The notes below the pieces were generated by a model, which was not told the origin of the DNA, did no database searches, and saw only the letters and a program-made list of their open reading frames with translations. Below, in pieces: positions 1 through 35,437 of a DNA stretch of 35,437 nucleotides. The translations under genes were made by a program, and so were the position numbers. Position 1 is the first letter of the stretch, and the number at the start of each line of letters is the position of its first letter. The DNA lies in assembly GCA_947625535.1 (NCBI GenBank), contig CANQOR010000014.1:1-35437 (forward strand), given 5' to 3'. This stretch comes from an uncultured Bacilli bacterium. Lineage in GTDB: Bacteria; Bacillota_I; Bacilli_A; RF39; UBA660.

Positions 1-24
1 ATACTCTAGATTATACTTTTTTAT

Positions 25-64
25 AAAAAAAAGACAAATAAGTAAAAATATTTACCTATTTGTC
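25..64 (-). terminator. Intrinsic terminator of the surface propeller gene
   Basis: Positions 33-46 pair with 51-64 (GACAAATA against TATTTGTC, one inner mismatch) around an AATA loop. The A-run at 25-32 becomes a T-tract when read on the minus strand, about 20 bases after the stop codon of the gene at 86-991. Confidence 0.85.
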
Positions 65-85
65 AACAGTCTGAAAGCTGTATAA

Positions 86-991
86 TTACAGCTTTTTCTT
101 TTTCTTTAATATAAATATTATACTAACTATTACTAAAATACTTATACTACCTATAATATATTTAATATAACTAGGTTTCTTATTATCTTTAACTTCTTCA
201 ACTATCTCTTTTTCTTTAAAATTAACTATATCTTCAAAATAAAAATTAATATTATCATCATATCCGTTAAAACCTAATATCATTTTATTATTATAAAAAC
301 CAATATCTTCTATCTCTCCAATACTATTATTTATATATAAACTATCTATAAATTTACCATTTAAATCATATACATAAATCTTATTAGAACCATCTCCCCC
401 TAAACGAATCCATGACCAAGTAGCATAATACAAATACTTATTATAATAAGTCCAATCTTGTCTTGCTACATTACTATTAGCATTTAAACCTATTATAAAA
501 GGATACTTAATATTATATTCAAACTTATTATTAAGAATATATCCATTTATAAAAGATCTAACTAAATAAATATCTTCATCTTCTACATAAGTAATACTCC
601 TAGCTGGAATATTTATTTTAAAAGAATCTATATATTCAAAAGTACTACCATCAAAAGAAAAGATTGTATCATCACCACCACTACCTAAAACATATATTTT
701 ATTTGTTTTAGAATTATATGTAATTCCATTAGCGTGTCCTAAACTTTGAAATTTAAAAGACTTAATTTCTTTTAAGGTATCTAAATTATATACTTTTATA
801 ATAGAGTCCTTATCTTCATTACCAACTAATACTATAAATAAATTATTCTTAGCAATAGTAAAACTTTGTAAATTAAAATTATCTATTTTATTAAATGAAA
901 TTAATTTATTATTTACTTCTATTTCTTGCTTTGCTAAGCAAGTATTTATTAATAAACTAAAACATATTATAAGATATACTATATATTTCAT
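86..991 (-). CDS. Secreted beta-propeller-like protein with C-terminal membrane anchor
   Basis: This 301-residue protein probably sits outside the cell, held by a C-terminal helix. It begins with a signal peptide (positively charged start, hydrophobic core ending near CLA). The body carries repeated strands of the type 'IKVYNLDTLKEIKSF' and 'IFSFDGSTFEYIDSF', typical of WD40/YVTN-like propellers. The last 30 residues form one transmembrane helix followed by KKKKKL. The start at 991 is chosen because GGAGAG lies a few bases before that ATG and the signal peptide then begins at residue 1; the upstream in-frame ATG at 1039 would put extra residues before it. No LPxTG- or NPQTN-like sorting motif precedes the final helix, so it is probably not a sortase substrate. 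It is divergent from the anchored protein at 1090. The substrate or partner is unknown. Confidence 0.8.
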   Translation of the reverse strand: MKYIVYLIICFSLLINTCLAKQEIEVNNKLISFNKIDNFNLQSFTIAKNNLFIVLVGNEDKDSIIKVYNLDTLKEIKSFKFQSLGHANGITYNSKTNKIYVLGSGGDDTIFSFDGSTFEYIDSFKINIPARSITYVEDEDIYLVRSFINGYILNNKFEYNIKYPFIIGLNANSNVARQDWTYYNKYLYYATWSWIRLGGDGSNKIYVYDLNGKFIDSLYINNSIGEIEDIGFYNNKMILGFNGYDDNINFYFEDIVNFKEKEIVEEVKDNKKPSYIKYIIGSISILVIVSIIFILKKKKKL

Positions 992-1009
992 AACTCTCTC
1001 CATATTATG

Positions 1010-1015
1010 ATTATA
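1010..1015 (-). promoter_or_regulatory. Candidate -10 box for the minus-strand propeller gene
   Basis: TATAAT on the minus strand, about 20 bases before the chosen start at 991. No convincing -35 or TG extension is visible. Confidence 0.5.
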
Positions 1016-1055
1016 TCTTAAAATATAAATAAGTTCCATAATTTAAAAAGGAATA

Positions 1056-1064
1056 TGTTATAAT
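1056..1064 (+). promoter_or_regulatory. Extended -10 promoter, gene at 1090
   Basis: TG at 1056-1057, one base, then a perfect TATAAT at 1059-1064. There is no -35 match at the usual distance. An AGGGGCG ribosome site follows before the ATG at 1090. Confidence 0.75.
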
Positions 1065-1089
1065 ATTAATATAAGATAGGGGCGATATT

Positions 1090-2058
1090 ATGAAAAAGAA
1101 TATTGATGCCTATGAACGTAGTTTAGTTCGTATGGAGAAAAACGCTACTAATCACGTAGGTCTTTTTCTTGTCATTGTTCTAGCTATAGTTATTTTTGGT
1201 GTTGGTGGTTTCTTATTATATAAGAATCGTGACAGTATAGATTGGTCATTATCTTTACCATGGGATAATAAAGATGATGATAATTCACCTAGTTCTAAAA
1301 AAGATAAAGATAAACAATCTAGTGAACGAGAAGAACTAGCTAAACCTAAATTAAATAATTATAAAGTAATTGAAGATCGCGGTATAACTCTTATTGCTGA
1401 TAACTTAGTTCAAAATGACCAAGGATTTACTTTTGATCTTATATATACTAATTATAATGGGGATGTTACTTTTACTTTAGAAAAAGTCTTAGTAGATAAA
1501 TATGATACAACTGCTAATTTTACAGAAAAAGTTCCTGCTGGCCAAACAATGAAGAAAAATGTTCATGTTAAACAAACTGAACTAGATATTGTAAATATTA
1601 AGAATTTTGCTAATTTAACTTTATACATTCGTATCGATACAGAAGATGGACCAGGTAAAGCTGTCCGTTATAACTTAGTCGTTAATAATCTTTTATTAAA
1701 TGAAAATAAATTAGAAGGTTTAATTGAATTTGAAAACAATAAACAAAGTATTATAAGTTTTTATCAAGTAACAGAAGATAAAGATAATTCCTATATTTAC
1801 TTTGATTACTTAAATGATACTGCTAATCGTACACAAGTCTTAACTGTTAAAAAATTAGTTATTAATGATGAAATATATGACGTTAAATCTTTTAGTAATG
1901 AAATATATCATGGTGCTGAAAAATTATTATATATTACTGTTCCTAAAAAAGACTTTAAAAAAATAGAAAAATTCACTATTGGTTTTACTGTTCTTAATTA
2001 CATAGATGATGAATTATACTCAGTTTATATAACTAAAGAGTATAGCAAAACTCTTTAA
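1090..2058 (+). CDS. Membrane-anchored protein with two beta-sandwich-like repeats, function unknown
   Basis: I do not recognise a named family in this 322-residue protein. A short cytoplasmic head is followed by one transmembrane helix at about residues 23-44. A low-complexity Asp/Lys/Ser linker (about 58-85) then leads to an extracytoplasmic part. That part reads as two similar beta-rich halves, roughly 95-200 and 220-322, each alternating strands with an 'LEKVLVDKY' or 'VKKLVINDE' element, so a tandem Ig-like or beta-sandwich fold is plausible. The charged linker after a single helix suggests a cell-wall-spanning stalk. Its divergent neighbour is also an extracellular anchored protein. A short inverted repeat covers the stop codon but lacks a T-tract. 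Role unknown. Confidence 0.8.
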   Translation: MKKNIDAYERSLVRMEKNATNHVGLFLVIVLAIVIFGVGGFLLYKNRDSIDWSLSLPWDNKDDDNSPSSKKDKDKQSSEREELAKPKLNNYKVIEDRGITLIADNLVQNDQGFTFDLIYTNYNGDVTFTLEKVLVDKYDTTANFTEKVPAGQTMKKNVHVKQTELDIVNIKNFANLTLYIRIDTEDGPGKAVRYNLVVNNLLLNENKLEGLIEFENNKQSIISFYQVTEDKDNSYIYFDYLNDTANRTQVLTVKKLVINDEIYDVKSFSNEIYHGAEKLLYITVPKKDFKKIEKFTIGFTVLNYIDDELYSVYITKEYSKTL

Positions 2059-2063
2059 TCCAT

Positions 2064-2092
2064 TTGTAAAAAATTTGAACCTATGCTATCAT
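2064..2092 (+). promoter_or_regulatory. Promoter, gene at 2115
   Basis: -35 TTGTAA at 2064-2069, a 17-base spacer, and -10 TATCAT at 2087-2092 with a TG extension at 2084-2085. Confidence 0.75.
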
Positions 2093-2114
2093 ACATAATT
2101 AAAGAAGGTGTTGT

Positions 2115-2522
2115 ATGGAAAAAGTATGGTTAGATTTATATAAAGAAGCTAAAAATAAACTAAATGCTAAAGAAGTCTCTATCTTCTTTACTTCTGGTAA
2201 TACATCTTGTGCCATCTTAGGAAGTAACAACAAAATATATGCGGGTAGTAATATTGCTTCTAATTCTATAATTAGTTGTAGTGCTGAAAAGAGTGCTGTT
2301 ATTACCATGTTTAATGATCAAGAATATATTATTAAAAAAATGGTCATGTTAAATGAATTAGAAGAGATTATCTTACCTTCAGATAGTTCCCTAGAATATT
2401 TATTAGAATTAAATCCCGAGTTTGGTGATATCGATATCTTAGTTGATATCAATAAAGAAAAAATAATTAAATTAAGACAACTAGTACCAAAATGGTGGGG
2501 AACTTATCGTAATCATAAATAG
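2115..2522 (+). CDS. Cytidine deaminase-like protein with a broken zinc site
   Basis: This 135-residue protein has the size and element order of small homotetrameric cytidine deaminases, which hydrolyse cytidine to uridine using one zinc. The first zinc/proton-shuttle motif is present as CSAEKSA (about residues 56-62, matching the CAE motif). The second, normally PCGxCRQ, aligns with PSDSSLEYL at about residues 92-100, so both zinc-binding cysteines are serines. The fold should be kept, but ordinary zinc-dependent deamination is not expected. It may be a regulatory or nucleoside-binding relative, or a deaminase with altered chemistry. The start is supported by AAGAAGGTG before the ATG. It has its own promoter and terminator, so it is a single-gene unit. 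Family assignment is from motif order only. Confidence 0.7.
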   Translation: MEKVWLDLYKEAKNKLNAKEVSIFFTSGNTSCAILGSNNKIYAGSNIASNSIISCSAEKSAVITMFNDQEYIIKKMVMLNELEEIILPSDSSLEYLLELNPEFGDIDILVDINKEKIIKLRQLVPKWWGTYRNHK

Positions 2523-2527
2523 GATAT

Positions 2528-2549
2528 AAGTAGACATAGTCTACTTTTT
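2528..2549 (+). terminator. Intrinsic terminator after the deaminase-like gene
   Basis: Eight-base stem AAGTAGAC (2528-2535) with GTCTACTT (2539-2546) around an ATA loop, ending in a T-tract. Confidence 0.85.
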
Positions 2550-2584
2550 ATTTTACATATAATTCTGTAAATGCATACATTTTA

Positions 2585-2615
2585 TTGACAAAATTAAAAT
2601 GTAAAGATGTATAAT
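2585..2615 (+). promoter_or_regulatory. Promoter of the small RNA at 2621
   Basis: Consensus -35 TTGACA (2585-2590) and consensus -10 TATAAT (2610-2615). The 19-base spacer is slightly long. No open reading frame follows before the terminator at 2721-2757, so the product is probably an RNA. Confidence 0.7.
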
Positions 2616-2620
2616 TAAAA

Positions 2621-2757
2621 TATAGAGAAGTAGCAGTAAACAATCTCTATAGTTAGTTTAATCTAACAAAAAAAGAAAAAAGGGTAAAGTGATACTGCAC
2701 CAATTATAGTGCCACACTTTAAAGAAAAGGGACTAATAATATTAGTTCCTTTTCTTT
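2621..2757 (+). ncRNA. Structured small RNA of unknown class
   Basis: About 137 bases lie between a consensus promoter and a very strong terminator without a plausible reading frame. Visible structure: hairpin A, TATAGAGA (2621-2628) with TCTCTATA (2644-2651) around a 15-base loop; hairpin B, GTTAG (2652-2656) with CTAAC (2663-2667); an A-rich single strand (about 668-681); hairpin C, TAAAGTG (2685-2691) with CACTTTA (2715-2721), enclosing GCAC/GTGC (2697-2700 with 2709-2712); then the terminator hairpin. The loop of A contains GCAGTA (2633-2638), exactly complementary to TACTGC (2693-2698) inside C, so a pseudoknot or a switch between two folds is possible. I cannot match it to 6S, SRP, tmRNA, RNase P, a T-box or a known riboswitch. 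It could be a trans-acting RNA or an independently terminated leader of priA. Confidence 0.6.
2721..2757 (+). terminator. Strong terminator of the small RNA
   Basis: Seventeen-base stem with one G-U pair: 2721-2737 pairs with 2741-2757 around an AAT loop. The A-rich and T-rich flanks form the base of the stem, so it could work in both directions. The priA -10 box begins about ten bases later. Confidence 0.85.
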
Positions 2758-2766
2758 GTTCAATTA

Positions 2767-2775
2767 TGATATAAT
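2767..2775 (+). promoter_or_regulatory. Extended -10 promoter of priA
   Basis: TG at 2767-2768 and TATAAT at 2770-2775, directly after the small-RNA terminator. No -35 match. AAGGGTGAT serves as ribosome site for the ATG at 2794. Confidence 0.75.
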
Positions 2776-2793
2776 CAAGGCAAGGGTGATTAT

Positions 2794-4974
2794 ATGTATG
2801 CTGAAGTTTTAATTGAATATAGTGCTAAAGCAATAGATAAAACTTTTACGTATAAAATTCCTGATAACTTAAAAAATGATATTAAAATAGGAATCAAAGT
2901 ATTAGTACCATTTGGTAATAAAATAATAAATGGTTTTGTAACTAATATTAAAGATACATATGAAGATACTTTTGCTTTAAAAGAAATAGATAGTTTAGTA
3001 GATAAATACTTAGTATTAAATCAAGAATTAATGTCTTTAGGAGAATACTTACAAAGTAAAACACTATGTACTAAGATATCTGCTTATCAAACAATGTTAC
3101 CAAGTTCCTTAAAAGTTAAAACCCAAAAAACAGATTATTCTAAGTATTTAACTTATATAGAACTTAATCAAAATGAAATGGATATAAACGAGTATATAGT
3201 TAATAATCCACGTCGTAAAAAACAAATTGAAATACTTAATACTTTACTTAAAACTCCTAAAGTACTTAAAAACACATATGATTCTTATGTTACTAAACAA
3301 TTACTTAATCTTAACTTAATAAAAGAAACTAAAGAACAAATATATCGTTTAACTAATCAAAAGATAACTGATAAAAAAGCTGTTTTATCTCCTGATCAAA
3401 AAAAAGCTTTAAATAGTATTACTTTAAATGAAGAAAATACTTATCTTTTACATGGTGTTACTGGTTCAGGTAAAACTGAAGTTTATATGCAATTGATTGA
3501 AAAAGTAGTTAAACAAAATAAAACAGCTATAATGCTTGTTCCTGAAATATCTTTAACTACTCAAATTATTAACAACTTTTATAATCGCTTTGGTAGTGAT
3601 GTCGCCATATTTCATAGTGCTTTATCTGATGGTGAAAAATATGATGAATACTTAAAAATACTAAGAGGAGAAGTTCATATTGTTATTGGTACACGTAGTG
3701 CTATATTTACGCCTTTACAAAATCTTGGAGTTATTATTATCGATGAAGAACATTCAGAAACCTATAAACAAGATACTAACCCTCGTTATCATGCATTAGA
3801 TATGGCTGCATTCCGTAGTCATTATCATAAAATACCTTTAGTTTTAGGTAGTGCAACTCCTTCTTTAGAAACTATGGCTCGTGCTCAAAAAGGTGTTTAT
3901 AAATACCTAAGTATGCCAAATCGTATTGGTTCATCTGTTCTACCTAAAGTAGAAATAGTTGATATGACCGAAGAAATGAAAAAAAGAAATACTATCTTAT
4001 CATCATCTTTAAAAAATAAAATATTTGATCGTTTAAATAAAAAAGAACAAATTATTCTTTTATTAAATCGTCGCGGTTACTCAACATTTGTTACTTGTCG
4101 TGCTTGTGGTTATACATATAAATGCCCTCATTGTGACATAACCTTAACTTATCATAAAACAAGTAATAACTTACGATGCCATTATTGTGGTTATACCGTT
4201 ATAAAAAATGATACATGTCCTAGCTGCCATGAAAAGTCTTTAGCAGATTATGGCTTGGGTACAGAAAAATTAGAACAAGAAATAAATAAGATAATGCCAA
4301 GTGCTAGAGTAATCCGTATGGATGCCGATACTACTCGTAACAAAGGTTCTCATGAAGATATCATAAATCGTTTTAAAAAACATGAATATGATATCTTACT
4401 AGGTACACAAATGATTTCTAAAGGATTAGATTTTCCTTTAGTTACTTTAGTTGGTGTTATAAATGCTGATGCTACCTTAAATATACCTGACTTTCGTAGT
4501 GGAGAGAGAACTTTCTCCTTACTATCCCAAGTAGCCGGAAGAGCAGGACGTAGTAAAATACCTGGTGAAGTAATTATTCAAACAATGAATCCTGATAACT
4601 TTACATTAAAATGTGTTTCTAATCATGACTATATGAAATTTTATAACTATGAAATGAGTAATCGCCATAAACTTGATTATCCGCCATATTATTTCTTAGT
4701 CAGTTTAAAAATAGCTTCAAAAGATTATGAATTAGCTTCTAAAGAAATAACTAAAGTAAAAAACTATCTAACTAAAAACTTAGATAGTAATACCATAATC
4801 TTAGGACCTACAACTGCCTCAATGTTTAAAATAAATAATATCTATCGTTTTCAAATAATCATTAAATATAAAAAAGATTCAAAACTATTTTTAGTATTAA
4901 AAGAATTAGATGAACTATATATGAATAATTTAAAAGTTAATATTGAAATAGATAATAATCCTTTACAAGTATAG
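2794..4974 (+). CDS. priA: Primosomal replication restart helicase PriA
   Basis: PriA is a 3'-to-5' superfamily 2 helicase that recognises stalled or repaired forks and helps reload the replicative helicase (established for the family). This 726-residue protein has the full layout: an N-terminal DNA-binding region, Walker A GVTGSGKTEVY (about 221-231), a DEEH box (317-320), eight zinc-binding cysteines in four CxxC pairs (435/438, 444/447, 462/465, 475/478) inserted between the helicase lobes, and the motif VI region SQVAGRAGR (578-586). Length is normal for Firmicutes, though the N-terminal domain is somewhat short. Only 11 bases separate it from the membrane peptidase gene at 4986, so they are probably co-transcribed. 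The usual neighbours (coaBC, def, fmt) are not adjacent; fmt is 14 kb away. In this clade it would work with the DnaB/DnaI loader at 17-19 kb. Confidence 0.97.
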   Translation: MYAEVLIEYSAKAIDKTFTYKIPDNLKNDIKIGIKVLVPFGNKIINGFVTNIKDTYEDTFALKEIDSLVDKYLVLNQELMSLGEYLQSKTLCTKISAYQTMLPSSLKVKTQKTDYSKYLTYIELNQNEMDINEYIVNNPRRKKQIEILNTLLKTPKVLKNTYDSYVTKQLLNLNLIKETKEQIYRLTNQKITDKKAVLSPDQKKALNSITLNEENTYLLHGVTGSGKTEVYMQLIEKVVKQNKTAIMLVPEISLTTQIINNFYNRFGSDVAIFHSALSDGEKYDEYLKILRGEVHIVIGTRSAIFTPLQNLGVIIIDEEHSETYKQDTNPRYHALDMAAFRSHYHKIPLVLGSATPSLETMARAQKGVYKYLSMPNRIGSSVLPKVEIVDMTEEMKKRNTILSSSLKNKIFDRLNKKEQIILLLNRRGYSTFVTCRACGYTYKCPHCDITLTYHKTSNNLRCHYCGYTVIKNDTCPSCHEKSLADYGLGTEKLEQEINKIMPSARVIRMDADTTRNKGSHEDIINRFKKHEYDILLGTQMISKGLDFPLVTLVGVINADATLNIPDFRSGERTFSLLSQVAGRAGRSKIPGEVIIQTMNPDNFTLKCVSNHDYMKFYNYEMSNRHKLDYPPYYFLVSLKIASKDYELASKEITKVKNYLTKNLDSNTIILGPTTASMFKINNIYRFQIIIKYKKDSKLFLVLKELDELYMNNLKVNIEIDNNPLQV

Positions 4975-4985
4975 GAAGTGTTTTT

Positions 4986-6182
4986 ATGAATTTAAATAAC
5001 TTATGTGAAACAGCTGGTTTTTTAAGAACTATCTTAATCTTAAGATATGCTTTTAACTTAATATGTATAGCTGTCCCAATTATTATAATAATAACTATTA
5101 TCTTTAAATTAGGTAAAGTAGTAGTATCTGGTAAAGAAGATGAACTTAAAGCTACATTAACTGCTTCTTTTAAAAAAGTTATAGCTGGTTTAGTAATCTT
5201 TTTATTACCTTCTATCTTAACTTTTACTTTTTCTTTAGTTGAAGAAAACTTTGATGAATTAACTATTTGTATAAATAATGCTACTCCTGAAAATGTTAAA
5301 TATTATGAAACTATTTCAGAAGCTATTACAGCTGTTCAAAGTCTTGAAGCAAGTCCTACTAAATCAAATGTTACTCGTGCTCAAAATGCTGTTGCTAAAA
5401 TAACTTCGTTTGCTCGTGAAGATGATGTTGTAGATCTATTAACTCGTATTTCTAGAGCTGAAATAAAAGCTAATGAAAATGAATTGATTCAAGCTTGTAA
5501 AGCTAAAAATGGTCATTACGAAAATGGTTATTGTACAGTTGTTGAGTTAGAACCTAATACTAGACCAGAACCTAATATCGGTGGTAATGGTAATAATGGT
5601 GGTAATGGTAGTTATAATCCATCTGGTAGTACTGGTGGAATGGTTGATTATAACGTAAGTGGAACTTCATTTAAAGTAGTTAATACTTCGATGAGTGTTA
5701 ATGACTATGTTAAATTTATAGCTAGTCGTCAAATAGCTCAAAATAAAGATACTTCTAGATATTCAGATAAATGTTTAGGATTTGCTTATACTCATGCTTG
5801 GGGTTTATATACTGCTAATACTTCATATACTGCTGAAGATGGTCTTAATTATACCGGAGCAGGGCATTTTACTACTTATATCAACGATAGTAAACAAGAT
5901 GTTTTATCTAAAGTATATAATGAATTAATTAATGGTCATCCTGTTATTCTTCAAGTAAATGGTAATAAAGCAGGTACATCAAGACACTTTGTTACAGTAG
6001 TAGGATTTAACTCTCGTGTAACAAGTGCTTCTAATATAACTGAACAAGACTTATTAATCATTGATAGTTGGGATGGACGTTTAGAAAGAATGGATACTTC
6101 TGGTTCCCGTTTTATGACATCTGGTCGTGATTGTGGTAAAAGAGATTATTCTGGATATCGAATCCAATATTTAAAAGGCTAA
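4986..6182 (+). CDS. Membrane-anchored C39-like cysteine peptidase
   Basis: This 398-residue protein combines two N-terminal transmembrane helices (about 24-41 and 64-85) with an extracytoplasmic tail. After a helical segment (105-170) and a Gly/Asn-rich flexible linker (about 198-220) comes a papain-like domain resembling peptidase family C39_2. The likely nucleophile is Cys263 (KCLGFAY), the general base His334 (SRHFVTVVGF) and the third residue Asp360 (IIDSWDG). The helical N-terminus resembles the small two-helix VirB2/TrbC-type membrane modules in hydrophobic pattern only. It follows priA by 11 bases with ribosome site GGAAGTG, so it is likely expressed with it, although no functional link is obvious. 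The peptidase substrate is unknown; peptide trimming or cell-wall peptide hydrolysis are possible. The terminator stem overlaps its last codons. Confidence 0.75.
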   Translation: MNLNNLCETAGFLRTILILRYAFNLICIAVPIIIIITIIFKLGKVVVSGKEDELKATLTASFKKVIAGLVIFLLPSILTFTFSLVEENFDELTICINNATPENVKYYETISEAITAVQSLEASPTKSNVTRAQNAVAKITSFAREDDVVDLLTRISRAEIKANENELIQACKAKNGHYENGYCTVVELEPNTRPEPNIGGNGNNGGNGSYNPSGSTGGMVDYNVSGTSFKVVNTSMSVNDYVKFIASRQIAQNKDTSRYSDKCLGFAYTHAWGLYTANTSYTAEDGLNYTGAGHFTTYINDSKQDVLSKVYNELINGHPVILQVNGNKAGTSRHFVTVVGFNSRVTSASNITEQDLLIIDSWDGRLERMDTSGSRFMTSGRDCGKRDYSGYRIQYLKG

Positions 6183-6203
6183 CACATGTTAGCCTTCTTT
6201 TTT
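6175..6203 (+). terminator. Terminator containing the stop codon of the C39-like gene
   Basis: AAGGCTAAC (6175-6183) pairs with GTTAGCCTT (6188-6196) around ACAT, then C and six T. The stop codon at 6180-6182 lies in the stem, and the T-tract overlaps the last codon of the convergent gene. Confidence 0.88.
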
Positions 6204-7575
6204 ACTTAAAATACCTGTAAGCAGTATTAGTTTTAATATCAATATTTTTATATTCAACCATTTCATCTAATGATACAAAAGCAAAATCTTCTTTTTCTAA
6301 AATATCTATTGCACATAAAGCCCCATCTACTGAAGTTTGATATAAATCATGTAATAATATAATATTTCCATCTTGAGCATGACTTACAATACTATCACAT
6401 ACTTTTTGTGTATCACGACTTTGCCAATCTTCTGTATCAACATTCCATAAAATAAAACTCATATTAATCTTATTTAATAAATTTTTATCATAACTGCCAT
6501 AAGGAGGTCTTAAATACTTAATATCTTCACCTATAATATCTTTTAATATTTGATTAGTAGTATTAATCTCTATATCTAATTGTTCATCCTTTAACTTAGT
6601 TAATCTTTTATGATCATAAGAATGTGATCCTATAGAATGTCCTTTATCATACATTTTCTTAACTAATTCACCTTGTTTTTCAGCTCTATCACCAACTAAG
6701 AAAAATGATACTCTAGCATTTCTTTTTTCAAGTTCATCTAATAAACCATTAGTTACCTTATAATTAGGACCATCATCAAATGTAATAGCTAATAACTTCT
6801 TGCCTTCAAAAAACTTTTTATCTCTTATTTTATTATCACTACTATAAACATCTTCTACTTCATTATTTATTTCTATCTTAATATATTCACTATTAACATA
6901 ATCTTTTAACTCTTGATAATCTATTTTAATATTAATATCTTTTTCATAATTACCAACTTTATAAGGAGGTATAATAACAAATAACTCATTTTCACTAAAA
7001 GATAATAAAACTAAATCTTTGACATTACTTAAAATATCTTTTAATTTATCTTCTTCATAAAGATTATATTCTTCCTTATTATTTACTAAATAATCATAAC
7101 ATTTACTTTCTATTACTTTATATATTTCATCATTTACTAAATCACTTATCATTAATTCTTTATTATCACTATTTATATAAATCATTTCTTCTTTATTATA
7201 ATAATCATTATTAATTCCTGTATAAGAATAAGTTCTTATTTGAACGGAATAAATATTATCTTTAACAGTATAATTATAATTAATAGTTAACTCATTACTA
7301 GAACTTTTATTATCTACTTTTTCTTTAAAATCTTTAGCTTCACTTTCTATAATATTATTAATCTTTTTATTAACTTTTTTATTATTAAAAACAGGGTAGT
7401 TAATTATAACATTATAATTAGTATTATTTTCTTTAATAACTTCATTTTCTATTTTAAAAGTTGTCTTTCTAAATAATAAACTACTTATAATACATAATAT
7501 ACTTATAATAAAAATTAAACCTATTCCTAAGAATAATAACTTTCTTTTTTTTATAAAATCTATATATTTATCCAT
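6202..7575 (-). CDS. Membrane-anchored polysaccharide deacetylase (PdaC-like)
   Basis: This enzyme probably removes acetyl groups from a cell-wall glycan such as peptidoglycan, outside the membrane. The 457-residue form starting at 7575 has a transmembrane anchor (about 12-34), a PdaC/RsiV-type accessory region (DUF4163/DUF3298-like, about 40-235) and a C-terminal NodB domain. The metal and catalytic motifs are complete: TFDDGP (265-270), HSYDH (318-322), RPPYG (356-360), DTEDW (380-384) and LLHD (407-410). I start at 7575 rather than the upstream in-frame ATG at 7605 because GAGG lies at proper distance before 7575, and the upstream ATG falls in the promoter -10 box. It is convergent with the peptidase gene. 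A sporulation or cortex role is possible given spoVIF nearby, but a lysozyme-resistance role fits equally well. Confidence 0.9.
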   Translation of the reverse strand: MDKYIDFIKKRKLLFLGIGLIFIISILCIISSLLFRKTTFKIENEVIKENNTNYNVIINYPVFNNKKVNKKINNIIESEAKDFKEKVDNKSSSNELTINYNYTVKDNIYSVQIRTYSYTGINNDYYNKEEMIYINSDNKELMISDLVNDEIYKVIESKCYDYLVNNKEEYNLYEEDKLKDILSNVKDLVLLSFSENELFVIIPPYKVGNYEKDINIKIDYQELKDYVNSEYIKIEINNEVEDVYSSDNKIRDKKFFEGKKLLAITFDDGPNYKVTNGLLDELEKRNARVSFFLVGDRAEKQGELVKKMYDKGHSIGSHSYDHKRLTKLKDEQLDIEINTTNQILKDIIGEDIKYLRPPYGSYDKNLLNKINMSFILWNVDTEDWQSRDTQKVCDSIVSHAQDGNIILLHDLYQTSVDGALCAIDILEKEDFAFVSLDEMVEYKNIDIKTNTAYRYFK

Positions 7576-7595
7576 AGTGTCATCCTCTTGCTTAT

Positions 7596-7604
7596 AATAT
7601 AGCA
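7596..7604 (-). promoter_or_regulatory. Extended -10 promoter of the deacetylase gene
   Basis: Read on the minus strand: TGC followed by TATATT, about 20 bases before the ATG at 7575. It lies just downstream of the DUF1540 terminator. Confidence 0.6.
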
Positions 7605-7626
7605 CAATTACATTTATAGAGTATAT

Positions 7627-7655
7627 AAAAAAGAAGAATAACTATTTTTCTTCTT
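7627..7655 (-). terminator. Terminator of the DUF1540 gene
   Basis: On the minus strand AAGAAGAA (7655-7648) pairs with TTCTTCTT (7638-7631), followed by T residues (7632-7627). The stop codon at 7644-7642 is in the loop. Confidence 0.75.
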
Positions 7656-7812
7656 CATAACTTTGACATATAGTATTATACATTGAATTTTCGTTTCTTA
7701 TATCTTTTGTAATTTGAATTTTACTTAAATTACAAGTACGTCCATTTTCACAATGAACACAATCTGTAACACAACAATCTATTTTCTGATTATAATAAAT
7801 ATTTTCTTCCAT
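7642..7812 (-). CDS. Small cysteine-rich DUF1540-type protein
   Basis: A 56-residue reading frame, short enough to be missed by length cut-offs. Its cysteine spacing matches DUF1540: 'CVTDCVHCENGRTCNLSKIQI' (about residues 14-34), then a distal TxC-x-S-Y (about 47-52). The family is widespread in Firmicutes, often as a short metal-binding-like protein, and its function is not established. A GGTGAT ribosome site precedes the ATG at 7812, and a proper terminator overlaps the stop codon, so this is a real transcription unit. It sits between the polysaccharide deacetylase (same strand) and spoVIF (opposite strand); a link to sporulation is inference from position only. Confidence 0.82.
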   Translation of the reverse strand: MEENIYYNQKIDCCVTDCVHCENGRTCNLSKIQITKDIRNENSMYNTICQSYEEEK

Positions 7813-7861
7813 TCTATCACCATTAATATTATTACCTAAGTATCTTAAAATATACCTTATT

Positions 7862-7869
7862 CATAGAAT
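7862..7869 (+). promoter_or_regulatory. Candidate mother-cell sigma -10 box of spoVIF
   Basis: CATAGAAT matches the CATAnnnT pattern of sigma-E/sigma-K -10 elements, 16 bases before the spoVIF ATG. No TATAAT-like box is present. The -35 cannot be assigned with confidence. Confidence 0.45.
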
Positions 7870-7884
7870 ATATTAGGTGATAAT

Positions 7885-8127
7885 ATGAATTTTGATGATA
7901 AATTCTTTTCTAAAGTTGAAAAGAAAACTAAAGTAGATAAAGATACTATTATATCTTTAGCTACTAAATTACAACAAGGTAATTTAAAAGATGAAAATAC
8001 TTTAAGAGAAGTAATTAATACTTTATCTAATTTAACTGGTAAAAGTGTATCTAAAGAAAAAGAAGATAAAATAATTGAAACTATTCTTAAAGACAAAGTA
8101 CCAAAAAGAGTAGATAAAATGTTTTAA
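7885..8127 (+). CDS. spoVIF: Stage VI sporulation protein F-like (SpoVIF)
   Basis: An 80-residue soluble helical protein with the SpoVIF/YjcC family pattern: an N-terminal FFSKVEKKTKVDKD segment, a central LATKLQQGNLKDENTLREVI, and a C-terminal VSKEKEDKIIETIL...VPK..DKMF. In Bacillus subtilis SpoVIF is made in the mother cell and is needed for late coat assembly through GerE-dependent expression. The match is by recalled family pattern. AGGTGAT precedes the ATG. A CATAnnnT box rather than the window's usual TATAAT box lies upstream, which fits sporulation control. fhs follows 29 bases later and could receive read-through. Confidence 0.8.
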   Translation: MNFDDKFFSKVEKKTKVDKDTIISLATKLQQGNLKDENTLREVINTLSNLTGKSVSKEKEDKIIETILKDKVPKRVDKMF

Positions 8128-8156
8128 TTATTATATACTAATCTAGAGGTGATAAA

Positions 8157-9764
8157 ATGACAGATATTGAAATAGCACATAGTGTTAAACCTTCTAAAAT
8201 AATTGATATAGCTACTAAGTTAAATTTAACTGATAACTTAGAACTATATGGTAATTACAAAGCTAAAATCAATTATGAAGAAGTAAAAGGTAATAAAAAG
8301 GGTAAATTAATATTAGTTACAGCAACATCACCAACACCATTTGGTGAAGGAAAAACAACTGTATCTATAGGTTTATTAGATGCTTTATGTCATGAAGGAT
8401 ATAATGCTATCGCATCTTTAAGAGAGCCTTCATTAGGTCCTGTTTTTGGTATTAAAGGTGGAGCTACTGGAGGAGGTCATTCCCAAGTAATACCTATGGA
8501 AGACATTAACTTAAACTTTACTGGTGATTTTCATGCTATAACAGCTGCAAATAACTTAATTTGTGCAGCTATCGATAATCATATCTTTCAAGGAAATAAA
8601 CTTAATATCGATGAAAATAGAGTAGTTTTTAATCGTTGCTTAGATGTAAATGATCGTGCTTTAAAAGACATAACTATTAATAGTAAAAACTATAATCGTC
8701 ATGAAAAATTTGATATAACAGCAGCTAGTGAAATAATGGCTATTTTATGTCTAGCTAAAGATCTTAAAGATTTAGAAATAAAACTAGATCGTATCTTAAT
8801 AGGTTTTGATAAAAAAGGTAAACCTCTATTTACTAAAGATTTAAATATTACTGGTTCTTTACTAGTATTATTAAAAGATGCTATTAAACCAAATTTAGTT
8901 CAAACCTTAGAACATAATCCAGTTATTATTCATGGTGGACCATTTGCTAATATAGCTCATGGTTGTTCAAGTGTTATAGCTACTAAGACATCTTTAAAAC
9001 TAAGTGATTATGTTGTAACAGAAGCCGGTTTTGGTAGTGATTTAGGAGCATTAAAATTCTATGATATTAAATGTCGTTTAAATAAATTAAATCCTGACGC
9101 TACTGTTTTAGTAACTACAATTAAAGCTTTAAAATATAATGGCGAAAATGATATAACTAAAGGTATATCTAACTTAGAAACTCATATCAATATAATGAAA
9201 AATATAACTAATAACTTAATTATTTGTTTAAATAAATATGATAATGATCAAGATGAAGACATTAATTATGTTAAAGAATATGTTACTAAATTAGGTTATC
9301 GTTTTACTATGTCAACAGCTTATAAAGATGGTGGAGTAGGAGCAGTAGATTTAGCTAACCAAATAGTCCAAATGACTAGTAAAAAAACTAAACCTTATCA
9401 TGAACTATATAGTTTAGATCTTAAACTACAAGATAAAATAACTAAAATAGTTAAAGACATCTATCAGGCAGGTACTATTAACTATAGTAAAGAAGCTTTA
9501 GATACTATTAAATTATTAGAAAAGAATAAACTAGATAAACTACCTATTTGTGTAGCTAAAACTCAATATTCAATCTCTGATAATAAAGATGTCCTAGGTG
9601 CTCCAAAAGATTATACTGTAACTGTTAAAAACATTAAATTATATAATGGAGCAGGTTTTATTACTATATACTTAGGAAGTATTATAACAATGCCTGGTTT
9701 ACCAAAAGAACCTAACTATGAAAAGATTCATTTAAAAAATGGTGAAATAATTGGTTTATCATAA
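8157..9764 (+). CDS. fhs: Formate--tetrahydrofolate ligase
   Basis: This enzyme joins formate to tetrahydrofolate at the cost of ATP, giving 10-formyl-THF for purines and for formylation of initiator Met-tRNA. The 535-residue protein is near the usual 550-560 and carries the ATP-binding loop TPFGEGKTTVS (about 60-70), a long stretch conserved in the family (SLREPSLGPVFGIKGGATGGG, about 91-111) and the C-terminal TMPGLPKEP motif. Ribosome site AGAGGTGAT. It supplies the substrate for Fmt, encoded at 19.3 kb. A TATACT at 8134-8139 could be a -10, but the transcript start would fall on the ribosome site, so co-transcription with spoVIF or another start is possible. A bidirectional terminator follows. 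Confidence 0.97.
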   Translation: MTDIEIAHSVKPSKIIDIATKLNLTDNLELYGNYKAKINYEEVKGNKKGKLILVTATSPTPFGEGKTTVSIGLLDALCHEGYNAIASLREPSLGPVFGIKGGATGGGHSQVIPMEDINLNFTGDFHAITAANNLICAAIDNHIFQGNKLNIDENRVVFNRCLDVNDRALKDITINSKNYNRHEKFDITAASEIMAILCLAKDLKDLEIKLDRILIGFDKKGKPLFTKDLNITGSLLVLLKDAIKPNLVQTLEHNPVIIHGGPFANIAHGCSSVIATKTSLKLSDYVVTEAGFGSDLGALKFYDIKCRLNKLNPDATVLVTTIKALKYNGENDITKGISNLETHINIMKNITNNLIICLNKYDNDQDEDINYVKEYVTKLGYRFTMSTAYKDGGVGAVDLANQIVQMTSKKTKPYHELYSLDLKLQDKITKIVKDIYQAGTINYSKEALDTIKLLEKNKLDKLPICVAKTQYSISDNKDVLGAPKDYTVTVKNIKLYNGAGFITIYLGSIITMPGLPKEPNYEKIHLKNGEIIGLS

Positions 9765-9796
9765 AAAAAGTTCAATTTTAATTGAACTCTTTTTTT
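9763..9796. terminator. Bidirectional terminator between fhs and the sortase
   Basis: AGTTCAAT (9769-9776) pairs with ATTGAACT (9781-9788). An A-run lies on the left and T-run 9790-9796 on the right, so both converging transcripts can be ended. Confidence 0.88.
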
Positions 9797-11432
9797 ATCT
9801 TTCTTGAATCTTAACTAACTTAGCTTGAACTACTATTCTAATACCATTAGTATTATAACAAGTAGATAAAGTAAGTATCTTATCATCTTTATTTACATCT
9901 ATTCCAAAATCATAAATACTACGACTTTTCATCGTTTGTAAGAACTTTTCAAAAGATTCATCACTACTAAAATCAGTCGTAATATAATAAGATTCAGCTT
10001 TTATCTTATATATCGCAAATATTTGCCACATCGTATTATATTTAACAGTAGATAATTGAATTAATTGATTATCTTTATTAGTATACCAATTCTTATTAAG
10101 AACTTTACCTAAAGAACCAAACATTAAATTATCTTTACGACCATGTCCATAAATAACCATATTATTATTAAAATTATCAAAATTATCTCTAAAATCAGCA
10201 AATATCCAACCAGCTATATTTTTAGATTTATCATAAGCATGACTTAAATAATAACTATTATCATTAGATTGTACCACTGGATAATTAACTTTAGTATTAT
10301 TAACTATTAACCAACCTACAGTATCTTTATTTTGTTTTAATAAATCTGTAAAATCTACAGAAGATAATGGTGTATTTACATATTTCCAATATAAAGCAAA
10401 TTTATCATTTTTTTTACTTTCTTCTTCGGTAATATCACCAACTTCAGGAGTTTCTTCTGGTAATATATTATATATTTCTCCTTCATTAGGTACTGTTTCG
10501 ATTGAAATGTCTTCACTTAAACCATTACTTATACTAGTAATTTGCATACCTTGAACAAACCAATTAATAATAGCAACATTTGTCATAAAAAAGACTATAC
10601 TAGATAAAATAACACTATATTTATAAATCTTATATTTCTTTGTCTCTTTAGGAGCAAATTTATAATAAAGTTTATTAATTGCAAAAGCATTTAATTGTGT
10701 TTGATATTTTAAATAATTATTTTTATTAATATTAATTTTTTCTATCTTACCAATACGTATATTAGAAATACTTTTTCTTACTTTAGTCTTCTTACTATTA
10801 CTTAAATTAATTAAAGCCAATTTATTTAAGTTATATAGTTGACGACCAAATTCTTCACTATCAACATTTATCTTAATATCTTTCATTTTTAAAATATTAC
10901 GTGGTTTAAAAAGATGATGTTTATTATCTATCTTAGCATTTTCTATATTAGTTACTTTATTAGATTTATAAGTCTTTAAAGCTTTACGATTATTTATTAA
11001 ATCATCTAATTTTATAACAACTGTATCATAAAGTGATTTCTTTCTTTTAAGATTAGGTAATTCATTTTTTTCATCTACTTTAGCTCTTAAATCACTTATT
11101 TTAATTCTAATAGTTTCTCCAAGACTTATCGATTTCTTAGGTAACTCTATATCTTGAGTATTATTCTTAGAATTAAGTATCTTAAATAAATTAGTCTTAG
11201 ATAAATCTTCTTTTTTATTATTTTTAGTTTTGATTTTTATATTATTATCATCTTTATTTAAAGCTTTAGCATTTAAAGCTTTAAATTGTTGTGTTTTACT
11301 AAGTTTTTCTTCTTTTTCTTGATTAACATAGTTAAGTAATTCTTGTCTTTCTAAATCATTTAACTTAGGAGTAGAATTAACTTGCTCAATATGAATATTA
11401 TTATCATTAGTTGTCTTAGTATTCTTATCCAT
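9795..11432 (-). CDS. Class B sortase with a long cytoplasmic extension
   Basis: Sortases are membrane cysteine transpeptidases that attach surface proteins to the cell wall. The C-terminal domain (about 345-545) is class B-like, with catalytic His430 (YGHG), Cys525 (TLSTCYN) and Arg532 (GIRIVVQA). A transmembrane helix lies at about 272-294. Ahead of it is a basic, Asn/Lys-rich cytoplasmic region of about 270 residues, far longer than the usual few residues. It contains two pairs of repeated motifs: LSKTQQFKALNAK (44-56) with LSKTNLFKILNSK (77-89), and LGETIRIKISDL (104-115) with LYDTVVIKLDDL (134-145). The start at 11432 is the ATG after AAAGGTG; the in-frame GTG at 11441 lies inside that ribosome site. 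No obvious substrate gene is adjacent. Divergent from spoIVA. Confidence 0.9.
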   Translation of the reverse strand: MDKNTKTTNDNNIHIEQVNSTPKLNDLERQELLNYVNQEKEEKLSKTQQFKALNAKALNKDDNNIKIKTKNNKKEDLSKTNLFKILNSKNNTQDIELPKKSISLGETIRIKISDLRAKVDEKNELPNLKRKKSLYDTVVIKLDDLINNRKALKTYKSNKVTNIENAKIDNKHHLFKPRNILKMKDIKINVDSEEFGRQLYNLNKLALINLSNSKKTKVRKSISNIRIGKIEKININKNNYLKYQTQLNAFAINKLYYKFAPKETKKYKIYKYSVILSSIVFFMTNVAIINWFVQGMQITSISNGLSEDISIETVPNEGEIYNILPEETPEVGDITEEESKKNDKFALYWKYVNTPLSSVDFTDLLKQNKDTVGWLIVNNTKVNYPVVQSNDNSYYLSHAYDKSKNIAGWIFADFRDNFDNFNNNMVIYGHGRKDNLMFGSLGKVLNKNWYTNKDNQLIQLSTVKYNTMWQIFAIYKIKAESYYITTDFSSDESFEKFLQTMKSRSIYDFGIDVNKDDKILTLSTCYNTNGIRIVVQAKLVKIQER

Positions 11433-11459
11433 ACTAAACACACCTTTCTACTATAAATT

Positions 11460-11468
11460 AGTATATCA
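11460..11468 (-). promoter_or_regulatory. Extended -10 promoter of the sortase gene
   Basis: On the minus strand, TGA followed by TATACT, about 28 bases before the ATG at 11432. Confidence 0.65.
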
Positions 11469-11554
11469 TACTAAATAAAAATTTAAAATAATTTTCTATC
11501 AAATCAAAGATTAATTATTCTTTATTTTTTTTGTTCTAAAAATAAAATTATTTC

Positions 11555-11562
11555 CATAAACT
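11555..11562 (+). promoter_or_regulatory. Candidate sigma-E -10 box of spoIVA
   Basis: CATAAACT fits the CATAnnnT pattern of mother-cell sigma factors. In B. subtilis spoIVA is transcribed by sigma-E. It lies 28 bases before the TTG start, and no TATAAT box is seen here. Confidence 0.5.
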
Positions 11563-11589
11563 TAATTAGAAATGATAGGGGTGTTATAT

Positions 11590-13068
11590 TTGAAAGATAA
11601 CAAGATAATAGAATCTATTTCTAAGAGGGGTAATGGTGAAATATATTTAGGTGTAGTAGGAGCTGTTAGAACAGGTAAATCAACTTTTATTAAAAGATTT
11701 ATTGAAAATTTAGTTGTTCCTAATATAACTGATGAATATGAAAAGAAACATTGTTTAGATGAAATGCCTCAAAGTGCTCAAGGTAAAACAATTATGACTA
11801 CCGAACCTAAATTTGTTCCTTCAAATGGAGCTAAAATAAAAGTTGAAGAATTTGAAACTAATATTAAATTAATTGATTGTGTAGGTTATATCATACCTGG
11901 TTCAAATGGTTATGAAGATGAAAATGGTAATCCTCGTATGGTCTTAACACCATGGTTTAAAGAACCAGTTAACTTTGAAACAGCAGCAGAAATAGGAACT
12001 GAAAAAGTAATTAAAGATCATGCTACAATTGGTATAGTAGTAACATCTGATGGTTCCTTTGGTGAAATAGCTCGTGAAAACTATATTGAAGCTGAAACTA
12101 AAGTAATCAGTGAATTAAAAGAAATAAATAAACCATTCATTGTAGTTTTAAACACTAGTCATCCAGAAGACTTTAATACTAAAGAACTAGCTCGTAAATT
12201 AAAAGAAGAACATAATGTCCCAGTCTTACCAATTAGTGTTGAATCTATGACTGAATATGAAATCTATGATATCTTAAAATCTGCTTTATATGAATTCCCA
12301 GTCCTAGATATCCAAATCCGTCTGCCGGAATGGGTTCATATCTTAAGTAATACTAATCCTGTTAAAGAAGAATACTTAACTAAAATAAAATCAAGTACTT
12401 TAAAAGTAAATAAATTAAAAGATGTTGATAATATCTTAGAATATTTTAAAGATAGTAAATATATTTCTAAAGCTTATATAAGTAATGTAGATACATCTAC
12501 AGGTATCGTAAATATTAATTTAGATAGTGATGATTCTCTATATAATGAAGTCTTAAATGAAATGATGGGGGATACAGTAAATACTAAAGCTGGTATGTTA
12601 AAAATATTTAGTTCTTATAAAGAAACAAAAGAAGAAACTGAAATTATTAAAACAGCTTTAAAAACTGCTAAACAAACAGGGTATGGTATTGTTTATCCAA
12701 CTTTAAAAGATATGCAATTAGATACTCCTGAAATAATTAAACAGGGTAGTAGATTTGGTGTTAAATTAAAAGCAACAGCTTCTTCATATCATATTATTAA
12801 AGCAGATGTCGTAAGTGTCTTTGAACCTATTATAGGTAGTGAATTACAAAGTAAAGAATTAATTAATTATTTAATGAAAGATTATGAAACAGATCCAACT
12901 AATATCTGGCGTAGTGAGATATTTGGTCGTAGTTTAGATGTTATAGTTAAGGAAGGAATTCAAGCTAAATTATCAGTTGTTCCAGAAGCAACTAGGTATA
13001 AATTATCTCAAACTATTACTAAGATAGTTAATAAAGGTTCTAATAATTTAATCGCCATAGTCATATAG
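11590..13068 (+). CDS. spoIVA: Stage IV sporulation protein A, spore coat ATPase
   Basis: SpoIVA is an ATP-hydrolysing, self-polymerising protein that forms the basement layer of the spore coat on the forespore surface. The sequence follows the B. subtilis protein along its length: P-loop GAVRTGKS (24-31), IMTTEPKFVP, LIDCVGYIIPG, ALYEFPVL, EIIKQGSRFGVKLKA, and the C-terminal LIAIVI. I choose a TTG start at 11590: AGGGGTG lies six bases before it, and the resulting length is 492 residues, the same as I recall for B. subtilis, with matching distance from start to P-loop. The ATG at 11572 would precede its own ribosome site. It is a single-gene unit with a terminator surrounding the stop codon. 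This is the strongest evidence that the organism makes, or recently made, spores. Confidence 0.97.
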   Translation: MKDNKIIESISKRGNGEIYLGVVGAVRTGKSTFIKRFIENLVVPNITDEYEKKHCLDEMPQSAQGKTIMTTEPKFVPSNGAKIKVEEFETNIKLIDCVGYIIPGSNGYEDENGNPRMVLTPWFKEPVNFETAAEIGTEKVIKDHATIGIVVTSDGSFGEIARENYIEAETKVISELKEINKPFIVVLNTSHPEDFNTKELARKLKEEHNVPVLPISVESMTEYEIYDILKSALYEFPVLDIQIRLPEWVHILSNTNPVKEEYLTKIKSSTLKVNKLKDVDNILEYFKDSKYISKAYISNVDTSTGIVNINLDSDDSLYNEVLNEMMGDTVNTKAGMLKIFSSYKETKEETEIIKTALKTAKQTGYGIVYPTLKDMQLDTPEIIKQGSRFGVKLKATASSYHIIKADVVSVFEPIIGSELQSKELINYLMKDYETDPTNIWRSEIFGRSLDVIVKEGIQAKLSVVPEATRYKLSQTITKIVNKGSNNLIAIVI

Positions 13069-13086
13069 TTTACTATGGCTTTTTTT
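13054..13086 (+). terminator. Terminator enclosing the spoIVA stop codon
   Basis: GCCATAGT (13054-13061) pairs with ACTATGGC (13072-13079), followed by a T-tract. The stop codon at 13066-13068 is in the loop. Confidence 0.88.
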
Positions 13087-13098
13087 CATATTATATAT

Positions 13099-13104
13099 TA
13101 TAAT
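13099..13104 (+). promoter_or_regulatory. Candidate -10 box, gene at 13132
   Basis: TATAAT about 13 bases after the spoIVA terminator T-tract. No TG extension or clear -35. Confidence 0.5.
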
Positions 13105-13131
13105 TAATCTATAATAGGAGGCTATGTATAG

Positions 13132-14250
13132 ATGAATAATTGCCCAAAATGTGGAAATCCTCTACAAGTAGGAGTAAGTACTTGTCCTATTTGTGGTACT
13201 AATATAGAACAAAATCCTAGTGTAAGTGAAAATAAAACTGCTGAAGTTATGGTTAATAGTGTAGCAAATCCTATGTCGCAAAATGTTGCTGCTCCAGTAC
13301 CACAACCAGTTACTGAAGCACCAGCCGAAGCCCCTGCTGCACCTGTTGAAGTAGCAACTCCTACACCAGTTGCCCAAGTTGCTCCTACAACTCCTGTAGT
13401 TGAAACTCCAGTTCCAGAAGTTACACCAGTAGCTTCAGTTACTCAAACTCCTCAAGTAGAAGTAACACCTACTAAGGAAGTAAAAGAGCATACTAAAACT
13501 AAGAAAAAAGTTAGTTTTAAAATAAATAAAAATGTTTTAGTTATCTTAGGATTACTAATTATCGTTGCTGTTGTTGGTGTATTTGGTTTTAAATTTTTAA
13601 ATAAACCAATAGAAAACCCTAATGATAAGAATAAAAATACTTCTGAAATAGCATCTGTTATTTCTAATGGTTATAGATTTGATATAGATAAAAACTGGTC
13701 TGTTAATGAAGATGGTCAAAATGTTATTTTATCTAATGAATCTGATTCTTTATTTATAAGATTTACTCATAGTAATAGTAATATTAGTAGTATTAATAAA
13801 TCAATGATAGAACAATACTTAGATCGTAATTCAGCTTATAAAGAAAAATCAGTAGTTGAAACTAAAATAAGTGCTAAAGATGCTTACTTAATTAATTGTC
13901 GTTTTAATGATTTACCAGTTCAAATATATTTTATTAATGGTGGTTCTAACTTATTATTAGGAGTTACTATTATTTATCAAAGTGAAGATACTAAATCTAA
14001 GTATGAATCTGTAGTTACTGAACTAGTTGGTTCTACATCTTATGCTGATGAATCATCTAAAGCAATTAGTGTCTTAAATATGTATAGTAATATCTTTGGT
14101 GTCTTTGATGGTATCTTAAATTTCACTCCTCCAACAACGCCTGAACCAACACCTGATCCAATCCCTGTCCCAGAAAATCCAACTGAAGAGGTTCAAACAC
14201 CATCAGAAACTAATCCTGAAACCCCAACAGAAAATCCCGAAAATGAATAA
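13132..14250 (+). CDS. Zinc-ribbon, proline-rich, single-pass membrane protein
   Basis: This 372-residue protein begins with a zinc ribbon, CPKCGNPL...CPICG (residues 4-22). A long Pro/Ala/Thr/Val-rich low-complexity linker follows (about 45-115), then a basic patch and one transmembrane helix (about 134-153). An extracytoplasmic domain of about 150 residues (170-325) and a Pro/Thr/Glu-rich tail (330-372) complete it. The ribbon lies on the cytoplasmic side if the helix is oriented by the positive-inside rule. The outer domain is not one I recognise; zinc-ribbon-plus-helix proteins are common in Firmicutes and often annotated only as such. AGGAGG lies ten bases before the ATG, a rather long spacing, but the nearer upstream ATG is out of frame and meets a stop at once. 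Confidence 0.8.
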   Translation: MNNCPKCGNPLQVGVSTCPICGTNIEQNPSVSENKTAEVMVNSVANPMSQNVAAPVPQPVTEAPAEAPAAPVEVATPTPVAQVAPTTPVVETPVPEVTPVASVTQTPQVEVTPTKEVKEHTKTKKKVSFKINKNVLVILGLLIIVAVVGVFGFKFLNKPIENPNDKNKNTSEIASVISNGYRFDIDKNWSVNEDGQNVILSNESDSLFIRFTHSNSNISSINKSMIEQYLDRNSAYKEKSVVETKISAKDAYLINCRFNDLPVQIYFINGGSNLLLGVTIIYQSEDTKSKYESVVTELVGSTSYADESSKAISVLNMYSNIFGVFDGILNFTPPTTPEPTPDPIPVPENPTEEVQTPSETNPETPTENPENE

Positions 14251-14251
14251 A

Positions 14252-14286
14252 AATATTAGTATTTTACACTAATATTTTTTATTTTT
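14252..14286 (+). terminator. Terminator after the zinc-ribbon protein gene
   Basis: AATATTAGT (14252-14260) pairs with ACTAATATT (14268-14276), followed by a long T-rich tract. Confidence 0.85.
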
Positions 14287-14329
14287 GATGTAAAAATGCA
14301 GTTTTTTATAGAAAATAAACGTTTTAATC

Positions 14330-14358
14330 TTGATTTAAATTTGTATTTTTGATATTTT
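14330..14358 (+). promoter_or_regulatory. Promoter of the HU gene
   Basis: -35 TTGATT (14330-14335), 17-base spacer, -10 TATTTT (14353-14358) with TG extension at 14350-14351. The mRNA would begin near 14365, at a small hairpin (TGTAAGG 14364-14370 with CCTTGCA 14377-14383) that could shield the 5' end. A second, weaker TTGATG/TATAGA pair lies at about 14285-14312. Confidence 0.6.
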
Positions 14359-14414
14359 TAATATGTAAGGGTAATACCTTGCAACATATAAATTTTATTG
14401 GGAGGTAAAAAAAT

Positions 14415-14687
14415 ATGGGAAAACAAGAATTAGTAGAATTTGTTGCAGCTAAAGCTGGCTTAACAAAAGCAGATGCTGCTCGTGCACTTGACGCAACATT
14501 AGAAGGAATTACTTCTGGTCTTAAAAAAGAAGGAAAAGTTGCTCTAGTTGGATTTGGTACATTCAGTTCTAAAAAAAGAGCTGCTAGAGAAGGTATCAAC
14601 CCATTAACTAAAGCTGCTATTAAAATCCCTGCTAAAAATGTTGCTTCATTCAAAGCTGGAAGCAAACTTAAAGACGCAATTAACTAG
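14415..14687 (+). CDS. hup: DNA-binding protein HU
   Basis: HU is a small histone-like dimer that bends and compacts DNA. The 90-residue protein has the complete family pattern: an N-terminal helical pair (KQELVEFVAAKAGLTKADAARALDA), the core GFGTFSSKKRAAREG and the beta-arm residues (about 46-75) with INPLTK...IKIPAKNVASFKAGSKLKDAI. Codon choice is less AT-biased than in neighbouring genes, as expected for an abundant protein. Ribosome site GGGAGGT is one of the strongest in the window. The approximately 50-base leader has a 5' hairpin. Single-gene unit with its own terminator. Confidence 0.98.
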   Translation: MGKQELVEFVAAKAGLTKADAARALDATLEGITSGLKKEGKVALVGFGTFSSKKRAAREGINPLTKAAIKIPAKNVASFKAGSKLKDAIN

Positions 14688-14709
14688 TTTTAGTTAAACA
14701 ATAAAAAAA

Positions 14710-14742
14710 GCTATAAATGATAAATATTTATGGCTTTTTTTT
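14710..14742 (+). terminator. Terminator of the HU gene
   Basis: GCTATAAAT (14710-14718) pairs with ATTTATGGC (14726-14734, one G-U), flanked by A-run and followed by eight T. Confidence 0.88.
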
Positions 14743-14753
14743 ATGATTTTTAT

Positions 14754-14759
14754 TATACT
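14754..14759 (+). promoter_or_regulatory. Candidate -10 box, gene at 14780
   Basis: TATACT about 20 bases before the ATG, immediately after the HU terminator. No TG extension or -35. Confidence 0.4.
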
Positions 14760-14779
14760 AATAATAGGGAGTAAATAAT

Positions 14780-15901
14780 ATGACAAAAACAAAATCAAAT
14801 AAAAAAAAGCCAAAATCAAAATTTAACTATATATCTTTACTAATAAGTATAATAATTATTATCTTAGTTCTAATGGTTAATGAATTTACAGCTATAAGAC
14901 CAATTATGTGGTTACTAGCTATTATTCTATTATCTATTAATATTCTATATAAAATAAAACCTCGTCCATTAAATATTCTTATCGTTTTTATTACTTTATT
15001 GTTCTTATCTATTTTAGTTGATGGTTTAATTTCAATATCTTTTAAAAGAATTCCTGTCTTTTCTTATAGTGTTACTAGATCTAATAATATTAAAGTATAT
15101 AATGCCGTTGGTTTACGTATATGGCAATGTGATAAAGAAGATTATAAAAATTTAATAGTTGATCCTTTCTATCAAAATGGTTATTTATGTAATGCCGATG
15201 ATATTGATGTTATAGAATCTAATTCATTTTTAAATACAGTTGTTTCTGATTATTCAAGTTATAAAAATAAATATGTAAAAATAAAAGGTAAAATAAGTCG
15301 TAAGATAGGTCAAAATTACTTAGAAATGCAACCATATGAAAATAGTTCAATAACTGTTAATGGTTATGTAACATTTGCTGATAATATAACCTTAAGAGCT
15401 TTCTTTAAAAAAGAAACTCCTGAATTAGATCATTATGATATTTATGATGAAATAACTATAGTTGGTTTAATTAAGAATCTTGAAAATAATAATGGTAAAT
15501 ATGTTATATATATGGATGAAACTAAAATAGTAAGTAATATTAATTTAAATGGTTTTAGTATCGCCGTTACTAAATCTAATACTTGTCAAGATAAAAAGTT
15601 ATTATATAATAGGGGTGATAAAATAATATATTCTTATTGTTTAGAAGAAATGATTATTAAATATCCTGATAATAATTATGAAATAGCAACAGCTTTATCA
15701 AGTAATAAATTAAATCTTGAAGACTTATATAATAATCCTTTAGAAGTCTTACAAAATGATCAAGATAATTCAACTATTTTAAAATTTAGTGATTATAGTA
15801 TCTTAATATGTGATGATACTCTTAGTAAAGATGTTATTATCGGTAGTAAAAATATGACTTTTGATAAAGTAACATGTGATATTTTTACGGAACAAGAATA
15901 A
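14780..15901 (+). CDS. Three-helix membrane protein with OB-fold-like outer domain, unknown
   Basis: The 373-residue protein has a basic N-terminus, then about three transmembrane helices (roughly 17-35, 40-57 and 63-86) and a large domain after them. Residues about 160-245 read like an OB-fold barrel: 'YVKIKGKISRKIGQNYLEM', 'VNGYVTFAD', then 'YDEITIVGLIKNLE...GKYVIYMDETKIV'. This is the pattern of tRNA_anti-like or DUF-type OB folds on secreted Firmicutes proteins. A second part (260-373) has paired cysteines near 302 and 351 and a final CDIFTEQE. No enzymatic motif is visible. AGGGAG ribosome site. No clear terminator follows, so it may be read through into the next gene in addition to that gene's own promoter. 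Confidence 0.75.
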   Translation: MTKTKSNKKKPKSKFNYISLLISIIIIILVLMVNEFTAIRPIMWLLAIILLSINILYKIKPRPLNILIVFITLLFLSILVDGLISISFKRIPVFSYSVTRSNNIKVYNAVGLRIWQCDKEDYKNLIVDPFYQNGYLCNADDIDVIESNSFLNTVVSDYSSYKNKYVKIKGKISRKIGQNYLEMQPYENSSITVNGYVTFADNITLRAFFKKETPELDHYDIYDEITIVGLIKNLENNNGKYVIYMDETKIVSNINLNGFSIAVTKSNTCQDKKLLYNRGDKIIYSYCLEEMIIKYPDNNYEIATALSSNKLNLEDLYNNPLEVLQNDQDNSTILKFSDYSILICDDTLSKDVIIGSKNMTFDKVTCDIFTEQE

Positions 15902-15926
15902 AAAATGTTTACTATTTTTAAGTTAA

Positions 15927-15935
15927 TGTTATAAT
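15927..15935 (+). promoter_or_regulatory. Extended -10 promoter, thioredoxin-like gene
   Basis: TG at 15927-15928 and TATAAT at 15930-15935. The approximately 60-base leader holds two small hairpins (GGTA/TACC and TAAGAT/ATCTTA at about 15942-15977). Confidence 0.75.
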
Positions 15936-16002
15936 AAATATAGGTAGATTACCAAAAAATAAGATATTAATCTTATATTAATTAGTAAGGAAGGTTTATA
16001 TT

Positions 16003-16956
16003 ATGGCAGAAGAAAAAGAAAAGAAAAAAACAAGTAAAGCTACTTCTAAAAAAGCAGCCCCTAAAACAACAAAAAGTAAAACAGAAACAAAGAAAGAAAC
16101 TAAAAGTGTAACTAAGAAAGTTGAAGAAAAGAAAGAAACTCCAAAGGTAACTCCAAAGAAATCAACTCCAAAACTAGTTCAAGAAAAGAATGATTACGGT
16201 CATACTTTATTAGCAGCTATTTTAATCTTAGTAGTCTTTGTAGGTGGCTTCATAGCAGTTCAACATTATAAAAATAAAGCTAAAGCTGATGTTGTTCTAA
16301 CTGAAGATGAAAAAGCTTTTAAAGAAGAATACGAAAAATTAAATGGAACAACTCGTTCTAATGGTCAAACTAATAAAGAAATTACTATTTTAGATAATAA
16401 TAATGTTAAATATATTAATCTAGAAGAAGCAGCTAAAATATTAGATTCTGGTTCTGGTGTTATCTATTTTGGTTTTGCAGCATGTCCTTGGTGTCGTAAT
16501 GCTGTTCCAGTTTTATTAGATGCTATGGAATCAACTAGTTTAGATACTATTTATTATGTTAATGTAAGACCAGATGATGATCCTCAAAAAGATATTAGAG
16601 ATACATGGACACTAAATACTAAAAACAAACCACGTAAAACTAAAGATGCTGAAGATGCTTATTATGATGTTTTAACTTCTTTAGCTAATGATTTAAGTGA
16701 TTATGTTCTAGTTGCTGATAGTGGTAAAAAAGTTAATACTGGTGAAAAACGTTTAGGAGCTCCTACTGTTGTATCAGTAGTTAATGGCGTAGTAGTAGGT
16801 TTCCATGCTGGAACTGTTGATGGTCATGTTAAAGATGACAAAGGTGCTTTAAGAGATTTAACTAAAGAAGAAACTACTGAATTATTTAATACTTATAGTT
16901 CATTAATTTCTAAATACTTAAATAGCGATTGTAGTACTGGAGAAGAAGGATGCTAA
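16003..16956 (+). CDS. Membrane-anchored thioredoxin-like protein (CPWC)
   Basis: This 317-residue protein has a highly basic Lys/Thr-rich cytoplasmic head (1-62) with alanine/lysine-rich, histone-tail-like composition, one transmembrane helix (about 67-86) and an outer thioredoxin-like domain (about 125-310). The redox-active pair is C161-P-W-C164 within YFGFAACPWCRNAVP, and the cis-proline loop is GAPTVVSVVNG. This resembles bacteriocin-transport-accessory-type thioredoxins of Firmicutes. It probably reduces or exchanges disulfides outside the membrane; two more cysteines close the C-terminus (SDCSTGEEGC), and the last of these is encoded inside the terminator hairpin. Ribosome site AAGGAAGG. 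Partner proteins are not evident, though the preceding gene also has cysteines on its outer side. Confidence 0.85.
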   Translation: MAEEKEKKKTSKATSKKAAPKTTKSKTETKKETKSVTKKVEEKKETPKVTPKKSTPKLVQEKNDYGHTLLAAILILVVFVGGFIAVQHYKNKAKADVVLTEDEKAFKEEYEKLNGTTRSNGQTNKEITILDNNNVKYINLEEAAKILDSGSGVIYFGFAACPWCRNAVPVLLDAMESTSLDTIYYVNVRPDDDPQKDIRDTWTLNTKNKPRKTKDAEDAYYDVLTSLANDLSDYVLVADSGKKVNTGEKRLGAPTVVSVVNGVVVGFHAGTVDGHVKDDKGALRDLTKEETTELFNTYSSLISKYLNSDCSTGEEGC

Positions 16957-16968
16957 TCCTTCTTTTTT
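16945..16968 (+). terminator. Terminator enclosing the thioredoxin-like stop codon
   Basis: GAAGGAT (16945-16951) pairs with ATCCTTC (16956-16962) and runs into six T. The TAA at 16954-16956 spans the loop. Confidence 0.88.
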
Positions 16969-16989
16969 AATTATTCTAATATCTTATAC

Positions 16990-17018
16990 TTGGAAATATA
17001 AACAAGGTAGTTTATAAT
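16990..17018 (+). promoter_or_regulatory. Promoter of dnaB-dnaI
   Basis: -35 TTGGAA (16990-16995), 17-base spacer, -10 TATAAT (17013-17018). No TG extension. Confidence 0.7.
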
Positions 17019-17038
17019 ACAAATAAGGGTGAGGTTCT

Positions 17039-18319
17039 ATGAAAATCGTTTCTCTATTACCAGCAGATACTTATACTATAGTTAATAAATCTATTATTAC
17101 TGAAGATGATAAAAAAAATATTATTTCTTTATATGAACCAATAATAGGTCCTATTGCTGTAAGTTTATATTTTACTTTACTAAGAGATATTACTTTACTA
17201 GATATAATAAGTAAAGATTATACTCATTATCATTTAATGACTATTATGAAAAGTAACTTAGAAGTAATTAGATTAGCACGTGAATCTTTAGAAGGAGTAG
17301 GTTTATTAAAAACATATTTTAAAGAAGGTGAACCTAATTCATATGTTTATGAATTATATTCACCATTAAGTCCTAAAGAATTCTTTGCATCCCCAATATT
17401 TAATATAACTTTATATAGTAACTTAGGTAAAACAGAATATGATTTATTAAAAGCCGAATATGAACTACCTAAAATAGATTTAAAAGATTACGAAGATATA
17501 TCTAAAGAATTAAATAATACTTATGAATCTATTTCTTCATATGAAGCAATTAATGCTAAAGAAAAGAAAACACTAGGTGTTAAATTAGAAAGTAATATTG
17601 ATTTTGATTTATTAATGTCTTCTATGCCAAAAGGTTTAATAAAAGAAAATATTCTTACTAAAAAAATGAAAGACTTAATTGAGCAGTTGGCTTTTATATA
17701 TAATTTAGATACTTTAAAAATGATTGAATTACTTCGTACAACAATTACTGAAAGAGGAACCTTTGATAAAGAAGAATTACGTAAATCAGCTCGTAAATAT
17801 TATCAATATAATAATAGTGGTCAACTACCAACAATTATCTATCGTACTCAACCAGAATACTTAAAAAGTCCTGAAGGTGATAATAGTGCTTTAGGTAAAA
17901 TAATCTATATGTTTGAAAATACATCTCCTTATGATTTTTTACGTATTAAAAATAAAGGTGCTAAACCAAGTCCTCATGATTTAAAAATAATTGAATACTT
18001 AATGATTGATCAAGAATTTAATCAAGCAGTTGTAAATGTTTTAATTGATTATGTTCTAAAGAAAAACAATAATAAACTCCAACAAGCTTATGTTGAAACA
18101 ATTGCTAGTCAATGGAAAAGATGTAATATTGAAACAGCTAAAGAAGCTATGGAACTAGCTAAGAAAGAAAATAAAAAGATTATTAAAAAGATTGAAAACA
18201 AAACTAATAAAAAAGTTTCTACTTTAGAACCAGTATGGTTTAATGAACAAATAAGTAAAGAAGAAATATCTGATCAAGAACTTGCTGAAGTAGAAGATTT
18301 ATTAAAAGATTTTAGGTGA
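17039..18319 (+). CDS. dnaB: Replication initiation and membrane attachment protein DnaB
   Basis: This is the Firmicutes helicase co-loader, not the replicative helicase of the same name in E. coli. It helps recruit the helicase-loader complex to oriC and restart sites. The 426-residue protein has the family's N-terminal winged-helix start (SLLPADTYTIV...ISLYEPIIGPIAVSLYFTL, about 4-50) and two DnaD/DnaB_2-type helical regions toward the C-terminus, including KGAKPSPHDLKIIEYLM and a helical stretch with YVETIASQWKRCNIETAKEAMELAKK (about 350-375). Ribosome site AAGGGTGAGG. Its TGA stop overlaps the ribosome site of dnaI, four bases before the dnaI ATG, so the two are translationally linked. 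NrdR, usually adjacent in Bacillus, is absent here. Confidence 0.92.
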   Translation: MKIVSLLPADTYTIVNKSIITEDDKKNIISLYEPIIGPIAVSLYFTLLRDITLLDIISKDYTHYHLMTIMKSNLEVIRLARESLEGVGLLKTYFKEGEPNSYVYELYSPLSPKEFFASPIFNITLYSNLGKTEYDLLKAEYELPKIDLKDYEDISKELNNTYESISSYEAINAKEKKTLGVKLESNIDFDLLMSSMPKGLIKENILTKKMKDLIEQLAFIYNLDTLKMIELLRTTITERGTFDKEELRKSARKYYQYNNSGQLPTIIYRTQPEYLKSPEGDNSALGKIIYMFENTSPYDFLRIKNKGAKPSPHDLKIIEYLMIDQEFNQAVVNVLIDYVLKKNNNKLQQAYVETIASQWKRCNIETAKEAMELAKKENKKIIKKIENKTNKKVSTLEPVWFNEQISKEEISDQELAEVEDLLKDFR

Positions 18320-18323
18320 TAAG

Positions 18324-19208
18324 ATGAAAAAAGAAAATAACTTAAATAACTTAGATAAAATAACTTTAGAAGATAGTTTTATTAATGCATGTAAAGATAA
18401 AAAATTTGTTGGTTTAGTTAAAAAACTAAATATTCCTAAAGAAGAAGCTATGAAATATACATCTTCTTTAGAAGATACTATTAAAGAATTAAATAATTGT
18501 GAACAATGTGCTAATTTATTATGTTGTCAAAATAGATTAGAAGGACATGTTTATTATCCTAAAAAAGAAGAAACAGGTTTAATATTTTCTTATGTTCCAT
18601 GTCATTATCAAAAAGAAGAAGATGAAAAAGCTAAAAATAAACCTAGTCGTGAAAATGAACTTGCTAATGCTCGTATGGCTGATATCGATGTTAAAGATAA
18701 AAAAAGAGTTCCTATTATTAAATGGTTAAAAAACTTCTATGATACATATGATAAAAATGGTCAATTTAAAGGTTTATATCTTCATGGTAATTTTGGTAGT
18801 GGTAAAACTTATCTAATCGCTGCTTTATTTAATGAACTAGCTAAAAAAAGAATTACTAGTGAAATAATTTATTTTCCAGAATTACTACGTGATTTAAAAA
18901 CTAATTTTGATTTAATGGGTGAAACAATTGATTACTTAGAAAATGTTGATCTATTATTATTAGATGATATTGGGGCTGAAAAAGTAACTGAATGGAGTAG
19001 AGATGAAATACTAGGAACTATTTTACAAAAACGTATGAATAATTATAAAACAACCTTCTTTACTTCTAATTTAACTATTGAAGAATTAGAACATCATTTA
19101 AATATTCATCAATATAGTGATGAAGAAATAAGAGCTCGTCGTATCATTGAAAGAATTAAACAACTTACTGATGATATGGAATTAGTAAGTGAAAATAGAC
19201 GAAAATAA
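18324..19208 (+). CDS. dnaI: Primosomal helicase loader DnaI
   Basis: DnaI is the AAA+ ATPase that loads the replicative helicase onto DNA in Firmicutes, together with DnaB and DnaD. This 294-residue protein has an N-terminal domain with candidate zinc ligands Cys59, Cys62, His75 and Cys93, the arrangement known for the helicase-binding domain of Bacillus DnaI. A C-terminal AAA+ module has Walker A GNFGSGKT (155-162), Walker B LLLLDDIG (210-217) and sensor region FFTSN (245-249); an arginine-rich segment (RARRIIERI, about 273) may hold the arginine finger. It follows dnaB by four bases. A terminator follows about 22 bases after its stop. Confidence 0.96.
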   Translation: MKKENNLNNLDKITLEDSFINACKDKKFVGLVKKLNIPKEEAMKYTSSLEDTIKELNNCEQCANLLCCQNRLEGHVYYPKKEETGLIFSYVPCHYQKEEDEKAKNKPSRENELANARMADIDVKDKKRVPIIKWLKNFYDTYDKNGQFKGLYLHGNFGSGKTYLIAALFNELAKKRITSEIIYFPELLRDLKTNFDLMGETIDYLENVDLLLLDDIGAEKVTEWSRDEILGTILQKRMNNYKTTFFTSNLTIEELEHHLNIHQYSDEEIRARRIIERIKQLTDDMELVSENRRK

Positions 19209-19230
19209 AAAATAATGTCAAAATGTGTTA

Positions 19231-19257
19231 AAAATAGCGATACTATCGCTATTTTTT
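19231..19257 (+). terminator. Terminator of dnaB-dnaI, fused to the fmt promoter
   Basis: AAAATAGCGA (19231-19240) pairs with TCGCTATTTT (19246-19255). The last T of the tract is the T of the TG in the fmt extended -10 box. Confidence 0.9.
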
Positions 19258-19265
19258 GTTATAAT
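19257..19265 (+). promoter_or_regulatory. Extended -10 promoter of fmt
   Basis: TG at 19257-19258 and TATAAT at 19260-19265, beginning on the final base of the upstream terminator T-tract. No -35. Confidence 0.75.
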
Positions 19266-19281
19266 TAATTTGGTGATATAA

Positions 19282-20217
19282 ATGAAAAATACAAAGGTTA
19301 TTTTCATGGGAACACCTGACTTTGCTGTTCCAATCTTAGAAATGTTAATTGAAGAAACTAATGTTGTTATGGTTGTTACTCAACCAGATAAAGAAGTCGG
19401 TCGTCATCATGAACTAGAAATGACTCCTATTAAAAGACTTGCTTTAGAAAATAACATAAAAGTTTATCAACCTACTAAAATTAGAACTGAGTATGAACCA
19501 ATTATAAATACAGATGCTGATATTATAATTACTTGTGCTTATGGTCAAATAATACCTGAAATAATTTTAAATAAACCTCGTCTAGGTTGTATAAATGTTC
19601 ATGCTTCCTTATTACCAAGATTACGTGGAGGAGCACCACTTCATCATGCTTTAATTGATGGTGAAGAAAAAACAGGTATTACTATTATGTATATGGATAA
19701 AGGTATGGATACAGGAGATATCATAAGTACTAAAGAATATATAATAAGTGATACTGATAATGTTGGTATCTTACATGATAAATTAAGTATGATGGGAAAA
19801 TATTTACTTAAAGAAACCTTACCATCTATTATAAATGGTACTAATAGTAGAACACCTCAAGATAACAATCTTGCTACTTATGCTTATAACATATCTCGTG
19901 AAGAAGAACATTTAGATTTTAACTCTTCATCAAAAGATATCTATAATAAAGTCCGTGGTTTATATCCATGGCCTAAAGCTAATACTATAATAAATGATCA
20001 AGAAGTAAAAATCTTAGAATGTTTTATCGGAGAAAAAGATAGTACCTTATCACCAGGGACTATTTGTGAAATAAATAAGGATAATATTGGTATATGTACT
20101 AAAGATAAAATAATCTATATAACTAAAGTTAAACCTTTTGGAAAAAAAGAAATGAATGCCCTAGATTATATAAATGGTCTACAAAAAGAGAAAGTCTTAC
20201 ATAGTATTGTCAAATGA
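19282..20217 (+). CDS. fmt: Methionyl-tRNA formyltransferase
   Basis: Fmt transfers a formyl group from 10-formyl-THF to the amino group of initiator Met-tRNA. The 311-residue length is typical. Seen in the sequence: MGTPDFAVP (9-17), the catalytic region INVHASLLPRLRGGAP (104-119) with Asn105 and His107, and Asp143 in MDKGMDTGDI, the three catalytic residues known for E. coli Fmt. The C-terminal OB-fold-like tRNA-binding domain (about 205-311) is present. GGTGAT serves as ribosome site. Its formyl donor is made by Fhs at 8.2 kb. The ATGA overlap with the next gene suggests translational coupling. Confidence 0.97.
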   Translation: MKNTKVIFMGTPDFAVPILEMLIEETNVVMVVTQPDKEVGRHHELEMTPIKRLALENNIKVYQPTKIRTEYEPIINTDADIIITCAYGQIIPEIILNKPRLGCINVHASLLPRLRGGAPLHHALIDGEEKTGITIMYMDKGMDTGDIISTKEYIISDTDNVGILHDKLSMMGKYLLKETLPSIINGTNSRTPQDNNLATYAYNISREEEHLDFNSSSKDIYNKVRGLYPWPKANTIINDQEVKILECFIGEKDSTLSPGTICEINKDNIGICTKDKIIYITKVKPFGKKEMNALDYINGLQKEKVLHSIVK

Positions 20218-20789
20218 GTAAAAAAAGAAAAATAGCTTTAGCAATATATGGTCTTGTTATCATAATTGCTCTAATATATATTGTCTTTTTTGCTCCCGAT
20301 AGTTTCTTTATCAAAAAAGGCGATAAAACTATTACAGATCTTAACGAAATAATAAAACCTCAAAAAGTAGACTTTAAAATCCAAAAAGAAAACTTATTAC
20401 ATAATAATTATGATTATGAATATATATTAGTAGATAGTAGAACATCTCCACCTAAGAATTACAATTGTACTGGTACTATAACAGATGGTAAAAGAGAAGG
20501 TACCTGTACAAGTCCTGATAATGTTACATATACTGATGCTAACTTTAAAGAAGTATTTAAATACATCTATTTAAATTACTTAGATCCAACTTATATATTA
20601 GAATTATTAGATAATTCAAAAGTAACTACAAATGATTTAGAAGCTTATGTTGATTATGTATTTAATACTAAATATCAAACACTTGATACTAGTATTACAG
20701 TTAGAACAAATAATGAAAATATAACTGATATTATAGTCATTAATTTAGCTATGCAATATCATATAAAAATTAGCAATATCAAAGTTTGA
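20214..20789 (+). CDS. Small membrane-anchored extracytoplasmic protein, unknown
   Basis: A 191-residue protein with a basic N-terminus (SKKRK) and one transmembrane helix (about 7-27), then an outer domain. The domain contains a close cysteine pair in NYNCTGTITDGKREGTCTSPD (about 82-102), likely a disulfide hairpin, followed by mixed alpha/beta sequence. No family recognised. The start codon overlaps the fmt stop as ATGA and has no good ribosome site of its own, so translation probably depends on fmt. Its TGA stop lies inside the -35 TTGACA of the next promoter. The coupling to fmt is structural and need not mean shared function. Confidence 0.75.
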   Translation: MSKKRKIALAIYGLVIIIALIYIVFFAPDSFFIKKGDKTITDLNEIIKPQKVDFKIQKENLLHNNYDYEYILVDSRTSPPKNYNCTGTITDGKREGTCTSPDNVTYTDANFKEVFKYIYLNYLDPTYILELLDNSKVTTNDLEAYVDYVFNTKYQTLDTSITVRTNNENITDIIVINLAMQYHIKISNIKV

Positions 20790-20814
20790 CAATTAAGTAA
20801 AGCATTGCTATTAT
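20786..20814 (+). promoter_or_regulatory. Strong promoter of the pgsA-like gene
   Basis: Consensus -35 TTGACA (20786-20791), 17-base spacer, -10 TATTAT (20809-20814) with TG extension at 20806-20807. The stop codon of the preceding gene (20787-20789) is inside the -35 box. Confidence 0.85.
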
Positions 20815-20839
20815 ATAAATTCGAGGGGATTTTGATATT

Positions 20840-21664
20840 ATGGAAAAAGACAAGTTAATAAAAATTGAAAAAGACAAGAAGAAAGATTTCCGTAATAAAG
20901 TTTTGGTTAATTTAATAACATTTATTCGTTCTTTAGGAACCATTGCTATTATACCAATATTTGCTACCGAAGGAGCTTTTGCTACAGCTTTAGCTGCAAT
21001 TGGTTTTTTTGCTACGGATTTTATCGATGGCTTTCTAGCTCGTAAACTCCATGCTCAAACATTTTTTGGTAGCTTATTAGATAGTTTATCTGATAAAGCT
21101 TTTGGTGTTGTTTGTTTACTATTATTATCTACGTTAAATCCAATCTTCCTTGTTTTAATTGGTTTAGAACTAGGTATTTTTGCTATTAATTATAATAGTA
21201 TTCAAAGAGGCAATAACGCTAAAACTAGTATTGCTGGTAAATGTAAAACAGCTTTCTTAGCTGCATCTATTGTTGGTAGTTACTTTGCGTATGCAGCTCC
21301 AACTCTTAAAAATATTTTAAATTATGTTAATATTTCTTCTTTTAATAAATTATTAGAATTAAATCCTAATCTTTTATCAACTATTTTAGCAATTCCTGCC
21401 ATTGGAGCAAGTCTTTATGTTGCTTATGATTATCAAAAAACAGCAACTAAACAAGATGAAACTAAAGAAAAAGAACAAGTTAATGAAACTTCAAAACTTG
21501 ATGAAATAAGGAAAGAAAAGAAAGCTTTATTACAACAAAAAGCTGACTTAATTCAAAAAGCTCGTGAAAAAAAATCTCGTTCAGAAATAATTCATGATCT
21601 ATTTGATACGGAATTTTATCTTGAACATCGTGATGACGATATAAAAAAATTATTATATAAATAA
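20840..21664 (+). CDS. pgsA: CDP-alcohol phosphatidyltransferase (PgsA-like) with charged C-terminal tail
   Basis: Members of this membrane family join a CDP-activated lipid to an alcohol; in Firmicutes the commonest is phosphatidylglycerophosphate synthase. The signature is perfect: Asp60, Asp63-Gly64, Ala67-Arg68, Gly77, Asp81, Asp85 (DxxDGxxARx8GxxxDxxxD). Several transmembrane helices span about 22-200. The protein is 274 residues, longer than typical PgsA (about 180-200), because of a soluble, highly charged helical tail (about 203-274) with coiled-coil character and an HRDDDIKKLLYK end. The exact alcohol cannot be read from sequence, so pgsA is the likely but not certain name. AGGGG ribosome site. 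The following unknown gene starts 13 bases later and is probably in the same transcript. Confidence 0.85.
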   Translation: MEKDKLIKIEKDKKKDFRNKVLVNLITFIRSLGTIAIIPIFATEGAFATALAAIGFFATDFIDGFLARKLHAQTFFGSLLDSLSDKAFGVVCLLLLSTLNPIFLVLIGLELGIFAINYNSIQRGNNAKTSIAGKCKTAFLAASIVGSYFAYAAPTLKNILNYVNISSFNKLLELNPNLLSTILAIPAIGASLYVAYDYQKTATKQDETKEKEQVNETSKLDEIRKEKKALLQQKADLIQKAREKKSRSEIIHDLFDTEFYLEHRDDDIKKLLYK

Positions 21665-21677
21665 AGGTGGTAGTAGT

Positions 21678-22190
21678 ATGAACCAAAAGGATATGCAAAT
21701 AATGATGGAATCTTATTATCGTTTCATAGGTATACCTAAGAAAAAACAACTAGAAATATCTCGTATACTTAGTTATTGTAAAGAAATAAGAAATACTGCT
21801 TATCCTTTAGCTAATTCTAAAGTAACAGAATTAGACGTAGTTGAATTTACCGCCCGTAAAGAAAAAGATATATATTATATAAATGGTTCCTTATCTTTAA
21901 ATGATAATGATTCTTATGAAAATCGTACTTTTGAAGCTTATATCTTTACAGATAATGAAACTGGTAAACAAAGAGTATATATGGATATAACTAGATTATG
22001 TCCTAAAGATGAACCTAAAATGATTCGTACCAGTGAAGAATTTATAGAAACCTCTAATACTGTAATAGGTGTTACTATTTATTCTAGTAGTGATACTATA
22101 GAATCTAAAACTTTCACTGAAGAATTTCCAAAACATGATACTGAAGATAATATCTTAGTTAAAAAAAATAAACAATTAAGAGCTCTTTAA
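21678..22190 (+). CDS. Hypothetical 170-residue protein co-transcribed with pgsA-like gene
   Basis: I do not recognise this family. No signal peptide or transmembrane helix is visible, so it is probably cytoplasmic. The N-terminal third is helical (KDMQIMMESYYRFIGIPKKKQLEISRILSYCKEIRNTAYP). The rest alternates strands such as DIYYINGSLSLND, TFEAYIFTDNETGKQRVYMDITRL and TVIGVTIYSSS, suggesting a compact alpha+beta domain. Ribosome site AAGGTGG with good spacing. It lies 13 bases after the pgsA-like gene and ends in a terminator whose loop contains its stop codon, so the two genes form an operon. A role with the lipid enzyme or its charged tail is speculation. Confidence 0.75.
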   Translation: MNQKDMQIMMESYYRFIGIPKKKQLEISRILSYCKEIRNTAYPLANSKVTELDVVEFTARKEKDIYYINGSLSLNDNDSYENRTFEAYIFTDNETGKQRVYMDITRLCPKDEPKMIRTSEEFIETSNTVIGVTIYSSSDTIESKTFTEEFPKHDTEDNILVKKNKQLRAL

Positions 22191-22207
22191 AACTTAATTG
22201 TTTTTTT
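22171..22207 (+). terminator. Terminator enclosing the stop codon at 22188-22190
   Basis: AACAATTAAG (22171-22180) pairs with CTTAATTGTT (22193-22202), followed by a T-tract. The next -10 box starts two bases later. Confidence 0.88.
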
Positions 22208-22208
22208 A

Positions 22209-22217
22209 TGCTATAAT
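22209..22217 (+). promoter_or_regulatory. Extended -10 promoter of the ATPase-like gene
   Basis: TG at 22209-22210 and TATAAT at 22212-22217, directly after the upstream terminator T-tract. No -35. Confidence 0.75.
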
Positions 22218-22233
22218 AAACATGGTGATATAA

Positions 22234-23472
22234 ATGAATTTACTACTTAATACAATCTTATCAATTATTATTTTAATAGTTTTATTTATTACCAAAATAA
22301 TTATAAAAAGAAAAAATAAAAATATATATAAAGACCTTTTATTTACTAAAATAAATAAATTAACTATCTTTTTATATATGATATCTTTTCTTCTTTTTGT
22401 AATTGTCTTCTTTATTAATTTATCTGATCCTTTAAAACCTTCTTTTTTAATAATAATATATAATGCTTTATCTCTTGCTATAATAACTCTTCCTCTTTCT
22501 TTAAATACTCTTTATTATCTATCTTTTAAAGACGAAGAAAAATATAGTCATACCACAACTATTGTTACTAACATCTTTGATAAAAAACTAATTAAAAAAT
22601 TTAATTTAGCAGGTATTAATGTCATTATATTAACTAAAAAACTAATAGATTCTAAAATAAAAACAATTGAAGAAAATGAACTAAATGAAAAATTATTAAA
22701 TAAAAACTTAATCATTAAAACAAATAAAAAAAATATCTTTAATAAATATAATAACCAAGATAAAATATATTATGAATTTGAAGATTTAAATAAAGCTTAT
22801 GAATTAATTAAACATAGTAGGGGAGTTCATGATAATTATATTCGTACTATAAAATATCTTATTACCACAACTATTCCTTTAATAATATGTTATTTTACTT
22901 TTATAATAGGTGGTTTTCCACCAATCTATAATTTATTATTAGTTACTTTATTTAAATTATATACTTTTATAACTAGTATGATAGTTTATCGTAAAATGCC
23001 ATACGATGTTGATATTATGACTCGTGAACCAAAACCCAAAGATATTGTAATAGGTTTTCAAGAGTTATTAATAACTATTATAGTAGCATTTGTTTATACT
23101 TTTGCTTTATCTATTCCATATACTTTTACTTTATCTCAAGGTAGCTCAGAAAATTTAGCTAATACCATCTTCTTTACTATCTTTATCTATGCTAATATCT
23201 TTATTACATGTTCATATCTAAGTGAAAATAATATTATTAAAAATATTTTTAAATCCCTTAAAAACATTTATTTAGTACTATATATTTTATTTAGTATAGG
23301 TCTTTCTTTAATCTTTATTTTTACTAAAATATTTACAACATGTAATATTGAAATTCAAAATTATTTAAGTTCTATTTTATTTGCATTAGCACCAATGCTT
23401 ATATATGAAATAACTAAATTTGCTCGATATACATCTATTAAAAGGAGACATAAAAATGTTAAAAATAACTAA
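22234..23472 (+). CDS. Catalytically dead P-type ATPase relative (membrane core only)
   Basis: This 412-residue integral membrane protein appears to be a P-type ATPase without its engine (inference). Landmarks run in the same order as in the true ATPase at 29635. A helix pair at about 43-98 sits where PEGLP would be, but reads LPLSL. AGINVIILTKK (126-136) aligns with the phosphorylation loop CTVIASDKTGT, with Asp replaced by Thr. SRGVHDNYIRTIKYL (195-209) matches the EGR-x-Y-x-NIRK-x-x-x-L start of helix 5. VDIMTREPKP (259-268) matches the DIM-x-R-x-P-R-x loop after helix 6. FTIFIYANIFITCSYLSENNIIKNIF (314-339) matches the loop between helices 8 and 9. No actuator domain, TGES, nucleotide-binding domain or GDGVNDAP remains; only about 60 residues separate the loop from helix 5. 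It overlaps the MYG1-like gene by 17 bases. Confidence 0.7.
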   Translation: MNLLLNTILSIIILIVLFITKIIIKRKNKNIYKDLLFTKINKLTIFLYMISFLLFVIVFFINLSDPLKPSFLIIIYNALSLAIITLPLSLNTLYYLSFKDEEKYSHTTTIVTNIFDKKLIKKFNLAGINVIILTKKLIDSKIKTIEENELNEKLLNKNLIIKTNKKNIFNKYNNQDKIYYEFEDLNKAYELIKHSRGVHDNYIRTIKYLITTTIPLIICYFTFIIGGFPPIYNLLLVTLFKLYTFITSMIVYRKMPYDVDIMTREPKPKDIVIGFQELLITIIVAFVYTFALSIPYTFTLSQGSSENLANTIFFTIFIYANIFITCSYLSENNIIKNIFKSLKNIYLVLYILFSIGLSLIFIFTKIFTTCNIEIQNYLSSILFALAPMLIYEITKFARYTSIKRRHKNVKNN

Positions 23473-24361
23473 AGATATAAAAAAAGCTAACTTAATTACT
23501 CATTCATCAACTTTTCATCCAGATGATGTCTTTTCAACTGTTTTATTAAGTAAAATAATTAAAGAACCCTTACTATGTCGTACGACAGATATAACAGGTT
23601 CTTCTAAAGAAGCTATTATTTATGATATTGGTTTTGGTCCATATGATCATCATGGCCCTGATGCTAAATGGCGTAATGAAAAAATAAAATATTCATCTTT
23701 TGGTTTACTATGGCAAACATATGGTTATGACTATTTAAAAATTATAACTGAAGATTATAAAGAACTATGGCAAGCTATAGATGAAAAACTAGTTATGCAA
23801 ATAGATGGGATAGATAATGGAGTCTTCCCTAATATTAATGCTCCCTATCATTTAACTGATTTAGATGCTATTATTGATTTATATAATAAAGCCTGGAATG
23901 AAGAAATAGATAACGATGATAACTTCCTAAAAGCTTTTACTACTGCTACAGAAATCTTTGATCGTTTAATAACTAAAGAACTAGCTAAAATAACAGCTAC
24001 TAAAAAAATAGAATTAAAAATTAATACAGTTAAAGATAATATATTAATATTAGATGAATACATGCCATATCAAGAAGCTATCTTTCATTCTAAAAATCCT
24101 CAAGCCAAACAAATAAAAGTTATTATCTTCCCATCTGATCGTGGTGGTTATAGTATTAAACCAATGACTATTAATGAAAATTCTAAAGAACTAATTTGTC
24201 ATTTTGATTCAAAATTTAATGGTCTTCATGACCAAGAACTAGCTAATATATCCCATATAAAAACAGCTCGTTTTGTTCATTCAAGTGGCTTTCTTGCTTG
24301 TACTGATACTTTAGATGATGCTATCTTAATGGCTAAAAATGCTCTTAATAATAAGGAATAA
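23456..24361 (+). CDS. MYG1-family metal-dependent hydrolase
   Basis: MYG1/UPF0160 proteins belong to the DHH-type phosphoesterase fold; the eukaryotic member has been reported as a 3'-5' exonuclease. This 301-residue protein shows the family's metal-site pattern: THSSTFHPDDVFSTVLL (15-31) and IYDIGFGPYDHHGPDA (55-70), followed by a helical part and a C-terminal domain with PSDRGGYSIKPM and FVHSSGFLA. I start at 23456 because AAAGGAG precedes that ATG at good distance; the in-frame ATG at 23420 lies 36 bases earlier inside the upstream gene. The 17-base overlap with the ATPase-like gene implies co-translation. The substrate in bacteria is not established; a nucleotide or oligonucleotide is likely from the fold. 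Confidence 0.88.
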   Translation: MLKITKDIKKANLITHSSTFHPDDVFSTVLLSKIIKEPLLCRTTDITGSSKEAIIYDIGFGPYDHHGPDAKWRNEKIKYSSFGLLWQTYGYDYLKIITEDYKELWQAIDEKLVMQIDGIDNGVFPNINAPYHLTDLDAIIDLYNKAWNEEIDNDDNFLKAFTTATEIFDRLITKELAKITATKKIELKINTVKDNILILDEYMPYQEAIFHSKNPQAKQIKVIIFPSDRGGYSIKPMTINENSKELICHFDSKFNGLHDQELANISHIKTARFVHSSGFLACTDTLDDAILMAKNALNNKE

Positions 24362-24376
24362 AATTCCTTTTTTTTG
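24353..24376 (+). terminator. Terminator containing the MYG1-like stop codon
   Basis: AAGGAAT (24353-24359) pairs with ATTCCTT (24363-24369) and runs into a long T-tract. The TAA at 24359-24361 spans stem and loop. Confidence 0.85.
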
Positions 24377-24387
24377 ATGCTTAATAA

Positions 24388-24396
24388 TGATATAAT
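24388..24396 (+). promoter_or_regulatory. Extended -10 promoter of the 1137-residue protein
   Basis: TG at 24388-24389 and TATAAT at 24391-24396, about a dozen bases after the terminator T-tract. Confidence 0.75.
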
Positions 24397-24420
24397 ATTT
24401 TAAGAATAGGGTGTTAGTAT

Positions 24421-27400
24421 ATGAAACAAAATGAAACCATTAAATCTTTATTTAAAAATCTAGAATTAAATAAAAATAACTATGATATATCTATTGAATT
24501 AATATCTAAGATAAATGAAAAACTAGAACATAAAACATTTAACTTCACTAAAAATAATTTAAATATCTTAGGAACATATTTATATGTATGTAATAAATAT
24601 CAAAAAGTAGATTATTTAAATAAAGAACTAAATAAAGAAGAATTTATTAAATTACTAGATTTAACTAATATAAGTGGTTCTATGTTATTATCATTAACTT
24701 CTAATTGTGATAAACCACGTAAATTACTTATTTCTAATTCTAAAAAAATAAAAGATAGTATTTTAATAGGTGATGAATTATTATCTTTAGAAGAAATAAT
24801 AAATGATTTAACAAATGAAGAAATTACTATTTTAAGAAAAGATATTAATATTAATAATTTACTTATATCTAAAGGTTTAAGTTTTGATACATTAAAACCT
24901 ATTACTAGAAAACAAATTCTTAAAGATTTATCTATCTTAGGAGCTTATGATATAAAAACTATTAATGCTTTCTTAAGTACTTTAGATAATCTAGAAGACT
25001 TAGTAAAAGATAAATACTTCTTAGATTTATATTTATCTAAATTAACAGATGATTATTCATATACTTGTCCATTCTTAAATAATTTATCTTATAAAAATAT
25101 TGAATATATCTTAAAAAATTATCAAGAAGAACATATTATCTTACATTTACTAATTAATACAACAGGTCTTATTCAAAAAGAAATCTTAAAATATCCTAAT
25201 CTATCTAAGATTATCTTAAAACATAAAAATGAATCTTTATTATCTAAATTACCATGTAACTTATTAAAAAACTTCTTAGAAGAAACTAATAAACTATTTG
25301 ATTATCCTGTTATTAACTTTCTTTCTAATTTAGATGAAGATAAATTATCTCATCTTGCTTTAGTAAATCCTAATTACTATTCAGAATTATTAACTAAATT
25401 ATCTAAATCTACTATTAATTTAACTCCATATATTAGATCATTAACATCTTCAAATATTAATGATTTAAAAAAGAATCATTTAAAAGAACTAGATATAATA
25501 TCATTAACTAATCTTTTATTAGCAGATTCTAATTATAAAAAAGATATTCTAAAAAATAGAGAACTATGTACTAACCTTGTTAATAGTATTAACTTAAATA
25601 ATTACTATAAACTAACTAATTTCTTTTCATCAGGTCATTTTACAGATGAAGAAAAAGTCTTATTTATTAGTAATGTCTCTGAATTTAAAAATAATGATGT
25701 CTTAAATCGTTTACTAGAAAGTTTACCTTTATCACATCGTAAATTCTTCTATGATAATGAATTACTACGTACTAAAATATTAAATAATGAATCTTATCAA
25801 TTAGATGATTATGCTATTAGTTATTATTTAAATAATAGTGAAGAAATATCTTCTTTAAACCCATCTATTATTAAAGAATTACTTATTAAAACAGATTTAA
25901 CATTTAATGAAAAAGTCTTAAAAGAAGATATAATAGTTAAAAAATTATTAACTGCAAGTTTAGAAGATTATACTTATATAACAGATATTATCTTATCTAA
26001 AAAATCTTTAATAAAATACTTTAATACTAAAATAACTTATGAATATTATAATAAAGAATTAATATCTAATATCTTAAATAAATTATCTAATACCGAAAAA
26101 AGAACCTTTATAGAACCAGATTTAATTAAAAAAGTCTTAGGTGATAAATATTATAATATATATAAAAAATTATTAAATAATAATTCTTATTTACTTAATA
26201 CTTTAGATTTTCGTATCTTTGAAGATTATATTTTAAATATTAAACTATCTATCTTAGATTATATTACTAAGTATCCATCTATAGAAAATAGTTTAATAAC
26301 TATTAATAAGTATTATCCATTAACATCTAATTTAATTAATAACTTATATTACCAAACTAGTTCTTTAAGTCCTAAAACTTTATCTGATATCTTAGAACTA
26401 TTTGCTAATTCATGTCTTGCCCTAAATCGTAAGAAAGTAGGTAATTTACCTAAATTACTAAGTAATTTAAATCCTAAACATTTATCTTCTCTTACATCAT
26501 ATTTATTATATCAAATACCACGTTTCTATAAGAAAAATAATGAATTAGTACCAAGACCAATTATCTTAGATACTCCTAATACTTATGAAGATATAATTAA
26601 CTATGAAAATAACACAGTTACTAAACTTACTTCTTTAATTAATATAAGTCTTCCTAGTTATATAAAAGAATACTTTATTCAAAAACATTTTAAACTAACT
26701 AAAGAAGAAGCTAATATTATCTTAGATACATATAATTTAACTGATATAGATATTAATTTATATAACGAAGAATACTTATATTTAACTAATCTTCGTAAAA
26801 TAATGAATACTGATTATGAAACATTAAAAGAACTAGATCAAAACTATAAAACAATGACTATGTTAGAATCATTTACTATTATCGAAAAATTAAAAACTAT
26901 GTATGGTAAAATATATAATTATGAATTAAGAAGTAAAAATATTAATTATCCTGTATATGAACTACCTCATAAAAAATTAAATACTTATAAAAGTAAAGAT
27001 GAATTCTTATACTTAGTAAGTAATATTAACTTAGATACTTCTTCTAACTATTTAGAAACTTGGTATGATAACATTTCTAATAATGAAGGTAAACTAACTT
27101 GTAGTCTTATTTCTAATGAAAACTTAGTCTTTGATAAAGACTACTACTTAGGATTTAATGGTTTAGAAGATAATTCTATAATATCTATATCTCCATTATA
27201 TTTAATAAATAATAATGATAATACAAAAGAACTATATACAACACCATATAATTTATTAGATAATACTAGAGATTATAACAATACTATTATCTTAAACTCT
27301 TATATCGTAAGATCTAATTATAAAAATGCTAATATTCCATATATTGAACCAGATTATCTATTAGTAAATGCTAATCGCCTAAAAGATACTATTTACTTAG

Positions 27401-27834
27401 AACAAATTACTAAAATAAGTTTATCTTTTAAAAGTAAAAGAAACCCTCTAGGTTTACCAATAATTATCTTAGATCCATTAGCTATATCTCGTAAAGAAAT
27501 AACTAAAATAAATCGTCTTATGAAAGAATATACTACTTCATATGATCCTAATATATTAGCTAAATTATTAACTAGATTAGAAAATAATTATACAGCATAT
27601 AAATATACTAATGAATTAGAAGCTCTTAAATATGATATTTATATAATATTAAATACTATTATAAATCGTATTTGTTATACTAATTCAATTTATGAATTAA
27701 ATAGAATCGAAGAAATATTTGAATTAGAAGCTAAAAAATATCAATATTTATCTAATGAATTAAAGTTTAATTACTATTTAAATAGTTTAAAAAAGACGAT
27801 AGCAACTCGTAAAAATATCTTAAATAATTACTAA
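24421..27834 (+). CDS. Giant helical protein of 1137 residues, function unknown
   Basis: The largest gene in the window, intact and with native codon use; I do not recognise its family. No signal peptide or transmembrane helix is evident, so it is likely cytoplasmic. Residues about 1-860 are a succession of Leu/Asn/Lys/Ser-rich helices with recurring patterns such as 'LSNLNPKHLSSLTSYLL' and 'LLESLPLSHRKFF', suggesting an alpha-solenoid scaffold. A different C-terminal part (about 880-1137) contains IPYIEPDYLLVNANRL (972-987) and LGLPIIILDP (1010-1019), two hydrophobic strand motifs with acidic residues, then a helical tail. The strand pair could be the core of a small alpha/beta domain, but no catalytic family can be named. 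Own promoter; ribosome site AGGGTG. No terminator is visible after it. Confidence 0.8.
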   Translation: MKQNETIKSLFKNLELNKNNYDISIELISKINEKLEHKTFNFTKNNLNILGTYLYVCNKYQKVDYLNKELNKEEFIKLLDLTNISGSMLLSLTSNCDKPRKLLISNSKKIKDSILIGDELLSLEEIINDLTNEEITILRKDININNLLISKGLSFDTLKPITRKQILKDLSILGAYDIKTINAFLSTLDNLEDLVKDKYFLDLYLSKLTDDYSYTCPFLNNLSYKNIEYILKNYQEEHIILHLLINTTGLIQKEILKYPNLSKIILKHKNESLLSKLPCNLLKNFLEETNKLFDYPVINFLSNLDEDKLSHLALVNPNYYSELLTKLSKSTINLTPYIRSLTSSNINDLKKNHLKELDIISLTNLLLADSNYKKDILKNRELCTNLVNSINLNNYYKLTNFFSSGHFTDEEKVLFISNVSEFKNNDVLNRLLESLPLSHRKFFYDNELLRTKILNNESYQLDDYAISYYLNNSEEISSLNPSIIKELLIKTDLTFNEKVLKEDIIVKKLLTASLEDYTYITDIILSKKSLIKYFNTKITYEYYNKELISNILNKLSNTEKRTFIEPDLIKKVLGDKYYNIYKKLLNNNSYLLNTLDFRIFEDYILNIKLSILDYITKYPSIENSLITINKYYPLTSNLINNLYYQTSSLSPKTLSDILELFANSCLALNRKKVGNLPKLLSNLNPKHLSSLTSYLLYQIPRFYKKNNELVPRPIILDTPNTYEDIINYENNTVTKLTSLINISLPSYIKEYFIQKHFKLTKEEANIILDTYNLTDIDINLYNEEYLYLTNLRKIMNTDYETLKELDQNYKTMTMLESFTIIEKLKTMYGKIYNYELRSKNINYPVYELPHKKLNTYKSKDEFLYLVSNINLDTSSNYLETWYDNISNNEGKLTCSLISNENLVFDKDYYLGFNGLEDNSIISISPLYLINNNDNTKELYTTPYNLLDNTRDYNNTIILNSYIVRSNYKNANIPYIEPDYLLVNANRLKDTIYLEQITKISLSFKSKRNPLGLPIIILDPLAISRKEITKINRLMKEYTTSYDPNILAKLLTRLENNYTAYKYTNELEALKYDIYIILNTIINRICYTNSIYELNRIEEIFELEAKKYQYLSNELKFNYYLNSLKKTIATRKNILNNY

Positions 27835-27837
27835 AAA

Positions 27838-27866
27838 TTGCATGAATTTAACGTAAGTGCTATACT
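27838..27866 (+). promoter_or_regulatory. Promoter of the CmpB-like gene
   Basis: -35 TTGCAT (27838-27843), 17-base spacer, -10 TATACT (27861-27866) with TG extension at 27858-27859. Confidence 0.75.
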
Positions 27867-27888
27867 TTAATTTATGTGAGTGATATAT

Positions 27889-28527
27889 ATGACAAAAGAA
27901 AAAATTTCTTTTCACGATTTGTTTTATACCTTTTTAATAGGTTGTATCTTTGGTTGGATAATTGAAGGAATATGGACATTCATTAAAAAGGGAACTATTA
28001 TTAATCATACAGCTTTAGTAATAGGGCCATTTAATTTAATATATGGTTTAGGTTCTATTGTTTTAACTTTAGTTTTATATCGTTTAAAAAATAAAAATAA
28101 TTTTGAAATATTTTGTATTTCTTTTGCTACTGGATCTATCCTAGAATATTTTCTAAGTTATTTAATGGAAGTAACTTTTGGTTTTGTAGCTTGGAATTAT
28201 AAACGTAAACCTTTTAATATAAATGGTCGTATTTGTTTATTATATTCTATATTCTGGGGAGTTTTAGGTATTGTATGGATAAAACTAATATATCCTAAAG
28301 TTAAAAAGCTTATTTCTAAATTTAAGAAAAAAGAAAGTACTATTTTTATGAAATTAATGATTGTCTTTCTTATCTTTGATAGTATCTTAACTTTATGTGC
28401 TATTAATCGTGGTAAAGAATATGAACAAAATATTCCTCCAAGTAATAAATTTGAAGAAATACTAGATGAATATTTTGGTGTTGATTACTTAAATAATATG
28501 TTTAATAATCGTTGGAATCGTAAATAA
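27889..28527 (+). CDS. CmpB-like putative ABC-transporter type IV membrane protein
   Basis: A 212-residue integral membrane protein with about five transmembrane segments. It shows the recognisable pattern of the family annotated as putative ABC-transporter type IV: FLIGCIFGWIIEGIWTFIKKG, GPFNLIYGLGS, FATGSILEYFLSYLMEVTFGFVAWNY and KPFNINGRICLLYSIFWGVLG. The family name is historical and transport activity is not established here; no ATPase subunit is adjacent. I start at the ATG at 27889, after GAGTGAT; the in-frame GTG at 27880 lies in that ribosome site. The C-terminal 30 residues are soluble and charged. Single-gene unit with its own promoter and a hairpin at the stop codon. Confidence 0.82.
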   Translation: MTKEKISFHDLFYTFLIGCIFGWIIEGIWTFIKKGTIINHTALVIGPFNLIYGLGSIVLTLVLYRLKNKNNFEIFCISFATGSILEYFLSYLMEVTFGFVAWNYKRKPFNINGRICLLYSIFWGVLGIVWIKLIYPKVKKLISKFKKKESTIFMKLMIVFLIFDSILTLCAINRGKEYEQNIPPSNKFEEILDEYFGVDYLNNMFNNRWNRK

Positions 28528-28550
28528 CTAGAATAAAATTCTAGTTATTT
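28523..28550 (+). terminator. Terminator enclosing the CmpB-like stop codon
   Basis: Twelve-base stem AATAACTAGAAT (28523-28534) with ATTCTAGTTATT (28538-28549). The T-tract is short, so efficiency is uncertain. The stop codon 28525-28527 is in the stem. Confidence 0.65.
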
Positions 28551-28551
28551 A

Positions 28552-28580
28552 TTGACTTACTTAAATATTTTATATAAACT
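28552..28580 (+). promoter_or_regulatory. Candidate promoter of the metal permease gene
   Basis: -35 TTGACT (28552-28557), 17-base spacer, -10 TAAACT (28575-28580). The nearby TATATA at 28571-28576 would give too short a spacer. Leader is too short for an aptamer. Confidence 0.5.
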
Positions 28581-28607
28581 TAATAAAGTTAAAAAAGGAG
28601 TGTAACT

Positions 28608-29459
28608 ATGTTAGATATAATTATTGATACCTTAATAGATGCTTTAAAACTAGTTCCATTTTTATTTATAGCTTTCTTAATTATTGAATACTTTGAACAT
28701 AAACTTAATAATAAAAGTAAAAAAATAATTAGTAAAAGTCATAAATTATCTAAACTATTTGGTAGTTTACTAGGTTTAATTCCTCAATGTGGTTTTTCTG
28801 TAATTGCTACTAATTTATATATTACTAGAATAATATCTCTAGGTACATTAATAGCTATTTATTTATCTACTAGTGATGAAATGTTACCAATTATGTTATC
28901 TGAGAAAGCTCCTTTAAAGACCATATTATTAATTCTATTTATTAAATTTATTGTTGGTTTAATAGCTGGTTATCTAATAGATTTCTTCTTTCGTCATAAA
29001 ACTAATCAAAATAAAGTTAACTATGATATATGTGAAGATGAACATTGTGGTTGTAAACATGAACATAATCTTTTAAAATCTAGTTTAATTCATACTACTA
29101 AAACCTTACTATATTTAATAATTATTACTTTTATTATTAATATAATCTTTAATTACTTGGGTTCTCATTATCTATCAAAACTATTATTAAAAGATAGTTT
29201 ACTAGCTCCATTTATAACTAGTTTAATAGGTTTAATACCTAATTGTGGAGCTAGTATTATGATAACGGAATTATATTTAAATAATGCTATTAATTTTGCT
29301 AGTACTATCTCTGGTTTATTAACTGGTAGTGGTATTTCTTTAATTGTTCTATTTAAATCAAATAAAAATATTAAAGAAAATCTATTTATATTAGGTACTC
29401 TCTATTTAGTAGGAGCTATAACTGGTATCTTAATAGAATTAATTATGTTATTTATATAG
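28608..29459 (+). CDS. Putative manganese/heavy-metal export permease (ArsP_2-like)
   Basis: A 283-residue, polytopic membrane protein matching the family annotated as putative manganese transporter or ten-helix heavy-metal exporter. It is built as two inverted or tandem halves carrying the same signature: GLIPQCGFSV (56-65) and GLIPNCGASI (208-217), with STSDEMLP (87-94) in the first half and LLTGSGIS (237-244) in the second. Between the halves lies a short Cys/His/Asp/Glu-rich loop, CEDEHCGCKHEH (142-153), a good candidate metal-sensing or metal-delivery site. Strong ribosome site AAAGGAG. It lies immediately upstream of a Ca/Mn-type P-type ATPase whose leader looks like a manganese riboswitch, which supports a role in metal efflux. 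The ion is inferred, not shown. Confidence 0.8.
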   Translation: MLDIIIDTLIDALKLVPFLFIAFLIIEYFEHKLNNKSKKIISKSHKLSKLFGSLLGLIPQCGFSVIATNLYITRIISLGTLIAIYLSTSDEMLPIMLSEKAPLKTILLILFIKFIVGLIAGYLIDFFFRHKTNQNKVNYDICEDEHCGCKHEHNLLKSSLIHTTKTLLYLIIITFIINIIFNYLGSHYLSKLLLKDSLLAPFITSLIGLIPNCGASIMITELYLNNAINFASTISGLLTGSGISLIVLFKSNKNIKENLFILGTLYLVGAITGILIELIMLFI

Positions 29460-29482
29460 TTATAGATATTTATTAATAAAAA

Positions 29483-29491
29483 TGCTATAAT
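29483..29491 (+). promoter_or_regulatory. Extended -10 promoter of the P-type ATPase leader
   Basis: TG at 29483-29484 and TATAAT at 29486-29491. Transcription would start near 29498, just before the aptamer. Confidence 0.75.
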
Positions 29492-29500
29492 ATTCTATAT

Positions 29501-29612
29501 AAAGATAAGGGAGTATTTAGCATACTAAGTATGTTCTATAATCAACAAGAACGAATTATCTGGTTATAGATTAAATAAAGAGACTTGTCTGTCTATAGTA
29601 CAGCAAGTCTTT
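29501..29612 (+). promoter_or_regulatory. yybP-ykoY-like manganese riboswitch
   Basis: The leader of the P-type ATPase gene has the hallmarks of the yybP-ykoY (Mn2+) class. These are the L1 motif GGGAGTA (29509-29515), hairpin P2 GCATAC/GTATGT (29520-29525 with 29529-29534), stem P3 TCTATAA/TTATAGA (29535-29541 with 29564-29570) holding the conserved TCAACA (29542-29547), and a terminal AGCAAG (29602-29607). P1 can form between AAAGAT (29501-29506) and GTCTTT (29607-29612). Because P1 uses the 3' arm of the terminator at 29581-29616, metal binding should block termination, giving an ON switch as known for this class. In Lactococcus this riboswitch also precedes a P-type ATPase. Identification is by recalled motif, without covariance scoring. 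Confidence 0.78.
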
Positions 29613-29616
29613 TTTT
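29581..29616 (+). terminator. Riboswitch-controlled terminator before the ATPase
   Basis: AGACTTG (29581-29587) pairs with CAAGTCT (29604-29610), continued by CTGT/ACAG (29589-29592 with 29600-29603), followed by a seven-T tract. It lies in the leader, before the ribosome site AGAAGGA. Confidence 0.88.
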
Positions 29617-29634
29617 AAGAAAGAAGGAACTTAA

Positions 29635-32250
29635 ATGAATTATTATAGTAATAGTAGTGAAGAAGTTTTAAAAGAATTAAATTCTAATAAAAAAGGTTTA
29701 ACTAAAGAAACTGCTCAAAAAAATCTTTTACAATATGGTAAAAATGAATTGCCTGCTGCTAAAAAAGAAAGTTTATTAAAATTATTTTTCTCCCAATTTG
29801 CTAATCCCATTGAGATAATTTTAGTAGTTACAGTTATCTTATCTTTTTTAGCTCATGAAGTAGTGGACGCTATTGCTTTAATTATTATTATCTTAGTAGA
29901 TGTATTAATGGGTACTTTTGAAGAATGGCGTGCTCGTAAAGATGCCGAAAGTTTAATTAATATGATAAAAGTTACAACTCGTGTATTACGTGATAATGAA
30001 GAACAAGAAATACCTGCTAGTGAAGTAACTATAGGTGATATTATTTTACTTGAAAGTGGCGATAAAATAAGTGCTGATGCTCGTTTAATAGAATGCCATA
30101 ATTTTCAAGTTGATGAATCAGCTTTAACTGGTGAAAGTGTAGGGGTTATTAAAGATACAGACACCTTAGTTAAAGATACCCCTTTAGCTGAACGAATTAA
30201 TATGGTTTTTGCTGGTACATCCGTTATAACTGGTCGTGCTCACGCAGTGGTTACCTCTATTGGTACTCATACAGAAATAGGTCGCATTGCTGATAAAGTA
30301 ACAAATACTAAAGAAGAAAAATCCCCCTTAACAATTAGAACTGAAAAATTTTCTAAACAAATTAGTATTATTATCTTAATCGTTGCTTTAATTACAACTG
30401 TTATTTTAATAGTTAAAGGTTACCCAACTAATGAAATATTTTTATCTGTTATTGCTTTATCAGTTTCAGCTATGCCAGAAGGTCTTCCTTTAGCTTTAAC
30501 TATGGCTTTAACTATTGCTTCCAAACGTATGGCTAAGAAAAATGTTATTGTCAAAAAACTAAATGCTGTTGAATCACTAGGTAGTTGTACAGTAATTGCT
30601 TCTGATAAAACTGGAACCTTAACTGTTAATGAACAAACAGCTAAAGAAATAGTTCTACCTGATGGTAGTACTTATGAAATTACTGGTACGGGATATAATG
30701 ACGATGGTAAAGTTAAACCCTTAAATAATGCCGACTTAAAAAAAGCTTCTGCCATTGCTTTACTAGGTGCTTTAAATAATGAAGCTCACTTAGAAAAAAA
30801 AGGAGATACTTGGGAATCATTTGGTGATTCCATTGATATAGCTTTTTTAAGTCTAGCAGCTAAAATGCATATTGAAGAAATCCCCGAAGTAATAGAAAGT
30901 ATTCCTTATGAATCAGAAAATCAATACTCAGCAGTCTTCTATAAAAAGAATAATGAAACATATTGTACTGTTAAAGGTTCATTAGAAAAAGTAATGACTT
31001 TCTCTGAAGAAAATCGTAAATTCTTTGAACAAAATGAAGAACTTACTGCCAAAGGTTATCGTGTTATTGCTTTAGCTGATGGTAAAGTTTCTGGTACTAA
31101 AAAAGAAGATATTAAAAAATTAAAATTTATGGGTATGGTTGCTTTCATTGATCCAATTAGAACGGAAGTTAAAGATTCTATTAAGGAATGTAAAAATGCT
31201 GGTATTAAAGTTATAATGATTACTGGTGATCACCCTCTAACAGCTTATGCTATTGCTAAAGATTTAGGTTTATGTAAAAATGCCTCCGAAGTAGCAACAG
31301 GTAAAGATGTTGAAAGATATCGTTTAAAAAGTGAAGAAGAATTTGATGAGTTTGTTAGTCAAATAAAAGTTTTCTCACGTGTTACCCCAATGGATAAGTT
31401 AGATATCGTTAATTCCCTTAAACGTCGCGGTGAGTTTGTTGCTGTAACTGGTGATGGTGTTAATGATGCCCCAGCTATTAAAGCTGCTAATATTGGTATT
31501 GCTATGGGTAGTGGTACTGATGTTGCTAAAGAAACAGCTTCTATGATTGTTGCTGATGATAACTTTACATCTATCGTTTCTGGTGTTAAAGAAGGTCGTA
31601 CTGCTTATAGTAACATTCGTAAAATAACTTTATTCTTACTAAGTTGTGGTTTTGCTGAAGTATGCTTTTTCTTATTATCAATTGCTTTTGGTTATGATAT
31701 TCCTTTACTAGCTATTCAATTACTATGGTTAAATATTGTTACTGATGGCTTACAAGATATCTCATTATCATTTGAAAAAACTGAAAAATCGATTATGGAA
31801 GAAAAACCTCGTGATACTAAAGAATCATTATTCTCTAAAGACTTAATGGTTGAAGTAGGTATCTTAGGCATTACAATAAGTGTTATTATCTTTATTACTT
31901 GGAAACTTCTAATAGATAATGGAACAGATATTATAACATCTCGTGCTATTGTTATGATGTTAATGGTTTTCATTCAAAATATTAATGTTTTAAACTGTCG
32001 TAGTGAAAAACGTTCAGTCTTTAAAAAAGCTCTTTTAGATAACCCATTAGTTATAATAACTGTTGTTGGTTCTATTCTTTTACAAATAATTATGTCTGAG
32101 ATACCAATAACTTCTAAATTCTTAAAAGTAACTCCATTACCATCAATGACTATTCTAAAACTTTTATTAATATCATTAATCATAATTGTTGTATTTGAAA
32201 TATATAAATATATTTATAATTTAGGGAGAGAAGATAATGGAAACAAATAA
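29635..32250 (+). CDS. P2-type cation ATPase, probable Mn/Ca exporter
   Basis: A complete 871-residue P-type ATPase that couples ATP hydrolysis to export of a divalent cation. Seen: N-terminal cation-ATPase segment (5-60), actuator TGES (165-168), helix 4 PEGLP (281-285), phosphorylated Asp324 in DKTGTLT, nucleotide domain with KGSLEK, TGDHP (530-534) and GDGVNDAP (606-613). Ion-site residues of the SERCA/PMCA/LMCA1 group are kept: Glu675 in helix 5 and Asn700, Thr703 and Asp704 in helix 6 (LWLNIVTDG). Those residues fit Ca2+ or Mn2+. The Mn-riboswitch-like leader and the metal permease next door favour Mn2+, by inference. The following gene overlaps its end by 14 bases. A degraded relative is encoded at 22234. 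Confidence 0.95.
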   Translation: MNYYSNSSEEVLKELNSNKKGLTKETAQKNLLQYGKNELPAAKKESLLKLFFSQFANPIEIILVVTVILSFLAHEVVDAIALIIIILVDVLMGTFEEWRARKDAESLINMIKVTTRVLRDNEEQEIPASEVTIGDIILLESGDKISADARLIECHNFQVDESALTGESVGVIKDTDTLVKDTPLAERINMVFAGTSVITGRAHAVVTSIGTHTEIGRIADKVTNTKEEKSPLTIRTEKFSKQISIIILIVALITTVILIVKGYPTNEIFLSVIALSVSAMPEGLPLALTMALTIASKRMAKKNVIVKKLNAVESLGSCTVIASDKTGTLTVNEQTAKEIVLPDGSTYEITGTGYNDDGKVKPLNNADLKKASAIALLGALNNEAHLEKKGDTWESFGDSIDIAFLSLAAKMHIEEIPEVIESIPYESENQYSAVFYKKNNETYCTVKGSLEKVMTFSEENRKFFEQNEELTAKGYRVIALADGKVSGTKKEDIKKLKFMGMVAFIDPIRTEVKDSIKECKNAGIKVIMITGDHPLTAYAIAKDLGLCKNASEVATGKDVERYRLKSEEEFDEFVSQIKVFSRVTPMDKLDIVNSLKRRGEFVAVTGDGVNDAPAIKAANIGIAMGSGTDVAKETASMIVADDNFTSIVSGVKEGRTAYSNIRKITLFLLSCGFAEVCFFLLSIAFGYDIPLLAIQLLWLNIVTDGLQDISLSFEKTEKSIMEEKPRDTKESLFSKDLMVEVGILGITISVIIFITWKLLIDNGTDIITSRAIVMMLMVFIQNINVLNCRSEKRSVFKKALLDNPLVIITVVGSILLQIIMSEIPITSKFLKVTPLPSMTILKLLLISLIIIVVFEIYKYIYNLGREDNGNK

Positions 32251-32755
32251 TATAATTGCTATAGGTGCTATTTTACTAGGTGCCGTTTTATGTACAAGTG
32301 GTTACAAAGTTCAAAAATTTCTTATAACTATCGCTTGGTTTGCTATCGGTTTTACTTTAGCTAATGTTGTCTGTTCTTATTTTGAACTATCTAAAGAAAT
32401 AATTCTTATAATCGAAATAATAGCAGGTCTTATTTTAGGATGTTTAGGTTTTAAATTAGAAAAACTAGCTATCTTAATCGCTGTTGCTTACTTAGTATAT
32501 TCAACTGTTGGAACATATCTAACTGATTTAGATCCTAATATAGCTTTAATAGCTAAAGTAGTAATATCTTTAATAGTTGGTGGCCTAGCTGTCTTATTTA
32601 TAAGACCAATTTTAATCATAGCTAGTTCCCTATATGGAGCTAATCTAATTAAATTATACTTACCAGCTATTATTTCTATTCCAACGAATATCTTAACTAT
32701 CATCATCTTTATCTTCTTTGTTGGTGGTATTATTATTCAATTTAAATTTAATTAA
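32237..32755 (+). CDS. Small polytopic membrane protein overlapping the ATPase gene (DUF4203-like)
   Basis: A 172-residue protein made almost entirely of transmembrane helices, about six, with repeated Gly-rich patterns (IAIGAILLGAVLCTSGY, IIAGLILGCLGFKLEK, VVISLIVGGLAVLFIRP) reminiscent of the DUF4203/TMEM198-type fold. That assignment is tentative. Ribosome site AGGGAGAGAAG lies inside the last codons of the ATPase gene and the frames overlap by 14 bases, so the protein is made from the same transcript and falls under the same riboswitch. It may therefore be a partner or regulator of metal export. No charged residues in the helices mark an obvious ion path. Confidence 0.75.
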   Translation: METNNIIAIGAILLGAVLCTSGYKVQKFLITIAWFAIGFTLANVVCSYFELSKEIILIIEIIAGLILGCLGFKLEKLAILIAVAYLVYSTVGTYLTDLDPNIALIAKVVISLIVGGLAVLFIRPILIIASSLYGANLIKLYLPAIISIPTNILTIIIFIFFVGGIIIQFKFN

Positions 32756-32759
32756 AAGA

Positions 32760-32788
32760 TTGAGCGTCAAATATTTTTTTGCTATAAT
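32760..32788 (+). promoter_or_regulatory. Promoter, gene at 32813
   Basis: -35 TTGAGC (32760-32765), 17-base spacer, -10 TATAAT (32783-32788) with TG extension at 32780-32781. Confidence 0.85.
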
Positions 32789-32812
32789 AGAATTTGAGAA
32801 AAGGTGAGTATA

Positions 32813-34108
32813 ATGGCTCGAATACTAGATTTTGATTCAAAATATCGTAAAGTAATCGGTTTATTAATTGCTATCTTTATTGTCTTTATAATTATTGCCC
32901 TCATCGTAAGTAGTATTAAATTAATTAATAAAGATAAAGGTACTATTGCTGTCGTTACTAGTGAAGGGGACTTAGTTATAAATTATATTGATGGTAATGA
33001 AATTTCTTTCTTTGATAATAAAGAACATACTTATAACATAACTATAACTAATAATTCTAAAGAAAAAATCTATTATTCCTTATATTTACAAAATTCTAAT
33101 GTTACTAAAATAAATGTTGAAGTAAGAGATTCAGAAGATCATGTAATAAAAGAATTAAATAATCTTACTAAAAATGAAAAACTTATTAATTTAAATAGTA
33201 TTAATAGTTTAGAAACACTTCGCTTTAAAATAGTCTTTGAACCTAAAGAAGTAGTTAATTTTAAAAGTACTTTAAGAGTAGAAAATGAATCTTTATCTAC
33301 CAATTCTTTTGATGATTTAATCTTATTAAATAATGATGTTGTCGCTCCATTAACTAGAGTAGGTAATGAAATAGCAACAATGGATGAAGGACTTATAAAT
33401 ACTATTGATAATAAAGGAACAACTCATTATTTCCGTGGTAATGCCGAAGATAACTATGTTAAATTAGGTAAATTAATGTTTCGTATCGTAAGAATTAATG
33501 GTGATGGAACAGTAAGACTAGTTTTAGATAATGTCCTAGATAAACAATACGTTTATAATAGTAAATTACAAACTGATTTAAAAGAAAATGAAAGTCTTGC
33601 TGTCTTAAATAATTCTTCTTTAATGAACATTCTTCTTGATTGGTTAAATACTAATTTAAAAGATTATAGTTCATTTATTACCGAAGGAGATTTCTGTACT
33701 GATACAACGTTTAACTATACTTTAAATAATAATAACTATTCTAAAACATATGAAAGAATATATGTAGATATGGCTCCAGATTTATATTGTAATGGCGAGT
33801 TATATACTAGTAAAGTAGGTTTACTAAGTATAGATGAAGTTATTTTAGCTGGTGCTTATAAAACAACTATGAATGATAAATTTTACTTATATAATAAAGA
33901 TATATCTGGTAACTATTTAACTACTAGTACTTATTCTTTAAATAATTCTAATACTATTTTAATAATGAATGTTATGTCCAATGGCTCTTTAGGAGAAGGC
34001 CTTCCTATTAATACTCCAGCTTATATAAGACCAGTTATTAATATAAGTACAGAAGCTAAAGTAAAAGGTAAAGGTACTAAAGATAATCCATATATAATAG
34101 TGTCATAA
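32813..34108 (+). CDS. Single-pass anchored extracellular protein, unknown
   Basis: A 431-residue protein with a short cytoplasmic head, one transmembrane helix (about 14-36) and a large outer region. Residues about 50-165 form a beta-rich domain with Ig-like or TasA-like features (HTYNITITNNSKEKIYYSLYLQNS). The C-terminal part (about 200-431) contains VKLGKLMFRIVRINGDGTVRLVLD, YLLSIDEVILAG-like and the closing PAYIRPVINIS...GKGTKDNPYII, a module I associate with secreted proteins of gut Firmicutes related to DUF6273-type domains (tentative). Two cysteines, in DFCTD and LYCNG, may pair. The start at 32813 follows AAAGGTGA; an in-frame GTG at 32804 lies in that site. No enzyme motif. Confidence 0.75.
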   Translation: MARILDFDSKYRKVIGLLIAIFIVFIIIALIVSSIKLINKDKGTIAVVTSEGDLVINYIDGNEISFFDNKEHTYNITITNNSKEKIYYSLYLQNSNVTKINVEVRDSEDHVIKELNNLTKNEKLINLNSINSLETLRFKIVFEPKEVVNFKSTLRVENESLSTNSFDDLILLNNDVVAPLTRVGNEIATMDEGLINTIDNKGTTHYFRGNAEDNYVKLGKLMFRIVRINGDGTVRLVLDNVLDKQYVYNSKLQTDLKENESLAVLNNSSLMNILLDWLNTNLKDYSSFITEGDFCTDTTFNYTLNNNNYSKTYERIYVDMAPDLYCNGELYTSKVGLLSIDEVILAGAYKTTMNDKFYLYNKDISGNYLTTSTYSLNNSNTILIMNVMSNGSLGEGLPINTPAYIRPVINISTEAKVKGKGTKDNPYIIVS

Positions 34109-34126
34109 ATGTATCATCATAAAAAC

Positions 34127-34132
34127 TATAAT
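34127..34132 (+). promoter_or_regulatory. Candidate -10 box, genes at 34161-35379
   Basis: TATAAT about 29 bases before the ATG at 34161. No TG extension or clear -35. Confidence 0.45.
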
Positions 34133-34160
34133 GATAAGATATAAAAGAAGGGAGTAATTT

Positions 34161-34625
34161 ATGATGTATCTAATTGAATCCACATTTAATAACAATATAC
34201 TTTTTTTAACCATCATTGTTATTTTAGTAATTTTATCTGTTACTGTTTATTTACTATATAATCAAAATAAAATTATTAAAGAAGAACTCCTACGTAAAAA
34301 TAAAGAAATATCTAAAGAAGAACCAACTCCTGTAGTTGAAACTATTACCGAAGAAAACGAAATCGAAGATTTACAAAGTTTAACTCGTGAATTAGAAATG
34401 CTCCCTAAAGAACATACTATAAACATGACTCAATACGAAAAAGAACAAGAAGAAAATGCCATAATTAGCTATGAAGAACTATTAAATGAATCTAAGATTA
34501 ATAAAACTAATGAAGAACCAATAAATCTCCCTCGTGAAAAAAATCCTCAAACTGATTCTTATACTCACGAAGAAGAAGTTTTAAAAGAATTAAAACAATT
34601 AAATAGTTTATTAATTAAGGAGTGA
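34161..34625 (+). CDS. Small N-anchored acidic protein, unknown
   Basis: A 154-residue protein with one N-terminal transmembrane helix (about 12-32) and a hydrophilic, Glu/Lys-rich tail. The basic residues just after the helix (NQNKIIKEELLRKNKE) suggest that the tail is cytoplasmic, a topology like EzrA or other N-out membrane scaffolds. The tail is predicted helical or disordered, ending in THEEEVLKELKQLNSLLIKE, a probable short coiled coil. No family recognised. Ribosome site GGGAG. Only four bases separate it from the DUF3267 peptidase gene, so the two are co-transcribed and may act together at the membrane. Confidence 0.7.
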   Translation: MMYLIESTFNNNILFLTIIVILVILSVTVYLLYNQNKIIKEELLRKNKEISKEEPTPVVETITEENEIEDLQSLTRELEMLPKEHTINMTQYEKEQEENAIISYEELLNESKINKTNEEPINLPREKNPQTDSYTHEEEVLKELKQLNSLLIKE

Positions 34626-34629
34626 AACC

Positions 34630-35379
34630 ATGTCTAAAGAAAAAGATAAAAAAATTTATATTATTGATTATGATTTAACTTTTATAAATATTTTTTCAAT
34701 TGTTATATTAGGTATTACTATTTTAATAACATTTGGTTTATATACTTTAAAAGGTTTAAATATGGAAGATGTCTTTTTAACTATATCTCCTTTAGAAATA
34801 ACTATATGTATTATCTTAATGTTTGGTTGGTTAGTTCTACATGAAATAATACATGGTTTATTCTACTTAATTAATGGTGCTCATAAAGAATACATTACAT
34901 ATGGAGCAGCTTTAGAAAAAGGTATTTTCTATTGTAAATGTGGTGAATTCGTTGATAAGAAAAATATTATGATGTCTGTTATAGCTCCTTTTACTATAAT
35001 AGGTGTTATTACATATATTATTGGTTTTATTATTAATTCACCATTACTACTTATCTTATCAATTATTAATATTTGTGGTGCTTCTGGTGACTTAACTGTC
35101 TTTGCTTTCTTTGTCAAAAGAAATAAAGACATTAGATTTAAAGAATTAGAAGATTCTACTAAGTTCTGTTTAGAAACTACTGAAGACTTAACTAATCAAA
35201 AATTTATTGGTTTAAAAGTTACTAAAGTAGTAGAAGATCCAAAAGAAATCGAAGAAACTAAAAGACCACTTATTACTGTTACTAAACCTAGTAAAGTAAT
35301 TTTAATTATTTTCTTAATAATCGTTATTTTAAATATTATCTTAGATCTTGTATCTAAAAGTCGTGAATTTTTAGAGTAA
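34630..35379 (+). CDS. DUF3267 putative membrane zinc metallopeptidase
   Basis: A 249-residue membrane protein with about five helices and a zincin-like site: HEIIH (71-75) in one helix and ASGDL (151-155), with Asp154 as probable third ligand, in a later helix. This is the layout of DUF3267, distantly like site-2 proteases. A CxC pair (KCGEF, Cys102 and Cys104) lies in the loop between. Residues 165-220 form a cytoplasmic stretch and a final helix lies at about 222-243. Ribosome site AAGGAGTG. Operon with the acidic anchored protein four bases upstream. Cleavage of a membrane protein is plausible from the fold, but no DUF3267 substrate is known to me. Confidence 0.85.
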   Translation: MSKEKDKKIYIIDYDLTFINIFSIVILGITILITFGLYTLKGLNMEDVFLTISPLEITICIILMFGWLVLHEIIHGLFYLINGAHKEYITYGAALEKGIFYCKCGEFVDKKNIMMSVIAPFTIIGVITYIIGFIINSPLLLILSIINICGASGDLTVFAFFVKRNKDIRFKELEDSTKFCLETTEDLTNQKFIGLKVTKVVEDPKEIEETKRPLITVTKPSKVILIIFLIIVILNIILDLVSKSREFLE

Positions 35380-35390
35380 ATTCATTTTTT
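35364..35390 (+). terminator. Terminator enclosing the DUF3267 gene stop codon
   Basis: TGAATTT (35364-35370) pairs with AAATTCA (35378-35384), followed by six T. TAA at 35377-35379 is at the loop/stem edge. Confidence 0.8.
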
Positions 35391-35437
35391 ACTAAAAACT
35401 CATAAAAAGTCAGACTTATTTCAGTAAAAATACAAAA

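Follow-up and report, generated by a model that had tools for sequence, protein, structure and literature searches.

P-type ATPases are defined by a phosphorylated aspartate. The MYG1 exonuclease is found in all kinds of life, and its role in bacteria is poorly known. No description of a P-type ATPase reduced to its M domain was found in the openly available literature, which covers few subscription journals, and no pump-derived membrane partner of MYG1 in the literature searched. In yeast and human, MYG1 proteins are 3'-5' RNA exonucleases, with mitochondria and nucleus as their sites of action (PMC10089162, PMC11167044).

Here we describe a locus where a MYG1 gene follows the remains of a pump, a “pseudo-pump”. 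The window, that is, the whole stretch of DNA analysed, is 35,437 nucleotides long, and the features of the pair are as follows.

22171-22207, forward strand: terminator-like hairpin (AACAATTAAG...CTTAATTGTT) with a T-run, at the end of the upstream unit (sequence)
22209-22217, forward strand: extended -10 promoter element TGCTATAAT, 25 nt 5' of the ATG (conserved position)
22234-23472, forward strand: pseudo-pump, a catalytically dead P2-type ATPase remnant of 412 aa (ORF, homology searches, alignment, tree)
22249-22314, forward strand: first transmembrane (TM) helix, residues 6-27, in the M2 slot; M1 and actuator domain absent (hydropathy; the next element aligns to M3)
22330-22521, forward strand: M3-M4, residues 33-96, with PEELP/PEGLP changed to PLSL (HMM match, E~2e-6; motif table)
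22546-22818, forward strand: shrunken, inactivated P-domain remnant, residues 105-195, with TGD changed to TKK and GDGxND lost (alignments, predicted beta-alpha-beta fold)
22819-23037, forward strand: stalk and M5-M6, residues 196-268, with R196xxxxN201 and DIMTREPKP; LELIIDP changed to LFKLYTF (phmmer, alignments)
23038-23433, forward strand: M7-M10, residues 269-400, with conserved N321, N337, N376, K395 and R398 (alignments; PF00689 in orthologues)
23456-23472, forward strand: 17-nt overlap of the pseudo-pump ORF and MYG1; the ribosome-binding site AAAGGAG lies inside the pseudo-pump ORF (sequence)
23456-24361, forward strand: MYG1-family (UPF0160) hydrolase, 301 aa, with DHH and FHPDD motifs (PF03690, human MYG1 structures)
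24353-24376, forward strand: terminator-like AAGGAAT-AAA-ATTCCTT with T8, closing the two-gene unit (sequence)

Homology searches show that the 412-residue ORF descends from a P2-type ATPase, the ancestry that the preliminary description had given to its membrane core. Taken alone, the protein sequence from the window matches PDB entries of P2-type ATPases at M5-M6 (phmmer, best E=1.4e-3) and has no match in Pfam or NCBIfam; Pfam matches come only with the orthologues and their profile. This profile, like the conservation calls, is based on an alignment of 13 orthologues of the genus, and in the PDB it finds Na,K-ATPase, H,K-ATPase, SERCA, SPCA and LMCA1 (best E=1.8e-10). The Pfam domain Cation_ATPase_C (PF00689) is found in 10 of the 13 orthologues, with a best E of 3.5e-15. 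Residues 183-397 align with M5-M10 of eight full-length ATPases from the same bacterial family (hhalign, E=3e-19), the profile alignment being weaker against PEGLP-type pumps (1.5e-11). Residues 33-88 match M3-M4 when an HMM of residues 1-104 is compared with full-length ATPases (E~2e-6). Homology to the P-type ATPase M domain is significant over M3-M10.

The structure comparison that had been proposed as a check points the same way. The AlphaFold model of the full length, with two sequences in the input, is weak (pLDDT 49); all of the 50 VIA matches listed for it are P-type ATPases (Z 10-12), and pumps head the Foldseek list. A different membrane family was rejected on these results. In the tree, the 13 copies form one clade (94/85), placed beside pumps with PEE[ILF]P. 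That the remnant arose by recent tandem duplication of the intact 29635 pump was also considered and rejected: the two have no usable pairwise similarity, and that pump falls in another clade.

As for the membrane helices, three landmarks named in the preliminary description proved right, namely LPLSL at the PEGLP position, R-x4-N before M5 and DIMTREPKP after M6; the alignment of orthologues shows no variation at R196, N201, D260, I261, R264 or P266. There are 11 invariant residues in the orthologues, at the expected structural positions. Two other landmarks did not hold. The stretch VIILTKK, taken for VIASDKT, aligns instead with the TGD motif (AGIxVIMITGD), and the Cys-x-x-x-Ser/Glu loop between helices 8 and 9 has a cysteine that is not conserved among orthologues, and is therefore a chance likeness. 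Order and charge suggest that the first helix stands where M2 would be, with M1 absent or replaced, so the N-terminus should face outside.

The catalytic elements are missing, as had been claimed for the phosphorylated Asp, the actuator and the nucleotide-binding domain. The DKTGT phosphorylation motif is absent from the window protein and from 13/13 orthologues, and neither TGES, FARxxP, GDGxND nor the N domain was found in the merged alignment. About 15 residues are left between helix 1 and M3, where a TGES-type actuator domain would be, and TGD is replaced by TKK, TKE or SSQ across orthologues. Furthermore, the acidic ion-site residues of M4 and M6 are lost (PEELP to PLSL, LELIIDP to LFKLYTF). 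Their replacements are hydrophobic, Ser/Thr or Lys, with a Lys in mid-M6 of most long forms.

In these long forms, the linker at residues 105-195 resembles the back half of a P domain, squeezed to around 95 cytosolic residues, which corrects the earlier figure of about 60. Independent comparisons align its AGINVIILTKK with AGIxVIMITGD. TIVTN stands at the likely nucleophile position, where one orthologue has D, though without KTGT; two alignments disagree on this strand, which may be either the DKTG strand or the DPPR strand. The linker reaches an AF2 pLDDT of 66-82 and, folded alone, gives a small alpha-beta unit (pLDDT 66). By prediction, the P remnant of about 95 residues may be a small HAD/Rossmann fold. 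A VIA search with a model of the 102-residue cytosolic linker ranks HAD phosphatases and the P domains of P-type ATPases highest, at moderate Z values of 5-6.3, and Foldseek gives no match below E 0.2. In five orthologues this P-domain piece is even shorter. The picture of a membrane core without catalysis is thus right about catalysis, and wrong about a bare core, because the long forms retain an inactivated piece of the P domain.

In the window, the pair is a two-gene unit with its own TGNTATAAT promoter, set between terminator-like hairpins. The true start of MYG1 is the ATG at 23456, which makes the 17-base overlap noted earlier exact. The hairpin at 22171-22207 was not listed by a generic terminator scan because its stem is too poor in G+C, and a comparable hairpin or T-run lies upstream of the remnant in most orthologues. 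The TGNTATAAT element is found 24-28 nt upstream of the remnant start in 9 of 13 orthologues. A generic single-sequence scan for sigma-70 promoters gave no excess over shuffles, so the support for this promoter is its conserved position. A terminator-like hairpin similar to the one at 24353-24376 is seen 3' of MYG1 in most orthologues with downstream sequence to inspect. The remnant and MYG1 are probably coupled in part in translation.

Upstream of the pair, in the window and in most of the genus, lies a 170-aa gene with a KEIRDTAYPL motif (21678-22190), with no Pfam family at the cut-off. The gene usually found just 3' of MYG1 encodes 1137 aa (24421-27834); it has no Pfam match and is fast evolving, with 25-53% identity. 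An intact PMR1/LMCA1-like P-type ATPase of 871 aa (29635-32250) is encoded 6 kb downstream, and several relatives also keep it close by. Its gene is overlapped by 14 nt by a TM198-like gene that starts at 32237.

An intact copy of the remnant is present in 13 of the 15 genomes of the genus. For the remnant, dN/dS comes to 0.23-0.27 in close pairs and to 0.45 between the window and G009; MYG1 gives 0.10-0.25 in the pairs with usable dS. Identity to the window is 29-53% for the remnant and 55-75% for MYG1, which means that the remnant evolves faster. The remnant has been retained by selection in one genus of uncultured gut-type Bacilli. A fresh pseudogene or a frameshift artefact was rejected, given that 13 orthologues are intact and dN/dS stays under 0.5; the earlier view of a retained protein is borne out by these, by the conserved promoter and by the conserved MYG1 neighbour. 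Sampling 291 genomes of the family, 385 of the order and 395 of the class gave no further full truncated member, with a 409-aa frame in G621 left out.

The two remaining genomes of the genus differ. In G005, which is 65% complete, neither remnant nor MYG1 was found. G007 keeps MYG1 and the upstream 170-aa gene (L142:613-2120) without the remnant; only about 115 nt separate the two genes, and the remnant was therefore lost there. The locus is a natural deletion, usable as a control.

In terms of gene order, the remnant lies directly upstream of MYG1 in 13/13 genomes, from a 35-nt overlap to a 2-nt gap, and the adjacency persists through losses and insertions of other neighbours (e.g. L126-L129, L131). 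The search for homologues in related genomes, suggested with the first reading, thus returned both the missing Asp motif and the MYG1 neighbour in all 13. The MYG1 of the window is intact (PF03690, E=1.9e-50, residues 13-297), with DHH and FHPDD present, and matches human MYG1 structures at E=1e-11. The remnant was never seen without MYG1, while MYG1 was seen without the remnant. The proposed tie between the two genes is therefore conserved but not obligate, and the case of G007 means that MYG1 does not always need the remnant.

Elsewhere in the family, 14 MYG1 loci from other genera all lack a remnant beside them, and an ancestral pairing of MYG1 with the pump outside the genus was rejected. 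At one of them (L054:1498-3852) a full-length P-type ATPase gene divergently adjoins MYG1, perhaps by chance, as this is one locus in 14.

The preliminary description supposed a new role for the protein, as a channel, a sensor or an assembly partner, and it may have such a role. We put the probability at roughly 0.4 that the catalytically dead pseudo-pump is kept as a membrane partner, either anchor or sensor, of the MYG1 exonuclease. An ancestral P2-type ATPase has kept M3-M10 and a reduced P piece (an M2-M10 membrane domain); its phosphorylation and nucleotide binding are gone, as are the actuator domain and the acidic ion site. The remnant is encoded ahead of the MYG1-family DHH exonuclease in the two-gene unit, and its nine-helix shell would sit in the membrane without pumping. 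The cytosolic elements, namely the P-domain platform, R196/N201, D260-I-x-x-R-x-P and the C-terminal K-x-A-R, would bind MYG1. The nuclease would in this way be held at the membrane, or a membrane or ion signal would be relayed to it. Somewhat more tentatively, a P-type ATPase may have become a membrane receptor or anchor that transports nothing and controls an RNA exonuclease, comparable to pseudokinases.

The partner reading draws on the ancestry, the catalytic loss, the retention, the MYG1 adjacency in 13/13, the promoter and the intact MYG1. Against it stand the MYG1 of G007 without a remnant, the partnerless MYG1 elsewhere in the family and the faster evolution of the remnant; the further shortening of the P piece in five genomes may also be ongoing erosion. 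The same observations bear on an unlikely alternative, an eroding relic that serves as a translated leader, where MYG1, no longer having a promoter of its own, relies on transcription and translation passing through the remnant, so that the frame is kept and the protein little used. Stepwise shortening across the genus, with complete loss in G007, keeps this reading alive, and it would also account for the overlap with MYG1, the promoter found only before the remnant and the faster change of the remnant relative to MYG1. However, a leader would have no need of a conserved membrane protein with nine helices, and dN/dS of 0.23-0.45, the 11 invariant residues noted above and some 400 intact codons in 13 AT-rich genomes all speak against it.

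Other functions would leave MYG1 aside. A CDP-alcohol phosphatidyltransferase, encoded two genes upstream in the window and also in several relatives, could suggest a lipid or envelope role unrelated to MYG1; we consider it rather unlikely, as several relatives lack or have displaced either this gene or the 170-aa gene in between, and MYG1 is adjacent in 13/13. An ungated M domain might act as a passive channel or uncoupled carrier that conducts an ion or a small solute, for which the Na,K-ATPase, conducting when opened by palytoxin, is an analogy. M3-M10 is kept nearly entire, with conserved membrane residues that include Asn in M8 and near M10, but the acidic M4/M6 ion-site residues are replaced (the long forms have a Lys in mid-M6), there is no M1 and the MYG1 link is left unexplained, so a channel is improbable. 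Finally, the remnant could act on a full-length P-type ATPase as a regulatory or dominant partner, the PMR1-like pump at 29635-32250 being one candidate, since a full-length P2 ATPase lies 6-10 kb off in the window and several relatives. This is also improbable: the nearest full-length relatives are of a different type (PEE[ILF]P), placed elsewhere in the tree, no full-length pump lies beside the remnant in G013, G008 and G003, and G002 keeps the remnant with no full-length P-type ATPase detected by an actuator-domain search of this 85%-complete genome, which speaks against such a role. The adjacency pattern fits an accessory of MYG1 better than a pump partner or a channel.

A lineage without catalytic and ion-site residues, with its membrane domain under purifying selection, shows that the scaffold of a pump can be reused, and the fixed pairing with MYG1 gives a concrete partner hypothesis for the pseudo-pump.

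Among known systems, the window MYG1 compares directly with MYG1 exonuclease (PF03690, DHH-type), with a full-length match and both FHPDD and DHH. The linker of the remnant, as predicted, may share the fold of HAD phosphatases (YrbI/KdsC) and P-type ATPase P domains, with moderate VIA Z of 5-6.3; in contrast to the HAD superfamily, the nucleophile Asp and the other HAD motifs are missing. Two 206-aa proteins of another genus (L047:1450-2070 and L050:1492-2109) contain only Cation_ATPase_C (PF00689, E=2.8e-11 and 3.4e-10). Like the remnant, they are M5-M10-type fragments without catalytic domains, and they group with the pseudo-pumps (100/99), a grouping that needs caution because of long branches. 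They differ in having no M2-M4, no P remnant and no MYG1 neighbour, with no MYG1 found in their genomes, and are possibly a second, more extreme pump remnant.

The nearest pumps in the tree are of P2A type (PMR1/SPCA-, LMCA1-like), especially a bacterial form of 825-845 aa with IPEE[ILF]P in M4. Compared with these pumps of about 830 residues, the remnant has 412, and is without the actuator, DKTGT, N domain, TGD, GDGxND, ion-site acids and M1. It shares with them the order of M3-M10, the helix boundaries, R-x4-N before M5 and DIMxRxP after M6, together with the M8 “NT-x-x-x-N” and a C-terminal E-x-x-K.
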